Source of the DNA: Thermaerobacter sp. FW80
GTDB lineage: Bacteria; Bacillota; Sulfobacillia; Thermaerobacterales; Thermaerobacteraceae
NCBI RefSeq assembly: GCF_004634385.1
Contig: NZ_CP037895.1
Coordinates: 2,517,245 to 2,581,244 of the forward strand
Reading direction: 5' to 3'
Length of the DNA: 64,000 nucleotides
The notes beneath the pieces are model-generated. The model was given only the letters and a program-made list of their open reading frames with translations. It was not told where the DNA came from and searched no databases. Below, piece by piece: positions 1 to 64,000 of the stretch. Numbering within the stretch: the first letter of the stretch is position 1; every line of letters begins with the position of its first letter. The position numbers and the translations under genes were made by a program.

Positions 1-4
1 GGCG

Positions 5-610
5 ATGGTGGAGTGCCCCGACTTCCCCGCGGAGGAACTGGCCGCCGTGGAGGCCCGTCTCGGCCGCCCCCGTACCATGGCATGGCAGGGCGAGGTGGGG
101 CCGGAGGAGCTGGCGCTGGTGCGATCCAGCACGCGGCGCGGCCGGCATCACGATCTGACCTTCTTCGCCTTCGATCCCGCGGGACGCGTGGCCGCCATCC
201 GCAAGCCGTCCTTCCCCCCAGGCGTCTACCGGGCGCCCAGCGGCGGCGCCCGCCCGGGCGAGCCGTTGCTCGACGGCCTGCGCCGCGAGGCGTGGGAGGA
301 GACCGGGCTGGACATCGAACCGACGTGCTACCTCCTGCGCGTCCGCGCCCGCTTCACGTGTGGCGAGCAGTGGGAAGACTGGGTCAGCCACGTCTTCGTG
401 GCCCGCACCGCCTCGACGCGACTGGATCCCCAGGACCGCCGGGAGATCGCCGAGGCGCGCTTCGTCACCGTGGAGGAACTGGCGGGCCCCATCCGCCAGC
501 GCATGTTGGCCACCGGCCGCGGCCTCTTCCGCTACCGGGTGGCCCTCACCGACGCGACCCTGGCGGCCCTGGCCCAGAGTGGCTGCCTCGCCGACCCCCC
601 GGGAGCGTGA
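5..610 (+). CDS. NUDIX hydrolase
   Basis: Predicted cytosolic NUDIX-fold pyrophosphohydrolase of about 201 residues; the nucleotide-type substrate cannot be read from sequence. A complete Nudix box (G-x5-E-x7-REaWEETGl) lies at about residues 80-103, with all catalytic glutamates present. The ATG at position 5 has almost no sequence before it, so the ribosome binding site is not visible and the true start could lie outside the window. The stop is followed within 10 bases by the start of the peptidase gene, so the two are probably co-transcribed. Confidence 0.9.
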   Translation: MVECPDFPAEELAAVEARLGRPRTMAWQGEVGPEELALVRSSTRRGRHHDLTFFAFDPAGRVAAIRKPSFPPGVYRAPSGGARPGEPLLDGLRREAWEETGLDIEPTCYLLRVRARFTCGEQWEDWVSHVFVARTASTRLDPQDRREIAEARFVTVEELAGPIRQRMLATGRGLFRYRVALTDATLAALAQSGCLADPPGA

Positions 611-619
611 TGGCTGCCG

Positions 620-2116
620 GTGCCCCCCTCCTCGCCGCCATCGAACCGCGCCACCGCGCCCTCCCTCCCCGCACCCGCCGAGCTGGTGCGGGCGGTGCTG
701 CGCGACGCCGTGTGGCGGGAGGCGTGGCGCTTCCTGCGCCGCCACCTGGACCGCTATGTCGAGGAGATCGTCGCCGTGACCCAGGTGCCGGCGCCCCCCT
801 TCGGCGAGGAGCCGCGGGCCCGCTACGTGGCGCAGCGCCTTGAGGCGCTGGGCCTGGCCGTGCACCGGGACCCGGCGGGCAACGTGTGGGCCCCCTGGCC
901 GCCTCCCGCGCCGGCGCCCGCGCCCGGCGCCCCACCGCCGGTGGTCATCTCCGCCCACCTGGACACGGTCTTCCCCGCCGGCACGCCGCTCACCGTCCGC
1001 CGTCAGGGACGCCGCCTCTACGCCCCCGGCATCGGCGACAACTCGACGTCCGTGGCGTGCCTCCTGCTCCTGGCCGAGGCACTGGGCACGGCGGGGTGGG
1101 CGCCCCGGGTGCCGGTGGTGTGGCTCTTCAACACCGGTGAGGAGGGCCTCGGCAACCTCCGTGGGATGCGGGCCTTCCTGGACGGCTGCGCCGTCCCGCC
1201 GGTGGCCATGCTGGTGCTGGACGGCGGGCTGGGCATGCTGTGCTACCGCGGGGTGGGCAGCCGGCGTCTGCGGGTGACCTTCACCGGCCCGGGTGGCCAC
1301 AGCTGGAAGGACTTCGGGCAGCCCAGCGCCATCGTCGCCGCCGGCCGGGCCTTGGCCCGGCTGGCCGAACTGCCGGTGCCGGCGGCGCCGCGCACCACCT
1401 GGAACGCAGGGCGCATCGAGGGCGGGACGTCGGTCAACGCCATCGCCGCCACCTGCCGCCTGGAGCTGGACCTGCGCTCCGAGGACGGCGGGGCGCTGGC
1501 GGAACTGGAGCGGGCGATCCGCCACGCCCTCCAGGCCGCCGCCGAGGACGAGGGGACGGCGCTCACGGTGGAGGTGATCGGCGACCGCCCCCAGGGGGCC
1601 CTCCCCGCGGACCATCCGCTGGTGGAGCTGGTGCGGGCGGCCATGCGCGCCAGCGGCGTGCCGGCCCACGACCTGCCGGCCAGCACCGACGCCAACCTCC
1701 CCCTGAGCCGGGGGATCCCGGCCGTCACCTTCGGCGTCCGGCACGGCGACGGGGCCCACACCGTGGACGAGTACATCGACCGGGCGGGGCTCGACCGGGG
1801 CCTGCGCCTCGCCCTGCTGGCCCTGCTGGCCACCGTCCGCTGGGTGGAGGCCCTCCACGGCGTCGTGGGACCCGGCCGCCCCGCCGCCCACCGGCCCACG
1901 GGTCCGCGCCCCCGCCGCCCGGGCACCCCGGCGCCCGGCGACGCCCGCGGGCGCGAGCCGCCGGCGAGCGACGCGGCCAGCCCGTCGTCGGCCCCCAACC
2001 CCGACGCGCGCCAACCGTCGCCAGATCCGGGCGCCCCCTCGCCGCCCGGCGGCCCCGACGGGCGCCAGGCGGCGTCGCCGCCCCGCGTGGGACGGGGACG
2101 GGCGGGGGAACAATAG
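620..2116 (+). CDS. M20/M42-type zinc metallopeptidase
   Basis: Predicted dinuclear-zinc aminopeptidase or deacylase of the M20/M25/M40 superfamily (PepT/ArgE-like). Visible motifs are the first zinc motif with HLDT (about residue 112), GDN at about 139, the GEEG catalytic/zinc motif near 174, and an internal dimerisation segment with GGHSW near 226. The GTG start is chosen because the catalytic fold begins shortly after it and it follows the NUDIX stop by 9 bases. From about residue 415 the protein ends in an 80-residue Pro/Arg/Gly/Ala-rich tail not expected in the family, probably disordered. The exact peptide or acyl-amino-acid substrate is unknown. Confidence 0.85.
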   Translation: MPPSSPPSNRATAPSLPAPAELVRAVLRDAVWREAWRFLRRHLDRYVEEIVAVTQVPAPPFGEEPRARYVAQRLEALGLAVHRDPAGNVWAPWPPPAPAPAPGAPPPVVISAHLDTVFPAGTPLTVRRQGRRLYAPGIGDNSTSVACLLLLAEALGTAGWAPRVPVVWLFNTGEEGLGNLRGMRAFLDGCAVPPVAMLVLDGGLGMLCYRGVGSRRLRVTFTGPGGHSWKDFGQPSAIVAAGRALARLAELPVPAAPRTTWNAGRIEGGTSVNAIAATCRLELDLRSEDGGALAELERAIRHALQAAAEDEGTALTVEVIGDRPQGALPADHPLVELVRAAMRASGVPAHDLPASTDANLPLSRGIPAVTFGVRHGDGAHTVDEYIDRAGLDRGLRLALLALLATVRWVEALHGVVGPGRPAAHRPTGPRPRRPGTPAPGDARGREPPASDAASPSSAPNPDARQPSPDPGAPSPPGGPDGRQAASPPRVGRGRAGEQ

Positions 2117-2170
2117 GGCCGAGCCCACGGGCGGCCGCGGCCGAAGGCCGCCCGGGAGGAGGCCTTCCCG

Positions 2171-2881
2171 GTGACGCGGTTCCTCCTCGAACCGGTTCCC
2201 TACGTGGTGCTCGGGATCCTGGGGCTGGTCGCCCTGGCGGGGATGGTGGCGGGGGTGACGGCCATCGTCACCGGCCGCAGCAGCCTGTTCCGCCTGCGCA
2301 GCCGCGGCGCCGGGTGGCTGGTGGCAGCCCTCTCCCTGGCCATCCTGTCGCTGGCGGTGTGGATCGGGTGGGAGCCCAACGCCGCGGGCGGCGCCGCGGT
2401 GTTCACCAAGCCGCGCTGGGACGCGGGGCCGGTGCTCAGTGCCGACCTGCAGGCCGCGGTGACTCCCTCCAACCGGGGGGAGAACCGCAAGGTCTTCGTC
2501 CAGCAGGGTCCGGAGGACCACCGCGGTTCCCAGGCGGCCAGCACCACCCTGCTGGTGACCCTGCGCGCCAACCGGGCTCCCACCAAGGCGGCGCTGAAGG
2601 CCGGCATCCTCGAAGACTGCCGTCGCATCGCGGACGTGGTCTTCGCGCGGCCGGAGTACCGCAAGTGGCAGGCGGTGTCGGTTGGCGCCACCTACCCCAC
2701 CACCCGCGCCGGCGAGCAGATGGTGGCGGCGGTGACCCTCACCCGGGCGGAATACCAGCGGGCGGCCCGGGACGGCCGGCTCGAGCCGGACGAACTGGCG
2801 CGCTTCGGCACCGTGACGTGGCTGCCGCCCCTGGGACCGGGGGACACCCGCGGGGTCGGCGAGCTGCGGCTCGGGCGCTGA
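2171..2881 (+). CDS. membrane protein of unknown function
   Basis: About 236 residues, starting at a GTG preceded by a good GGAGG site. Two hydrophobic segments (about residues 8-32 and 48-66) form an N-terminal membrane hairpin; the remaining 165 residues are soluble and mixed alpha/beta in character. No recognisable catalytic motif was seen and no family could be named. It follows the peptidase by 54 bases on the same strand and may be its operon partner. Confidence 0.7.
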   Translation: MTRFLLEPVPYVVLGILGLVALAGMVAGVTAIVTGRSSLFRLRSRGAGWLVAALSLAILSLAVWIGWEPNAAGGAAVFTKPRWDAGPVLSADLQAAVTPSNRGENRKVFVQQGPEDHRGSQAASTTLLVTLRANRAPTKAALKAGILEDCRRIADVVFARPEYRKWQAVSVGATYPTTRAGEQMVAAVTLTRAEYQRAARDGRLEPDELARFGTVTWLPPLGPGDTRGVGELRLGR

Positions 2882-2941
2882 CGCGCGCGGCGCCGACCCC
2901 GCCCGGGGCCCCGCCCTCCGGGCCGTGGTCGGCCGGCGGCC

Positions 2942-3397
2942 TCAGGTCCGGTCGAGATACCGGCCGATCAGCTCCTCGAACTCGCGCTGGGTCTCGGCGA
3001 TCACCTCGTCCCGGCGCTCGGCGTAGTGGGGTCCCTCCGTGGCCTTGACCTCGATGTTGCTCAAGATCACGGCCTGCAGCTCCCGGAGGAACTCCACCAC
3101 CACCTCGGGATCCACCGGACCCCACTCGCCGGCGTCGAGCCGGTCGAGGAACCGCCGCAGATCGACGCCCTCCATGGAGACCTCGTAGTAGAGGTCCATG
3201 AGCGCGCCGGCGTCGGCGATGCGAGTCCCGGCCGCCGCCGGCTCCCGTTCCGGCCGGCGCCCGCCGTCGCCACCTCGGTCGTGGGCCGCAGGATCCGAAG
3301 GGGCTCCCTCCGCGGACCCGCCCTCTCGCGCCCGCGGCCGGTCGACCCCGCCGTCGCGCGGGGGCCTTGGGCCCTGGTCCTCGGTCCGTCCGTCCAC
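2942..3397 (-). CDS. small hypothetical protein
   Basis: About 151 residues. The first 60 are charged, Pro/Gly-rich and probably disordered; the C-terminal 90 residues are helical and acidic with a conserved look (DLYYEVSMEGVDLRRFLDRL and following). The GTG start has a strong AGGAGG site 4 bases upstream. It lies directly downstream of tatA-tatC on the same strand with a gap of about 90 bases, so it may be the third gene of that operon. No function can be assigned. Confidence 0.55.
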   Translation of the reverse strand: MDGRTEDQGPRPPRDGGVDRPRAREGGSAEGAPSDPAAHDRGGDGGRRPEREPAAAGTRIADAGALMDLYYEVSMEGVDLRRFLDRLDAGEWGPVDPEVVVEFLRELQAVILSNIEVKATEGPHYAERRDEVIAETQREFEELIGRYLDRT

Positions 3398-3484
3398 AGG
3401 TCCTCCTGCCTCCTTTGCCGCGACGGTGCACGACGCCTGCCGCGACCGTGCCCCACGCCGGCGCCGATGATGGCCCCGGCGTCG

Positions 3485-4282
3485 TCACGGATCCCCCTCG
3501 GCTCGGGGGCTCGCCTGGCCCGCCCGCTCCGCCGGGCCGCGGGCGCGGCGCCGGTGGAGCAGCCAGCAGAGGCCGTAGCCAGCCTCGTAGAGGACGAGCA
3601 GCGGCACCGCGAAGAGCAGCTGGGTCACCAGATCGGTGGTGGGGGTGAGGAACGCGGCGATCACCAGGGCGGCCAGCAGCGCGTACCTGCGCAGGTGCAC
3701 CATGAAGGGAGGCGTCAAGAGCCCGATCTCGGTCAGCAGCGCCACCGCCACCGGCAGCTCGAAGAGGAACCCGAAGGGCCAGACCAGTCCGGTGACGAAG
3801 TCCACGTAGGCCTGCACCGACACGGTGCGCTGGATCGGCCCGGCGTTGAACCCCAGGAGGAAGTCCAGGGCCAGCGGCACCGCCACCAGCAGGCCGAAGG
3901 CGAGGCCCGCCGCGAACAGGACCAGGGCGGGCAGCGCGTACCAGCGGACGTAGCGCCGCTCCGTCTCGGTGAGCCCCGGCCACACGAAGCGCAGCGCCTG
4001 GTAGATCACCACCGGGGACGCCAGCCCCACGCCCAGGAGGACGGCGATGCGCAGGGTCACCAGGAACGCCTCCGCCGGTGCCAGCGCCACCAGCCGCACG
4101 TCGGGCCCGCGCTCGATCAACCACCCCAGCACCGGGCGGGCGTAGACGAACCCGATCGCCGTCCCGCCGGCGATCGCCAGGGCGGAGTAGATGAGGCGCA
4201 ACCGGAGCTCGCTCAGGTGGCCGACCAGGGACGGCCAGACGCCGCCGCCCCCGGTCTCCGCCTCCCCAGGTCGGTGGCCCAT
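3485..4282 (-). CDS. tatC: Sec-independent protein translocase TatC
   Basis: Twin-arginine translocase subunit C, the multispanning membrane protein that recognises the RR signal peptide of folded substrates. At about 265 residues it has the family's usual size and six hydrophobic spans. The conserved N-terminal HLSELRLRL segment (about residue 21), the P-E-F motif in the first periplasmic loop, and the FVWPGLTxxE cytoplasmic loop are all visible. It begins 4 bases after the tatA stop, so the pair is translationally linked. The Gly/Glu-rich C-terminal end is not conserved. Confidence 0.95.
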   Translation of the reverse strand: MGHRPGEAETGGGGVWPSLVGHLSELRLRLIYSALAIAGGTAIGFVYARPVLGWLIERGPDVRLVALAPAEAFLVTLRIAVLLGVGLASPVVIYQALRFVWPGLTETERRYVRWYALPALVLFAAGLAFGLLVAVPLALDFLLGFNAGPIQRTVSVQAYVDFVTGLVWPFGFLFELPVAVALLTEIGLLTPPFMVHLRRYALLAALVIAAFLTPTTDLVTQLLFAVPLLVLYEAGYGLCWLLHRRRARGPAERAGQASPRAEGDP

Positions 4283-4285
4283 GCT

Positions 4286-4672
4286 TCAACCGGCCGACCC
4301 CTGCCGCCGCTCCCCCCGATCCTCCGCGGGCGCGACGCCGGACGCCCCCGCGTTCCCGCCCTGCGCGGCCGCAGCACCGGCCCCTGCCACCTCGCCGCCC
4401 CGGGGCGTCGCTGCGCTCCCCCCAGCCGCGTCGCGCTCCCCGGCACCGTCTTGCGGGTCAAGGGCCGGGTCGTCCCGCCGCACCCCCCGCCCACGGGCCG
4501 ACGGCCCCCCCGTTGCCGCCGGTTCGTCCTCGTCGATGCCGCGCATGGCCGACCGAAACTCGCGCATGGCCCGCCCCACCGCCCGCCCCACCTCGGGCAA
4601 CCGCGCCGGCCCGAAGATGACCAGGGCCACCGCTGCGATTAACAGGATCTCCGGCAGACCGACCGAACCCAA
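4286..4672 (-). CDS. tatA: TatA/E-family translocase subunit
   Basis: Pore-forming Tat subunit of about 128 residues. The start is taken as TTG because an AGGAGGTG site lies 7 bases upstream and the canonical fold begins at once: G-x-x-LPEILLI transmembrane helix, FGP hinge, then the amphipathic helix LPEVGRAVGRAMREF. After about residue 50 comes an acidic and then Arg/Gly/Ala-rich tail of about 75 residues, longer than in most TatA proteins. Longer in-frame extensions upstream are Arg/Gly-rich and look non-coding. With tatC it makes a minimal TatAC system. Confidence 0.9.
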   Translation of the reverse strand: MGSVGLPEILLIAAVALVIFGPARLPEVGRAVGRAMREFRSAMRGIDEDEPAATGGPSARGRGVRRDDPALDPQDGAGERDAAGGSAATPRGGEVAGAGAAAAQGGNAGASGVAPAEDRGERRQGSAG

Positions 4673-5059
4673 TGGACGGCACCTCCTCGCGTCCGCCCCC
4701 GGCGGGAAGGGCGCCCGCCGGCGGCGCCGCCTCGTCCGCCGGTGCCGCGACCCGCATCCCGGCCCCCTGTCCCCGCCGTGGCGCCCGGCTGGGGCCGCGC
4801 CGTCGCGACGGCCGCAGCGCCCGACCCCGGGACCTGAGGGCATCGCGGGCCGCGGCCCGCCGCGCCCGGCCTTGCGCCGTGCCCCGCCGTGCCGCGCGGT
4901 GTGGCCGCACCGCGATCCGCCTTCCCCGCCGGCTTCGCCCCTTCCGGCCGGCTTCGCCGCGTTCGCCGCTCCCCCGCCGGCTTCGCCGCTATTGTATCGC
5001 TGCATCGCAGGGCTCGCACACCGGGGTGTCGGCCCCCGCGCATGGGCCGCAGGGCCCGC
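4673..5059. other. gene-free stretch upstream of tatA with short repeats
   Basis: No convincing gene. Between 4921 and 4990 the segment CGGCTTCGCC recurs at least four times as an irregular short repeat. At 4991-4996 the minus strand reads TACAAT, a possible -10 box for the tat operon, but no good -35 is seen. Confidence 0.4.
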
Positions 5060-5527
5060 TCATCCGCCGAGCCAGAGCCAGAGGGCGAACAGCGTCGCCC
5101 CGCCCAGGATCAGCTGCACGAAGAGGACGTCGCGCCGGGCCAGCTCCTCGGGCGGGGGCTGGGGCTGGGCGGTGACCAGCTCGAAGAAGGTCCGACGGCC
5201 CCACAGGAAGCCGGAGTAGTTGAGCGCCGCCAGGAGCACGGCGATCACCTCGACGGCCAGCGCCCGGCCCAGGGTCTCCCGCCGGAAGGGACCGGGCGCC
5301 AGGGCCACGACGGCCGTCGTCAGGATCGCCAGCGCCCCCGCGGCCCCCACCGGCGCCAACCACCGCAGCCAACGGGTGCCGGCGCCCGACCGCCGCGACC
5401 CGGGCGTAGCCGGCGGGCCCTCCGGGGCGTCGGCCGGCGCGGCGCCGGACCCTGCCCGATCCAGCACGCCCCCACCCCGACCCGGGTCCCGGCGGGCCGG
5501 GTGCTGACCCTGCGCGTCGATCACCAC
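5060..5527 (-). CDS. small membrane protein of unknown function
   Basis: About 155 residues from a GTG that follows GGGAGGTG at ideal spacing; longer in-frame extensions are Arg/Gly-rich and unconvincing. After a hydrophilic N-terminus of about 55 residues there are three predicted membrane helices (about 55-80, 90-115 and 132-155), and the protein ends within the last one. No recognisable motif. It stands alone between tatA and the M16 peptidases, on their strand. Confidence 0.6.
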   Translation of the reverse strand: MVIDAQGQHPARRDPGRGGGVLDRAGSGAAPADAPEGPPATPGSRRSGAGTRWLRWLAPVGAAGALAILTTAVVALAPGPFRRETLGRALAVEVIAVLLAALNYSGFLWGRRTFFELVTAQPQPPPEELARRDVLFVQLILGGATLFALWLWLGG

Positions 5528-5982
5528 CCGTCGCACCTCCCTGCGCCGGTGAGCCGGATCGTTCGCACCGCCCCACCCCCGTGAACCGGGTCGCTGGCAC
5601 CGCCCTGCACCCGCCCTCCGGATCGCTCGCATCGCCTTGCCCCGGCGATTCGGACGCCCGCCGGCCGCCATGCCCGGACCGCCGGGGTCGCCCGCACCCG
5701 CCCCCGAGGTCGGCCGGGCGCGTCGACCCGCCGTTCGCGGGCCGGTTCGTCCGCCGGGGCGGCCCACCGCCGCGCCGTCCCCCCACGGCGTCTTCCGCAG
5801 ACCCGCTGCGATGCCCCCGCCGTCCCTGGGAGGGCGGCTCGCCGCCGGCCCGGGTCGCGGCTCGCCGTCCGGCGCCGGCACCGGGAGCCCGGTCCTCCCT
5901 CACGGTCCGCCATCGCCCCCTGGAGACTCCGGTCCCCCGCTCATCATCCGGCGTCGCCACCGGCGGAGACCCGCATCCCGGC
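5528..5982. other. gene-free stretch
   Basis: About 450 bases of high-GC sequence with no ORF of coding character on either strand. One copy of the dispersed 13-bp word GCCGGTTCGTCCG lies at 5741-5753. No hairpin with a T-tract was seen. Confidence 0.5.
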
Positions 5983-7356
5983 TCAGCGTCCGCCGTCGCC
6001 ACCGGCGGCCTGGTCCTCCCCGCGCCCGGCGCCGCCGTCGGCTACCGGGGTTCCGCCGTGGAGGAAGTACACGGTATCGAGGCCCACCTGCTGCGCCACC
6101 TGCCGCACCTCGTCCCGCCCGACCTCGTGCAGCCTGGCGATGGCCGCCTCGGGGTCCTCGTCGTGGCCGTAGACCAACGACTCCAGGGCGGTGCGGATCA
6201 CGGCCGCCGGCTGGTCCTGGTCGGAGCGCAGGCCGTTGACCAGGGAGCGACGGGTGGCCTCGAGCTCCCGGTCGTCGATCCGTCCCGCCGCCATGTCGTC
6301 GATCTGCCGCAGCATGATGGCCTCGGCGTCGGCCCGCCGCCGGGGGTCGATGCCGGCCATGGCCAGGATGAGCCCCTTGCCCCGCACCAGCCGCGACCAG
6401 GCGGAGTAGGCCAGGCTGGCCCGTTCCCGCACGTTCATGAACAGCTTCGAGTGGACGAACCCGCCCAGGATGCCGTTGTACATCTCCAGCGCCGGCCGCA
6501 GCGGGTGGTCGAAGCCGATGGGCGCGCGCAACCCCAGCACCAGCCACCCCTGCTCCATGGGCAGGGTCTCCTCCACGCGGCGCGGCTCGGGTCGCGGCCC
6601 CCGGATCACCGGCGGCGGCAGCTCCAGCACCTCGCGGGTCCCGCCGCCCCGGGCCGCCCAGGCCTCCGCCACGGCCTCGACGACGGCCCCGGGCTCTACC
6701 GGACCGGTGACCAACAGGTCCAGGGGCGCCACCGCCCGCACCCGCCGATGGAGCCGCACCAGGTCCTCGCCGTCCAGGGTCGCCAGGCGGTCGGGATCGC
6801 CCAGTTCGCTGATGCCGTACGGCTCGCCCGCACACAGGTGCTCCACGCAGTGGCGGAGGGCGTAGGACGCCTTGTCGTTGACCAGGGCGCGGATGCGCTG
6901 GATCTGCGCCGTGCGCTCCTCCTCCACCCGCTGGGCGGGGAAGCCCTCTCCCTCCAGGTACGGCTCCGCGAAGACCTCCAGCAACAGCCCGAGGGCGCGG
7001 CGGGCCAGAGCCTCGCCGGGCCCCGCGGCTCCCGGGACGAACCGGCCCGCCGGCCACGTCAACGTCAGGGTGGCCAGGTGCCGGTCGCCCATCTTCTCGA
7101 CGCCGACGCCCAGATGGGCTCCGTACAGGTCGGCCAGCGCCCGTTCCAGCGACGGCAGGTCGGGATGGCGCCGGGTCCCGCGGCGCAGCAGCCGGGGCAG
7201 CAGGGCGAAGGGGCTGGCGGTCTCGGCAGCCAGGGGCATCTGCCACGCCAGCACCGCCGTGACCCGCTTGAAGCGCGGATCGGGGCGCACGTGCACGCGC
7301 AGGCCGGGGAGCTCGTGCCGGGTGAAGCCGGCGGTCCGTCCCTGGGACGCGCCCAT
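5983..7356 (-). CDS. M16 peptidase-family protein, non-catalytic type (YmfF-like)
   Basis: About 457 residues with the two-domain M16B fold: an N-terminal half without the HxxEH zinc motif and a C-terminal half ending in the typical S-x-x-N-G-L region (SLVNGLRSD, about 390). Loss of the zinc ligands suggests it is the structural partner of the upstream M16 protein in a heterodimer, as known for other M16B pairs. Its ATG shares one base with the stop of the upstream gene (TGATG), so the two are translationally coupled. A short Gly/Asp-rich tail closes the protein. Confidence 0.85.
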   Translation of the reverse strand: MGASQGRTAGFTRHELPGLRVHVRPDPRFKRVTAVLAWQMPLAAETASPFALLPRLLRRGTRRHPDLPSLERALADLYGAHLGVGVEKMGDRHLATLTLTWPAGRFVPGAAGPGEALARRALGLLLEVFAEPYLEGEGFPAQRVEEERTAQIQRIRALVNDKASYALRHCVEHLCAGEPYGISELGDPDRLATLDGEDLVRLHRRVRAVAPLDLLVTGPVEPGAVVEAVAEAWAARGGGTREVLELPPPVIRGPRPEPRRVEETLPMEQGWLVLGLRAPIGFDHPLRPALEMYNGILGGFVHSKLFMNVRERASLAYSAWSRLVRGKGLILAMAGIDPRRRADAEAIMLRQIDDMAAGRIDDRELEATRRSLVNGLRSDQDQPAAVIRTALESLVYGHDEDPEAAIARLHEVGRDEVRQVAQQVGLDTVYFLHGGTPVADGGAGRGEDQAAGGDGGR

Positions 7357-8654
7357 CAGGCCACCTCCTCCTGGGGCAGCACCGCCGCCCGCACCGTCCG
7401 CCGGGGGTCGGCGTGCTCCCGCAGCCAGCGGGTGGCGGCGTCGGCGTCCAGTTCGTCGAGGATGGTGAGGCGCCGGTAGAGGTCCCACCCCAGGAAGCGA
7501 TCCGCCAGGAAGCCGTGGGCCAGTTCCTCCGGCGAGTCCAGCAGCGCCAGGAACTCGCCCATGGCCTTGCGCCGGACCGCCTCGAAGAGATCCGGGTCGA
7601 TGCCGTGGCTCAAGGCCTCGCCCAAGCGCGCCTCGCAGGCGTTGGCGAAGGCATCCGGGTCGGCGGTCTCCCCGCCCACCTCCCAGTGGGCGGCGCCGGG
7701 GACCACGGACAGGCCGTACCAGTACCGGTCGGTGATCACCTGGCGCCGGTACTGCTCCTCGTACCACGGCGTCAGCCGCCCGAACAGCGCCTCGGCCACC
7801 AGGTCGCCGAGGACCGCCGCCCGCAGGCCGCCCTCGTCGGGCGGGAAGGGACCGAATTTGATCCCCCACTGGACGTAAGGGCGCGAGACGCCCATCCGCC
7901 GCGCCGTCTGCGGGCGCGCCAGGTCCGGGCCCTCCGCCGGCAGGCGCCGCTCCGGTCGCGGTCGCGGCGGGATGCCTCGCCGCCCGAGGTCCTCGGCGAC
8001 CATGGCCACGACCCGCTGGGGGTCCACGTCGCCGACGACGCAGACGGTCATGTTGGCGGGATGGTAGGCGGCCCGATGAATGGCCTCCAAGAGCTCGGGC
8101 GTCAGGGTGGCGATGGACTCGGGCGAGCCCAGGATCCAGTCGCGGACGGGGTGGCGGCGGTACATCGCCTCCAGGAAGTCGTAGTGGAGCCGGATGAGCG
8201 GGTGGTCGCGGGCCGTGGCGATCTCCTGACCGATGATCCCCTGCTCCTTGGCCACGCTCTCCGGCGTGAAGCGCGGGTCCTGGACGTAGTCCAGCAGCAG
8301 CTCCAGGCATGCCTCGAAGGGCTCCACGACGGAGAAGAGGTACACCGTGTAGAAGGGGCCGGTGTAGGCGTTCATGCTGGCGCCCAGCTGGGCGAACCGC
8401 TCCAACACGCTGCCCTCGGGCTTGTCGAACAGCTTGTGCTCCAGGAAGTGGGCCGCGCCGGGCGGCACCTCGACCTCCCGCCCGGTGGCCGGATCCCGCA
8501 GCACGCGGTCGATGCTGCCGTAGCGGGTGGCGTAGGTGGCATACTTCTTGCGGAAGCCGGGCTTGCGGATCACCACCACCTCCGCGCCCGGGGCGACCCG
8601 CGCCTCGAACAGCCGCTCGTCGAGGCCGGGGACCTGTCGCTCCACCACGTTCAC
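7356..8654 (-). CDS. M16 zinc peptidase, catalytic type (YmfH-like)
   Basis: About 432 residues. The inverted zinc motif HFLEH is present near residue 70 with a downstream conserved Glu region (about 146-155), so this is the active partner of an M16B pair. Such enzymes sit in the cytosol or at the membrane and degrade short peptides. It is followed at once by the non-catalytic M16 gene and lies back to back with the DUF3243 gene, the arrangement around ymfF-ymfH-ymfJ in Bacillus subtilis (known synteny). Confidence 0.92.
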   Translation of the reverse strand: MNVVERQVPGLDERLFEARVAPGAEVVVIRKPGFRKKYATYATRYGSIDRVLRDPATGREVEVPPGAAHFLEHKLFDKPEGSVLERFAQLGASMNAYTGPFYTVYLFSVVEPFEACLELLLDYVQDPRFTPESVAKEQGIIGQEIATARDHPLIRLHYDFLEAMYRRHPVRDWILGSPESIATLTPELLEAIHRAAYHPANMTVCVVGDVDPQRVVAMVAEDLGRRGIPPRPRPERRLPAEGPDLARPQTARRMGVSRPYVQWGIKFGPFPPDEGGLRAAVLGDLVAEALFGRLTPWYEEQYRRQVITDRYWYGLSVVPGAAHWEVGGETADPDAFANACEARLGEALSHGIDPDLFEAVRRKAMGEFLALLDSPEELAHGFLADRFLGWDLYRRLTILDELDADAATRWLREHADPRRTVRAAVLPQEEVA

Positions 8655-8816
8655 CGCCGTTCCGCCCCCCTTCGGCGTCTCCGAGGTTCAGAATACCGCC
8701 GCCTGCGGCCGTGGATACTACGCCCGGCCGAGGACGACCCGCATCGCGGCCCGCGCCGGCGGGAGGCGACCACCGCCCCCGCGACGGCAGCCGACCAGAC
8801 CAAAGGAGGGGTCTCC

Positions 8817-9080
8817 ATGCCGGTGACCGACCAGTTCCAGCAGTTCACCCAGGAGCTCGCCCAGCGCATCCAGGCGGCCAAGCAGGCCGGCATGTCCCAA
8901 CAGGACATCAAGGCGCGCGCGCAACAGATCGGCGACTGGCTGGCCCAGGAGGTGGCGCCGCGGACGCCGGAGCAGCGTCTCCTGAAGGAGATGTGGCAGG
9001 TGGCCAACGCCCAGGAGCAGGAGGCCATCGCCAGCTCGCTGGTCAAGCTGGTCGAGCGCCAGCCCCGGGTCAGCGGCTGA
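8817..9080 (+). CDS. DUF3243-family protein (YmfJ-like)
   Basis: A small soluble protein of about 87 residues, all helical, rich in Gln and Ala, with the family's VxxxFxxFxxxLxxRI-type start and the TPEQRLLKEMW segment near residue 57. An AAAGGAGG site sits 6-7 bases before the ATG. Function is unknown; in Bacillus the homologue lies with the ymf M16 peptidases, and here it is transcribed away from them across a gap of about 160 bases. Confidence 0.8.
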   Translation: MPVTDQFQQFTQELAQRIQAAKQAGMSQQDIKARAQQIGDWLAQEVAPRTPEQRLLKEMWQVANAQEQEAIASSLVKLVERQPRVSG

Positions 9081-9169
9081 GGGCCGGCCGCCGGCGCGCC
9101 GGCCGCGGCGTGGCCCGGGCGCCGCTCGGGCCCATCGCATCTTGCCGTGCCACGGCCCCGGGTCCGCCG

Positions 9170-10027
9170 TCAGCCGGCAGCCCGCATCCCGCAGGACTGC
9201 CGGATGATCAGCCGCGGGGCCAAGCGCACCGGCTCGGCCCGCCTCTCGCCGGCCCGCTGGGCGGATCGCGCTCGTTCCGCCAGCGTTGCGGCCGCCTGGC
9301 GGGCCAGTTCGTCCAGCGGCGGGACCACGGCCGTCAGCCGCGGCCGCAGGGCTCGGGCCAGGGGTCCATCGCCGTAGCCGACCAGGGCGACGTCGTCCGG
9401 CACCCGCCGACCCATCTCCTCCAGCGCCGCCAGCGCCCAGGCCGCCAGCTGCGGCGAGGCGGCGAAGAGAGCGGTGGGGGCGGGTTCGTCCGACCACCAC
9501 CGGCGCAAGGCGGCGGCCACGGCGTCCGCGTCGGGCAGCACCTCCGCGACCCGCTGGGCTGGCAGCTCCCGCCCGTTGTGGCGCAGAGCCTGCCGGAACC
9601 CCCGGAGCCGCTCGGCCGCGGCTGGCGAGGCGCCCGCCGGGCCCAGGTAGGCCACCTCCTGGTGCCGGAGGTTGACCAGGTGCTTGCCGGCCAGATAGCC
9701 CGCCCGGTAGTTCTCCACCAGCCAGGTGTCCAGACGACTCCCGGGAAGCGGGCGGCCCGCCGCCACGGCCACGCGCTGGGCGACCGCGGCCGCCAGGTCG
9801 GGGCCGGCGTCCCGGGCCGGCACCAGGAGCACCGGCTCGTCCATCGGCAAAGCGCGAAGACAAGCCAGCTGCTGGGCCGCGTCATCCGCCACGGGCCAGA
9901 CGGCGACGCGCCACCCCTGCCGTGCCAGGGCGGCGACCAGCGCCTCCGGCAACCCCTCCTCCTCGCCCGCAAGGCACGGCGTGACCAGATGGACCGCCGT
10001 CCCGGCGGCGGCCGCTGCGCTCCGCAC
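9170..10027 (-). CDS. LacI-type ligand-binding protein lacking the HTH domain
   Basis: About 285 residues matching the periplasmic-binding-protein-like sensor of LacI/GalR regulators: a core with LAGKHLVNLRHQEVAYLGP (residues 110-130), PTALFAASPQLAAWAL (about 190), RRVPDDVALVGYGDG (about 212) and a C-terminal RLIIRQSCG, the usual end of LacI regulators. The GTG start lies 7 bases after GAGGGAGGG and directly at the sensor domain. No helix-turn-helix of the DVAxxAGVSxxTVSR type is encoded upstream in any frame. It may be a ligand-binding protein in its own right or a decayed regulator. Confidence 0.7.
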   Translation of the reverse strand: MRSAAAAAGTAVHLVTPCLAGEEEGLPEALVAALARQGWRVAVWPVADDAAQQLACLRALPMDEPVLLVPARDAGPDLAAAVAQRVAVAAGRPLPGSRLDTWLVENYRAGYLAGKHLVNLRHQEVAYLGPAGASPAAAERLRGFRQALRHNGRELPAQRVAEVLPDADAVAAALRRWWSDEPAPTALFAASPQLAAWALAALEEMGRRVPDDVALVGYGDGPLARALRPRLTAVVPPLDELARQAAATLAERARSAQRAGERRAEPVRLAPRLIIRQSCGMRAAG

Positions 10028-10617
10028 CGCGCAACCCTCCCTCGCTCCCCTCGCCGCGCCACCGTCCGGGCGGGACAGGCCGTAGCCCGCACGCCGGCCT
10101 CCTCCGCACGCCGGGCTCGTCCGCAAGCCGGGCCGGACCGCATGCCGGACGGGCACGCGGGCCGGGTGCGTGCGCCCGCCGGGGCTGGACCGCACGCCAG
10201 GCCGGACCGCATGCGGACGGGCATGCGGTCCGGGCTCGTGCGCCCGCCGGGGCTGACCCTCACGCCGGACGGGTCTGCACGCCGGGCTGGCCGCACCGTT
10301 CCCCACCGACCGGCCCAGGGGCTGCCCGGCCCCTGTCGGCGGCCATCCCGCCCCTCGCCCCATAGCCCCCGGACCGAGGCAACCCTCGCGCCGCGGCCTC
10401 CCTCCAGGCTCCGCCGGGCGGCGCCGGACGGCCCCGGTCCGCGGCTTCGCCTTCACGCCCGCAGCGTCCTGGCCCGCGCCGGCGGACGTCCACGCCATCA
10501 GCCCCAGGTTAGCCCACGGCGCACGCAGGGGACAACGACCCGACCGCAACCCTGGACGGGCGGAATAATCGCTGACAGCCCCCCATATTCCTGGTACCAC
10601 GAGAGGAGGGTGCGGGT
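10028..10617. other. repeat-rich intergenic stretch
   Basis: About 590 bases between the divergent LacI-type gene and the SH3b gene. It has no coding character and holds the 69-bp tandem duplication listed separately. Less GC-rich sequence near 10560-10600 (GGAATAATCG, CCATATTCC) probably carries the promoter of the downstream gene, but no clear -35/-10 pair is seen. Confidence 0.5.
10132..10268. repeat. imperfect 68-69 bp tandem duplication
   Basis: Two adjacent copies (10132-10200 and 10201-10268) both start GCCGGACCGCATGC and both contain CGCCCGCCGGGGCTG near the end, with scattered substitutions. Flanking DNA carries further partial copies of the CACGCCGG core. Confidence 0.7.
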
Positions 10618-11115
10618 ATGGAGCGACTCAATCGCCTCTGGGTCGTGGTCGCCGTCCTGGTGGTGGCCTTCATGGCCTACAGCGTCGGGGGCTGGCTCAA
10701 CAACGTCCAGCAGACGATGACCGCCGTCGACGACCTGATGGTCCGCATGACCCAGCTGGAGGCCCAGCAGGCCGAGATCTCCGCCGCCCTGGCGGGAGAC
10801 GGCGAGCTGGCGGCCGGCTGGGACGACCAGGCCGCCGGCGACCAGCAGCCGGCCACCGGCGAGCCGCAGGACAGCCAGGGCCAGACGGAGGAACCGGCCG
10901 AGCCCCAGGCCAGCGCCGGCCAGACGGCGACGGTCACCACCCAGTACCTCAACGTGCGCGCCGAGCCGACCCAGGACTCCACCCGGATCGGCACCCTGGC
11001 CCAGGGGAGCACCGTCCAGGTGCTGGAGGAGCAGAACGGGTGGGCCCGGGTGCGCTACCAGGCCAACGGGCGCACCTATGAGGGCTGGGTCGACGCCCGC
11101 TACCTGCAGCGCTGA
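10618..11115 (+). CDS. membrane-anchored SH3b-domain protein
   Basis: About 165 residues. A signal-anchor helix spans residues 8-26, followed by a predicted coiled coil (28-60, MTAVDDLMVRMTQLEAQQ), a Gln/Glu/Pro-rich linker, and a C-terminal bacterial SH3 domain (about 103-164: YLNVRAEPTQDSTRIGTL, GWARVRY, GWVDARYL). Such domains bind cell-wall peptides, so the protein probably faces the outside of the membrane. A GAGGAGGG site precedes the ATG. It has no catalytic domain; a wall-sensing or scaffold role is inference. Confidence 0.8.
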   Translation: MERLNRLWVVVAVLVVAFMAYSVGGWLNNVQQTMTAVDDLMVRMTQLEAQQAEISAALAGDGELAAGWDDQAAGDQQPATGEPQDSQGQTEEPAEPQASAGQTATVTTQYLNVRAEPTQDSTRIGTLAQGSTVQVLEEQNGWARVRYQANGRTYEGWVDARYLQR

Positions 11116-11544
11116 CGCCACCGGTGCGGGCGGCCGCCCGATCCGGGCGCGCCGCCGCGCCCGGGCGAGCTCGAGGGGTCAGAGGCCCGTGCCCCGCCGC
11201 CACCGGCCGCGGTCCCGGGCGCGGTCGCCCCACCCGCGCCGTCGGACGAACCCGGCCCGACCCTGCAGGGCGTCCTCCCCGCCCGTCGCCTCGGGACCGT
11301 CGCCAGCCCTGACCGGCCCACGACCCGGCCCCCCACGGCGAACCGCATCCCGCCGCAGCCCATGGCCCGCGGCCTCGCCAGGAGGCCGCGATCCCCTTTC
11401 CGGCGGCAGGACCCACGACCCCCTCGCCTCGGCCCCGGCCCCGGGGGAGAGCCAGGACGGCCCGTACGGCGGCGGGGGCGGGGGCGGCCGGCCCCTCGAC
11501 CGCATCAGCGGAGGCGCCGGGACGCCGGGACGGCCCGAAAGGCG

Positions 11545-11585
11545 GCGGGGGCGGTGGCGGGCCGTCCGCCCGCCACCGCCCCCGC
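11545..11585. terminator. 18-bp perfect hairpin between convergent genes
   Basis: Inverted repeat 11545-11562 pairs perfectly with 11568-11585 around a 5-base loop (CGTCC), all G and C except one pair. It lies between the SH3b gene and the convergent response-regulator gene. No T-tract follows on either side, so it is a candidate for a bidirectional U-less terminator or mRNA-end stabiliser. The rest of 11116-11636 has no gene. Confidence 0.5.
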
Positions 11586-11636
11586 GGTGGGCCCCGCGCC
11601 GCCCCGTGCGCCACGGCCACCGGGGCGAGCCCCGGC

Positions 11637-12032
11637 TCAGGCCGGCTCGGCGGCGGCCAGGGCATCCTCCAGGGTCACGAAGAGGTCGTCGATGCCGAAG
11701 GGTTTCTCCAAAACCCAGCGCACCCCGAACTCCGAGGTGATCTCGTCCACGCCCACGCTCCCCGTCATCAGGATGACGGGCACCTGCCGCAACTGGGGAT
11801 CGCGCCGCAGGGCCTGCAGCACCTGGGCGCCGTTCATCCGCGGCATCACCCAGTCCAGCAGGATCACATCGGGCCGCATCTCCCGCGCCAGCTGCAACGC
11901 GGTCCTGCCGTCGGCGGCCAGGACCACCTCGTAGCCCTGCTCCGTCAGGGCCAGCTGCAGGAAGGCCCGCACCGCGGCCACGTCGTCCGCGACCAGGACG
12001 CGGCGCCCGACCGACTTTCGCTCCGGTGGCAC
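11637..12032 (-). CDS. single-domain response regulator
   Basis: About 131 residues consisting of one CheY-like receiver domain and no output domain. The acidic pair (D16, D17), phosphoacceptor D60 in ILLDWVMP, the Thr of LMTGS and the Lys of LEKPF are all present, so it should accept phosphate. The start is taken as the GTG after GGAGGGTGAGG; longer extensions are not receiver-like. No histidine kinase is nearby, so the partner must lie elsewhere. A sequence resembling a Spo0A box lies 160 bases upstream. Confidence 0.85.
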   Translation of the reverse strand: MPPERKSVGRRVLVADDVAAVRAFLQLALTEQGYEVVLAADGRTALQLAREMRPDVILLDWVMPRMNGAQVLQALRRDPQLRQVPVILMTGSVGVDEITSEFGVRWVLEKPFGIDDLFVTLEDALAAAEPA

Positions 12033-12115
12033 CCCCTCACCCTCCCCACCCGGCCCACCGTGGGAATGACGGTCACGGCCTGTCGCCGGGCCCGTCCACC
12101 TCCGCTCCTCGGGCC

Positions 12116-12205
12116 GGGAACGGCTTCGTCCATACATTCTGGGATACCGTCGCCTGCTGGCGATTCCTGCCGATGTCGAGCGAAAGACAGGTTTCGACAC
12201 CCCGG
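12116..12205 (-). promoter_or_regulatory. composite motif upstream of the response regulator
   Basis: On the minus strand TGTCGAA (12193-12199, matching the known Spo0A-box core TGNCGAA) is followed by a reversed imperfect copy (CTCGACA, 12174-12180), then GGCAGGAAT, a small hairpin (TCGCC-AGCA-GGCGA) and GTATCCCAGAATGTATG. The same order TGTCGAAA - GGCAGGA - GTAT recurs at 48942-49005. The function is not known; a promoter or leader element is inferred. Confidence 0.4.
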
Positions 12206-12225
12206 CCGGGCGCGCCGGTGCCGCG

Positions 12226-13767
12226 TCAGACCGGGTGGACGGGACAGTGCCGGGCGGGCCACTCCCGGCGGCGGTTCTCATAGAGGGCGAAGCGCCGGGC
12301 CAGTTCCTCCCGCAGCCGACCGGCGGGGACCACCTCGTCGACCACCAGGTCCGACGCCATGCGGTAGATGTCGATGTCCCGCGCGTACTCCCGCCGCTTC
12401 TCCTCGACGAAGCGCCGGCGCTCCTCGCCTTCCAGCCTGGCGATGTGGTTGTAGTAGACGGCGTTGACCGCCGCCTCGGGTCCCATCACCGCGATCTGCG
12501 CCGTGGGCAGCGCCAGGCAGGCGTCGGGCTCGAAGGCCGGCCCGGCCATGGCGTAGAGGCCGGCGCCGTACGCCTTGCGCACGATCACGGAGATCTTCGG
12601 CACCTCGGCCTCGGCCACGGCGGCGATCATCTTGGCGCCATGGCGGATGATGCCCTGGCGCTCCACCGCCGAGCCGATCATGAACCCCGGGACGTCGGCC
12701 AGGAACAGCAGCGGGATGTTGAAGGCGTTGCACAGCCAGATGAACCGCGCCGCCTTGTCCGCCGAGTCGACGAACAGCACCCCGCCCCGCACCCGCGGCT
12801 GGTTCGCCACCACGCCGACGGCCCGGCCCTCGATGCGGGCCAGGCCGGTGATGATCTCCGGGGCGAAGAGGCGCTTGATCTCGAAGAAGGAGCCCTCGTC
12901 CACCAGCCGCTCGATCAAGCGGTACATGTCGAAGGGGACGTTGGCGTCGGCGGGGACGATCTCCTCCACCGCCGGCCCGGGGGCCGGCGGTCGCGGCTCC
13001 CCGCGGGGCGGCCGCTCCTCCCAGTGGCTGGGGAAGTACGAGAGGTAGGTGCGCGCCGCGGCGATGGCCTCGTCCTCGCTGGCCACCAGCACGTCGCCGC
13101 AGCCGGAGACGGTGCAGTGCATCCGCGCGCCGCCCATCTCCTCCAGCGTGACCCGCTCGCCGATCACCATCTCCGCCATGCGCGGCGAGCCCAGGTACAT
13201 GCTGGCGTTGCCCTCGACCATGATGACCACGTCGCAGAAGGCTGGGATGTACGCGCCGCCCGCCGCCGACGGGCCGAAGAGCAGGCACACCTGGGGCACC
13301 ACGCCCGACATCCGCACCTGGTTGTAGAAGATGCGCCCCGCGCCCCGGCGCCCGGGGAACATCTCCACCTGGTCGGTGATCCGCGCCCCGGCGCTGTCCA
13401 CCAGGTACAGCATCGGGATGCGCCGGCGCAGGGCCTGTTCCTGGATGCGCAGGATCTTCTCCACCGTACGGGCGCCCCACGAGCCCGCCTTGACCGTGGA
13501 GTCGTTGGCCATGACGGCCACCGGCCGACCGCCGATGCGCCCCAGGCCCGTGATCACGCCGTCGGCGGGCAGCTCCTCCGCCAACGCGTTGGCCAGGGTG
13601 CCGTCTTCGACGAAGCTGCCCGAGTCCAGCAGCCGCTCGAGCCGCACCCGGGCGAACAGCTTGCCCTGCTCCCGGTTCCGCTGGTGGTAGCGCTCCGGCC
13701 CGCCCCGCCGGACGGCCTCCAGGCGCTCCAGGAGCTGCCGGTCCAGATCCCCGGTCCCACGGCTCAT
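12226..13767 (-). CDS. acyl-CoA carboxylase carboxyltransferase subunit
   Basis: Biotin-dependent carboxyltransferase of about 513 residues, the usual size for PccB/MccB-type beta subunits, which transfer CO2 from carboxybiotin to an acyl-CoA. Both crotonase-like halves are visible: the N-terminal acyl-CoA site with GPSAAGGAY near 168, and the C-terminal biotin site with DVPGFMIG near 347 and RKAYGAGLYAM near 387. The biotin carrier gene lies 70 bases upstream on the same strand. The substrate (propionyl-, methylcrotonyl- or acetyl-CoA) cannot be told apart by eye. No biotin carboxylase gene is in the window. Confidence 0.9.
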   Translation of the reverse strand: MSRGTGDLDRQLLERLEAVRRGGPERYHQRNREQGKLFARVRLERLLDSGSFVEDGTLANALAEELPADGVITGLGRIGGRPVAVMANDSTVKAGSWGARTVEKILRIQEQALRRRIPMLYLVDSAGARITDQVEMFPGRRGAGRIFYNQVRMSGVVPQVCLLFGPSAAGGAYIPAFCDVVIMVEGNASMYLGSPRMAEMVIGERVTLEEMGGARMHCTVSGCGDVLVASEDEAIAAARTYLSYFPSHWEERPPRGEPRPPAPGPAVEEIVPADANVPFDMYRLIERLVDEGSFFEIKRLFAPEIITGLARIEGRAVGVVANQPRVRGGVLFVDSADKAARFIWLCNAFNIPLLFLADVPGFMIGSAVERQGIIRHGAKMIAAVAEAEVPKISVIVRKAYGAGLYAMAGPAFEPDACLALPTAQIAVMGPEAAVNAVYYNHIARLEGEERRRFVEEKRREYARDIDIYRMASDLVVDEVVPAGRLREELARRFALYENRRREWPARHCPVHPV

Positions 13768-13837
13768 GGACTCCCCTCCCGCGACTTGCCGGGCCGGCTC
13801 CCCCGCCCCCCCGCGCGCCCCTCCCGCGGCGCGGCCG

Positions 13838-14050
13838 TCAGGTCTCGAGCTCGATCAGCACGTCCCCCTGGTTGACGAAGTCCCCGGGCTTGACCCGCAC
13901 GCTCCGCACGGTCCCGCCCGCCGGGCTCGTCACGGGGATCTGCATCTTCATCGACTCCAGGATCACCACGTCCTGACCGGCCTCCACCGCCTGCCCCTCG
14001 CGGACCAGCACCTCCTGGACGATCCCGGCCATCTCCGCCTGGATCTGCAC
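13838..14050 (-). CDS. biotin carboxyl carrier protein (single biotinyl domain)
   Basis: About 70 residues forming just one biotinyl domain with the ESMKM biotinylation motif at about residue 33 and the typical closing GDxxxxGDVLIELE. The start is taken as the GTG after GGGAGGGA at 5-6 bases; an ATG 30 bases earlier would add ten residues. It supplies the swinging biotin arm for the carboxyltransferase encoded just downstream. Confidence 0.88.
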   Translation of the reverse strand: MQIQAEMAGIVQEVLVREGQAVEAGQDVVILESMKMQIPVTSPAGGTVRSVRVKPGDFVNQGDVLIELET

Positions 14051-14084
14051 CGTCGCTCCCTCCCGCACGGCGTCAAACACGGCG

Positions 14085-14120
14085 TCAAAAAGACAAAGGG
14101 CCGGTGCCTCGGCACCGGCC
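14085..14120 (-). terminator. rho-independent terminator of rpsD
   Basis: A 10-bp perfect stem (14099-14108 with 14111-14120, GGCCGGTGCC/GGCACCGGCC) lies 10 bases after the rpsD stop and is followed on the minus strand by a T-rich run (CTTTGTCTTTTT). It separates rpsD from the biotin carrier gene. Confidence 0.88.
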
Positions 14121-14129
14121 TCGCCCCGC

Positions 14130-14735
14130 TCAGCGCGAGTAGAACTCGACGATCAGCGACTCCTCGACGTCGACGGGGATCTCCTCGCGGCTGGGGACCC
14201 GGAGCAGCGTGCCCTGGAACTTCTCGGGCTCCACGCTGACGTAGTCCGGCGCCCGCTGGGCGTTCTCCAGGCTCTCCTGGATCAGCGGGATGCGCCGGCT
14301 CTTCTCCCGCACGGCGATCACGTCGCCCGGCCGGACCTGATACGACGGGCGATCGACCTTCCGCCCGTTCACCTGGATGTGCCCGTGGACCACCAGCTGC
14401 CGCGCGGACCAGATGGTGGGGGCGAAGCCCATGCGGTAGACCAGGTTGTCCAACCGCGTCTCCAGGAGCTGCAGGAGCCGCTCCCCGGTGTTCCCCTTGG
14501 CCCGCTGGGCGCGCTCGAAGTAGCGCCGGAACTGGCGCTCCAGCACCCCGTACATGAAGCGAAGCTTCTGCTTCTCCAGCAAGCGGCGGCCGTACTCGCT
14601 GAGCTTCTGCCGCCGGCCCGGCCCGTGCTGGCCGGGCGGGTAGGGCCGCTTCAGCGCGGGGCACTTGGGCGACCCGCAGAGCGGTCGGCCCACGCGCCGG
14701 CACATGGCGTGCTTCGGGCCCGTGTAGCGTGCCAT
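14130..14735 (-). CDS. rpsD: 30S ribosomal protein S4
   Basis: Primary 16S-rRNA-binding protein of the small subunit, 201 residues (family about 200). The N-terminal region keeps cysteines C12, C20 and C25, indicating the zinc-type (C+) form; the S4 RNA-binding domain follows at about 90-155 (RLDNLVYRMG, VVHGHIQVNG). It is a single gene with its own terminator rather than part of an alpha-type operon, as in many Bacillota. GGGAGGT lies 9 bases before the ATG. Confidence 0.98.
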   Translation of the reverse strand: MARYTGPKHAMCRRVGRPLCGSPKCPALKRPYPPGQHGPGRRQKLSEYGRRLLEKQKLRFMYGVLERQFRRYFERAQRAKGNTGERLLQLLETRLDNLVYRMGFAPTIWSARQLVVHGHIQVNGRKVDRPSYQVRPGDVIAVREKSRRIPLIQESLENAQRAPDYVSVEPEKFQGTLLRVPSREEIPVDVEESLIVEFYSR

Positions 14736-14771
14736 CCAACCGACCTCCCGAGATGCCAGCAGCCAAGCGCT

Positions 14772-14777
14772 ATTTTA
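14772..14777 (-). promoter_or_regulatory. rpsD: candidate -10 box for rpsD
   Basis: The minus strand reads GGGTTAAAATAG about 40 bases upstream of the rpsD start, an island of A/T in very GC-rich DNA that fits TATAAT at five of six positions. No good -35 was found at 16-18 bases. Confidence 0.35.
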
Positions 14778-14865
14778 ACCCATCGCCCCGACGAGGGAAG
14801 AGGCATCGGGACGAACGCGGCGGCCGCGGCGGGCGCCATTCGCCATCCCGACCCGCGGCGGCCTC

Positions 14866-18293
<3,428 letters not shown>

Positions 18294-18454
18294 GGCGGCA
18301 CACCCCCTGCGTACCCTACGTGGGGCCGCCAGGGGGAAGAACGTACCATGCCGCAGAGCCGCGGGCTGCACCGCAAAACCGCCCGTGCCGCCGAGCCGAG
18401 GGCTCACCGGGCGCGCCCGGGCGGGCGGCGCGGCCGCCCGCCCGGGCGCGCCGG

Positions 18455-18895
18455 TCATGACGCCGGCGCGGTGCCAGGCCGTGGCGGCCAGGGGCGGACG
18501 GTCAGCTCCTCGCGGTCGCCGTACCGCACCAGGTCGATGCACAGGACGGCGCGTTCCGCCTGCTCCCGGTCCGCCTCGCCGTACCAGTCGCGCACGAAGT
18601 CCTCCACCAGGGGGTCGAGGTAGACCTCCACCGCGGCCATGTCGGGCTGTGCGTCCGTTGCCGGCGCCGTCGCCGCCCCGTCCGCAGCGGCGACGGCGGG
18701 GCCGGCCAGGGGCACCGTCACCGCGCGAAACCCGCCCTCGGGCGGCGGGCCCAGGCGCACCTCCGGAGGCAGGTTGGGCGAGCAGCAACCGGCGACCAGG
18801 AACGCCTCCACGGTCAGGGTGCGGTCGAGCTCCGGCCGCCGCTTCAGTTCGCGGGCGGCGTAGGCCGCGGCGGCCGGGGTGATGGTCACGCGCAC
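18455..18895 (-). CDS. IscA/HesB-like protein
   Basis: About 146 residues from a GTG after GGGGAGGTGG. The N-terminus VTITPAAAAYAARELKRRP matches the opening strand and helix of A-type Fe-S carrier proteins, and a GCCSPN motif sits near residue 40. The C-terminal CGC pair of true IscA is absent; only one Cys (LCIDLVRYG) lies late in the protein. A Gly/Ala insertion occupies about 70-85. It may be a divergent HesB-like protein rather than a working Fe-S carrier. Confidence 0.5.
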   Translation of the reverse strand: MRVTITPAAAAYAARELKRRPELDRTLTVEAFLVAGCCSPNLPPEVRLGPPPEGGFRAVTVPLAGPAVAAADGAATAPATDAQPDMAAVEVYLDPLVEDFVRDWYGEADREQAERAVLCIDLVRYGDREELTVRPWPPRPGTAPAS

Positions 18896-19043
18896 GGATC
18901 GCCACCTCCCCCCGCGGCCGGGGCCGCCGGCGGTGCCCGACGGCACCCGCCGGCGGCCCCGGCCGGCGTGACCCGCCTACCCTGTAGTACAATGTTTCCT
19001 GGCAACCGTGTCGATCGTCCACGACGAAGGAGCGTGCAGGGCG

Positions 19044-20000
19044 ATGGCCACAGCGACGCCGACCCTCCCGCGGCCCCAGGAGGTCCCCCGCGACCGGTTC
19101 GAACAGGAGGTCCTGCAGCACAGGGGCCAGGTCCTGGTGGAGCTCTGGCGACCGGGCAAGGACACCCGGTTCTTCACGCAGGCGCTGGTGGAGCAGGCCC
19201 AGCGGCACCCCGACGTCAAGCTGGTCCGGATCAACGTCGACGAGTACCGGGACCTGATCGACGAGTACCACCGGCGCCGCGCCATCAACCAGACCTATGA
19301 CCTCGCCCACGTGCCGGGCGTGGCCCTCTTCCGGAACGGCAAGCTGATCACGACGATGAAGCCGCTGATCGTCAACTCCCATCCCGACCTGATCGCCGAC
19401 AACGTCCGCCGCCAGCTGGACGTCTTCCTGGCCAAGTTCGTGGAAGACGTCAAGACCTCGGTGCCCACGGACGAATCCGACGCCCCCGGCGGCGCCGGGG
19501 CGGGTGGCAAGGCTGCCGCGGCCGCCGACGACAGGGACGCCAAGGTCAAGGCCGCCCTGGAGAAGGCGGCGCGGCTGAAGGCGGAGCGGGCCAAGCAGCG
19601 AGCGGCTTCGGGCGACGGGGCGGGCGCACAGCCGGCGGCGGCCGCGCCCGGTGGCGGCCCGGGGGCGGGGGCGAAGGCCGCCGCGGCCGGCGGGGCCGCG
19701 AAGGACGCCCGCGTGCAAGCGGCGCTGGAGAAGGCGGCGCGGCTCAAGGCCGAGCGGGCCCAGCGGCAGGCGGCCGGCGCCGGCACCGCCGCCGCAGGCG
19801 GGTCCACGGACCGGCCCGCGGCGCCCCCCTCCGCCGCCCCGAAGGCCACGCCCACCGAGGGTGCGGCCGCGGCCCCGGAGCGCCGGCAGGCGGCCGCCCC
19901 GGGCGCGAAGGCCGAGGGCACAGGCCAGGAGACCGGGGCGGCGCCCGAGGCTGCCCAGGGCGGTGGCGAGCCGCCGGCCGACGAGGACCGGTCCTCGTAG
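19044..20000 (+). CDS. thioredoxin-fold protein without redox cysteines, Ala/Lys-rich repeats
   Basis: About 318 residues. Residues 10-135 follow a thioredoxin domain (QVLVELWRPGKDTRFF, VKLVRINVDEY, HVPGVALFRNGK with the cis-Pro loop), but the WCxxC site reads WRPGKD, so there is no thiol chemistry. The C-terminal 180 residues are Ala/Gly/Lys-rich, with two near-identical charged helices (KAALEKAARLKAERAKQRAA and QAALEKAARLKAERAQRQAA) separated by flexible linkers. AAGGAG lies 11 bases before the ATG; an upstream GTG at 19008 is an alternative start. Binding or scaffolding is inferred. Confidence 0.7.
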   Translation: MATATPTLPRPQEVPRDRFEQEVLQHRGQVLVELWRPGKDTRFFTQALVEQAQRHPDVKLVRINVDEYRDLIDEYHRRRAINQTYDLAHVPGVALFRNGKLITTMKPLIVNSHPDLIADNVRRQLDVFLAKFVEDVKTSVPTDESDAPGGAGAGGKAAAAADDRDAKVKAALEKAARLKAERAKQRAASGDGAGAQPAAAAPGGGPGAGAKAAAAGGAAKDARVQAALEKAARLKAERAQRQAAGAGTAAAGGSTDRPAAPPSAAPKATPTEGAAAAPERRQAAAPGAKAEGTGQETGAAPEAAQGGGEPPADEDRSS

Positions 20001-20039
20001 GCGCCGGGTCGTCGCCGCCCGGCGGCGACGACCCGGCGC
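20001..20039. terminator. 19-bp perfect hairpin, first of two
   Basis: 20001-20019 is the exact reverse complement of 20021-20039 with one base between, so in RNA it would fold as a stem of about 17 bp with a 5-base loop. It starts at the base after the stop codon of the thioredoxin-like gene. No T-tract follows. Confidence 0.6.
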
Positions 20040-20045
20040 AGGCCA

Positions 20046-20093
20046 CGGCGGGGCGGGGGCGAGGATCCGCCGATCCTCGCCCCCGCCCCGCCG
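20046..20093. terminator. 21-bp perfect hairpin, second of two
   Basis: 20046-20066 pairs perfectly with 20073-20093 around the 6-base loop CCGCCG. It lies 6 bases after the first hairpin, between the convergent thioredoxin-like and malate synthase genes, and has no T-tract on either side. It is a probable bidirectional transcription end. Confidence 0.6.
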
Positions 20094-20170
20094 CGTTCGT
20101 CCCGGCTGCCTCACGCCCCGGCCCACCCCTCGGCGTGCACCGCCGCATCCCCCAGCCCACGCCCCACGGC

Positions 20171-21766
<1,596 letters not shown>

Positions 21767-22308
21767 GCCCATCCCTCCCCGTCGCTGGGCCGCCGCCGGT
21801 CACCTCTCCACCGGCCGCAGCCGTCCCCCGCGGCGCATCCCCCTGGTGCACGCCGAGCCCGCCGGGCCCACGGGGCGACGGGGCCGCCGCCGCCCCTGGG
21901 GCCGGGCGCCGCCGGCCACCGTCGCCCGCCGCCCGGCGCGCGTTGCGCACGGCGATCCCCCGCGGCCGCCCCGCCCTCGGCCTTCGCCGCCCGTCCCGCC
22001 GTCCCTGCCGGAGGCGGCCAGCCGCCGGTCTCGGGGGGTGGACGACCTCGCCGGCGCCGTGAGCGGAACCCGTCCCGACAAGGCCGCTGCGGCCGGTCCC
22101 TCCGCGCCCCTGGCGTCGGGGCCCCCAGCCCTGCGCCCCGTCCCGCCGCCCGCGGCGAGGGCCCGGCGATCGGCGTCGCCGGGCCCCCCGCCGGCTGGTC
22201 CGCCGCGGCCGATCCCGCGGTGGGCCCTGGAGCGCTGCTGACCTGAAGCCCCCTCCCCCGGTGCCCCCGCCGGGCGTCGGCCGGGCCCGCACCGGCTCGG
22301 TGCCGACG
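21767..22308. other. gene-free stretch
   Basis: About 540 bases of extreme GC sequence between malate synthase and the Nramp-like gene. All ORFs here look like composition artefacts rich in Arg, Pro and Gly. No promoter or terminator stood out. Confidence 0.45.
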
Positions 22309-23781
22309 TCACGCCCGCCACAGCTGGCCCAGGACCTGCTGCGCCGTCTGGTAGACGAAGAAGGCATAGAAGAGCGAGAGCGCCACCAGGCCCAGGCGCG
22401 CGAGCCATCCCGGCCGCAGCTCCGGCGGCAGGATCCGGGTGTTGAGCCACAGCAGCGTCAGCCCCCCGACCACGAAGGCCACGCCGGCCATGTTGGCCAC
22501 CAGCAGCACCAGGGTCAGGGGGTTGTAGGCGAACAAGAAGGCCAGCCAGACCGTGACCACGGCCATGATGAGGTAGTAGACCACGCGGATGTCGTCCCGC
22601 GTCCAGCGCCCCAATCCCAGCGACCAGACCAGGTCGGTGAGGTGCCGCACCACGGCGTCGGTGGCGCTGAGCTGGGTCCCCCACAGGACCCAGAAGCCGA
22701 TGAGCAGCACCCAGACCCAGCCGAGACCACCCAGGAAGCGGGAGACCGCCTCGGCCTGGATGGCCGCCACGTCGTAGGTGCCCTTCAACGGCGTCCCCGG
22801 CGCGATCAGGCCCACGGCCAGCAGCACGCACAGGTACATGCCCAGCAGGCAACCGCCGAGGTACAGCGTCCACTGCTCCCACCGGCTGTACCGGAGCCAT
22901 TCGCGGAACCGCGCCAGGCTCTCGGCGGTCAGGTCGAAGATCTTCCCGGTGGTCGAGACCTGCACCTTGCGGCCGCCGATCAGGGCGGGGATGTACCCCA
23001 CCTGGCCGCCCATGCCCCAGCCGCGGTCGCGCATCCAGTTGGAGGCCGCCATGTTGAGCACGCCGCCGGTGGCCGCGTAGCCGGCAAAGCCGCCGATCAG
23101 GGCCCAGTCCACGCGCCCGCCCTCGCCCGAGGGCAGGAACCCGAACTGGAAGAACCCGGCGGCGACGCGGCCCCACCACTCCCAGGGCACCAGCCAGAGG
23201 TCGAGGACGATTAGGCTGGCGAAGATGAAGACCACGGCGAAGGTCGAGACCCGCGTCAGGGTCCGCTCGACCCGCGTCCCGAAGGCGACCACCAGCATGA
23301 CCAGCAGCATCGCCAGGATGCCGTAGACCAGGACCAGCCCGCGATCGGCGTCCGCGGGCAGGCGCCCCAGGTGCAGGGCGGCCAGCGCCGTGGCCGACGA
23401 GGCGGCCCACCCCGGGGACACCGAGAGGATGCAGATCAGCGCCCAGACCGGTCCCCAGAACCACCGGCCGGGCCACAGGCGCATCAGGCCGGGGATGACC
23501 GACTCGCCGGTGGCCAGGGTGTAGCGCTGGCACTCCAGGTTGAAGATCGTCTGCAGCACGGTGGCCACGGTGACGATCCACAGCAGGGCCGGGCCGTACT
23601 GGATCACCGTCCGCGGCCCCAGCAGCCACTCGCCGCTGCCGATGGAGATGCTGATCAGGATGGCGCTGACGCCGACCATCCCGAGGAAGTTGCGCAGGGT
23701 GAAGGGAGGCGGCGCAGGAAGCTCGCCCACCTCCATGGCCGGGCCGAACCCCATGGGCACGGTGCGCACGGCCTTCGCCAC
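22309..23781 (-). CDS. Nramp-related membrane transporter
   Basis: About 490 residues and 11-12 predicted membrane helices in the arrangement of the Nramp/APC-type superfamily. The first helix reads SISIGSGEWLLGP where true Nramp metal transporters have DPGN, so the usual metal-binding Asp/Asn are missing. Helix 6 region is GGVLNMAASNWMRDRG. The GTG start follows GGGAGGGG. It is likely a proton- or sodium-coupled transporter of another substrate; its place next to glycolate oxidase and malate synthase suggests, but does not show, uptake of an organic acid. Confidence 0.75.
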   Translation of the reverse strand: MAKAVRTVPMGFGPAMEVGELPAPPPFTLRNFLGMVGVSAILISISIGSGEWLLGPRTVIQYGPALLWIVTVATVLQTIFNLECQRYTLATGESVIPGLMRLWPGRWFWGPVWALICILSVSPGWAASSATALAALHLGRLPADADRGLVLVYGILAMLLVMLVVAFGTRVERTLTRVSTFAVVFIFASLIVLDLWLVPWEWWGRVAAGFFQFGFLPSGEGGRVDWALIGGFAGYAATGGVLNMAASNWMRDRGWGMGGQVGYIPALIGGRKVQVSTTGKIFDLTAESLARFREWLRYSRWEQWTLYLGGCLLGMYLCVLLAVGLIAPGTPLKGTYDVAAIQAEAVSRFLGGLGWVWVLLIGFWVLWGTQLSATDAVVRHLTDLVWSLGLGRWTRDDIRVVYYLIMAVVTVWLAFLFAYNPLTLVLLVANMAGVAFVVGGLTLLWLNTRILPPELRPGWLARLGLVALSLFYAFFVYQTAQQVLGQLWRA

Positions 23782-24185
23782 GGTTCACCCCTCCCGTCGC
23801 GGAGCGTCCACCCCCGCCGGCAACCCTCCAGTCGCCGCTCCGCATGCCCCGGGCACCCACCGCCAGCGGGGGCGGGCGTCCCGGCCCCGCCAGCGATCCG
23901 CCAACCCGGTGCGCATGCCACCGCCCCCGACCACCGGTCCACCCCCCTGCGACCGGCGGGCCGGGGCGTCCATCCCGCCCGCGCCGGGCTCCTCGCCGCA
24001 CCCTGCGGCGGGCGCCCGGCGGGCCGACTCCTCCGCCCTCCGCGTCGGATCCCGCCCCGGTCCGACGCGACGCCCCCCGCGCCGCCGCCCCGGCGCGCCA
24101 TCCCCCCTCCCCTCCTTCGGGGGCGAACCCGCCCCCGGCGGCTCGCCCCTCCCTCGCCCGACGATCTGACCCGCCCCCATCACCC
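23782..24185. other. gene-free stretch
   Basis: About 400 bases between the Nramp-like gene and the FAD oxidase gene, with no ORF of coding character, no T-tract hairpin and no repeat that stands out. Confidence 0.45.
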
Positions 24186-25598
24186 TTATGACGGGACCGG
24201 CGTCCCCACCACCTTCCCCGGATTGAGGATCCCCAGGGGATCCAGCACCGCCTTGAGGGCGCGCATCAGCTCCACCGCCTCCGCCCCGTGCTCCGCTTCC
24301 AGGTACTTGACCTTGCCCATGCCGACGCCGTGCTCGCCGGTGCAGGTGCCGCCCCGGGCCAGGGCATCGCGGACGATGCGCTCGTTGACCGCCTCGGCCC
24401 GCCGGACCTCGGCCGGATCGTCGGGGTCGACCATGAAGGTCACGTGGTAGTTGCCGTCGCCCACGTGCCCCAGGATGGCGGCCTCGAGGCCGTGTTCCTC
24501 CGCCACCCGGCGGGCGAAGGCGACGGCCGCCGGCAACTGGGAGAGGGGCACGCAGACGTCCGTGGCCATCATGCGGCGACCGGGAGCCGCGGCGGCGATG
24601 GCCAGCGCCGCCTGGTGCCGCGCCTCCCACAGCCGCTCCCGGGCGGCCGGCTCGGTCTCGAAGGCGAAGTCCACGCCCTCTTCCAGGGCGGCCAGCTCCT
24701 GGGCCAGGGCCACCTCCTCGCGGACCGCGGCCTCGGTCCCGGCGAACTCGAGGAACAGGGTGGGCCGCTCGGGATACCGCGTGCCCTTGTACGCGTTGAC
24801 CGCCCGGATCGTCGGGGCATCCACCAGCTCCACGCGGGCGACGGGCACGCCGGCGCGGATCAGGGCCACCGCCACCCGCGCCGCCGCCTCCACGCTGGGG
24901 AAGCTGGCCCGGGCAGCCAGGACGAACTCGGGCAACGGGTAGATGCGCAGGATGGCCTCGGTCACCACCCCGAGCGTGCCCTCGGACCCGACGAAGAGCG
25001 CGGTCAGGTTGTACCCGGCCGACGACTTCACCGCGCGGCTGCCCGTGCGGACCACCCGGCCCCCGGCGAGGACCACCTCGAGCCCCAGCACCTGGTGCTT
25101 CATGGCGCCGTAGCGCACGGCGTTGGTGCCGCTGGCGTTGTTGGCGATCATGCCCCCGATGGTGGCGTCGGCGCCGGGATCGACCGGGAAGAACAGGCCC
25201 TCGCGGGCCAGGCGCTGGTTGAGCCGCGAGCGCGTCACGCCCGGCTGCACCCGCACCAGGAAGTCCTCGGGGCGGACCTCGAGGATGGCGTCCATGCGGG
25301 TCATGTCGAGGCTGATCCCGCCCGCCAGGGGCACCGTGTGCCCCTCGAGGCTGCTGCCCACGCCGAAGGGCACCACGGGCACCCGGTGCCGCGCCGCCCA
25401 TTCCAGGACCGCCCGCACGTCGTCGGTCGACTCGGGGTAGACCACCGCATCGGGCAGGCGAGGCCGGTGGTAGCTGAAGTCGTGGCTGTGGTGCTCGCGC
25501 ACCGCCTGCCCGGTGCCCACCTTGCGGGGGTCGCCCAGCAGCGATCGCAGCTCGTCGAGTTGCGTCGGCGTCGGCCGGTTCAGCGACGGTGCCGGCAC
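24186..25598 (-). CDS. FAD-linked oxidase of the D-lactate/glycolate dehydrogenase family
   Basis: About 470 residues: a PCMH-type FAD domain (VVPFGVGSSLEGHTVPLAGG near 85, IGGMIANNASGTNAVRYG near 145, VKSSAGYNLTALFVGSEG near 187) and a C-terminal cap with HVGDGNYHVTFM near 390 and TGEHGVGMGKVKY near 430, whose His residues are conserved in D-2-hydroxyacid oxidases. The GTG start is preferred because the run GGAGGGAGGG sits just before it. It lies 180 bases after glcF on the same strand and is a second GlcD-type subunit, possibly with another 2-hydroxyacid as substrate. Confidence 0.92.
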   Translation of the reverse strand: MPAPSLNRPTPTQLDELRSLLGDPRKVGTGQAVREHHSHDFSYHRPRLPDAVVYPESTDDVRAVLEWAARHRVPVVPFGVGSSLEGHTVPLAGGISLDMTRMDAILEVRPEDFLVRVQPGVTRSRLNQRLAREGLFFPVDPGADATIGGMIANNASGTNAVRYGAMKHQVLGLEVVLAGGRVVRTGSRAVKSSAGYNLTALFVGSEGTLGVVTEAILRIYPLPEFVLAARASFPSVEAAARVAVALIRAGVPVARVELVDAPTIRAVNAYKGTRYPERPTLFLEFAGTEAAVREEVALAQELAALEEGVDFAFETEPAARERLWEARHQAALAIAAAAPGRRMMATDVCVPLSQLPAAVAFARRVAEEHGLEAAILGHVGDGNYHVTFMVDPDDPAEVRRAEAVNERIVRDALARGGTCTGEHGVGMGKVKYLEAEHGAEAVELMRALKAVLDPLGILNPGKVVGTPVPS

Positions 25599-25779
25599 CC
25601 CCCTCCCTCCCTCCATCGACGGCCCGGCCCTTCCGGCCTGGACCGATCCTTGCGCAGCGCCCCCATGGCGACGGTACGCCGGCGAGCCGCTCCCCACCCG
25701 GCGCCGTCGCCCCCGGAGTCGCCGCGGGGCGCCCTGGTGAGGCCCGGCGTCCCTGGATCCGCGGGACCCGCCGGCCGCC

Positions 25780-27255
25780 TCAGCCGTAGGCCTCGGCCAA
25801 GACCTCCACCGTGTGGACGACGGGCAGCGACAGGCCCTCCCGTTCCAGCCCCTGCCGGATCTGCACCAGGCAGCCGATGTTGCCCGTGGCCACCGCCTGG
25901 GCGCCGCTGCGGCGGATGCTGGCCACCTTGCGCGCCTGCAGCCGCCGGGCCAGGTCGGGATGCTCCAGGTTGTAGGTGCCCGCCGATCCGCAGCAGAGGT
26001 CGGGCTCGTCCAGCTCCACCAGCTCCAGGTTCGGGATGGCGGCCAGCAGCCGCCGGGGCGCCTCCCGGACCCCCTGGCCGTGGGCCAGGTGGCAGGCGTC
26101 GTGGTAGGCGACCCGGCGGGGTGCCGGCAGCGGCCCCGGTGCGCGGGGGCCCAGTTCGTCCAGGAACTCGGCCACGTCCCGCACCCGGGCGGCCAGGGCC
26201 CGCGCGCGCTCCTCCGCCGGGTGCCCGGCGAAGAGGTGGCCGTACTCCCGCATCGCCGAACCGCAGCCGGCGGCGTTGACCACCACGGCGTCCACGTCCG
26301 CGGGAAAGGCGCGGAGGTTGCGGGCGGCCAGGCGCCGCGCCCGCTCCAGGTCGCCGGCGTGCAGGGGCAGGGCCCCGCAGCAGCCCTGGACCGGCGGCAC
26401 CACCACCTCGACGCCGTTGGCCGCCAGCACCTGGGCGGTGGCGCGGTTGATCCGCGGCGCCAGGACCTGCTGGACGCACCCGACGAGCAGGGCGACGCGG
26501 GCCCGGCGACGGCCGCGGGCGGGGATGACGCGGGGCAGCGGGTCGGGCGGAGGCACCCGGGGTGGCGCCAGCTCCAGCAACGCCACCAGCTGCCGCAACA
26601 GCCGCCGGAGCGGGCTGGAAGCCTCGGCCGCTCCCGCGGCGGCCACCGCCGGGGCGAACCCCGCCGCGGGATCGACCGATCCGGGGGCGACTGGCGAGCC
26701 CGCCGCTTCGCCGCCCGCACCCCCGGCGGCGGCCGTCCCATCGGCGGCGCCGGCCGTCGGCGAGTCACCGGCGACGGCGGCCGCGGACCCCCGGGGCTCG
26801 GCCGCCAGCCGCCCCAGGGCGCCCCGGAGACGGGGCCCGACGGCCGCCGCCAGCCGCACCGCGCGGCGGAACCGCCGGGGATCGGTCAGCGTGGCCAGCA
26901 GGGCGAACCGCAGCCACCGCTCCGTCCGCGGCCGGGGGGCCTGCGCCTCGCGCAGGGCCCGGAAGGGGGTCAGCAGCTCGCCGTAGCGGACCCCGGAGGG
27001 GCACGCAGAGACGCAGGCGAGGCAGCCCAGACAGCGGTCCACGTGGGCGGCCACGCTGCCGCCCACGGGGATGCGCCCCTCCAGCGCCTCCTTCATCAGG
27101 TAGATGCGCCCGCGGGGCGAGTCCATCTCCTCGCCCAGCAGCAGGTACGTGGGGCAGGCGCTCAGGCAGAAGCCGCAGTGGACGCAGGCATCGACCGCCG
27201 CGGCCATGGCGGGGCCGGCGGGCCCCAGGCGGTCCACCGGGATCTGGTGCTGCAC
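25780..27255 (-). CDS. glcF: glycolate oxidase iron-sulfur subunit
   Basis: About 491 residues. Two 4Fe-4S motifs ([12 protein letters not shown] near 24 and [12 protein letters not shown] near 74) are followed by two CCG domains ([14 protein letters not shown] near 294; [14 protein letters not shown] near 428), the GlcF/LutA plan that passes electrons from the flavin subunit to quinones at the membrane. Between the halves (about 165-220) sits a Gly/Ala-rich insertion not typical of the family. It is the third gene of the glcD-glcE-glcF operon. Confidence 0.94.
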
Positions 27256-27333
27256 GGGTCAGCCCCCTCCCCCGTTCCCGTCGTCGCCGTGCCGTCGCGG
27301 CCGCGTCGGGGATCGGGCCCACCGGCGCGGGGC

Positions 27334-28638
27334 TCAGACGCCCTCCTCCCACGGAAGGGGCGGCAGGCGGCCGTGGGGATCGAAGACCCGCTTGAGGGCC
27401 TGAGCCACCGCGGTGCCGGCGGGCGGCACCAGGTACCCGCCGGGCCACGGGCCGCTGCCCGCCCAGAGCAGGGCCGGCACCGCCGCCGCTCGCAGGGCCG
27501 GCAGCAACGCCTCCCAGGCCGGTTCGTCCGGGAAGAGGACCCACGCCGCCGTGGCCGCCTGGCTGTGCAGGCGCCGGGCGCCGTGGCGGTCGAGCAGCGC
27601 GTCCAGCTCGGGCATCAGGGCCGGCCGGCTGTAGAGCCGCAGCAGGGGGCCCCCGTCCGCCCGGCCCGCATCCCGCCTCCCCGCCCACGCCAGCTCCCGC
27701 AGGGCGGTCCAGAGCCGGCGCTCCGCTGCACCCGCCAGCACCTCGGCCGCCGGGGGGCGACCGGTGGCCTCGCGCACGCATTCGATCACCCGATCGGCCC
27801 AGCCGCGGAGGATGGCCGCGGGACCGCCGATCCGGACCAGGAGCAGGTAGGCCGACCCCGCCGGCTCGGTGGGCGCCGCGGGGGCGACCTCCGCCGGGAG
27901 GAGCCCGTCGAGGACGCCGGGCGCCGCGACCTCGAGGGCGTGGGGCTCCAGCGGCGAGCGGTAGAGGGCCCGCAGGGCGGTGGCGGCCTCGGCGACGTCG
28001 GGACAGGCCAGGACCACGGTGAGGAACTCCTCGGGGCGGGGGAAGACCTTGAAAGTCAGCTCGGCCAGCACGGCGAACCGACCCATGCTGCCGCAGAGGA
28101 ACTTGGGCAGGTCGTACCCGGCGGCGTTCTTCACCACCCGTCCCCCCGCGCGCACCACCCGCCCCTCGCCGTCGACGCAGGTGACCCCCAGCACGAAGTC
28201 GCGGACGCCACCGTACCGCAGCCGGCAGGCCCCCGAGACCCCCATGGCCACGGTGCCGCCCACGGTGGCGCCGGCGTCGACCAACAGCGGGTCGAAGGGC
28301 AGGTATTGCCCGTGCTCGGCCAGCAGGGCCTCCAGGGCGGCGACGGGCGTCCCGGCGCGGACCGTCACCGTGAACTCCGCCGGGTCGTACTCCACCACCC
28401 CCGCCAGGCCGGTGGTGTCCAGGACCAGGACGTCATCCGCGGCCCAGGGGTTCGCGGCGTCCCGCCCCCCGCCGGCCGGCGGCGCCGGCGCCGCCTCCCA
28501 GGACCGCACCTTGGTGCCGCCACCCCGGGGCAGCACCCGGCGGGCCTCGCGCACCAGGCGGGCCAGCTCCTCGAGGGAGGCGGGCCGGACGACGGCCGCC
28601 CGCTCCGGCCCCCCGTCGGGCCGCCCGGCGGCGGTCAC
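27334..28638 (-). CDS. glcE: glycolate oxidase FAD-binding subunit
   Basis: About 434 residues. The PCMH FAD-binding fold is clear ([12 protein letters not shown] near 38, [16 protein letters not shown] near 123, [20 protein letters not shown] near 170), while the C-terminal cap is short and lacks the catalytic His pair of GlcD, as in known GlcE subunits. The GTG start overlaps the glcD stop in GTGA, so translation is coupled. It carries one copy of the dispersed word GCCGGTTCGTCCG at 27518-27530. Confidence 0.92.
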
Positions 28639-30167
28639 CGTCGCTCCCCCCTGCGCCCGCCGGCCGCCGCCACCGGATCGCCCGGCCCGGCCCCGCGGCC
28701 GCCCTCCGCCGGTCCCCGGGACGCCTCGTCGCGCGGCGCCGGGCCGGCAGCAGTGCCCCGTGCCGGCGCCGGTTCGTCCGGGAAGACCTTCCCCGGGTTC
28801 GCCAGCTCGTCGGGATCGAAGGCGCGGCGGATGCGACGCATCAGGTCCAGGGTCACGGGATCGAACAGCCGCGGGAGGAAGCGGCGCTTCTCCAGCCCCA
28901 CGCCGTGCTCGCCGGTGATGGATCCCCCCAGCTCGATGCAGGCCTCGATGATGGCGGCGGCCAGCTCCTCCGCCCGCTCCACCGTCTCCGGCGAGCGGTC
29001 GTCCAGGAGGATCAGCGGGTGGAGGTTGCCGTCGCCGGCGTGGAAGACGTTGGCCACCCGCAGGCCGTGCCGCGCCGCCAGCGCCTGGATGCGGGCCAGG
29101 GCCTCCCCCAGCCGGGTCCGGGGCACCACGCCGTCCTGGACCAGGTAGCCGAGGCTGATGTGGCCGACGGCGGAGAAGGCGCTCTTGCGCCCCTTCCACA
29201 GGCGCATGCGCTCGGCCTCGTCCCGGGCGAGGCGGACCGCCTGGGGCCCCGAGCCCTCGATGACCGCCATCAGGCGCCGGAGGTCGGCCTCCACCTCGTC
29301 CCGCGGCCCGTCGAGCTCGACGATCAACACCGCGCCCGCGTCCCGCGGGTAGCCGGCGCCGACGGCGGCCTCGGCGGCCTCGATGGCCAGGCGATCCATG
29401 ATCTCCATGGCCGCCGGCAGGAGCCCCGCGGCCACCACCGCGCTGACGGCGTCCCCCGCCTGCTCCAGGCGCTGGTAGGCCGCCAGCACGGTCCGCACCG
29501 CCTCCGGGCGGGGCAGCAGCCGGACGGTCACCTCGACCACCACCCCGAACTGGCCCTCGGCGCCCGTGAAGAGCCCCGGCAGGTCCGGGCCCGCCACGTC
29601 GAGGCTCGCACCGCCCACCTCCACCGTCTCGCCCGTGGCCAGCACGACCTTCATGCCGAGCACGTGGTTCGCGGTCATCCCGTACTTCAGGCAGTGGGCG
29701 CCACCGGAGTTGAACGACACGTTGCCCCCGATGGTGCAGATCACCTGGCTCGAGGGGTCGGGCGCGTAGTAGAGCCCGTAGGGGGCGGCCGCCTTGCTGA
29801 TCTGCAGGTTCACCACGCCAGGTTCGACCACCGCCAGCCGCTGGTCAGGATCCAGGTGCAGGATGCGGTTCATGCGGTTCAGGGCGATGACGATCCCGCC
29901 GGGTACGGGCACCGCGGCTCCGGAGAGGCTGGTGCCGCTGCCCCGGGCGACGAAGGGCACGCCGTGCTCCCGGCACAGCCGCACCGTCGCCGCCACCTGC
30001 TCCCGGGACGTGGGCAGCACCACCGCCAGCGGCCGGGCCCGGAAGACCGTCAACCCGTCGCACTCGTAGGCCGCCAGCTGGGCCGGGTCCGTATGCATCG
30101 CCCCCGGCGGGTAGAGTCGCCGCAGTGCGGCGAGGAAGGCCGCCGTCCGCCCCGCCTCCATGGCCAT
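28635..30167 (-). CDS. glcD: glycolate oxidase catalytic flavin subunit
   Basis: About 510 residues, oxidising glycolate (or D-lactate) to glyoxylate (or pyruvate) with FAD. Motifs: [20 protein letters not shown] near 75, [19 protein letters not shown] near 145, [18 protein letters not shown] near 375 and [16 protein letters not shown] near 415. The last 45 residues are a Pro/Ala/Gly-rich tail. It is the first gene of glcD-glcE-glcF, and the upstream intergenic region holds a perfect palindrome that may be its operator. Confidence 0.95.
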
Positions 30168-30239
30168 CGCCCCCGCTCCGGGGTTCGTCGTCTCGCCGTC
30201 CGCCTTTGGGGGAATTCGCCGTCGGTGGCATCTCGCCTT

Positions 30240-30256
30240 AGGAATTCTTAATTCCT
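30240..30256. promoter_or_regulatory. palindrome upstream of glcD, candidate operator
   Basis: AGGAATT-CTT-AATTCCT is a perfect 7-bp inverted repeat in an A/T-rich island of otherwise very GC-rich DNA, about 75 bases upstream of the glcD start and within the divergent region shared with the PAP2-GDPD gene. The shape fits a dimeric repressor such as a GntR- or LacI-type regulator; which one is unknown. Confidence 0.5.
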
Positions 30257-30460
30257 TGTGATCGACCGAGTTCCTGGTGCCGCCGCGGCGCTGGGCCGGT
30301 GCCGCCGCGCCGCGCGGCGGCCGGTCGGTGGCCCCAGGGCGGTCCGGGCAACAGCCCTGGCGGACGAACGCGGCCCTGCGGCGCCGGTAGGAACGGGGTC
30401 GTGGGGCCGCGAAATCAGCGACGGCGATCCGGCACCGGCGCGGGAGACGGAGGCGGTGCC

Positions 30461-32539
30461 GTGGCCTGGCCGCGGCGGAACGGGGGCGGTGCCGTGTTCG
30501 ACGGCGACGGCATCCGGGTGCTCCAGCAGGTGGCGACGCCCGGCCTCGATGCGGTGGCCCAGCTCTTCACGTACCTGGGCAGCGAGTACTTCTACATGCT
30601 GGTCCTGCCCTTCGTGTACTGGTGCCTGGACCGGCGGCGCGGCCACCAGCTGGCCTTCCTCTTCCTCGCGTCGATGTGGCTCAACGGGTTCCTGAAGGAT
30701 CTGGCCAACCTGCCGCGGCCCTCGGCCCTCTTCGACGGGGTGCGCGTGCTGGTGCGGGAGACGAGCCCGGGCTTCCCCTCCGGCCACGCCCAGGGCGCCA
30801 TGACGCTGTTCGGCTACCTGTGGCTCGAGTACCGCGTCCGCTGGTGGCGCGCGGTGGCGCCGGCGCTGATCGCCCTGATCGCCTTCTCGCGGCCCTACCT
30901 GGGCGTGCACTACCTGGGGGACACCCTGGGCGGACTGGCCATCGGGGCGGCCGTGGTGGCCGCCTTCCGCTGGGGGTTCCGGCGGGGACTGGGCGGGGCC
31001 TGGCCACGCCGCCGCAAGCGGGTGGCGACCGTGGTGGTCCCCCTGCTGCTCCTGCCGCTCTACGGCGAGTCCGTCGCCTACCAGACCCTGGGCTTCCTCA
31101 TGGGGTTCCTGGCCGGCGACCTCGACGCCTTCGCGGCCTTCCCCTTGCGCACCCCGGCGCCGGCGCGGGTGGCCATCGCCCGGTGGGTGGTGGGCATGGC
31201 CGGCTTCGCCGCCCTCTATGCCCTCCACGGGGCGCTGATCCCCAACGGGCTGCCAGAACTCCCCGGCTACGCCCTGCTGGGCCTCTGGGTGACCGCCGGG
31301 GCGCCCTGGTGTTTCCACCGCCTGGGGCTGGCGGACCCGTCGGCGCGGACCGCGGCAGCAGGGAGCCCGGCGGCGGGGCCGGGCGATGCCCCCGCCGGCG
31401 CCGGGCCGGCCGGGTCCGAGGGCGCCGATCCGGACGGGCTCCCCGGCGCGTCGGGCCGCCCGATGCGAGGCGGCGGGCCGGCCGGCGGGCGACCGGCTCA
31501 GCGGCTGGGGCGGCTCGCCCTCGGATTGCTGGCCGCCGCGGTGGTGGGCAGCGTCCTCGCCCGGCCGCCGGTGCCCCGGGAGGCGTTCGGCCCGATGGCC
31601 GGGCCGTCCCCCGACCGGCCGCTGCCGCTGGTCATCGCCCATCGGGGCGGGGATCGGCGCCCCGAGAACACGCTGGCCAGCTTCCGGTACGCCGCGGCGC
31701 TGGGCGCGGACTGGGTGGAGCTGGACGTCCACCGCATCGCCGACGGCGCCCTGGTGGTGCTCCACGACGAGACCGTCGACCGGACCACCGACGGCTCCGG
31801 CGACGTCCACGCCATGACGCTGGAGCAGGTGAAGGCCCTGGATGCCGGGTACCGCTGGACGCCCGACGGCGGCCGCACCTACCCCTACCGCGGCCGGGGG
31901 CTGAGGATCCCCACCCTGGAGGAGGTCCTCGCGGCGCTGCCCCGCCAGCGGCTGCTGATCGAGCTCAAGGACGACGATCCCCGGCTGGCCGAGGACGTGG
32001 CCCGCACGCTGCGGGAGCACGGCGCCACCCGGCGCGTGATGGTGGCCTCCTTCCACGACCGCACCCTGCGCCACTTCCGCGCGGTGGCGCCCGAGGTGCC
32101 CACCAGCCTCGCCAGCGGGGAGGCGCTGCGGTTCGTGGTGGCGCAGCGGCTCGGCCTGACGCCCTTCCTGCGGCCGCCGGGGGTGGCGTTGCAGGTGCCC
32201 GAGTACCACGGCCCCCTCAAGGTCTTCGCGGCGGGACTCGTCCGTCTCGCCCACGACCGCGGGCTGGAGGTCCACGCCTGGACGGTCAACGACCCCCGCA
32301 AGATGGAGCAGCTCTTCCTCGCCGGGGCCGACGGGATCGTGACGGACCGGCCGGACCTGGCCCTGGCGGTGCGGTCCCACCTGTTCGGGCCCCCGGGCGC
32401 GGGCGGGGCCGCGGACGCCGGCCGTGCGCCCGCCGGGGGGCGCCGGCCGCGGCCGGGGCTTCACCCGGATCCAGGCTCCGTGGGCTCCACCGCCTTCGCG
32501 CCGGTCGGCGCCGTCCGCGACCGCGCAAGCAGCCGCTGA
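30461..32539 (+). CDS. PAP2 phosphatase-glycerophosphodiesterase fusion
   Basis: About 692 residues in one frame. Residues 20-290 are a membrane PAP2 phosphatase with K-x6-RP (KDLANLPRP), PSGH and [12 protein letters not shown], the complete phosphatase signature; several membrane helices surround them. After a Gly/Ala/Pro-rich linker and a further membrane helix (about 350-370), residues 385-640 form a GDPD domain with [29 protein letters not shown] and the closing [20 protein letters not shown]. Both active sites look intact, suggesting linked lipid head-group turnover. The GTG start is a choice; the N-terminus could be longer or start at 30495. Confidence 0.88.
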
Positions 32540-33375
32540 ACCGTGGCCCCCACCAGCCGATCCCGCAGGCCCGTGGGCAGCCAGCGCAGGAGGCGGATCT
32601 GCCGGGCGTGGCCCGGCGGCGCCACCAGGTAGCGGGACCGCGGCCGCCGCGCCGTGAGGGCGTGGACCACGGCCTCGGCCACCACCTCGGGCGCCAGACC
32701 CCGCCGGGCGTTGCGCTCGGCGACCCGGGTCATGGCCGCCACCGCGGCCTGGTAGACGGGGGCCGCATCCGGTGGCGGCGGGAGCAGGGAGCGCCGGGCG
32801 ACCTCCACCGAGCGGGCCCAGATGGGCGTGGCCACCGCCGCCGGCTCGATGAGGCACACCTGGATGCGCCAGGGGGCCAGCTCGATGCGCAGCGCGTCGG
32901 CCAAGGCCTCCAGGGCGAACTTGGAGGCCGCGTAGGGACCCATGAAGGGCAGGGCGACCAGGCCGGCGACGGAGCCCATGAGCACGAGGCGCCCCCGCCC
33001 GCGGCGCAGGGCCGGCAGCAGCGCCCGCGTGACGGCCACCACGCCCACCACGTTGACCTCCAGCTGGTGGCGCCACACCGCCTCGGGGACGAGCTCCACC
33101 GGCCCGGCGGCGGCGATGCCGGCGTTGTTCACCAGCCCCTGCAGCCCGGCCGCCCCCGTCCATCGATCCACCGCCTCGGCCGCGGCCCGCACGTGGGCCG
33201 GGTTCGTCACGTCCAGCAGGACCGGTTCGACCGCCGGCCCGGCGGCCTGCCGCAGGGCGCGGCCGTCGGCCTCCCGGCGCACGCCCGCCAGGACCCGCCA
33301 GCCCCGCTGGGCCAGGGCCAGGGCGGTGGCCCGGCCGATGCCGCTGCTGGCGCCGGTGATCAGGACCGTGGGCAC
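32461..33375 (-). CDS. short-chain dehydrogenase/reductase
   Basis: About 304 residues of classical SDR type: NAD(P)-binding TGASSGIGRA near 7, NNAG near 88, and the catalytic Ser (MGSVAG, about 138) with Y-x3-K (YAASK, about 152). The GTG start has GGGAGGG upstream. Its 3' end overlaps the convergent PAP2-GDPD gene by 79 bases. The substrate is unknown; it is 58 bases downstream of the molybdenum hydroxylase genes and could be co-transcribed with them. Confidence 0.9.
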   Translation of the reverse strand: MPTVLITGASSGIGRATALALAQRGWRVLAGVRREADGRALRQAAGPAVEPVLLDVTNPAHVRAAAEAVDRWTGAAGLQGLVNNAGIAAAGPVELVPEAVWRHQLEVNVVGVVAVTRALLPALRRGRGRLVLMGSVAGLVALPFMGPYAASKFALEALADALRIELAPWRIQVCLIEPAAVATPIWARSVEVARRSLLPPPPDAAPVYQAAVAAMTRVAERNARRGLAPEVVAEAVVHALTARRPRSRYLVAPPGHARQIRLLRWLPTGLRDRLVGATVQRLLARSRTAPTGAKAVEPTEPGSG

Positions 33376-33433
33376 CCCCCATCCCTCCCGTGCCGCACCG
33401 GCGGGCCCCGCGCCCCGGGTCCATCCGAGGTCC

Positions 33434-34582
33434 CTAGGTGGTGGCGGCGCGGTCCGCCAGGTCCTGGAGCGTGTCGGCCACCAGCGACCGCACCAGCTCC
33501 ACCTTGAACCCGCTTCCGGCCAGCGGCCGGGCCCCTTCCACGGCCCGCTCCCCGGCCTCCCAGGCCGTCGCCCCGTCGAGGGCGCGCCCCCGCAGCCACG
33601 CCTCGACGGCCTCGAGGCGCCAGGGCTTCAGGGCGACGCCGCCCAGCGCCAGCCGCACCGCCCCCACCACGGGACCCGGCGCCCAACGGACCCAGGCCGC
33701 GAGGCTGACCAGCGCGAACTGCCACACCCGCCGATCCATGACCTTGCGGTACGTGCTGGCGGAGGGCTCGGCAAGCGGTGGCAGGACCACGGCCGTCACC
33801 AACTCGTCGGGCCGGCGGACGGTCAGACCCGGCGCCCCGGCCGTCGGCCGGCCGGTGAAGTAGGCGTCCACCGGCACGCGGCGCCGCGTGATGCGCCCCG
33901 CTTCCCACCGGGCCAGCTCTACCTCCGCCCCCAGCGCCGTCAGGGCGACGGCGGGATCCGAGGGATGGACGGCCCCGCAGCCCTCCCCGGGCTCCCCCGG
34001 GCCGTGGCCGAAGATGGCCTGGAAGGGCGCCGCCGCCTCGGGCGCCGCGCAGCTGCAGTGGTCGTCGCCGGCGAAGCGGCACGGCAACCCGCTGCGGTAG
34101 TGCCAGCAGCGCACCCGCTGCTCGAGGTTGCCGCCCAAGGTCGCCCGGTTGCGCAGGGCCGGCGTCGCCGAGGCCGCCGCGGCTTCCGCCAGCGCCTGGT
34201 ACGCGGGCGGCAGGGCGCCGGCGCGCGCCAGCTCCGAGAGGGTGACCAGGGCGCCGATGCGCCACCCGCCTTCGGCGTCCGGCCCCATGCCCTGGAGGGC
34301 GTCGAGGCGCCCGATGTCCAGCAGGCGCGACGGCTGGCGCCGATGCCGTCGCCACAGGGTCAGGAGGTCGGTGCCGCCCGCCAGCACCACGGGCCGCGGG
34401 TCCCCCGTCGCCGCCGGACCCCCGGCGAGGACGGCCAGGGCCTCCTCCAGGGTTCGCGCCCGCGCGTAGGCCGGGGCGCCGGCGGCCGTCCCCGACGGAT
34501 CCGGCGGGACGCCGTGCTCGGCAGCCGCCATCCGGTCCGCCTCCGTGGCCGTCCCCCGCTCCGAGCCCCGTTCCGCCCTCAC
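33434..34582 (-). CDS. molybdenum hydroxylase FAD subunit with extra Fe-S cysteines (PaoB-like)
   Basis: About 382 residues of the CoxM/XdhB/PaoB FAD-binding family: VVLAGGTDLLTLWR near 65 and RNRATLGGNLEQR near 140 bind FAD. Directly after comes a cysteine-rich insertion (C-x9-C-x8-C-x-C, about 155-176) like the 4Fe-4S loop of E. coli PaoB and 4-hydroxybenzoyl-CoA reductase. The GTG start overlaps the stop of the molybdenum subunit by 4 bases. The enzyme's substrate is unknown. Confidence 0.88.
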   Translation of the reverse strand: MRAERGSERGTATEADRMAAAEHGVPPDPSGTAAGAPAYARARTLEEALAVLAGGPAATGDPRPVVLAGGTDLLTLWRRHRRQPSRLLDIGRLDALQGMGPDAEGGWRIGALVTLSELARAGALPPAYQALAEAAAASATPALRNRATLGGNLEQRVRCWHYRSGLPCRFAGDDHCSCAAPEAAAPFQAIFGHGPGEPGEGCGAVHPSDPAVALTALGAEVELARWEAGRITRRRVPVDAYFTGRPTAGAPGLTVRRPDELVTAVVLPPLAEPSASTYRKVMDRRVWQFALVSLAAWVRWAPGPVVGAVRLALGGVALKPWRLEAVEAWLRGRALDGATAWEAGERAVEGARPLAGSGFKVELVRSLVADTLQDLADRAATT

Positions 34583-37128
34583 CGGCCCTCACCTCCTCCA
34601 GCCGCGCCGCCGTCCGCCGGGCGTCGGGGTCGCCGGCGCCCGTCGGGCCCGATGCCGTGCCGCCGGAGCAGCTCCAGCACCCGCGCCCGGGTCAGGGGCA
34701 GCTCCCGTACGGGGATGCCCGTCGCGTGGTAGAAGGCGTTGGCGATGGCCGCCGCCGTGGGGATGATGGGCGGCTCGCCCGCCCCCTTGACGCCCAGGTT
34801 GTTGCCGTGGGGGTCGGGGTCGTCGGTGAAGGCCACGTGCAGCCGCGGGACGTCGGCCACGGTGGGCACCCGGTAGTTCTCCAGGTTCGCGTTGAGCACC
34901 CGGCCGCTGACGGGGTCGACGACCCGCTCCTCGAACAGGGCGAAGCCCAGGCCCTGGATCATGCCGCCCTCCATCTGGGCCGTGGCCGTCAGGGGGTTGA
35001 CCACCCGCCCGATGTCGTGGACCGCCCACAGGTCCAGGACCCGCACCTCGCCGGTGGCGGGGTCCACCTCGATCTCGGCGAACTGGGCGCCAAAGGTGTG
35101 GATGGCGTACTCGTCGGGGTTGGGACCGCGGCTCCCCCGGCCGGTGATCACGTACTGCCCCAGGGTCTTGCCGAGCTCCGCCAGGTCGACGCCGCGGTCC
35201 GGGGCGCCCCGGACCTGCACCCGTCCCGGAGGAACCAGCTCCAGGTCGCGGGGGTCGGCCTCCAGCAGCCCCGCCGCCAGCTCCACGACCTGCCGCGCCG
35301 CGTCGGCGGCCGCGGAGCGCACCGCCGGGCCCACGGACGGCACCGTCATGCTGCCGGCACTGATGGGCGCGTAGGGCCCGCCGTCGGTGTCGCCCAGGAG
35401 CACCCGCACCCGCTCGATGGGCACGCCCAGCTCCTCGGCGGCGATCTGCGCCAGCACCGTGCGGGTGCCGGTGCCGATGTCCTGGCTGGCCGTCACCACG
35501 GTGACCGTGCCGTCGGGGTGGATGCGCACCTCCGCCTGGGCCGGCGGCCCGCCGGCGCCGCCCCAGATCTGGCTGGCCATGCCGATGCCGCGCAGCTTCG
35601 GCCGGCGGGCTCCCGCGCGGACCGAAGCCGCCGCCGGCGTCGCGGGGCCGCCCCCTGCGAACCCGTCGGCCCGCTCGCCCCGGTCCGGCGCGGCGAGCGC
35701 CCTGCCCGCCGCGGCCGCGCCGGCGCCGCCACGCCCCGGCCCCGGGGCCGGTTCGTCCGCCCCGGCCCCCTCCGCCGCCGAGGGCCCCAGCGGCGGCCGG
35801 CGCCGCTTCGCCTCCCAGCCCGCCATGGCCGCGCCCAGGGCGTACGCCTTCCGCAGCCCCTTGGAGGAGTAGGGCCGACCGCTGGTGGGGTCGACGTCGG
35901 TGTGGTTCCGCAGGCGCAGCTCGATGGGATCCAGCTCGAGGCGCCGGGCCAGCTCGTCCATCAGCACCTCCAGGGCCACGGTGCCCTCCACGTACCCGGG
36001 GGCGCGGAAGGCCGACGCCGGCCCCGTGTTGGTGTGGACGGGCACCTCCACGGTGCGCACGTTGGGGCAGGCATACAGCTGCCGGGCCGGCCCGCCGATG
36101 GCCCCCGGGCTGCCCATCACCCCCACCGCCGCGTAGGCCTCCAGGTCGATGGCCACCAGCCGGCCGTCGGCGGTGGCGCCCAGCTTGAGGCGCTGCAGGG
36201 TGCTGTGGCGGTTGCCCGCCGCCAGGTTCTCCTCCTCGCGGTCCAGCACGCACCGCACCGGCCGGCCCAGCTGGCGGCTGAGGATGCCGGCCAGCACCGT
36301 GTACTTGTGCAAGCCGTTCTTGCTGCCGAACCCGCCGCCCATGTGCTCCTTGACCACCCGCACCCGGTGGACGGGCAGGCCGAACAGCTGGGCGAACCGG
36401 TCCCGCACCCCGAAGATGTGCTGGGTCGAGTCGTAGATGGTCACCTTGTCGGGCTGCCAGTCCACCACGCTGCCATGGGTCTCCATGCAGTTGTGCAGCT
36501 GCACCGGGGTGCGGAAGGTGCCCTCGACCACCACCGCCGCCTGGCGCAGGCCGGCCTCCACGTCGCCGCGGCTGTAGCGAGCCGCGCGGTCCCAGCGCAC
36601 GTTGCCCTGCGGACGAACCGGCGGCGCGTCGGGCTTCATCGCCTCCTCCAGGCCGACCACGAAGGGCAGCGGATCGTACTCCACCTCGAGGGCCGCCGCC
36701 GCGGCGCGGGCCGTGGCCAGGTCCCGGGCCGCCACCACCGCCACCTCGTCGCCGTGGTACCGCACCACCGGGTTGAGGACGCGGTCGCCCTCCCGGCCCC
36801 ACGGGATGGGCGGGCAGTTCTCGTGGGTCAGCACCGCCAGCACCCCGGGGATGGCCAGGGCGCGCTCCGTGCGGATGGCGCGGATGCGGGCGTGGGGGTA
36901 GGGGCTGCGCACGATCACCGCGTGGACCATGCCGGGCAGGCGCACGTCGTGGGTGTAGCGCGCCCGTCCCGTCACCTTCTCCCAGGCGTCGACCCGGGTC
37001 TGGGGCCGGCCGACGTAGCGCAGCGCGGCCCCATCGGGCAGGGGGCCGGCGGGATCGTCTTCCACCACGACGTACCGCTCCTGGACCCGGCCCTCGAACT
37101 CGAACCGGGTCTTAACGAGCCGGGGCAC
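34579..37128 (-). CDS. molybdenum hydroxylase catalytic subunit (aldehyde oxidoreductase/xanthine dehydrogenase family)
   Basis: About 849 residues. The Mo-pterin subunit shows GRARYTHDVRLPGMVHA near 50, the GGGFGSKNG cofactor loop, the SAFRAPG segment and, near the C-terminus, KGAGEPPIIPTAAAIANA with the catalytic Glu. The AYXCSFR loop of carbon monoxide dehydrogenase is not seen, so an aldehyde or N-heterocycle substrate is more likely. About 80 residues of Gly/Ala/Pro-rich sequence are inserted near 440-520. The GTG start overlaps the 2Fe-2S gene by 17 bases; an earlier start is possible. Confidence 0.92.
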   Translation of the reverse strand: MPRLVKTRFEFEGRVQERYVVVEDDPAGPLPDGAALRYVGRPQTRVDAWEKVTGRARYTHDVRLPGMVHAVIVRSPYPHARIRAIRTERALAIPGVLAVLTHENCPPIPWGREGDRVLNPVVRYHGDEVAVVAARDLATARAAAAALEVEYDPLPFVVGLEEAMKPDAPPVRPQGNVRWDRAARYSRGDVEAGLRQAAVVVEGTFRTPVQLHNCMETHGSVVDWQPDKVTIYDSTQHIFGVRDRFAQLFGLPVHRVRVVKEHMGGGFGSKNGLHKYTVLAGILSRQLGRPVRCVLDREEENLAAGNRHSTLQRLKLGATADGRLVAIDLEAYAAVGVMGSPGAIGGPARQLYACPNVRTVEVPVHTNTGPASAFRAPGYVEGTVALEVLMDELARRLELDPIELRLRNHTDVDPTSGRPYSSKGLRKAYALGAAMAGWEAKRRRPPLGPSAAEGAGADEPAPGPGRGGAGAAAAGRALAAPDRGERADGFAGGGPATPAAASVRAGARRPKLRGIGMASQIWGGAGGPPAQAEVRIHPDGTVTVVTASQDIGTGTRTVLAQIAAEELGVPIERVRVLLGDTDGGPYAPISAGSMTVPSVGPAVRSAAADAARQVVELAAGLLEADPRDLELVPPGRVQVRGAPDRGVDLAELGKTLGQYVITGRGSRGPNPDEYAIHTFGAQFAEIEVDPATGEVRVLDLWAVHDIGRVVNPLTATAQMEGGMIQGLGFALFEERVVDPVSGRVLNANLENYRVPTVADVPRLHVAFTDDPDPHGNNLGVKGAGEPPIIPTAAAIANAFYHATGIPVRELPLTRARVLELLRRHGIGPDGRRRPRRPADGGAAGGGEGR

Positions 37129-37822
37129 CCCGCGTCCCCCCTTCCCCGTCGGCGGCGCCGTCCGCGGAGCCGTCGTCCCCGCGGCGGCTCGCCGCCGTCT
37201 CCGCCGCACCCGCCATCGCCGCCGCCCGGAGGGCCGCCTTGACGATGCGCGGGTAGGCGCCGCAGCGGCACAGGTTGCCCGCCAGGGCGGCCCGCACCTG
37301 CTCGGGGGTCGGCCGGGGCTCCCGGTCCAGCAGCGCCTTGACCGCCATGATCTGGCCCGGCGTGCAGAAGCCGCACTGCAGGGCGTCCTCGGCGACGAAT
37401 GCCTCCTGCACGGGGTGGAGCCGGTCCCCCCGCGCCAGTCCCTCCACCGTCTCGACCCGCCCGCCGTCGCAGGCCGCCGCCAGCACGAGACAGCTGTAGA
37501 CCAGCGCTCCGTCGAGGATCACGCTGCAGGCGCCGCAGTTGCCCTCCTCGCAGCCGATCTTGGTCCCGGTCAGCCCCAGGCGGTCCCGGAGGAACGTGGC
37601 CAGGGTCTCCGTGGCGGGCACCTCGCCCACCCAGGTCTCGCCGTTGACCTCGAGCCGGACCGCCACCGACGGGTGGAAGGCCGTCGCCGGCAGCCCCGGC
37701 GCAGCGACCTGGGGGCTGCGGCCGCCCTCCCCCCGCGGTGCCCCGCCTTCCGCCCCCGGTCCATCGGGCCGGCCGTCGATCCGTCGCTCCTCGTCGCGCA
37801 ACGTAGGCCATCGCCTCCCCAT
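37112..37822 (-). CDS. molybdenum hydroxylase 2Fe-2S subunit
   Basis: The two-cluster electron-transfer subunit. The plant-ferredoxin type cluster site is C-x4-C-x2-C (GCEEGNCGACSVILDG) with a fourth Cys in SCLVLAAACDG, and the second cluster site is CGFCTPGQ...NLCRCGAYPRI. The core runs from about residue 60 to 215; the N-terminal 60 and C-terminal 25 residues are Gly/Arg/Ala-rich and the start is uncertain (ATG at 37822 chosen). It is the first gene of the three-subunit operon. Confidence 0.92.
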   Translation of the reverse strand: MGRRWPTLRDEERRIDGRPDGPGAEGGAPRGEGGRSPQVAAPGLPATAFHPSVAVRLEVNGETWVGEVPATETLATFLRDRLGLTGTKIGCEEGNCGACSVILDGALVYSCLVLAAACDGGRVETVEGLARGDRLHPVQEAFVAEDALQCGFCTPGQIMAVKALLDREPRPTPEQVRAALAGNLCRCGAYPRIVKAALRAAAMAGAAETAASRRGDDGSADGAADGEGGTRGAPAR

Positions 37823-38171
37823 CGCCGCCGTCCCATCCCCCGCGCCGGCCGTCGGTCCCGGCCCCGGTCGGCGGCTCGCGACCCTGCGGCGGGGCGGCCC
37901 GCCCGCCGCGACGCCTGGGGCGGGCGGCGCATCGCGGGCCGGGCCCTTGCCCTCTGCCCCGGGCCGCCTGCCGGCCCGCCGCCCCGCGGCGCGCCGCCGC
38001 GACGCGCGCCTTCTTCCCCGCGGGCCTGCACCGACACCTCGGGCGCGGACGCAATCGGCATCAATCGCCCGCAGCGCCGCCACCTCGGCGTCCCCTAGAG
38101 GATGCCCGGCCCGCCGGGCGGCCTCGGCCCGCCCCGCGGGCCGCCGCCGCCTACCGCCCCTGCGCCGCCGG
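37823..38171. other. gene-free stretch
   Basis: About 350 bases between the 2Fe-2S gene and the crotonase gene. Only Arg/Pro/Gly-rich composition ORFs are found. The promoter of the molybdenum hydroxylase operon should lie here but is not recognisable. Confidence 0.4.
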
Positions 38172-38972
38172 CTACCGCCCCTTCCACTGGGGGGCGCGCT
38201 TCTCCAGGAAGGCCTGCATGCCCTCCTTCTGGTCCTCCGTCGCGAAGAGGCTGTAGAACAGCCGCCGCTCGAACTCCAGCCCGGCGCCCAGGGGCGTCTC
38301 GTAGGCCTGCAGCACGGCCGCCTTGGCCATCTGCACGGCCAGGGGCGGCATCCCGGCGATGGCGTGGGCCAGGCGCAGGGCCTCGGGCAGGCACTGCTCG
38401 TCGGGCACCACCTTGGTCACCAGACCCCAGGCCTCCGCCTCCCGGGCCGGGATCATGCGTCCCGTGAGGATGGCCTCCATCGCCTTGTACTTGCCCGCCA
38501 CCCGCGTCAGCCGCTGGGTGCCCCCGGCGCCCGGCATCACGCCGATCTTGATCTCCGGCTGGCCGAACTGGGCCGACTCGCCCGCCACGATGAGGTCGCA
38601 GCCCATGGCCAGCTCGAACCCGCCGCCCAGGCAGTAGCCCTGGACCGCGGCGATGACGGGCTTGCGGATGCGCCAGAGGCGTTGCCAGGTCCCCAGCAGG
38701 TCGTCGCCCGTCACCTCCGCCAGGCCCTTGTCCGCCATCTCGGCGATGTCGGCGCCGGCGGCGAAGGCGCGCTCGTTGCCCGTCAGCACCATGCAGCGGA
38801 TGGCGGGATCGCGGTCGAAGGCGCTCAGGGCGTCGGCCAGCTCCTCGATCAGCGCCCGGCACAGGGCGTTCAGCACCTTCGGCCGGTTGAGCCGGACGAT
38901 CCCCACCGGCCCGTCGGTCTCGACCACGAGGTATCCGTCGCCCGAGCTCCGCCCATCCCCCGTCGCGGTCAA
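38172..38972 (-). CDS. enoyl-CoA hydratase/isomerase (crotonase family)
   Basis: About 266 residues. The crotonase fold is shown by the oxyanion-hole segments ERAFAAGADIAEM (about 66) and YCLGGGFELAMGCDLI (about 110), and both hydratase glutamates are present (FELAM and QPEIKIG). This supports hydration of 2-enoyl-CoA in fatty-acid or related degradation. The start is a TTG following GGAGGTGAG. It is transcribed alone, upstream of the molybdenum hydroxylase genes on the same strand. Confidence 0.9.
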   Translation of the reverse strand: MTATGDGRSSGDGYLVVETDGPVGIVRLNRPKVLNALCRALIEELADALSAFDRDPAIRCMVLTGNERAFAAGADIAEMADKGLAEVTGDDLLGTWQRLWRIRKPVIAAVQGYCLGGGFELAMGCDLIVAGESAQFGQPEIKIGVMPGAGGTQRLTRVAGKYKAMEAILTGRMIPAREAEAWGLVTKVVPDEQCLPEALRLAHAIAGMPPLAVQMAKAAVLQAYETPLGAGLEFERRLFYSLFATEDQKEGMQAFLEKRAPQWKGR

Positions 38973-39076
38973 GGCGGCTCACCTCCGCCCCTTCATTCGC
39001 CTGGGAAGAACCGGTTCCCTGCGTACGCCTCCGTCGCCCCTCGGCGGAACGGACCGCGGCTCGCCGGCGCCCGTTC

Positions 39077-39085
39077 TGCTATCAT
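39077..39085 (+). promoter_or_regulatory. candidate extended -10 promoter
   Basis: TGCTATCAT fits an extended -10 (TGn-TATAAT with one mismatch) about 140 bases before the large membrane-anchored protein gene. No clear -35 is present, which is tolerated by extended -10 promoters. Confidence 0.3.
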
Positions 39086-39225
39086 GAGCAAGGCGCCTTA
39101 CGCCGGGGCTCCCACGCCCTCCAGCGGCGTCCGGCGCGCCCGGTCGGCCGGCGTCCCTCGGCGCGGGCCGCCGGAGGTCGCGGCCAAGGCGCGCCCCGTC
39201 CCACCCATGCGGGGAGGAACGACCC

Positions 39226-41190
39226 GTGAGCACCGGCAAGCGCGAGCGCAACGCACCAGCAAACCCTGCACCGGGCGCCGCCGGCCTCCCGCCGGAGGCG
39301 ACGTCCGATGGCGCCGCGCCCGGTGGGGCCCCCTTCCTCGAGGCCCTCTTCGGGGAGGTCGGGACGCGGGCCGGTTCGACCGACGACGGCGCGGGTGCCC
39401 CGGGCACGCCGTCCACCGGGACCGCCGCGGCCGGCGCCGCCCGCCGCCCGACGATGCCACCGGGGACGGGCCCGCGGGCACCGTGGACCTTCCTCCCCCG
39501 CACCTGGCTCGAGCCCGCAGCCGGCCCGTCGAGCCCCTGGCGCATCGAGGAGGGTCTGTCGCCGCGGCCCCTGACGCCCTACTCCGCCGCCCTGTGGCAG
39601 GAGACGCTGCCCACGCTCACCGCCCGCATCAGCCGGGACCTCTCCCTGCCCAGCGACGGTGTCGACCTAGCCGTGGACGAACACGGCCGGCTGCTCGGCC
39701 GCCCGCACCCGGTGGGCCGTGCACCGGGGGTCTTGACCTGGCGGGCGGCCCGCCACGGCTGGACGGCGGGCCGCCAGGCGGCAACGCTGGTGCGCTGGTG
39801 GGATGAGGCCGGCCCCCGCACCCTGCTGGCCGACGCTGGCGAGCTGCGGCTGCGGGTGATCCCCCTCGAGCGCCAGGACCCCGGCGATCCCGCGACTGCC
39901 CGGGAGTGGCGGCGGGTGCTGGAACGCTGCCGGGAGATCTGGCTGACCCACCTCGACCGCATGCTGCGGCTGGAAGCGTTGGCCACCTTGAGTTTCTGGC
40001 AGCTGGAGGCGTTGCTTGACGCCTTCCGCCTGCCGGGGTCGCCGCGGGCCGCCGACCTGGTCCCCGTGCCGGGGGTGGTCGCCGAGATCCCCCAGCGCCT
40101 CTGGCACCTGGCCGCCCGCGGGCGGGAAGACCCGGCGGTGACCGCCGTCTTCACGGAGCCTCCCTATCATTCGCGCCTCTCCCGCCTCGCCGCCGGGGTC
40201 CGGCCCGGGCTCGACCGCTCGGTCGCCGCGTCCCCGACGCAGGCGGCGCACCCTGCGCCCTTCTTCGCGCTCTGGCACCAGTTCCTCGAGCGTTACGGCT
40301 ATGTGGCCTGGCCGGCCGCCGAGCTGGCGGCGCCGACCTGGGCCGAGGACCCCGAGCCGGTACTGGCCCTGCTGGCCCGGTTCTTCCACGACCGCCGCCT
40401 CAGCCCCATCGCCGACGAGATCAACGCCCGCAGGCGCCAGCAGGCCCTCGAGGCGACCATCGCCCGCCACCTCGCCCGCCGCCCGGTGGACCGCGGGCGC
40501 ATCGCGGAGACGCGACGGCTGGCCGAGGTCACCGTCCGGGTGGCCGCGGAGATGGGCTATCACATGCTGGTCTTGCGCTCGTGGTGGCGCCGGGCGGTGC
40601 TGGGGGCCGGTCGCGCCCTGGCCGCCCGGGGCCTGTTGGAGGAACCGGCCGCCGTGTGGCGGCTGACGCCGCACGAACTGGAGGCTGCGCTGGCGGCCGC
40701 CGGGACTCGGGGGGCGCCAGGCAGAGGGCCGGGCGGCGGCCCCGACGATCCGCCCTCCGCCGCCTTCGGAGCCGACGGGATCGAACACGGCCCCACTCAC
40801 GGGGCCAACGCCGACTCGCCCGCCGGCGGCGTCGACGCCGCCGGCGGGACCCGGCAGGGGTCGACGGGCGCGGGCGGCCGCTCGCCCGTCGACGGCCCAG
40901 GGGGCCGGCGCGGCGCCGAGGGCGACGAACCGGACGACGCGCTCCGGGAGCAGGCCCGGCGGCGGGCCAATGCGATCTTTCGCTATGCCGGCATCGCGTA
41001 CTTCGCGCTGCTGGCCCTGATCCCGGTGATCATGGCTCGCCAGGGCGTACTCTGGATCGGTCTCGTGGAGATGGCACGGCTGCTGGTGGAGGTCGTGCTG
41101 ATCTTCGCGCCGGTGGCGGCGGTGGCAGCGGCGGTCCTCCTGGGCCGGCGGCGCAGGAGCGGCCGCGGGGACCGCAACACCAAGGCATGA
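39226..41190 (+). CDS. membrane-anchored protein related to the central region of PEP synthase-like enzymes
   Basis: About 654 residues from a GTG after GGGGAGGA. The first 110 residues are Gly/Ala/Pro-rich. Residues 115-490 resemble the region between the ATP-grasp and phosphohistidine domains of PEP-utilising enzymes such as rifampin phosphotransferase: PLTPYSAALWQE, FLERYGYVAWPAAELAAPTW, and ALAARGLLEEPAAVWRLTPHEL. Neither the ATP-grasp nor the swivelling His domain is encoded. After a second Gly/Asp-rich linker two membrane helices (about 585-605 and 620-645) end the protein. The function is unknown; the family assignment is by visible pattern. Confidence 0.6.
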   Translation: MSTGKRERNAPANPAPGAAGLPPEATSDGAAPGGAPFLEALFGEVGTRAGSTDDGAGAPGTPSTGTAAAGAARRPTMPPGTGPRAPWTFLPRTWLEPAAGPSSPWRIEEGLSPRPLTPYSAALWQETLPTLTARISRDLSLPSDGVDLAVDEHGRLLGRPHPVGRAPGVLTWRAARHGWTAGRQAATLVRWWDEAGPRTLLADAGELRLRVIPLERQDPGDPATAREWRRVLERCREIWLTHLDRMLRLEALATLSFWQLEALLDAFRLPGSPRAADLVPVPGVVAEIPQRLWHLAARGREDPAVTAVFTEPPYHSRLSRLAAGVRPGLDRSVAASPTQAAHPAPFFALWHQFLERYGYVAWPAAELAAPTWAEDPEPVLALLARFFHDRRLSPIADEINARRRQQALEATIARHLARRPVDRGRIAETRRLAEVTVRVAAEMGYHMLVLRSWWRRAVLGAGRALAARGLLEEPAAVWRLTPHELEAALAAAGTRGAPGRGPGGGPDDPPSAAFGADGIEHGPTHGANADSPAGGVDAAGGTRQGSTGAGGRSPVDGPGGRRGAEGDEPDDALREQARRRANAIFRYAGIAYFALLALIPVIMARQGVLWIGLVEMARLLVEVVLIFAPVAAVAAAVLLGRRRRSGRGDRNTKA

Positions 41191-41227
41191 CGGCCGGCGA
41201 CCCCTGGCTGCCGGCGATCCGCTCCGC

Positions 41228-41572
41228 TCACCGCGGCGCCAGGTGCCCGCTCCGCTCGAGGCCCGCCCGCACCAGGTGGGCCAGGCTCTCTTCCTCCAGC
41301 CGGCCGATCATCTGCTCCAGGGTCGGCCCGGCGCACGCCCAGTTGTCCTTGGCGGAGTCGTAGCAGTACAAGAGCCAGCCCTCGGGGCAGTGGTAGATCT
41401 CCACCCGCCCGGGCCGGGTGAAGGGTTCGATCCGCGCCACCAGGTCGCCGGTGAAGCGCAGGCGATCCCCCAGCGCGGACACGTCGGGCGCCACCCGCCG
41501 CACCTCCGCGACCACCGTCGCCGATGCCGGGTCACGGGCCGGATGGGAGAGCTGCACTTCCTGCGGTTCCAT
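41228..41572 (-). CDS. small hypothetical protein
   Basis: About 114 residues with a clear AAGGAG site before its ATG. The sequence alternates strand- and helix-like stretches (RFTGDLVARIEPF, VEIYHCPEGWLLYCYD) and ends in a helix (LEQMIGRLEEESLAHLVRAG). The gene overlaps the end of the BtuF-like gene by 41 bases, so the two are co-transcribed. It is not recognised; two Cys residues and several aromatic residues are the only distinctive points. Confidence 0.65.
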   Translation of the reverse strand: MEPQEVQLSHPARDPASATVVAEVRRVAPDVSALGDRLRFTGDLVARIEPFTRPGRVEIYHCPEGWLLYCYDSAKDNWACAGPTLEQMIGRLEEESLAHLVRAGLERSGHLAPR

Positions 41573-42392
41573 GGTCTGCCGCTCCTTCCCCGACCTCCGC
41601 GCGGAAGAACCCGGTCAGGATGGCGGCCAGCCGCTCGAGCCCCTCCACCAGCCGCGGGCCGGGCCGGCCGAACAGGGCCTCGGGCAGCGGCACCACCCGC
41701 CCCTGGCGCACGGCCGCGAGCCGCTCCCACCCGGCGCGCGCCGCCACCCGCCGGGGATCCATGTGCCCTTGCAGGGTCCCGCACCAGCAGAGCAGGATCG
41801 CGTCGGGCTCCCGCTCCAACACCGCGCCGGGGTCGACGACCCCGCTGGTGCGGTCGAGGTCGGCGAAGATATTCTCCCCGCCCACCATCTCGGCCATGTC
41901 GGTGAACCAGCTGTGCCGACCCGGTGTGATCAGTGGCCGCGGCCACCACTCCAGGAACAGCCGCCACGGGCGCCCGCGGCGAGCGACCAGGGCCGCCATG
42001 CGGCGGCGGACGGCCGCGGCCCGTTCCTCCAGCTGGCGAACCAGGTGCCGGCCCCGCGGGCCGCAGCCGGCGGCGTCGGCCACCGCCTGGATCGAGGCCA
42101 GGACCTCCGGCCATCGCCGGGGATCCAACACCAAGTGGGGGAGGCCGCGACGGCGCAGGGCCTCGACGTTCCGCTCCATGCCGGGGACGCTCAAGGAGGC
42201 GAGGACCAGGTCGGGCTTCAAGGCCGCCACCCGGTCCACGTCGATGGTCAGGTCGGGACCGACCCGCGGCAGGCGCGCCACCTCGGGCGGGTAGTCGGAG
42301 TGGTCGTCGACCCCCACCACCTGGGGACCGAGGCCCAGGGCGAAGGCGATCTCGGTGTTGCTCGGCGCCAGCGACACGATGCGCATGCGCAC
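41532..42392 (-). CDS. BtuF-like helical-backbone binding protein without signal peptide
   Basis: About 286 residues of the cobalamin/iron-siderophore binding fold (type III periplasmic-binding): RIVSLAPSNTEIAFALGLG at the N-terminus, VGPDLTIDVDRVAALKPDLVL near 45, and a C-terminal lobe with GENIFADLDRTSGVVDPGAVLEREPDAILL. There is no signal peptide or lipobox; the fold begins at residue 3 after a good GGGGGAGGAG site. No ABC permease or ATPase for B12 or iron is adjacent, so a cytosolic corrinoid-binding role, as proposed for some homologues, is possible. Confidence 0.8.
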   Translation of the reverse strand: MRMRIVSLAPSNTEIAFALGLGPQVVGVDDHSDYPPEVARLPRVGPDLTIDVDRVAALKPDLVLASLSVPGMERNVEALRRRGLPHLVLDPRRWPEVLASIQAVADAAGCGPRGRHLVRQLEERAAAVRRRMAALVARRGRPWRLFLEWWPRPLITPGRHSWFTDMAEMVGGENIFADLDRTSGVVDPGAVLEREPDAILLCWCGTLQGHMDPRRVAARAGWERLAAVRQGRVVPLPEALFGRPGPRLVEGLERLAAILTGFFRAEVGEGAADHGTAGSAALPSGP

Positions 42393-42537
42393 TCCTCCCC
42401 CGCCGTCGGCCCGCCGCTGGCGCTGCGGGGCGGCGCCTCGGGCTTCCCGCCCATGCCGGCACCGCCGAACCGCCCCAGCCCCTCGGTCCCGCCGCCCGCG
42501 CCGGCCGTGGCGCCGCCCGGCCGCGGGCCGGCTCCCC

Positions 42538-43116
42538 TCATCCGGCCAGTTCCAGCTGGGGGGCGATGCCCTGCAGCGCCTCGATCACGTTGGCGATGTG
42601 CTGATCCAGCGGCACGCCGAGGTCCTCGGCGCCGCGGATCACGTCCTCGCGGTTCACACCGCGGGCGAAGGCCTTGTCCTTGAACTTCTTCTTCACCGAC
42701 TTGACCGTCAGGTCGGCCAGCCCGTTGGGGCGCACCAGGGCGCAGGCGATGACGAAGCCCACCAGCTCGTCCACGGCGTACAGCGCCTTCTCCATGCGCG
42801 TCTGGCGCGGCACGCCGGTGTGGTCGCCGTGGGACAGGATCGCCCGGATGATCTCCTCGGGCCAGCCCCGCTCGCGCAGGATCTCGGCACCGCGGAAGGG
42901 GTGGTCCTCGAGGGACGGGTATCGGTCGTAGTCCAGGTCGTGGAGCAGACCGGTGATGCCCCACTTCTCCTCGTCTTCGCCGTAGAGGCGGGCGTAGTAG
43001 CGCATGGCCGCCTCCACCCCCAGGGCGTGTTTGATCAGGTGGGGGGACTTGGTGTACTCGGTCAAGAGCTCCCAGGCAGCCTGCCGATCGAAGGTCTGCT
43101 GCGTCGACTCGGCCAT
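42538..43116 (-). CDS. HD-domain hydrolase
   Basis: About 192 residues from the ATG that follows GGGAGGGATGGCG. The HD phosphohydrolase ligands are visible in order: His in PHLIKHALG, the LLHDLDYD core, HPFRGAEIL, and LSHGDHTG, followed by a DELVGFVIACALVRP helix. This matches the group of HD proteins often annotated as HDIG/hydrolase of unknown nucleotide or phosphoester substrate. A monocistronic gene between BtuF-like and moaA. Confidence 0.85.
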   Translation of the reverse strand: MAESTQQTFDRQAAWELLTEYTKSPHLIKHALGVEAAMRYYARLYGEDEEKWGITGLLHDLDYDRYPSLEDHPFRGAEILRERGWPEEIIRAILSHGDHTGVPRQTRMEKALYAVDELVGFVIACALVRPNGLADLTVKSVKKKFKDKAFARGVNREDVIRGAEDLGVPLDQHIANVIEALQGIAPQLELAG

Positions 43117-43230
43117 CGCCATCCCTCCCATCGCCAACCAGCATAGCGCCAAGGAGGGACGGGGGCCAGTCCCGTCGCTGCCGCGCGGGCGGACGCGGGC
43201 CGCCGTGCCCCAGCGCCCCTCCTCCACCGG

Positions 43231-44313
43231 CTAGCCGCCGATGGCGTACATCGCCCGCTGGGGCTTGACGAACCCCTTCTGATCGATCAGATGCCCGCGC
43301 CACTTGACCCAGACGGCCCGGCGGATGGCCGCCGCCAGGGTCGCGTCGTCGGCCCCGCCGCGCAGCAGCTCGCGCAGGTCGAACTCCTCGACGGCGAACA
43401 GGCAGTTGCGGATCTTGCCGTCGGCCGTCAGGCGGATGCGGTCGCAACTGGCGCAGAAGGGCTGGGTCACCGAGGCGATGATGCCGAAGGTGCCCCGCCC
43501 GTCGGCGAAGCGGTAGAGGCGGGCGGGGTCGGCGGGGTCGTTGTTCACCGGCTCCACGGGTGCGATGCGCTGCGCCTGTTCGAGGATCTCCGCGGCGGTG
43601 TAGACCAGCTCCCGGGTCCACACGTTGGAACCGTCAAGGGGCATGAACTCGATGAACCGCACGGTGAGCTCCACGGGCTGTTCCCGGGCCCAGCGCAGGA
43701 AGGTCTCCACCTCGCCGTCGTTGATCCCGCGCATCACCACCGCGTTGATCTTGATCGGCCCAAGGCCCGCGGCGGCGGCCGCGGCGATGCCCTCCAGCAC
43801 GCGATCGAGCTCGTCCCGCCGCGTGAGCTGGCGAAACCGGTCCCGGTCCAGGGAGTCCAGGCTGATGTTGATGCCGCTCAGGCCCGCCGCCTTGAGCGCC
43901 GCCGCCTTCTGGGGCAGGAGGAACCCGTTGGTCGTCATGCTGACGGACCGGATGCCCGGGATCCGCACCAGGCGGGCGACCAGCTCCTCGACGCCGGGCC
44001 GCAGCAACGGCTCGCCGCCCGTCAGGCGGATCTTCTCCACCCCCATGGCGGCGCAGAGGCGCACGACCCGCTGGATCTCGTCGAAGGTCAGGATCTCCTC
44101 GCTCGGGATCCAGGGGATGTCGCCCTCCGGCATGCAGTACACGCAGCGGAAGTTGCACCGGTCCGTCAGCGAGATGCGCAGCTTCCGCACCACCCGGCCG
44201 AACCGGTCGACCAGCGGGCCGGTGGTGGGCATCCCCGGCGGCGCCGGGTCCGTCGCCCGGCTGACCACCGTCCGCACCGCCGCGGCGGCCGGTTCAGGCC
44301 CCCCCAGTGTCAT
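43231..44313 (-). CDS. moaA: GTP 3',8-cyclase MoaA
   Basis: Radical-SAM enzyme that opens molybdopterin synthesis from GTP. About 360 residues, with the SAM cluster CxxxCxxC (CNFRCVYC, about 55), a C-terminal substrate cluster (CASCDRIRLTADGKIRNC, about 285) and the conserved terminal Gly-Gly needed for activity. A 25-residue N-terminal extension precedes the core. No other moa/moe genes are in the window, but the molybdenum hydroxylase operon lies about 5.4 kb away, giving this gene a local use. Confidence 0.96.
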   Translation of the reverse strand: MTLGGPEPAAAAVRTVVSRATDPAPPGMPTTGPLVDRFGRVVRKLRISLTDRCNFRCVYCMPEGDIPWIPSEEILTFDEIQRVVRLCAAMGVEKIRLTGGEPLLRPGVEELVARLVRIPGIRSVSMTTNGFLLPQKAAALKAAGLSGINISLDSLDRDRFRQLTRRDELDRVLEGIAAAAAAGLGPIKINAVVMRGINDGEVETFLRWAREQPVELTVRFIEFMPLDGSNVWTRELVYTAAEILEQAQRIAPVEPVNNDPADPARLYRFADGRGTFGIIASVTQPFCASCDRIRLTADGKIRNCLFAVEEFDLRELLRGGADDATLAAAIRRAVWVKWRGHLIDQKGFVKPQRAMYAIGG

Positions 44314-44493
44314 GGGCTCACCCCCAGGCGGGTACGGGGCCGGGTTCGTCCGGTGAGGGATCCGGCCCCCGACCGCTCCGTCCCTTCCATTCGGAGACCA
44401 TGGGGGCGGTTCCTGTCAACCGGCTCCCGCCGGCTCCACGTCAACCCAAGATCCGTCCGACCTGCACCGGTCGCGTCCCACCGGAGGGGGCGT

Positions 44494-45234
44494 TCACGCC
44501 TCCGGGACGACAACCCCTCCCTTCAGGCGGACCACCCGTTGGAATGCCCTGGCCAGGCCGAGGTCATGAGTGACGAACAGGACGGTCATGCCGAAGCGGT
44601 CCGCCAGGTCGTGGATGAGGCGCATCACGTCGCGTTCGGAATCCTCGTCCAGGTTCCCGGTCGGCTCGTCGGCCAGCAGCAGCGTGGGGTGGTTGATCAG
44701 GGCCCGGGCGATGCAGACCCGCTGCTGTTCTCCGCCGGAGAGTTGGGCGGGCAGGTGGTTCAAGCGGTGGCCCAACCCGACCAGCTCGAGCAGCTCCCGG
44801 GCCCGCTCCCTGGGATCGTAGCCCACCTTCCAGGGCACGCAGGGCAGCATGACGTTCTCGAGCGCGGTCAGGGTCGGGATCAGGTGGTATTGCTGGAACA
44901 CGAACCCGACGTGCTGGAACCGGAACCGTGCCAGATCGGCAGGCCGCGTCGCGGTCACGTCCACTCCGGCGGCGCTCACCCGCCCCTCGTTGGGTGGTTG
45001 CAGCCCGGCGATGATGGAGAGGAGCGTGGACTTGCCCGACCCGGAATGGCCCACCAGGGCCACCTTCTCCCCCCGCTCGAGGACCAGGTCCACCCCCTTG
45101 AGGACGTCGACCTGGGTGTCACCGATGCGGTAGGACTTGGTGAGCCCCTCCACCACCAGCGCCTTTTCGCCTGCGGGCCCCTGCGGGTTCCCGTCGCGGC
45201 CCGCCCCAGGTGCCAAGCCCGTTCGGTCGTTCAC
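44494..45234 (-). CDS. ABC transporter ATP-binding protein (LolD/MacB type)
   Basis: About 246 residues from a GTG with AAGGAG 8 bases upstream. Walker [10 protein letters not shown] (about 62), Q-loop [12 protein letters not shown] (about 110), signature LSGGEQQR (about 165), Walker B LLLADEP (about 187) and H-loop FVTHDL (about 222) are complete. The sequence resembles the LolD/MacB/FtsE group that works with FtsX-like permeases, and the permease gene lies 119 bases upstream on the same strand. Confidence 0.95.
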
Positions 45235-45353
45235 ATCGACGGCTCCTTTCCCCATTCCGATTCCGACCGGTCGCCAGGAGCCGGCCCTGCGCCGTCCCCG
45301 GACCCGGATTCCCGTCGCGAGGTTGCCGGCGACGCCGCGCGGTGCACACCGCG

Positions 45354-48185
45354 TCACCGGATGCCGCCTGCTGCGATCAGCGCCACGGCGGCTCCCAGGA
45401 GCGCCAGCACGCCGGCCCAAAACGCCCACCGCCACCACCGCCCGTCCCGCAGCACCTGTCCGGCCTCCACCCCCGCCAGCGCCTGCCAGCCCCACGATCG
45501 CAGTTCCAGCAGGGCACTGAGCCACCCCGTCAGCGCCCCGAGCCCCACCGGCACCAGCCACACCCACAGCGCCGTTCGCCAGGCTTGCAGGCCGCCGGTC
45601 CCATACAATAGCCCGACCACGCCCATCCCCAGCAGGTCGCCTGCCACGCCCGCCAAAAGCCCCAGCAGCGCTCCCTCCGCCACCATCAGCCGCCCGATCC
45701 ACCCCCGCGGCCACCCCAGCGCGTGCAGCAGCGCCCGCTCCTGCCGGTGGTCGATGGCGTTCTGGCGAATCAGATCAAAGGCCGTCACCGCCGCCACCAC
45801 CAGCGCCACCACCCCGAGGGCGTACTGGATCGGCCCGACCTTCGGCGCCGCGTATTCGCCCGTGATGGTCGTGTACAGCACCCCCCGCAGGTGCAGGGCG
45901 ATGTGACTCAAGAGCAGGATCAGGCCCGTCGGCAGGGCCACGGCGAGCCCCGTCAAGAGCGTCCGCCCCGGCCGCCCGAACAGGCTCGCCACCGCCAGCG
46001 GCACGATCCCACTCCCCGGCAGCACCCGCCGCCCCGGGGCCACATCGCCCCACCGCACCGCCTCCCCGGGCGTCACATCCCGCACCGCCCACCCCGCCGC
46101 CACCATGGCCGGCAGGTACAGCACCGGCCCCGCCAGCAGGATCAAGCCCACCGCGCCCGCGGGCAGCCCCCCCACCGCCGCCGCCAGCGCCGCCATCAGC
46201 CCCACCGCGCCACCGAGCAGCGCCTGTTCTCCCACCGCCAGCCGCCCCAGCGCCCGCCCCGGCCAACCCACCGCTGCCGCCACCCCCAGCTCCCGCCGCC
46301 GGGCGGTGATCCCCGTCAGGGCCGTGGCGACCGCATACAGCAACCCCACCACCAGCGCCACCACCACGAAGGCCCCGTGGCCAAACTCCGCCTGCTCCAC
46401 CGCCGTCACCGCACCCGACAGGTCGAGCCACACGTCTTCCACCCAGCCCAGGGCCGGGTGACCGTTGGACTCCGGCACCTCGATCAGCACCCGGGCCGGG
46501 GCCGCTCCCATGGTGACCCGGGCCACCAGGCCCGTCTGCTCCTCGATCGTCCGCGCGATGTCCCGCGCCCGGGCGATGGTCTCGGGGGTGATCTGCTCGC
46601 TGCCCTCGATCTTGACCCGCACGGCGTTGATGGCGTCCTCGCCCTCGATCTTCAGGGCCGCCTCCAGGGTGGTGACGAACACCGGCGGGGAGGTCAGAAA
46701 GTCGGTGGGGGTGAGCCCGCCCTGGATCGTCTGTGGGGGATTGACCGGCCGCCCCTGGGGATCGAGCACCAGGGTCGCCTCGGCCGGGCGGTAGGTCTCC
46801 AGCGGCCGGCCCTTTGCGTCTTTGCTGACCGCCAGCCGCTGGGGGTCGAAGTAGCCGACGACCTCTGGGAAGATGGCCGCGGCCGACCGGTGCGGGAGTT
46901 GAAAGGAGCGGTAGACGCGCCCGAAGGAGGCTTTGCGGGTGTCCGTGATGCGGGGATCGACCTCAATGAATCGGGCTTGCCGCAGGGAAAGATAGTTCCG
47001 TTCATAGTAAGCGTTGACAATCCTTGAGGAATCCCACGCCTCGCTTAATGGTGTGGCGTCCAGGCTCCGCAGACGGACCGCCCGGGGCCAGCGGGAGGGA
47101 AAGGGGCTGACGGTATCGTCGTAGGGCAGCAAGGTTGTCCGGCCCAGTAGACCGCGCCACCGGACATACCCCTCTCGCCAGTAGGTCATGTCGTCGTCCT
47201 GCCAACCCGCCCCCAGACTCGCGCGGATGATGTCGAGCCCCTCATGGACCACCCGGAAGGCGACGTCGACCGGTCGCCCCTCGGGGCCCATCCGTTCGAC
47301 CACGAATTCGGCGCGGACGCCATCCAAGGCCCGGGTATTGACAAGAACCGGGATGTAGAAATCTTGACCGACCCGCACCTTGCGCAACTGGGCCAGCTCT
47401 TGCAGGAGATTCGGATCGTCGAATCGCAGGTTCGTCTCCTTCACTTCCTCGATCGGAATGGCCAGGCGGTCTTCGCTGCGGACCGCATCCGAAGGAGCAA
47501 AATAGCGACCTTCCGTGACCGCCTGGTCCATGCCGAGCAACGCCGCTTCCGCCCCGGGATCGACCCCTACCAGCAAGACCGGTGCGGGCGCCACGGCGTA
47601 CGCTGGCTGGAGCGAATCCCAATCCGGCGGAATCCCAGCGGCGTAGTAGTCGCTGATCCCGTCTGGAGCCCCCACCGGCAGCACGCCGTTGTCGCTCGCC
47701 GCCACCCACGTCGTCCGGGAAAAGGACTCATTCAACCCTGCCCGGTCGGAACGGACCGTTTCCGTCACCCGGTAGACCCCCGGCGGCCATCGCCGTGGAG
47801 GCGAGACCGGCCCCTCCGGATCATACCGGGGGAAGAACTTGCCCGGCCCCAACTCGATGAACCCGACCACAGCCAGGGGCGCCGCCAGCGCGACGCCGGG
47901 AATGTGCCGGATCGCCTCGACCTGTTCGGGACGGATGCCCGGTGCGAGGTGCAAGGGGTCATTGGGGGGCAGGAGGTCCGGCAACGGTTCGCCGTTCGCT
48001 CGGGGCACGTACACCAGGATGTCATACGGAGCGCGGGCCGACTTGGAGTAGACCTCGACCACGGTCCCCATCACGGAACCGGACAACAGGGCGATGACCG
48101 AGAGGCCCACCCCCAACACCAGCGCCCCGATCATCGCCAGCGCCAGCCGGTCCCGCCGCCCGCTCCAGAATCGCCAGGCCATCAT
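45354..48185 (-). CDS. FtsX-like ABC transporter permease, large extracellular domain
   Basis: About 943 residues. One membrane helix at 15-40 anchors a large external domain (about 45-600), then come the FtsX-like helices (about 615-660, 670-720, 740-780, 800-930). It should form a dimeric MacB-type exporter or mechanotransmitter with the ATPase gene downstream. The middle of the gene (46.9-47.7 kb) is visibly less GC-rich than its neighbours, a possible sign of transfer. A diverged copy of its 3' end lies at 50.13-50.45 kb. Confidence 0.85.
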   Translation of the reverse strand: MMAWRFWSGRRDRLALAMIGALVLGVGLSVIALLSGSVMGTVVEVYSKSARAPYDILVYVPRANGEPLPDLLPPNDPLHLAPGIRPEQVEAIRHIPGVALAAPLAVVGFIELGPGKFFPRYDPEGPVSPPRRWPPGVYRVTETVRSDRAGLNESFSRTTWVAASDNGVLPVGAPDGISDYYAAGIPPDWDSLQPAYAVAPAPVLLVGVDPGAEAALLGMDQAVTEGRYFAPSDAVRSEDRLAIPIEEVKETNLRFDDPNLLQELAQLRKVRVGQDFYIPVLVNTRALDGVRAEFVVERMGPEGRPVDVAFRVVHEGLDIIRASLGAGWQDDDMTYWREGYVRWRGLLGRTTLLPYDDTVSPFPSRWPRAVRLRSLDATPLSEAWDSSRIVNAYYERNYLSLRQARFIEVDPRITDTRKASFGRVYRSFQLPHRSAAAIFPEVVGYFDPQRLAVSKDAKGRPLETYRPAEATLVLDPQGRPVNPPQTIQGGLTPTDFLTSPPVFVTTLEAALKIEGEDAINAVRVKIEGSEQITPETIARARDIARTIEEQTGLVARVTMGAAPARVLIEVPESNGHPALGWVEDVWLDLSGAVTAVEQAEFGHGAFVVVALVVGLLYAVATALTGITARRRELGVAAAVGWPGRALGRLAVGEQALLGGAVGLMAALAAAVGGLPAGAVGLILLAGPVLYLPAMVAAGWAVRDVTPGEAVRWGDVAPGRRVLPGSGIVPLAVASLFGRPGRTLLTGLAVALPTGLILLLSHIALHLRGVLYTTITGEYAAPKVGPIQYALGVVALVVAAVTAFDLIRQNAIDHRQERALLHALGWPRGWIGRLMVAEGALLGLLAGVAGDLLGMGVVGLLYGTGGLQAWRTALWVWLVPVGLGALTGWLSALLELRSWGWQALAGVEAGQVLRDGRWWRWAFWAGVLALLGAAVALIAAGGIR

Positions 48186-48189
48186 TCAA

Positions 48190-48640
48190 CCCCCGATCAC
48201 CGTTAACCAATCAATGGGCAAAGGTGGGGGCGCGCCCAACCCCCACCTTGCCAACGCGGCGCCCCAGCACGGTCGATCTTCCGCTGATGCCGCCGGGTCG
48301 CATGGTGTTGGCGCACCACGCCCTCGGAGAACGGCTCGAGAAGGGCGTCGTCTTCGCCCACCGCCGCGACGGTGGACGGGCCCATATCCGGCCCAACCAC
48401 TCCCTCGCCAATCCGCTGTTGGGGCATACGGAAGGCCCTCACAGATCAACTGGACATAAAACCGGTCGCCGTTGGCGAACTTGCGGCGCACCAGCCGGAC
48501 GAACTGCAGCCGGCAACCGAGGGCATGGGCCACGCCGGGATCACGCAGATCAATGATGGCGGGGAGGACAAGTCCCTTCCCCTCGACCGCCCCGTCCCGC
48601 CAACGGATGCCGGCATGGTTGGACTTCCCTTCCACCGCGT
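48190..48640 (-). pseudogene. tnpB fragment (IS605 OrfB family)
   Basis: Two frames together read as the middle of a TnpB protein: LVRRKFANGDRFYVQLICEG in one frame and, after a one-base frame change near 48415, VVGPDMGPSTVAAVGEDD with LLEPFSEGV and HQRKIDRA in another. The GPDMGPSTVA segment corresponds to the first RuvC Asp motif. The N-terminus and everything after the RuvC-I region are missing, so it is inactive. Confidence 0.7.
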
Positions 48641-48930
48641 CCATCGGTAAATGCGCGACGACCGCTCCTTCATGAGCCGCACCAGCCGATGAATTCCGAA
48701 CTGAGGATCCACTTCGGCAGGGAGATTAACATGATCTGGCATGACTTCCATCGCGGTAATGTCATCCTGTCGTTCACGGCCACTTCGCGGAGGATGGCTT
48801 TCAGGCGATCATCGACTCCATCAACCAGAACCCGCCAACGGTACGTCGGGCACCACACGACATGATTTTGGCAGGAATACGCTACATTGCGGTTCGATTT
48901 GAATCTCCGTCGGTTTTGCGCCCTCAGCTT
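48640..48930 (-). pseudogene. tnpA fragment (IS200/IS605 transposase)
   Basis: Frame one reads RRFKSNRNVAYSCQNHVVWC then PTYRWRVLVDGVDDRLKAIL, typical of IS200-type TnpA; after a frame change near 48755 it continues MEVMPDHVNLPAEVDPQFG and HRLVRLMKERSSRIYR. The HUH motif is broken (DHVNL where DHVHL is expected), the C-terminal part with the catalytic Tyr is missing and no start codon remains. Confidence 0.75.
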
Positions 48931-48941
48931 TGGCAGAAAAA

Positions 48942-49005
48942 CTCTTCACCACGAATACGGGAAATCCTGCCACAAGGTGACAAGAACTTTTCGACAAAAA
49001 ACGAC
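48942..49005 (-). promoter_or_regulatory. second copy of the composite TGTCGAA/GGCAGGA motif
   Basis: On the minus strand TTTTTTGTCGAAAAG (containing a perfect Spo0A-box core, 48990-48996) is followed by GGCAGGATTTCC and CGTATTC, the same order as at 12116-12205. It lies just downstream of the hypothetical gene ending at 49024 and upstream of the IS remnant. Its role is unknown. Confidence 0.4.
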
Positions 49006-49023
49006 AGACTTCACGCGTGATAC

Positions 49024-50103
49024 CTAGTGACCTTTGTCACGGTAGAGCCAACTGTGGAACGCTGGGTCAAGGTCAGCCCAAGACTTCCCCGTCACCTCTT
49101 CGATGGCCTCGATGGTGGCCCGGCTGCGTTCGTCAAAGGTCGCCGGGCCGGTCATGCGCGGGTCCGCCGGCTGCCGCGCCAGAGCCTCAAGCACCCGGGC
49201 CAGCGTCCCCTGCCCCTGCTCCTCTTCCAAGTAGGCCACCAGCAGCACCGCCGTGTCCGCCACCCGGTTCCATTGCTCGGGCGGCAGGTCTAGGCCGTTC
49301 TGATAGCGGGGCAGATCGGGCAGCGGCAGCGGTCCGCCCGCCTCCCGCAGGCTCGAAACGAGAGCTGCCAGGTCCCGGCCGGTGAGCCGGTCCGTCACGT
49401 ACCGCCCTACTCCCTCCCGCAACCACTCGGAGGCGTGGTTGTGGCTCATGTCCATCGCAGCCTTCTGGCCCAGTAGGTAGGCCAGAAGCTCCTCTGAGGG
49501 AATGTGGTTTCCCGCGACCCGCAACGGCTCGCCATACTCCACCCACGGTGGGATGCCGCGTTTGGTTCCCAGGTTAGGGCCTAGCAACCGGTGCAGGTGG
49601 TCCGGTGTCGCGTGCCATTCCAGAACCAGCGGAGGAGATGGGGTCAGCTGTAGTTCCCGTTTCAGCCTTGTCGCGACCCGCCCCGCAGCCCTCGCGGCCT
49701 CTTGGGCAGATTCCTGCGGGATCCGCTCGTGGTGCCAGACCACCACTCCGGCATGCTCAAGGGCATCCAGGTTGAGCCCGTGCTCATACCAGCGGTCGTC
49801 CCGCTTCACCCAGACCGTGCCGACCAAATAAACCTGTGAGGCCCCCGGTTCCTCGGGGTCCACCACCTCGACACGCACCGTGACAAGCGCAGAGCGCTCC
49901 CCGAGCAACGTCACGTCCTGCGGCTCCATGTTCATCCGGCTCCGTGGGTGCGCCTGCTTCCAGAGTTGCAAGTCCTCGAACCAGTGTCGTTTGACCATTC
50001 GGTACGCCGGCGCATCGGGATCGACGGTATCCAGAAAACCTGCGAGATCTCCTTCCGATGCGGCTTCCGCCTGCGCCTCCAGCCGGGCGACGATGTCCTG
50101 CAC
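49024..50103 (-). CDS. hypothetical protein, degenerate peptidase-like
   Basis: About 359 residues if started at the GTG at 50103; no family was recognised with certainty. The C-terminal half has ASEWLREGVGRYVTDRLTG, which resembles the segment after the HExxH helix in MA-clan peptidases (WLxEGxAxY), but the preceding sequence is SHNHAS, so the zinc motif is absent. The N-terminal half (VARLEAQAEAASEGDLAGFL, VTVRVEVVDPEE) looks like a secreted NTF2-like or accessory domain, yet no signal peptide is present. The reading frame is probably a continuation, by frameshift, of the permease fragment upstream. Confidence 0.55.
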   Translation of the reverse strand: MQDIVARLEAQAEAASEGDLAGFLDTVDPDAPAYRMVKRHWFEDLQLWKQAHPRSRMNMEPQDVTLLGERSALVTVRVEVVDPEEPGASQVYLVGTVWVKRDDRWYEHGLNLDALEHAGVVVWHHERIPQESAQEAARAAGRVATRLKRELQLTPSPPLVLEWHATPDHLHRLLGPNLGTKRGIPPWVEYGEPLRVAGNHIPSEELLAYLLGQKAAMDMSHNHASEWLREGVGRYVTDRLTGRDLAALVSSLREAGGPLPLPDLPRYQNGLDLPPEQWNRVADTAVLLVAYLEEEQGQGTLARVLEALARQPADPRMTGPATFDERSRATIEAIEEVTGKSWADLDPAFHSWLYRDKGH

Positions 50104-50129
50104 GACCTTCCAGCGGTATCCGCGGTGAG

Positions 50130-50450
50130 TGCGCCCGCGGCGGCGCGGTGTCTCCACTCTGCAAAAGCTCTCGGTACGGTCAGGACCAGAATGGTCCCGA
50201 ACGCCGCGAGGGCCACGGCGAGCGAGGTCCAGCGGAGGGCCCGCCCACCCCACAGCACCTGCCGGGCCTCGACCCCCGCCAGCGCCTGCCAGCCCCAGGA
50301 CCGCAGCTCCACCACGGCGCTGAGGAACCCCGCTAGCGCCCCCAACCCCACCGGGACCAGCCACACCCATGCCGCTGTTCGCCAGGCCTCCATGGCCCCG
50401 GCCCCGTACAGCAGCCCGACCATGGTGTAAAGACCGAGGGCGGGGAACAA
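50130..50450 (-). pseudogene. truncated copy of the ABC permease C-terminus
   Basis: The minus strand encodes VGLLYGAGAMEAWRTAAWVW then LVPVGLGALAGFLSAVVELR and SWGWQALAGVEARQVL, matching residue for residue most of the last 80 residues of the permease at 45354. The copy begins abruptly near 50430, lacks all upstream domains and runs out of frame near 50125. It is a relic of a second, related permease or of a duplication. Confidence 0.75.
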
Positions 50451-50457
50451 CCATCAA

Positions 50458-50852
50458 CCCCGCCCCCGCTTTCCGTTTCTTCCGAGGAGGTTAGCAGCGC
50501 GACAGACAACCATAACCACATTTTTCGCAGCAGACTCGCCAGTACGGCTATGCAGTACCGGACGCAGCCATACCGTGTCAACGAGTCACACCAACGGTCA
50601 CACAGTCGGACGCTGCTACAGAATGGGGTAGTTGGGCACTACGGCGTCGCCCACAAGTAGCGAGCCGAGACGCGCGAACAGGCTTACCCGATTCACCCCC
50701 TTCCCTCGAATACCAGAACCCCGGCCGCTTCGCGGGTTCGGCCCTCCAAGGGTCGTCTCGACGGAGCCGCTTCGGATTCAAGATTTCGCAACTCTTTACA
50801 TTCGGCAGCCGTCGGGGGACGCCTCCCGCCGCAGCACTGAGGGCGGGGAGCC
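50458..50852. other. gene-free, less GC-rich stretch
   Basis: About 395 bases without a credible gene, clearly richer in A/T than the window average. No IS end, tRNA or terminator was recognised. It may be the edge of the scarred region that starts at about 48.2 kb. Confidence 0.4.
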
Positions 50853-51698
50853 CTATCGCCCGGGGCGAGGAGCCAGACGCGGCGGGCCGGTGGGGATCTG
50901 GCGCCCGGTGTGATCGATGTAGTAGGGCCCCTTGTGCAGGAGCTGCGAGACGGGGACGATCTCGTACCCCTCGGCCTGCAGCCGGCGCAAGATCTCCGGC
51001 AGGGCGGCGGGCGTCGACTCCGCGTTGTTGTGGAAGAGCACGATGGATCCGGGCCGCACCAGCCGCGTCACGCGGTGGACGATCTGCTGCGGCGTGACGT
51101 CCATCCAGTCGAGGGAGTCCACGTCCCACTGGACGGGGATGAGCCCCATGGCCTCGACCACGGTGATCACCCGGTCGTCGTAGGCGCCGAAGGGCGGACG
51201 GAACAGCCGGGCCTCGAAGCCCGTCGTCTCGCGCACGGCGCGCAGGTTGTCCTCCAGCTCGCGCCGGATCTCGGCGTCGGAGAGGGTGCGGAAGTCGGGA
51301 TGGGTCGCGGAGTGCAGCCCGATCTCGTGCCCCTCCCGGGCGATCATGCGGGTCTCCTCGGGGTACTTGCGGATCCACATGCTGACCAGGAAGAAGGTGG
51401 TCTTGACGTGGTGCCGGCGCAGGATCTCCAGCAGCTTCGGCGTCTTGTCGGCCCCCCAGGTGGCGTCGAAGGAGATGGCGATGCGCTTGCGGTCGGTCTC
51501 GACGCTGTAGATGGGCAGCTTCTTCTTGGCCGGCGCCCGCGGGTCGGTGACGGCGAAGCGCGGCACCAGCGGCGCGGGGCCCGCGGGGGAGACCATCTCG
51601 TCGGCGGGGGTGGGAGCCGCCACCCGAAGCGCCAGGATCAGGACGAACAGGCCGGTCAGGAGGCCGCCGGCGAACCAGCGGCGTTCATCCCGATACAC
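50853..51698 (-). CDS. polysaccharide deacetylase, PdaB/YlxY-like
   Basis: About 281 residues from a GTG with GGAGGGGG upstream. A signal-anchor helix spans 10-27; the NodB domain follows with SFDATWGADKT (the SFD motif with Trp, as in sporulation-type deacetylases), the zinc motif HSATHPDF, RPPFGAYDD and the closing LFHNN and YEIVPVSQLL. Enzymes of this group deacetylate peptidoglycan or related glycans outside the membrane, often in spore cortex or wall maintenance. The gene stands alone, divergent from the TetR gene. Confidence 0.9.
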   Translation of the reverse strand: MYRDERRWFAGGLLTGLFVLILALRVAAPTPADEMVSPAGPAPLVPRFAVTDPRAPAKKKLPIYSVETDRKRIAISFDATWGADKTPKLLEILRRHHVKTTFFLVSMWIRKYPEETRMIAREGHEIGLHSATHPDFRTLSDAEIRRELEDNLRAVRETTGFEARLFRPPFGAYDDRVITVVEAMGLIPVQWDVDSLDWMDVTPQQIVHRVTRLVRPGSIVLFHNNAESTPAALPEILRRLQAEGYEIVPVSQLLHKGPYYIDHTGRQIPTGPPRLAPRPGR

Positions 51699-51789
51699 GG
51701 CGGTTCCCCCTCCGGGGCCTTCGCTCCCGGGGCGGTCGCGGCACCCCGGGAGGCGTCCCTTCATGCCTATGTGCCGCCACGCCGGGCCA

Positions 51790-51798
51790 TGCTAGAAT
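51790..51798 (+). promoter_or_regulatory. candidate extended -10 promoter of the TetR gene
   Basis: The sequence TGCTAGAAT (51790-51798) matches an extended -10 element about 140 bases before the TetR start, between the two divergent genes. No -35 match is evident. Confidence 0.35.
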
Positions 51799-51940
51799 GA
51801 ACGCGTTGCGGCCCAACCGCCTCCGCGCCGATCGCGTCGGGGTCGTCGCCGGTGCCGCGGGCGGGACCGGCGCGGATGGCGCCACCGCAGCCGTGCGACG
51901 GAATGGGCGGGAGCAGGACGGCTGGCCGGGGAGCGAGGCG

Positions 51941-52570
51941 ATGGGGAGGCAACCGCCGCTGGCGGGGCGCGACGACCCCCGCCTGCAGGAACGCTACGAG
52001 CAGCTGCTGACGGCGGCCGCGGAGGAGTTCGCCACCCGCGGCTACCACCAGACCACCGTCAAGGACATCGTCGAGCGAGCCGGGGTCGCCACGGGCACCT
52101 TCTACCTGTACTTCGCCAACAAGGAGCAGTCGTGCGCCGCCCTGATCGAGCGGCTCTACGGCCGCGTCCTGGCGGAGGTGGTGGCGGCCCGGGCGGGCAA
52201 GCGCACCAAGCTGGACAAGCTGGCGGCCTCGATCCGCGCCGCCCTGCAGGTGTTCGGCGCCCACCGCAACCTGGCCCACATCGCGCTGGTCCGGGCGCCG
52301 GGGGCGCACCCCCTCTTCGACGAGCTGCTGGCCCGCATCCATCGGGAGCTGTGGGACCTGGTGGCCGAGGACATCGCCGAGGCCATCGCCGAGGGGCTGC
52401 TGCCCCCCCAGCGGGCGGACCTGAGCGCCCGCGCGCTGATCGGGGCGCTGTACGAGGTGGTGATCAGCTGGCTGCAGGCGGAGGTCCCGGCCCGGCTCGA
52501 GGAGGCCGTCGAACCCCTGGTCGCCTTCTGCCTGCGCGGCCTGGGGGCGGCCTGGCCGCCGCCGCGCTGA
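51941..52570 (+). CDS. TetR/AcrR-family regulator
   Basis: About 209 residues. The N-terminal HTH is typical: RYEQLLTAAAEEFATRGYHQ, TTVKDIVERAGVATGTFYLY and FANKEQ (about 14-65). The helical C-terminal ligand domain has no recognisable specificity. GGGGAGCGAGGCG precedes the chosen ATG; an in-frame start at 51797 would add a Gly-rich leader. It faces the deacetylase gene, but the target is not known. Confidence 0.9.
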   Translation: MGRQPPLAGRDDPRLQERYEQLLTAAAEEFATRGYHQTTVKDIVERAGVATGTFYLYFANKEQSCAALIERLYGRVLAEVVAARAGKRTKLDKLAASIRAALQVFGAHRNLAHIALVRAPGAHPLFDELLARIHRELWDLVAEDIAEAIAEGLLPPQRADLSARALIGALYEVVISWLQAEVPARLEEAVEPLVAFCLRGLGAAWPPPR

Positions 52571-52573
52571 CCG

Positions 52574-52710
52574 CCGGGTCGGCACCCCGCGAGCCGCCGG
52601 GCCCGCGCCCTGCGAGACGCCGGGTCGGCACCCGCAAGCCGCCAGGCCCGCGCCCTGGGAGGCGCAGGGTCGGGGCCCGTAAGCCGGCGGGCCCGCGGCC
52701 GTGCGAGCCG
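52574..52710. repeat. three imperfect 45-46 bp tandem repeats
   Basis: Units start at about 52574, 52620 and 52665 and share the pattern GGGTCGG-x3-CCCG-x-AAGCCG-CC-x-GGCCCGCG and GAG-x-CG. They lie directly after the TetR stop codon and run into the hairpin at 52707. Confidence 0.65.
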
Positions 52711-52737
52711 GTGCCGGCGCCCCGCGCCGGCACCGGC
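52707..52737. terminator. 14-bp perfect hairpin
   Basis: 52707-52720 pairs perfectly with 52724-52737 across a 3-base CCC loop. It follows the TetR gene and lies between it and the convergent small membrane protein gene. No T-tract; a U-less terminator is inferred. Confidence 0.5.
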
Positions 52738-52906
52738 CTTCGGGTCAAGGCCTCACGGTCGTCCGGGAGCGGGTCCATCGCCCCCTGGCCGCTCTGCGGA
52801 TCGACGCGGCGCCGGCGGGCGGTGGAGCGGGGCCGCCCGGCGCCCCGACCCTCGCCGGGGCGGCCCCTTGACGGGCACCGCCGCGGCGTCCCGCAGCGAC
52901 GGACGC

Positions 52907-53146
52907 CTACCCGGAGCGGGCGACGCCCCACGGCACGATCCCCAGCAGCAGCAACGCGGCGATGATCGCCGCCACCCCCACGTAGGCCCATCCCACCCCG
53001 CGGGCCAGGCGGCGGCAGCCCGGGTCCAGCGCCGGGGACCGGGCCTCCACCTCCAGGAGGAACAGGCCGCAGACCAGGAAGATGGCGGCCGTCACCGGCT
53101 CGGCGACCTCCGCCACCAGCGCCACCGTCGCCATCCACGGCGTCAC
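52907..53146 (-). CDS. small two-helix membrane protein
   Basis: About 79 residues from a GTG after AGGAAGGGG. Two hydrophobic helices (about 6-30 and 47-70) flank a short charged loop. It lies 164 bases downstream of gerC on the same strand and could be an accessory gene of the germination operon, as small membrane proteins (GerD/GerX-like) sometimes are; the sequence itself is not recognisable. Confidence 0.55.
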   Translation of the reverse strand: MTPWMATVALVAEVAEPVTAAIFLVCGLFLLEVEARSPALDPGCRRLARGVGWAYVGVAAIIAALLLLGIVPWGVARSG

Positions 53147-53310
53147 GGGTCCACCCCTTCCTGCCGACCCGGGGCGCTGCGGCCAGCATCCCGGCCGGAA
53201 GCGCCCCGGGCGTCACCCGATCCGGGGCTCGGCGCCCGGTCCGGGGTTGGGTCCGCGGGGCGCTGGTCCCGCTCGTCCCCGCGGGCCGACGGCCATCCTC
53301 GGCGGCCGGC

Positions 53311-54591
53311 CTACCGGATGGTCAGCCCCGTCCGCCGGACCCGGACCACCACCTCGACCCGGAGCGGGAGCGCCTCCGCGGCCTGCCGGAGCACGGGCTC
53401 CGGGCGTCGCCACAGGGACGGCTCGGCCACCCGCAGCGCGCGCCCGACGCCGAGGGGGTCGGCGCGCAGGCGGCGCGCCTGCCGGACCACCGCGTCGACC
53501 CGCCTGCCTAGGTCCCGCTGGGTCCGGGTCTGGATGCGGTGCATGGTGGCCGGGTCGCTGAGATCGACCCCGCCGGCCCGGTGCTCGGCCACCCGACCCT
53601 CGACGAGGAGTCGCAACGTCGCCTGCCGGGCCCCTGCCGGCCCGGCGATGCGCAGACGCGAGTCCACGTGGAAGATGTCCAGGATCAGGCCGCCGGCCAC
53701 CGCCTCGCGGATGGGTACGAACAGCGTCGTGCGCCGCGGGCTGCCCATGGCCCACATCAGGTACCACGCGTCGGGCGGCCGCAGCACGGCCCGCATCCGG
53801 TCGTCCTGGAACACGCCGAGGCCCTGCAACGCGATGCCGGCCTCCGTGCCGCGCCCGCGCCCCAGCACGGACACCACGGGATCGATCCCCGGCTCGGAGA
53901 CGTCGGTGAGGAACCGGGAGAGGTCGACGTTGGGGGCGCGGCCGGTGCGAACCAGGTCGTCGATCATCTGGCTGAGGTAGAAGGCGGCCGTGCTGTCCTG
54001 GGCCATGGTCATCGTGAGGACGTCGTGGGCCCGCCCCTCCACCACCGCCAGCGGGATCAGCCGGCGGATCTCCGGGTTCTGCACCAACATCTCCAGGTGC
54101 TGGAGCACACCCTGACGGGCCAGGTCCTCCCCCACCAGCACCACCCGCACGTGACCCAGGAAGATGTCGAAGCGGGCCCCGTCGCGCATGGCGGCCAGGG
54201 CCTCGTGGACGGTGTCGCCGGTGCCGGTCAGCACCACCTTGGTCTCCCCCGCCGCCCGCCCGCGCTGACCGGGTTGGTTGCCGCTGATCCCGGGGCGGGC
54301 GGCGGTGCCGCCGGGCACGGTCACCTCGAGGCTGAGCAGGATGCGGCCGCCCGGCGCCCGATCGAGCCCGACGCCGAGCACGATGGCCCGATCCTCGACA
54401 TCCCGCGCGTCCCAGCAGCCCCCCACCAGCAGGGCAACGGCGACGAGCAACGCGGCGGCCAGCCGACCGACGATCCTCCCCCCGCCAGGCCCGCCCGGAC
54501 CCGGCGCGGTCCGCCGGGCCGCCACCGGTACCGCTTGGCGGGGCGGCGCGTCGGCCCGCCCCCGGGGCCGTCGCCGGGCCACGGCCTTCAC
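53311..54591 (-). CDS. spore germination lipoprotein, Ger(x)C family
   Basis: About 426 residues. C-subunit of a GerA-type germinant receptor, tethered outside the inner spore membrane: a signal helix with lipobox LVGGC (about 55-59), then WDARDVEDRAIVLGVGLD, the hallmark start of GerAC proteins, and the C-terminal domain with RIQTRTQRDLGRRVD. The N-terminal 40 residues before the signal helix are Arg/Pro-rich, longer than usual, so a later start is possible. The GTG overlaps the gerB stop (GTGA). Confidence 0.88.
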   Translation of the reverse strand: MKAVARRRPRGRADAPPRQAVPVAARRTAPGPGGPGGGRIVGRLAAALLVAVALLVGGCWDARDVEDRAIVLGVGLDRAPGGRILLSLEVTVPGGTAARPGISGNQPGQRGRAAGETKVVLTGTGDTVHEALAAMRDGARFDIFLGHVRVVLVGEDLARQGVLQHLEMLVQNPEIRRLIPLAVVEGRAHDVLTMTMAQDSTAAFYLSQMIDDLVRTGRAPNVDLSRFLTDVSEPGIDPVVSVLGRGRGTEAGIALQGLGVFQDDRMRAVLRPPDAWYLMWAMGSPRRTTLFVPIREAVAGGLILDIFHVDSRLRIAGPAGARQATLRLLVEGRVAEHRAGGVDLSDPATMHRIQTRTQRDLGRRVDAVVRQARRLRADPLGVGRALRVAEPSLWRRPEPVLRQAAEALPLRVEVVVRVRRTGLTIR

Positions 54592-55760
54592 ACCCCGCGG
54601 CCGCCGGGACCCGGCCGGACGGGGGCGGCGCCGCGGAGGTGCGGGACGGCGGGCCGGGTTCGTGGTGCCGGCGCGGATCGGTGGCGCCACCCGCGCACGG
54701 CGGCCACCGCCCACAACACCAGGGGCGCGGCGATCTCCAGGACCAGGCTGGCCCAACCGAGGACCATCAGCACCTGGGCCACGGCGGCGAAGTTGGGCGG
54801 CAGCAGCGCCACCACGTAGAGGACGGGCAGGGCCATGGGCGCCAGCGCGCGGTGCTCCTCGAGCCCCAGGAGTGCCTGGAGCGCCTTGGCCGCGGCGAAC
54901 AGGCCGGGCCCGACGGTGGTGAAAACCGCCGTCACCCAGACCGCCAGGAACGCCGACTCGAGGCGCTCCAGCACCCGCCCCGGGATCTGGGTGACCTTCA
55001 CCAGTTCGATGGTCGGCCAGGTGATCCGCTGGACCTCCACGGTGCCGAAGGTGGCCACCGCGGAGAAGACCACCATGCTGTAGATCAGCCCCACCGTACC
55101 CGCCGCCAGCCAGGGCAGGCGGCGGCGCGGCCGGTCTTCCAGCTCCGGCAGGAGGAACAGGTAGATGCCGTACCCCGAGTAGGCGAAGAGCGAGGCGGCC
55201 ACGCCCTCCAGCACGGGTCCCAATCCCAGCCCCAGCTGGGGGCGGACGTAGATCACGTTGGCGCGCCCCATCGTGGCCAGGGCCAGCACCACCAGGGTCA
55301 CCAGGAGCACGGGGAAGGTCAGCTCGATGGCCCGCATGATGGTGACGGTGCGGTGATGGACCAGGTACACCGCGGCCAGCAGCATGGGCAGCAGGATGGC
55401 CTCCACCGGGGTGTTGCGCAGCACGTTGGCGTTGACCACCTCGGCGAAGGCCCGGGCGATCACCGCCGCGAACGCGAGGTAGAAGACGAAGTAGCCGCCC
55501 AGCAGCAGGCGCGTCGCGCCGCGCCCGATGAGCCCCTCGAGGCCACGCTCCAGGCGCTGCCGCCGCATCCACGGCACCAGGGCGTTGAGGGCGGCCAGCG
55601 CCACGGCCACGGGCACGGCGCCCAGCAGCGTGGCGAGGACGCTGTTGGGACCCGCCTTGGCGGCCACCTCGCGAGGGAGCGTCAGGATGCCGACGCCGAT
55701 GACGATGTTGACCACCACCGTCAAGGCGCCGCGTACGGTGACGGCCTGATCCGTGCGCAT
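54588..55760 (-). CDS. spore germination protein, GerAB type
   Basis: About 390 residues and ten predicted membrane helices of the APC-like GerAB family: the first helix VVVNIVIGVGILTLPREVA carries the typical G-x-G-I-LxLP motif of amino-acid-binding transporters. It is the membrane subunit that recognises the germinant together with the A subunit. It lies 108 bases after the A-subunit stop and overlaps the C-subunit start. The C-terminal 35 residues are Arg/Pro/Gly-rich. Confidence 0.9.
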   Translation of the reverse strand: MRTDQAVTVRGALTVVVNIVIGVGILTLPREVAAKAGPNSVLATLLGAVPVAVALAALNALVPWMRRQRLERGLEGLIGRGATRLLLGGYFVFYLAFAAVIARAFAEVVNANVLRNTPVEAILLPMLLAAVYLVHHRTVTIMRAIELTFPVLLVTLVVLALATMGRANVIYVRPQLGLGLGPVLEGVAASLFAYSGYGIYLFLLPELEDRPRRRLPWLAAGTVGLIYSMVVFSAVATFGTVEVQRITWPTIELVKVTQIPGRVLERLESAFLAVWVTAVFTTVGPGLFAAAKALQALLGLEEHRALAPMALPVLYVVALLPPNFAAVAQVLMVLGWASLVLEIAAPLVLWAVAAVRGWRHRSAPAPRTRPAVPHLRGAAPVRPGPGGRGV

Positions 55761-55868
55761 CGCCGCCTCCCCTCGTCCGCCGCCGGCCCGCCGGGGTGCC
55801 GTGCGCCCTTCGGCCGGGCCACCTCCGGCCGCCTCCGCCCCGGACGAACCGGCCCCCGGCCGGACCCG

Positions 55869-57455
55869 TTACGGCCGCGTCGCCCCCTCGCCGCGCTGGA
55901 CCGCGGGCAGGGGCGCCCGGATCAGCGTGTCCCGCAGCTCCCGCAGCGACCGCGGCGGGGTGTACGGATACAGATAGGGGATGCCGAAGGATTCCAGATC
56001 CGCCAGGTGGACCACGATCAGGAGCAGCCCGATGACCACGCCGTAGAGCCCGAACACCGAGGCCGCCAGCATCAGCGGGTACCGCAGGATGCGCAGGGCG
56101 ATGGCGGCGCTGTAGGTGGGCGCGGCGAAGGAGCCGATGGTGGTGACGGCGACGACGATGACCATGGCCGGGCTGACGAGACCGGCGGAGACGGTCATCT
56201 CGCCGATGATCAGGCCGCCGACGATGCTGATGGCGGGCCCGATGGGGCCGGGCAACCGGATGCTCGCCTCGCGCAGGATCTCCACCGCCGTCTCCAGGAG
56301 CAGCGCCTCGCCGATGGCGGGGAAGGGCACGCCGCCCCGCATGGCGGCCAGCAGCACCGCCAGGGGCGTGGGGATCATCTCGGGGTGGAAGGACACGAAG
56401 GCGATGTACAGCGCCGGCATCAGCAGCGCCAGGGCCATGGCCAGCAGGCGGATCAGGCGGATCAGGGTGGAGATCAGCCAGCGCTGGTAGTAGTCCTCCG
56501 GCGACTGGTACAGCTGGTTGAACAGCGCGGGACCGACCAGGGCGAAGGGGCTGCCGTCGACGAAGAGGGCGAAGCGGCCCGCCAGGAGGTTGGCCACCAC
56601 CCGATCCGGACGCTCCGTCTCCATGAGCTGGGGGAACGGGGAGTGGGGGCGGTCTTCCAGCCACTGCTCGAGCTGGCCGGTGTCCAGCAACGAGTCGCTG
56701 CGCACCCGGGCCAGCCGGCGTTCCACCTCGGCGATCAGCGGCACCGGGGCGATGCCCTCCAAATAGAGCAAGCTCACCCGGGTTCGCGCCACGTCCCCGA
56801 GGCGGTAGACGCGCACCACCAGCTTGGGCGTGACCAGCCGCTGCCGCACCAGGCCGACGTTGACTTCCGTGTTCTCGACGAACCCGTCCCGCGGTCCGCG
56901 GACCAACCGCTCGGCGGCCGGCTCCTCCACGGCCCGCTGGCGGAACAGCCGCACCTCGAAGACCCACACCTGGGCGAAGCCCTCCAGGCAGAGCACGGCG
57001 TGCCCCGTCAGGAGGCGGGTCACCGTCTCGTCGAGCCCGGGCAGGGCCTCGGCCTCGTCGCTGAAGCGCCACCAGGTGGGGTCGGGCGCCACCTTGCGCG
57101 GCCCCTGGCGCAGGTACTGGTCCAGGTCTTCCACCAGGCCCTTGAGCCGCTGGGTGTCCACCAGGGGCTCCAGGAAGAGCAGCGCGGCCACCTGCCGCCC
57201 CCGCCGCCGGAAGAACCGCACGTTCAGGTCTGCCGTGTGGTAGAGGGCCGCCCGCAGCCGCTCCACGTCCACGGCCACCGAACCGGTGAAGCCCCCGGTC
57301 ATGCCGGCCCGGGCGGACGATCGCAGCTCCTGGACCAGGTCCCCGAGCCGCTCCGCCAGGGCGGCCGAGAGCCGCTCCAGCTGCTGGACCTGCTGGGCCA
57401 CCTGGGCCCGCCGACGCCCATCGGTCACGGGACACCGCCACCCCCGGCTCGCCAT
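55869..57455 (-). CDS. spore germination protein, GerAA type
   Basis: About 528 residues, normal for GerAA. The cytosolic N-terminal domain spans about 30-280 and contains FVENTEVNVGLVRQRL near 175; membrane helices follow at about 290-480 with the conserved FVSFHPEMIPTPL loop, PFPAIGEALLLETAVEILREA and PAISIVGGLIIGE. Several starts are possible (ATG at 57461 or 57455, GTG at 57428), none with a strong Shine-Dalgarno. It is the first gene of the gerA-gerB-gerC operon. Confidence 0.92.
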   Translation of the reverse strand: MASRGWRCPVTDGRRRAQVAQQVQQLERLSAALAERLGDLVQELRSSARAGMTGGFTGSVAVDVERLRAALYHTADLNVRFFRRRGRQVAALLFLEPLVDTQRLKGLVEDLDQYLRQGPRKVAPDPTWWRFSDEAEALPGLDETVTRLLTGHAVLCLEGFAQVWVFEVRLFRQRAVEEPAAERLVRGPRDGFVENTEVNVGLVRQRLVTPKLVVRVYRLGDVARTRVSLLYLEGIAPVPLIAEVERRLARVRSDSLLDTGQLEQWLEDRPHSPFPQLMETERPDRVVANLLAGRFALFVDGSPFALVGPALFNQLYQSPEDYYQRWLISTLIRLIRLLAMALALLMPALYIAFVSFHPEMIPTPLAVLLAAMRGGVPFPAIGEALLLETAVEILREASIRLPGPIGPAISIVGGLIIGEMTVSAGLVSPAMVIVVAVTTIGSFAAPTYSAAIALRILRYPLMLAASVFGLYGVVIGLLLIVVHLADLESFGIPYLYPYTPPRSLRELRDTLIRAPLPAVQRGEGATRP

Positions 57456-57762
57456 CAGCATGCGCCGGGGGCAGCGGCCCCATTCCGGCCCAGCCCGCCA
57501 GGGAGCGACGCTCGGGGTTGCCGGGGTCCGACGCCTCCGCCCTGAGGCCGCAGCCGGTCCGCGCTTCGCCGGTCCGCGCCATCGCGCGTCCCCGGCACCG
57601 CGGCGGGACGGGGGATCGGGTCCGGATCGGGTGCCAACCTCCCAGGTGGACCGCATCACCCCCGGCCGTCCACGGGTGCCCGGTCCGGGACGGCTCGCGC
57701 CCGGCCCGGAACCCCGGGCGCCCGGCCGGCCACGAGCAGGGCACGGCACGCCAGGCCAGGCC
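57456..57762. other. gene-free stretch upstream of the gerA operon
   Basis: About 305 bases between ribH and the germination operon. A forespore-type (sigma-G) promoter would be expected here, but no convincing match was seen in this very GC-rich sequence. Confidence 0.4.
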
Positions 57763-58239
57763 TCATGCGGGCCCCTCGGGCAGCTCGCGGAACAGGTTGG
57801 CCATCTCCAGGGCGGCCAGCGCCGCCTCGGCCCCCCGGTCGCCCGCCCGCAACCCCGTGCGGTCGAGGGCCTGCTCCAGGGTCTCGCAGGTGAGCACCCC
57901 GAAGATCACCGGCACGCCGGTGGCGAGGCCCGCCTGCATCAACCCCTGGGCCGCGGCACCGGCCACGTATTCGAAGTGGGCCGTCTCCCCCTTGAGCACC
58001 GCCCCCAGGGCGACGATCGCGTGGTAGCGCCGGGTCGCCGCCAGGCGGCGGGCCGTCACCGGCAGCTCGAAGGAGCCGGGCACCCAGACCACGTCCACGG
58101 CCTCGGCCGGCACGCCGTGGCGGCGCAGCGCCTCCTGGGCGCCCGTCAGAAGGGCCTCCGTGATGGGGCGGTGGTATCGCGCCACCACCAGGGCCAGCCG
58201 GAGCCCATCCGGCCTCAGCCTTCCCTCGTAGACCGCCAT
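57763..58239 (-). CDS. ribH: 6,7-dimethyl-8-ribityllumazine synthase
   Basis: About 158 residues, the usual size. It condenses 5-amino-6-ribitylaminouracil with 3,4-dihydroxy-2-butanone 4-phosphate. Motifs: VVARYHRPITEAL (about 18), WVPGSFELPVTARRL (about 51), ALGAVLKGETAHFEYVAG (about 80) and GVPVIFGVLTCETLEQA (about 112). Its start lies inside the end of the upstream fused gene (25-base overlap) with GGAGGGGAGG before the ATG, so it is the last gene of the riboflavin operon. Confidence 0.97.
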   Translation of the reverse strand: MAVYEGRLRPDGLRLALVVARYHRPITEALLTGAQEALRRHGVPAEAVDVVWVPGSFELPVTARRLAATRRYHAIVALGAVLKGETAHFEYVAGAAAQGLMQAGLATGVPVIFGVLTCETLEQALDRTGLRAGDRGAEAALAALEMANLFRELPEGPA

Positions 58240-60527
58240 GGCTCCTCCCCTCCGCTCTCCGCAGCGCCTTCCGCGGCCCGCGCCACCCCGGCCGCGTCCG
58301 GGGCACCCGCGCCGGTGCCGGCGTGCAGGTCGACCTGGACGGTCGGCGCCGCCTCCTCGAAGGGGGCCCCCGGTGCGGCCGGGAACAGGCGCTGCTCGGG
58401 GTCCTCCGGCCCGGGTTCCCCGGCCGGTTCGTCCGGCCCATCGATCCAGTGGCCCAGGCGCCGGCGCTTCGCCAGCAGGTAGCGGCGGTTCCCCGGGCGC
58501 CACACCGGCGGCAGCGGCACCCGCTCCACCACCCGGATGCCGTAGCGTTCCAGCTGCGCCAGCTTGTCCGGGTTGTTGGTCAGCAGGCGGACGGCCTCGA
58601 CGCCCAGGGCGCGGAGGATCTGGGCCGCCGCGGCGTAGTCCCGCGCATCGACGGGCAGGCCCAGGGCCTGGTTGGCCTCCACCGTGTCCAGGCCCCCGTC
58701 TTGCAGCTGGTAGGCCTGAAGCTTGGCCACCAGGCCCACGCCCCGTCCCTCCTGTTGGAGGTACACCAGCACGCCCCGGCCCTCGCGGGCGATGGCCGCC
58801 AACGCCGCCTGCAGCTGGTCGCCGCAGTCGCAGCGCAGCGACCCGAAGACGTCACCGGTGAGGCACTGGCTGTGCAACCGGACCAGGACGGGCGCCGGGT
58901 CGGTGCCGGCAGGGCGCGGCGCCGGATCCGATGGCGCCGGTGCGCCGCCCGGGGTCATGGCCCCGGAGCGCCCGTCCGGCGCAGGGAGACCCCCGGCGCC
59001 CTCCGGGTCCTGGGACGGGATCGGGCCCTCCCACCCGAGGGTCAGGGCGAGGTGGACGGCGCCGCTGGGGCCGTACTCGAAGGCCAGGAGCCGGAACGGG
59101 CCGTACGGGGTGGGCAGGCGGGTGGCGGCCACCGGCCGCACCAGGCGCTCCCGCCGCACGCGGTAGGCGAGCACGTCGGACACCCGCACCCACGGCAAGC
59201 CGTGGTAGGCAGCCCACGCGACGATGGCGTCCGGCCTGACCGCCTCGCCGTCGGGCCCCAGGATCTCGCAGATCGCCGCCACGGGCTCGAGTCCGGCCAA
59301 CCGCATCAGGTCGACGGCGGCCTCGGTGTGGCCGCGCCGCTGGAGGACGCCCCACGGCCGCGCCCGCAAGGGGAACACGTGACCCGGACGGACCAGGTCC
59401 CCCGGTCGGCTGGCCGGATCGGCCAGGACCCGCAGCGTCCGCGCCCGGTCGGCGGCGGAGATGCCGGTGGTGACGCCCTGCCGCGCGTCGACCGAGACGG
59501 TGAAGGGCGTCCCCATGGGATCGCCGGGCGGATCGACCATCAGGGGGAGATCCAGGGCCTGGCAGCGTGCCTCCGCCATGGCGGCGCAGATCAGCCCCCG
59601 CCCCCACTGCAGCATGAAGTTGACGTGGGCCGGGGTGGCGTGCTGGGCGGCCACCACCAGGTCGCCCTCGCCCTCCCGGTCGGCGTCGTCGAGCACCACC
59701 GCCATGCCGCCCGCCCGCAGCGCCGTCAGGGCCGCCTCCACCCGGGCCACGGGATCGCCGGCGCCCGCGCCGTCGGGCGTCGCCGGCCGGCCCGGGCCCG
59801 GCGCCGGGGGGACGGTCGAGGCCCCACGGGCCTCCGCGTGGGTGGTCGCGGCCCCGCCGGCCTCCGGGTGGGCGGTCGAGGCACGGCCGGCCTCCGCGTC
59901 GCCAGCCCGCCGCGAGGCGCCGGCGACGCCGGTGCCGGCGGCGCTCGCCGCCTGCCAGCGCACGAGATAACGGGCCAGGCCGTCGACCTCAAGGTTCACT
60001 CGGTCCCCCACCCGCCGCCGCCCCAGGGTGGTGCGCTCCAGGGTGTGGGGGATCAGGGCGACGGTGAACCGGTTCCCCTCGACGGAGACGACGGTCAGGC
60101 TGACCCCGTCCACCGCCACCGATCCCTTGGGCGCGAGAAAGGGCACCAGCGCCTCCGGCGCCTCCACCGCCATCCGCACCTCGCCACCGTGCCGGGCGAC
60201 GGCGCGCACCGTGCCCGTCCCGTCGACGTGGCCCTGGACCAGATGGCCGCCCACCGGCTCTCCCCAGCGCAGGGCGGGTTCGAGGTTGACCACGTCGCCC
60301 GGCCGCAGATCGCCCAGGGTCGTCCGCCGCAGGGTTTCGGACACCGCCGTGAAGGTGAGCCGCCCGCCCTCGGCCGCCGTCACGGTGAGGCACACCCCGT
60401 TGACCGCCACGCTCTCCCCCGGACGGGTGCCGTCGAGGAACGGCGCCTCGACCTCCAGCTCCACGCCGTCGTCGCCGCTGCGCACGGCCACGCACCGGCC
60501 GGTCCCGGCGACGATGCCCGTGAACAT
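58215..60527 (-). CDS. trifunctional riboflavin synthase/DHBP synthase/GTP cyclohydrolase II
   Basis: A single uninterrupted frame of about 770 residues. Residues 1-193 are riboflavin synthase (MFTGIVAGTG start, VNGVCLTVT and the internal repeat VDGVSLTVV, GHLVQGHVDG). Residues 194-257 are an Ala/Gly-rich linker with a tripled 10-residue unit. Residues 258-475 are DHBP synthase (DDADREGEGDLV, VTTGISAADRA, GHVFPL, GHTEAAVDL). The rest is GTP cyclohydrolase II with zinc cysteines C-x10-C-x-C (HSQCLTGDVFGSLRCDCGDQ) and the EGRGVGL and TNNPDK motifs, followed by an acidic tail. AGGAGGTG precedes the ATG. Normally these are ribE and ribBA. Confidence 0.93.
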   Translation of the reverse strand: MFTGIVAGTGRCVAVRSGDDGVELEVEAPFLDGTRPGESVAVNGVCLTVTAAEGGRLTFTAVSETLRRTTLGDLRPGDVVNLEPALRWGEPVGGHLVQGHVDGTGTVRAVARHGGEVRMAVEAPEALVPFLAPKGSVAVDGVSLTVVSVEGNRFTVALIPHTLERTTLGRRRVGDRVNLEVDGLARYLVRWQAASAAGTGVAGASRRAGDAEAGRASTAHPEAGGAATTHAEARGASTVPPAPGPGRPATPDGAGAGDPVARVEAALTALRAGGMAVVLDDADREGEGDLVVAAQHATPAHVNFMLQWGRGLICAAMAEARCQALDLPLMVDPPGDPMGTPFTVSVDARQGVTTGISAADRARTLRVLADPASRPGDLVRPGHVFPLRARPWGVLQRRGHTEAAVDLMRLAGLEPVAAICEILGPDGEAVRPDAIVAWAAYHGLPWVRVSDVLAYRVRRERLVRPVAATRLPTPYGPFRLLAFEYGPSGAVHLALTLGWEGPIPSQDPEGAGGLPAPDGRSGAMTPGGAPAPSDPAPRPAGTDPAPVLVRLHSQCLTGDVFGSLRCDCGDQLQAALAAIAREGRGVLVYLQQEGRGVGLVAKLQAYQLQDGGLDTVEANQALGLPVDARDYAAAAQILRALGVEAVRLLTNNPDKLAQLERYGIRVVERVPLPPVWRPGNRRYLLAKRRRLGHWIDGPDEPAGEPGPEDPEQRLFPAAPGAPFEEAAPTVQVDLHAGTGAGAPDAAGVARAAEGAAESGGEEPWRSTREG
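59805..59894 (-). repeat. 30-bp tandem triplication in the RibE-RibB linker
   Basis: Three consecutive 30-bp units encode EAGRASTAHP, EAGGAATTHA and EARGASTVPP, each differing by a few bases. They lie exactly between the riboflavin synthase and DHBP synthase domains. Confidence 0.75.
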
Positions 60528-60607
60528 CCGACCCACCTCCTCCCGCTCTCGCCGCGCCCCCGGCCTGCACCGGGGCGATGCGGCCCACCCCCACCCCGCC
60601 CAGCCCA

Positions 60608-61972
60608 TCAGCCGGGGCGGCCGCCTTCGACCGGGTCCGCCGGGCCGCCGGGCCGCGCCGGCGCCCCGGCCCGGGGCGCCGGCGCGGCAGTGCCCGGGTC
60701 GATGGCAGGGCCCCTCGGCGCCGCCCCCGGGGCGGGGGCCGCGCGGTCCTCTAGGGCCACAGGATCGTTCAAGTAGCCGCCGATCAGCCAGTCCCGCCCG
60801 AGCCGGCGGACGAACACCCCGCTGAGGACCGGCGCCTCGTCCATCCGGTCCACGCCCTGCCCGCCGATAGGCCCGGGGGCGGCCGCGCCGCCGACCAGCT
60901 TGGGTGCCACCAGGGCCACCACGCGATCCACCAGCCCCGCGCCGAAGAAGGCACCGTGAACCGTGGCGCCGCCCTCGACCAGCAGGTGGACGACGCCCTC
61001 CGCGGCCAGCGTGCGCAGCAGGTGGGGGAGGGCGACGCGGCCGTCCGGCCCGGCCGGGATGGTCAGGATGCGGGCGCCGGCGGCCTCGAGGCGCCGGACC
61101 CGCGGGGCCGGGGCGGCCGGGGTCACCGCCACCCAGGTCGGAGCCGGCGAGCGGCGGGCGACCTGGACCACCCGGGCGGTGGGGGGCGTGCGAGCACGGC
61201 TGTCGAGGACGATGCGGATCGGGTCGCGGCCGCCCGGATGCAGCCGGACGGTGAGCTCGGGGTCGTCGGCGAGGACGGTGCCGACCCCCACCAGGATGGC
61301 GTCGACGCGGTCCCGCAGGCGGTGGACCCACCGCCGGGCCCGGGCCCCGGTCACCCAGCGGCTGTCGCCGCGGGCGGTGGCGATCCGCCCGTCCAGCGTC
61401 ATCGCATACTTGGCGGTGACCATCGGTCGACCCAGCCGGCGGTGGACGATGTACGCCTCGTTCAGCCGCCGGGCCGCGGCCTCTTCCAAGCCCACGGCCA
61501 CGTCGATGCCGGCGGCGGCCAGGACCGCTATGCCCTTGCCGGCGACCCGCGGGTCCGGGTCGGGCATGGCCACCACCACGCGGCGCAATCCGGCCGCGAT
61601 GAGCGCATCGGTGCACGGCGGGGTGCGGCCGTGGTGGCAGCACGGCTCCAGGGTCACGTAGAGGGTGGCGCCCCGCGCCCGGGGCCCGGCCATGCGCAGC
61701 GCCTCCACCTCGGCGTGGGGCGACCCCGCCCGCCGGTGGAAGCCCTCGCCGACCACGGTCCCCTCGCGGACGATCACGGCCCCGACCATGGGGTTCGGAT
61801 GGGTCCGGCCGCGGGCCCGCGCCGCCAGCGCCAGCGCCCGCCGCATGAAGGCCCGGTCGGCGGGCGTCCAGGCCTGCGGGCGGGCCGCCGCGCCGGCCGG
61901 CGTGCCGGCCGTCCCGCCGTCCGCCGGCGGCTCGCCGTTCCCGCCGGCGGCGGCGGCAAGGGGCACATCCAT
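60608..61972 (-). CDS. ribD: bifunctional pyrimidine deaminase/reductase RibD
   Basis: About 454 residues. The N-terminal zinc deaminase has the ligand motifs HAEVEAL (about 85) and PCCHHGRTPPC (about 110) with THPNPMVGAV before them; the C-terminal reductase shows TLDGRIATARGDSRWV near 185, DAILVGVGTVLADDP near 215 and LLVEGGATVHGAF near 320. It performs steps two and three of riboflavin synthesis. The ATG at 61972 has GGGAG upstream; the last 45 residues are an Ala/Pro/Gly tail. First gene of the operon, behind the FMN riboswitch. Confidence 0.95.
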   Translation of the reverse strand: MDVPLAAAAGGNGEPPADGGTAGTPAGAAARPQAWTPADRAFMRRALALAARARGRTHPNPMVGAVIVREGTVVGEGFHRRAGSPHAEVEALRMAGPRARGATLYVTLEPCCHHGRTPPCTDALIAAGLRRVVVAMPDPDPRVAGKGIAVLAAAGIDVAVGLEEAAARRLNEAYIVHRRLGRPMVTAKYAMTLDGRIATARGDSRWVTGARARRWVHRLRDRVDAILVGVGTVLADDPELTVRLHPGGRDPIRIVLDSRARTPPTARVVQVARRSPAPTWVAVTPAAPAPRVRRLEAAGARILTIPAGPDGRVALPHLLRTLAAEGVVHLLVEGGATVHGAFFGAGLVDRVVALVAPKLVGGAAAPGPIGGQGVDRMDEAPVLSGVFVRRLGRDWLIGGYLNDPVALEDRAAPAPGAAPRGPAIDPGTAAPAPRAGAPARPGGPADPVEGGRPG

Positions 61973-62139
61973 GGACCTCAACTCCCTCGCAGCGGATGCG
62001 GCATGCACCGGGCGGGGCAAGGGTGGGGAGACGGGGAGGGAGGGTGCTGCCGGGACGCCCGCCGCCGGGCGCGGGGCGCCCGCCGCCGGGCGGCGGCCCC
62101 TCCTTGGACACGCGCGCATGCCGGCACCCGGCGACGCCG

Positions 62140-62225
62140 AGAACCGCCCGGGCACCACCAAGACGGAAGAAACCCCGCGGCACCACCAAGACGGAAACCG
62201 CCCCGGGCACCACCGGGGCGGGACG
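62140..62225 (-). repeat. three 27-28 bp direct repeats in the rib leader
   Basis: On the minus strand, units of the form GGTGGTGCC-(G/C-rich)-GGTTTCCGTCTT occur three times in a row with small changes between the FMN riboswitch and ribD. The first unit includes an 8-bp stem (62198-62205 with 62214-62221) followed by TTTCC, a weak terminator-like hairpin that could be part of the expression platform. Confidence 0.5.
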
Positions 62226-62274
62226 CAGGCGGGTCCTCGACTGGCCGAGCGACGCGGACAGCCGCGGCCCCTGC

Positions 62275-62476
62275 CTCCTTCTCCCATCCGGACTATACCG
62301 TCGGCGCCGGGATCGCACCGGCTCCTGCCCCGGGCGGCGTCGACCGCGCCGCCCGGCGGCTCGCGGGCTCGTCGTGGCGCCACGGGCGCCACGCATCACC
62401 GCCGGTCGGGAATTGGTGCCCCGGGGAACCGACCGCATGCCGGTCCCCGGTCACCTCACCCTGCCCCGAAGGAGAC
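62275..62476 (-). promoter_or_regulatory. FMN riboswitch (RFN element)
   Basis: Conserved RFN blocks appear in order on the minus strand: CTTCGGGGCAGGGTG, AATTCCCGACCGGCGGTGAT, AGCCCGCGAGC, CGGCGCCGACGGTATAGTCC and GGATGGGAGAAGGAG. It lies about 300 bases upstream of ribD and should lower expression of the riboflavin operon when FMN is plentiful. The loop between GGGTG and AATTCCC is enlarged by an extra hairpin of about 40 nucleotides. Confidence 0.95.
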
Positions 62477-62737
62477 ACGGACTGGCCAACGACCTCTGGG
62501 ATTGTGACGCCGTTCACAAACGTCTGCTTCAATGCTGTTCGCGGCCGACCGCCGAACTCCTGCCGACCCCGCCCCCCGTCCTCGATCGCGATGGCGGGAT
62601 GGCGGGAGCCGGTGAAGCCCGGCGGCCCGAGCCGGCCCAGCCCGGCGGCCGGAGCCCGGCCTCGACCGGCGGGCCCTTCGCGGCGCGGTCCCTCCCGAGA
62701 CGCCGGCCGCTGCCGGCGAGCCGGCGGATGCCGGCGT

Positions 62738-64000
62738 CTAGCCCCTCGCGGCGGTCGACCCGTCCGGGCCCGGCACGTCGAGGGCGATGTCGCGGCGGAA
62801 CTGGCGACCCGGGAAGTCGATGCGGGCCACCGCCTCGTAGGCTCGGCGGCGGGCCTCCGCCAGGGTGGGCCCGCGGGCCGTGACGCCGACCACGCGGCCG
62901 CCGGCCGTCACCCAGCGACCCCCCTCCCGCCGCGTGCCCGCGTGGTCGATCCAGACCCCGGGCAGCGCAGCCGCCTCCTCGAGGCCGGTGATGGGCAGGC
63001 CGCGGGCCGGTTCGTCCGGATACCCCGGGGCCGCCAGCACGACGCAGACCGCCGCCTCGGCCCGCCATGCGGGGGCTTCGGCGGGCAGCCGGCCCGTGGC
63101 CGCGTCCCAACACAGGGCGGCCAGGTCCGTGGCCAGCCGGGGGATCAGCACCTGGGCCTCGGGATCGCCCCAGCGGCAGTTGAACTCCAGCACCTGGGGC
63201 CCCTCGGTCGTCAGCATCAGCCCGGCGTAGAGCACGCCGCGGAAGGGACGGCCCTCCGCCGCCAGCCCCGCCACCGTGGGCTCGAGGATGCGCCGGCGGA
63301 CCTCGTCCAAAAGCTCCGGCGTCACGTCGGGCACCGGCGAGAAGGCGCCCATGCCGCCCGTGTTGGGTCCGCGATCGCCATCGGCGAGGCGCTTGTAGTC
63401 CCGGGCCGGTGCCAGCGGGTGAACCCGTTCCCCGTCGGTGATGGCCAGCACCGAGACCTCGCGACCCTGCAGGCGCTCCTCGATGACCACCCGCCGGCCC
63501 GCCGGCCCCAGGCCGCCCCGGCGCATCAGCCGGTGGACGGCGGCCCGGGCCGCTGCCGCGTCGGCGCAGACGAACACGCCCTTCCCCGCCGCCAGCCCGT
63601 CGGCCTTGACCACCCACGGCCCGGGGTTGCGCCGGAGGAAGTCCTCGGCGTCCGCGGGGTCGTCGAAGACGTGTCCGGCCGCCGTGGGGATCCCGTGCCG
63701 GGCCATGAACGCCTTGGCGAACGCCTTGCTGCCCTCGATGCGGGCGGCCGCCTGCCGCGGTCCGAAGACGGCGACGCCCGCGGCCTCCAGCCGGTCGGCG
63801 AGCCCGGCCACCAGGGGCGCCTCGGGGCCCACCACCACCAGATCCGGACCGCACGCGACCAGGCGGTGCACCGCAGCGTCCAGGTCCAGGGGATCGCCGC
63901 CCAGGCATTCGACCCCCAACGCGGCCATGCCGTCGCTCCCCGGAAGCGCCAGGACGCGCTCGACCCGGGGACTGCGGAGGAACGCCCGGGCCAGGGCGTG
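62738..64000 (-). CDS. purD: phosphoribosylamine-glycine ligase (5' end outside window)
   Basis: ATP-grasp enzyme of purine synthesis that joins phosphoribosylamine and glycine. Visible are the N-terminal Rossmann end (HALARAFLRSPRVERVLALP at the very edge), PDLVVVGPEAPLVAGLAD, the ATP-grasp core (GSKAFAKAFMARHGIPTA, PWVVKADGLAAGKGVFVC), the metal ligands LEFNCRWGDPEAQVL and the PurD C-domain. The frame stays open to the last base, so about 10-15 N-terminal residues are outside. An ATG at 63928 is internal, not the true start. Confidence 0.95.
   Translation of the reverse strand, partial: HALARAFLRSPRVERVLALPGSDGMAALGVECLGGDPLDLDAAVHRLVACGPDLVVVGPEAPLVAGLADRLEAAGVAVFGPRQAAARIEGSKAFAKAFMARHGIPTAAGHVFDDPADAEDFLRRNPGPWVVKADGLAAGKGVFVCADAAAARAAVHRLMRRGGLGPAGRRVVIEERLQGREVSVLAITDGERVHPLAPARDYKRLADGDRGPNTGGMGAFSPVPDVTPELLDEVRRRILEPTVAGLAAEGRPFRGVLYAGLMLTTEGPQVLEFNCRWGDPEAQVLIPRLATDLAALCWDAATGRLPAEAPAWRAEAAVCVVLAAPGYPDEPARGLPITGLEEAAALPGVWIDHAGTRREGGRWVTAGGRVVGVTARGPTLAEARRRAYEAVARIDFPGRQFRRDIALDVPGPDGSTAARG

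Follow-up and report, generated by a model that had tools for sequence, protein, structure and literature searches.

RPH-type dikinases form a large superfamily of which most members are uncharacterised; the substrates that their central domain recognises are chemically diverse and include rifamycins, phenols and prodigiosin precursors. In rifampin phosphotransferase (RPH), an ATP-grasp domain (residues 1-314) is followed by the RIF-binding domain (327-754) and a swivel domain (767-865); the relay residues of RPH-Lm form a network around the phosphate, and Ala in place of either Arg666 or Glu667 abolishes the phosphorylation and inactivation of rifampin (PMC4844700). Genuine PEP synthase has a second substrate domain of a different fold (PMC12167813), and what is annotated in B. 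subtilis as the PEP synthase "Pps" is in truth an RPH (PMC13099321). In the window, by which we mean the whole stretch of 64,000 nucleotides of Thermaerobacter sp. FW80 DNA that was analysed, there is a gene whose product carries a central domain of this kind on its own, with a predicted tether to the membrane. The features of the gene are the following:

39211..39218, forward strand: Shine-Dalgarno sequence of the orphan-domain gene (GGGGAGGA), read off the sequence
39226..41190, forward strand: gene for a putative orphan membrane-tethered RIF-binding-type domain, GTG start, 654 aa, with orthologues in four further genomes
39226..39468, forward strand: residues 1-81, N-terminus rich in Ala, Gly, Pro and Thr, predicted to be disordered, poorly conserved (composition, orthologue alignment)
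39469..40704, forward strand: residues 82-493, RIF-binding-type substrate domain, equivalent to about 324-719 of RPH-Lm (hhalign, AlphaFold2, VIA)
40543..40557, forward strand: residues 440-444, AAEMG, at the site of the catalytic Arg-Glu-x-x-Lys of RPH (R666, E667, K670), occupied in the orphan by Ala, Ala and Gly (aligned to RPH-Lm and 41 homologues)
40705..40971, forward strand: residues 494-582, linker rich in Gly, Ala and Asp, nearly neutral (composition, dN/dS 0.54-0.96)
40972..41151, forward strand: residues 583-642, candidate two-helix membrane hairpin with Arg on both flanks, predicted N-in/C-in (hydrophobicity, dN/dS)

The GTG start of the ORF at 39226-41190 is well supported by the GGAGGA Shine-Dalgarno sequence upstream of it, and in the two congeners compared GGAGGAACGA-CCC-GTG is the most conserved section of the gene's 5' region. 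The gene is solitary, lying between the divergent enoyl-CoA hydratase gene (38172-38972, reverse strand) and a convergent gene for a 114-aa protein (41228-41572, reverse strand), and its location is unchanged in each of the five genomes that carry it. Three congeners share the order of cox-type genes, enoyl-CoA hydratase, orphan, 114-aa gene, Peripla_BP_2 protein, HD protein and MoaA, and the order around the orphan domain is the same in the family outgroup on a 9.6-kb contig, which is short and yielded no coxM. The 114-aa protein is itself without any Pfam match and is found at this site with 73-88% identity in the five genomes; its gene adjoins that of the Peripla_BP_2 protein, which has no obvious signal peptide. 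A cluster for a molybdenum hydroxylase of the cox/xanthine-dehydrogenase type, with medium, large and small subunits, extends over 33434-38083 on the reverse strand; next to it, on the other strand, is a crotonase gene, and moaA is close by.

A preliminary description of this DNA had seen in residues about 115-490 the patterns of the middle region of PEP-utilising enzymes, and residues ~100-493 do match the central domain of the RPH-type dikinases. By itself, the window protein gave a weak match in NCBIfam (E 2.6e-4) to the central region of the PRK06241/"PEP synthase" and RPH families, and the outgroup orthologue matched clearly (E 2e-8 for the PRK06241 family and 1.3e-6 for RIF_Ptrans_rph). 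The profile-profile comparison that had been suggested as a check yielded, against a profile of 15 dikinases of the same class, an hhalign probability of 99.6% with E 3.5e-24 over 362 columns, and when the profile of the five orthologues was run against the whole PDB, RPH was the sole match (5fbs, 5hv1, 5hv2; E 0.006). AlphaFold2 from the five orthologues alone gave a model with pLDDT 67, for which Foldseek returned RPH at E 0.55 and VIA ranked RPH at the top with Z 10.4. After adding the 15 dikinase domains, pLDDT rose to 90.6 and pTM to 0.89, a gain for which the added homologues may account in part; RPH is also what comes out of the profile comparison and of the model from orthologues alone. 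With the latter of the two models Foldseek found RPH at E 5.8e-6, and VIA superimposed 346 of 412 residues on RPH 5hv3 at 4.0 A with Z 22.9, model residues 17-412 falling on RPH 324-719; the best-scoring unrelated chain reached Z 7.6. The fold lists also contained chains of alpha-pore-forming toxins and spectrin repeats, which were rejected as long-helix matches, with Z under 8 and far below RPH.

The apex, arm1 and arm2 of the RIF-binding domain can be followed in the orphan over its length, apart from ~35 residues at the end of the RPH domain that have no counterpart. The superfamily landmarks FLxRYG, W-x-E-x-P and R...GR-LA-RG are present; among 20 sequences, G277, W291, P295 and R374 (core numbering) are invariant and E293, G381, G388 and L390 nearly so. 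Profiles and models thus assign the core firmly to the substrate-binding (RIF-binding) domain of the RPH/HpeH type, and the structure prediction did not show the unrelated fold by which the first reading would have been refuted. Of the scaffold originally named, the rifampin phosphotransferase half stands, extended to the two-component phenol kinases, and the PEP synthase half falls, the second substrate domain of the genuine enzyme having another fold (PMC12167813); the "PEP synthase" labels on the matches of the orphan are probably RPH misannotations likewise. The Pfam copy that we searched holds no model for the central domain, not even in a full-length dikinase, so that stand-alone copies go unnoticed.

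As had been proposed from the first reading, both catalytic ends are missing: Pfam detected neither a PPDK_N (ATP-grasp) nor a PEP-utilizers (phosphohistidine swivel) domain in the window protein, that is, domains one and three of RPH are absent. Behind the disordered linker (residues 494-582) comes one hydrophobic stretch at residues 583-642, which agrees with the two C-terminal membrane helices described earlier and is present as a two-helix hairpin in three orthologues as well. From hydropathy and charge, the orphan domain would lie at the membrane on its cytoplasmic side. Phage_TAC_6 and Phage_holin_3_6 of Pfam, which scored weakly and under their cut-offs at the domain end and the membrane hairpin, were discarded, and PADLOC and PHROGs gave no significant match for the protein. 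In the outgroup (genome G004, contig C344), the hairpin is an ORF of its own of 136 aa, adjoining the domain ORF (L040:3502-3912, reverse strand); its ATG is located 59 bases past the stop of the domain ORF, in another frame, and is preceded by an AGGGAG-like ribosome site. This two-gene pair may be the unfused ancestral state, which would have been fused to one gene in the genus; either this holds or a frameshift error is the source of the split, the contig being covered about 5.8-fold.

The register of the phosphotransfer relay was taken from a joint alignment of RPH-Lm, 41 homologues and the five orphan orthologues. The position of Arg666 is Ala in all five orphans (Ala440), and that of Glu667, acidic (Glu or Asp) in 37 of the 41 homologues, is Ala or Ser (residue 441). 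Gly occupies the position of Lys670 in each of the five (Gly444), Val or Glu that of Thr523, and Gln336/Gln337 fall in an alignment gap. Glu442, which is conserved, is displaced by one residue from the expected place, in a region that aligns to the Arg-Glu type without gaps; a register shift is conceivable for the Glu, and Arg and Lys are missing either way. As aligned, the relay (Gln336/337, Thr523, Arg666, Glu667, Lys670) is gone in the five orthologues, which is a new finding. Its loss makes a classical transfer unlikely even with a phosphate donor and argues for a non-catalytic use of the scaffold. Several of the positions at which RPH contacts RIF are also gapped or changed, and the cleft of the orphan need not be a working pocket.

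Orthologues occur in all four genomes of the genus that were searched, including that of the window, and in one genome of another genus of the same family, a small group of thermophiles. A search of genome_contigs matched the orphan only on the MAG contig QGUQ01000049.1; no relative was found on viral contigs, and the rest of the class gave only general dikinase homologues and no orthologue. Core identity to the orthologues is 75-78% within the genus and 57-58% within the family. Compared pairwise with the window gene by the Nei-Gojobori method, the orthologues had dN/dS values of 0.25-0.35 for the core, 0.25-0.34 for the hairpin and 0.54-0.90 for the linker; for the closest pair (L003/L004) the values were 0.34, 0.47 and 0.96, respectively. 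The low values indicate that selection keeps both core and hairpin and leaves the linker nearly free; with the identities of the core they rule out chance. The frame is without stop or frameshift in the four genomes of the genus, and an assembly or sequencing artefact is ruled out by the four further genomes. The tree unites the five orphans in a single clade (SH-aLRT 100), whose long stem measures 1.79 changes per column; we are unsure of the place of this stem among domains of the Arg-Glu type and of the phenol-kinase type, and long-branch effects call for caution.

Within a sample of 398 genomes of the phylum, a central domain without swivel is peculiar to the family of the window: the swivel was in the same protein at 26 of 26 fetched loci outside the family, a count that leaves out a 153-aa fragment in G227. 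The seven shortest frames with the domain were likewise accompanied by a swivel, which one of them has in the following frame and the others within their own. An RPH-like enzyme of full length, with HQQMMTDPMKPLG, is encoded in a related family within the order (G005, L078:621-3272), and its 6-kb contig has no flanking gene in common with the orphan locus. Elsewhere in the class (L019, L020, L025, L026, L028, L029 and L032) there are many subunits of two-component dikinases of the HpeH/CreH/PpsA kind, which consist of substrate domain plus swivel with an EDH motif and do not have the ATP-grasp in the same frame.

A further suggestion of the first reading was that a PEP-type enzyme encoded elsewhere might have the protein as its partner or regulator; no RPH-type candidate for that enzyme emerged. 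In the window genome PPDK_N occurs in PPDK alone, PEP-utilizers occurs in PPDK, pyruvate kinase and PTS enzyme I alone (the three named from sequence), and no second central domain of the RIF-binding type was found even at E 1, which leaves no RPH-type partner elsewhere in the genome. Simple gene splitting next door, which the same reading had named as a refuting outcome, is ruled out: swivel and ATP-grasp profiles matched nothing in 5 kb around the window gene or in 9.6-17 kb around the orthologues, none of the five having such a gene near it. The absence of an RPH-type partner, as judged from the proteins encoded in the window genome, is likewise a new finding. The set of PPDK, pyruvate kinase and enzyme I recurs across the family, with PPDK and pyruvate kinase in all five genomes; enzyme I was not detected in the outgroup G004 (91% complete), where the orphan is present.

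We infer that the orphan is probably a non-catalytic, membrane-tethered ("pseudo-") binding module of the RIF-binding type, which would have arisen from an RPH/HpeH ancestor by loss and fusion. An ancestor from this dikinase superfamily would have been reduced to the substrate-binding domain alone, and the lone domain would have lost the residues through which the substrate receives its phosphate from the phosphohistidine. The disordered linker would join the domain to the hairpin and give it a seat at the cytoplasmic face of the membrane, where the cleft, devoid of the swivel that closes one side of it in relatives, may bind a hydrophobic or aromatic small molecule (rifampin and phenols in relatives) or a partner protein. 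The protein could then act as a membrane-held receptor, sink or carrier. More tentatively, and as a plausible rather than a probable course of events, a dikinase substrate domain may have become a membrane-held, non-catalytic receptor or carrier of small molecules, encoded by a two-gene pair first and fused later, with the RIF-binding fold employed outside phosphotransfer.

The main rival to the binding module is a docking scaffold: at the membrane, the orphan would hold the swivel of PPDK, pyruvate kinase or PTS enzyme I and so regulate the enzyme. The swivel of RPH docks onto its RIF-binding domain (PMC4844700), swivel-bearing PPDK and pyruvate kinase accompany the orphan in all five genomes, and in vitro the enzyme I of B. 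subtilis is able to transfer phosphate to rifampin, which makes a contact between PTS and RPH-type systems conceivable (PMC13099321). However, the residues in contact with the phosphohistidine (R666, E667, T523, K670) are lost, PPDK and pyruvate kinase are widespread and have their own substrate domains, and enzyme I was not found in G004, such that we consider docking unlikely. An enzyme of new chemistry, using the cleft without phosphohistidine, for instance as a hydrolase or isomerase, seems to us quite improbable: the five orthologues share many invariant residues, including E442, Y445, H446, W453, W454, R455 and R456 on the former active-site helix, but no catalytic motif is recognisable, and five orthologues from two genera are too few to tell catalytic from structural conservation.

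The lost catalytic residues and the long stem would also be expected of a decaying relic without function, a reading made highly improbable by the conserved Shine-Dalgarno sequence, the intact frame in the genus and the low dN/dS of core and hairpin in comparison with the linker (0.54-0.96). That the orphan is a subunit of an active split dikinase, with ATP-grasp and His domains elsewhere as in HpeHI, CreHI and PpsAB, is nearly refuted; RPH-type dikinases are often split in the class, but there the cut separates the ATP-grasp from a unit of substrate domain and swivel (PMC12167813), and the orphan retains neither swivel nor relay, the genomes of the family have no RPH-type ATP-grasp or swivel, and a missed gene would have to lie in the unassembled part of a window genome that is 98.8% complete. 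An unrelated helical fold that merely resembles the RIF-binding domain could be imagined from the weak matches of the window protein alone and from the poor orthologue-only model, but is scarcely credible given the profile-profile E-value, the wide gap in Z between RPH and the next unrelated chain, and the top rank of RPH even with that poor model.

If the binding-module reading is true, a conserved, catalytically dead and membrane-tethered copy would represent a pseudoenzyme use of the RIF-binding fold, and would offer a simple system to study the binding of the domain apart from catalysis. Among described systems, genuine PEP synthase and PPDK have in common with the orphan only the general theme of multidomain dikinases, and they carry in one protein the PPDK_N and PEP-utilizers domains that the orphan lacks. 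The PRK06241 "PEP synthase" families match it weakly in the central region, and the ligases PigC and RedH of prodigiosin and undecylprodigiosin are touched by a marginal RedH match of the outgroup orthologue; these NCBIfam models are full-length, with about 830-930 positions, and the orphan scores far below their curated cut-offs. In HpeHI, CreHI and PpsAB (PMC12167813), which by hhalign belong to the same superfamily, the substrate domain is also encoded apart from the ATP-grasp; unlike the orphan, proteins of the HpeH type keep the swivel and have a partner of the HpeI type, and the relatives of this kind that we examined have an EDH-x-F motif. PPDK_N, swivel and the Arg666-Glu667/Lys670 residues, by which an active small-molecule dikinase is recognised, are all absent from the orphan. 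The closest system is rifampin phosphotransferase (RPH-Lm, 5FBS/5FBT/5FBU and 5HV1-5HV3; RphT of B. subtilis), with which the orphan shares nearly the whole fold of the central domain; in comparison with it, the ATP-grasp, the swivel and the Arg-Glu-x-x-Lys relay are gone, and a linker and a predicted membrane hairpin have been added.
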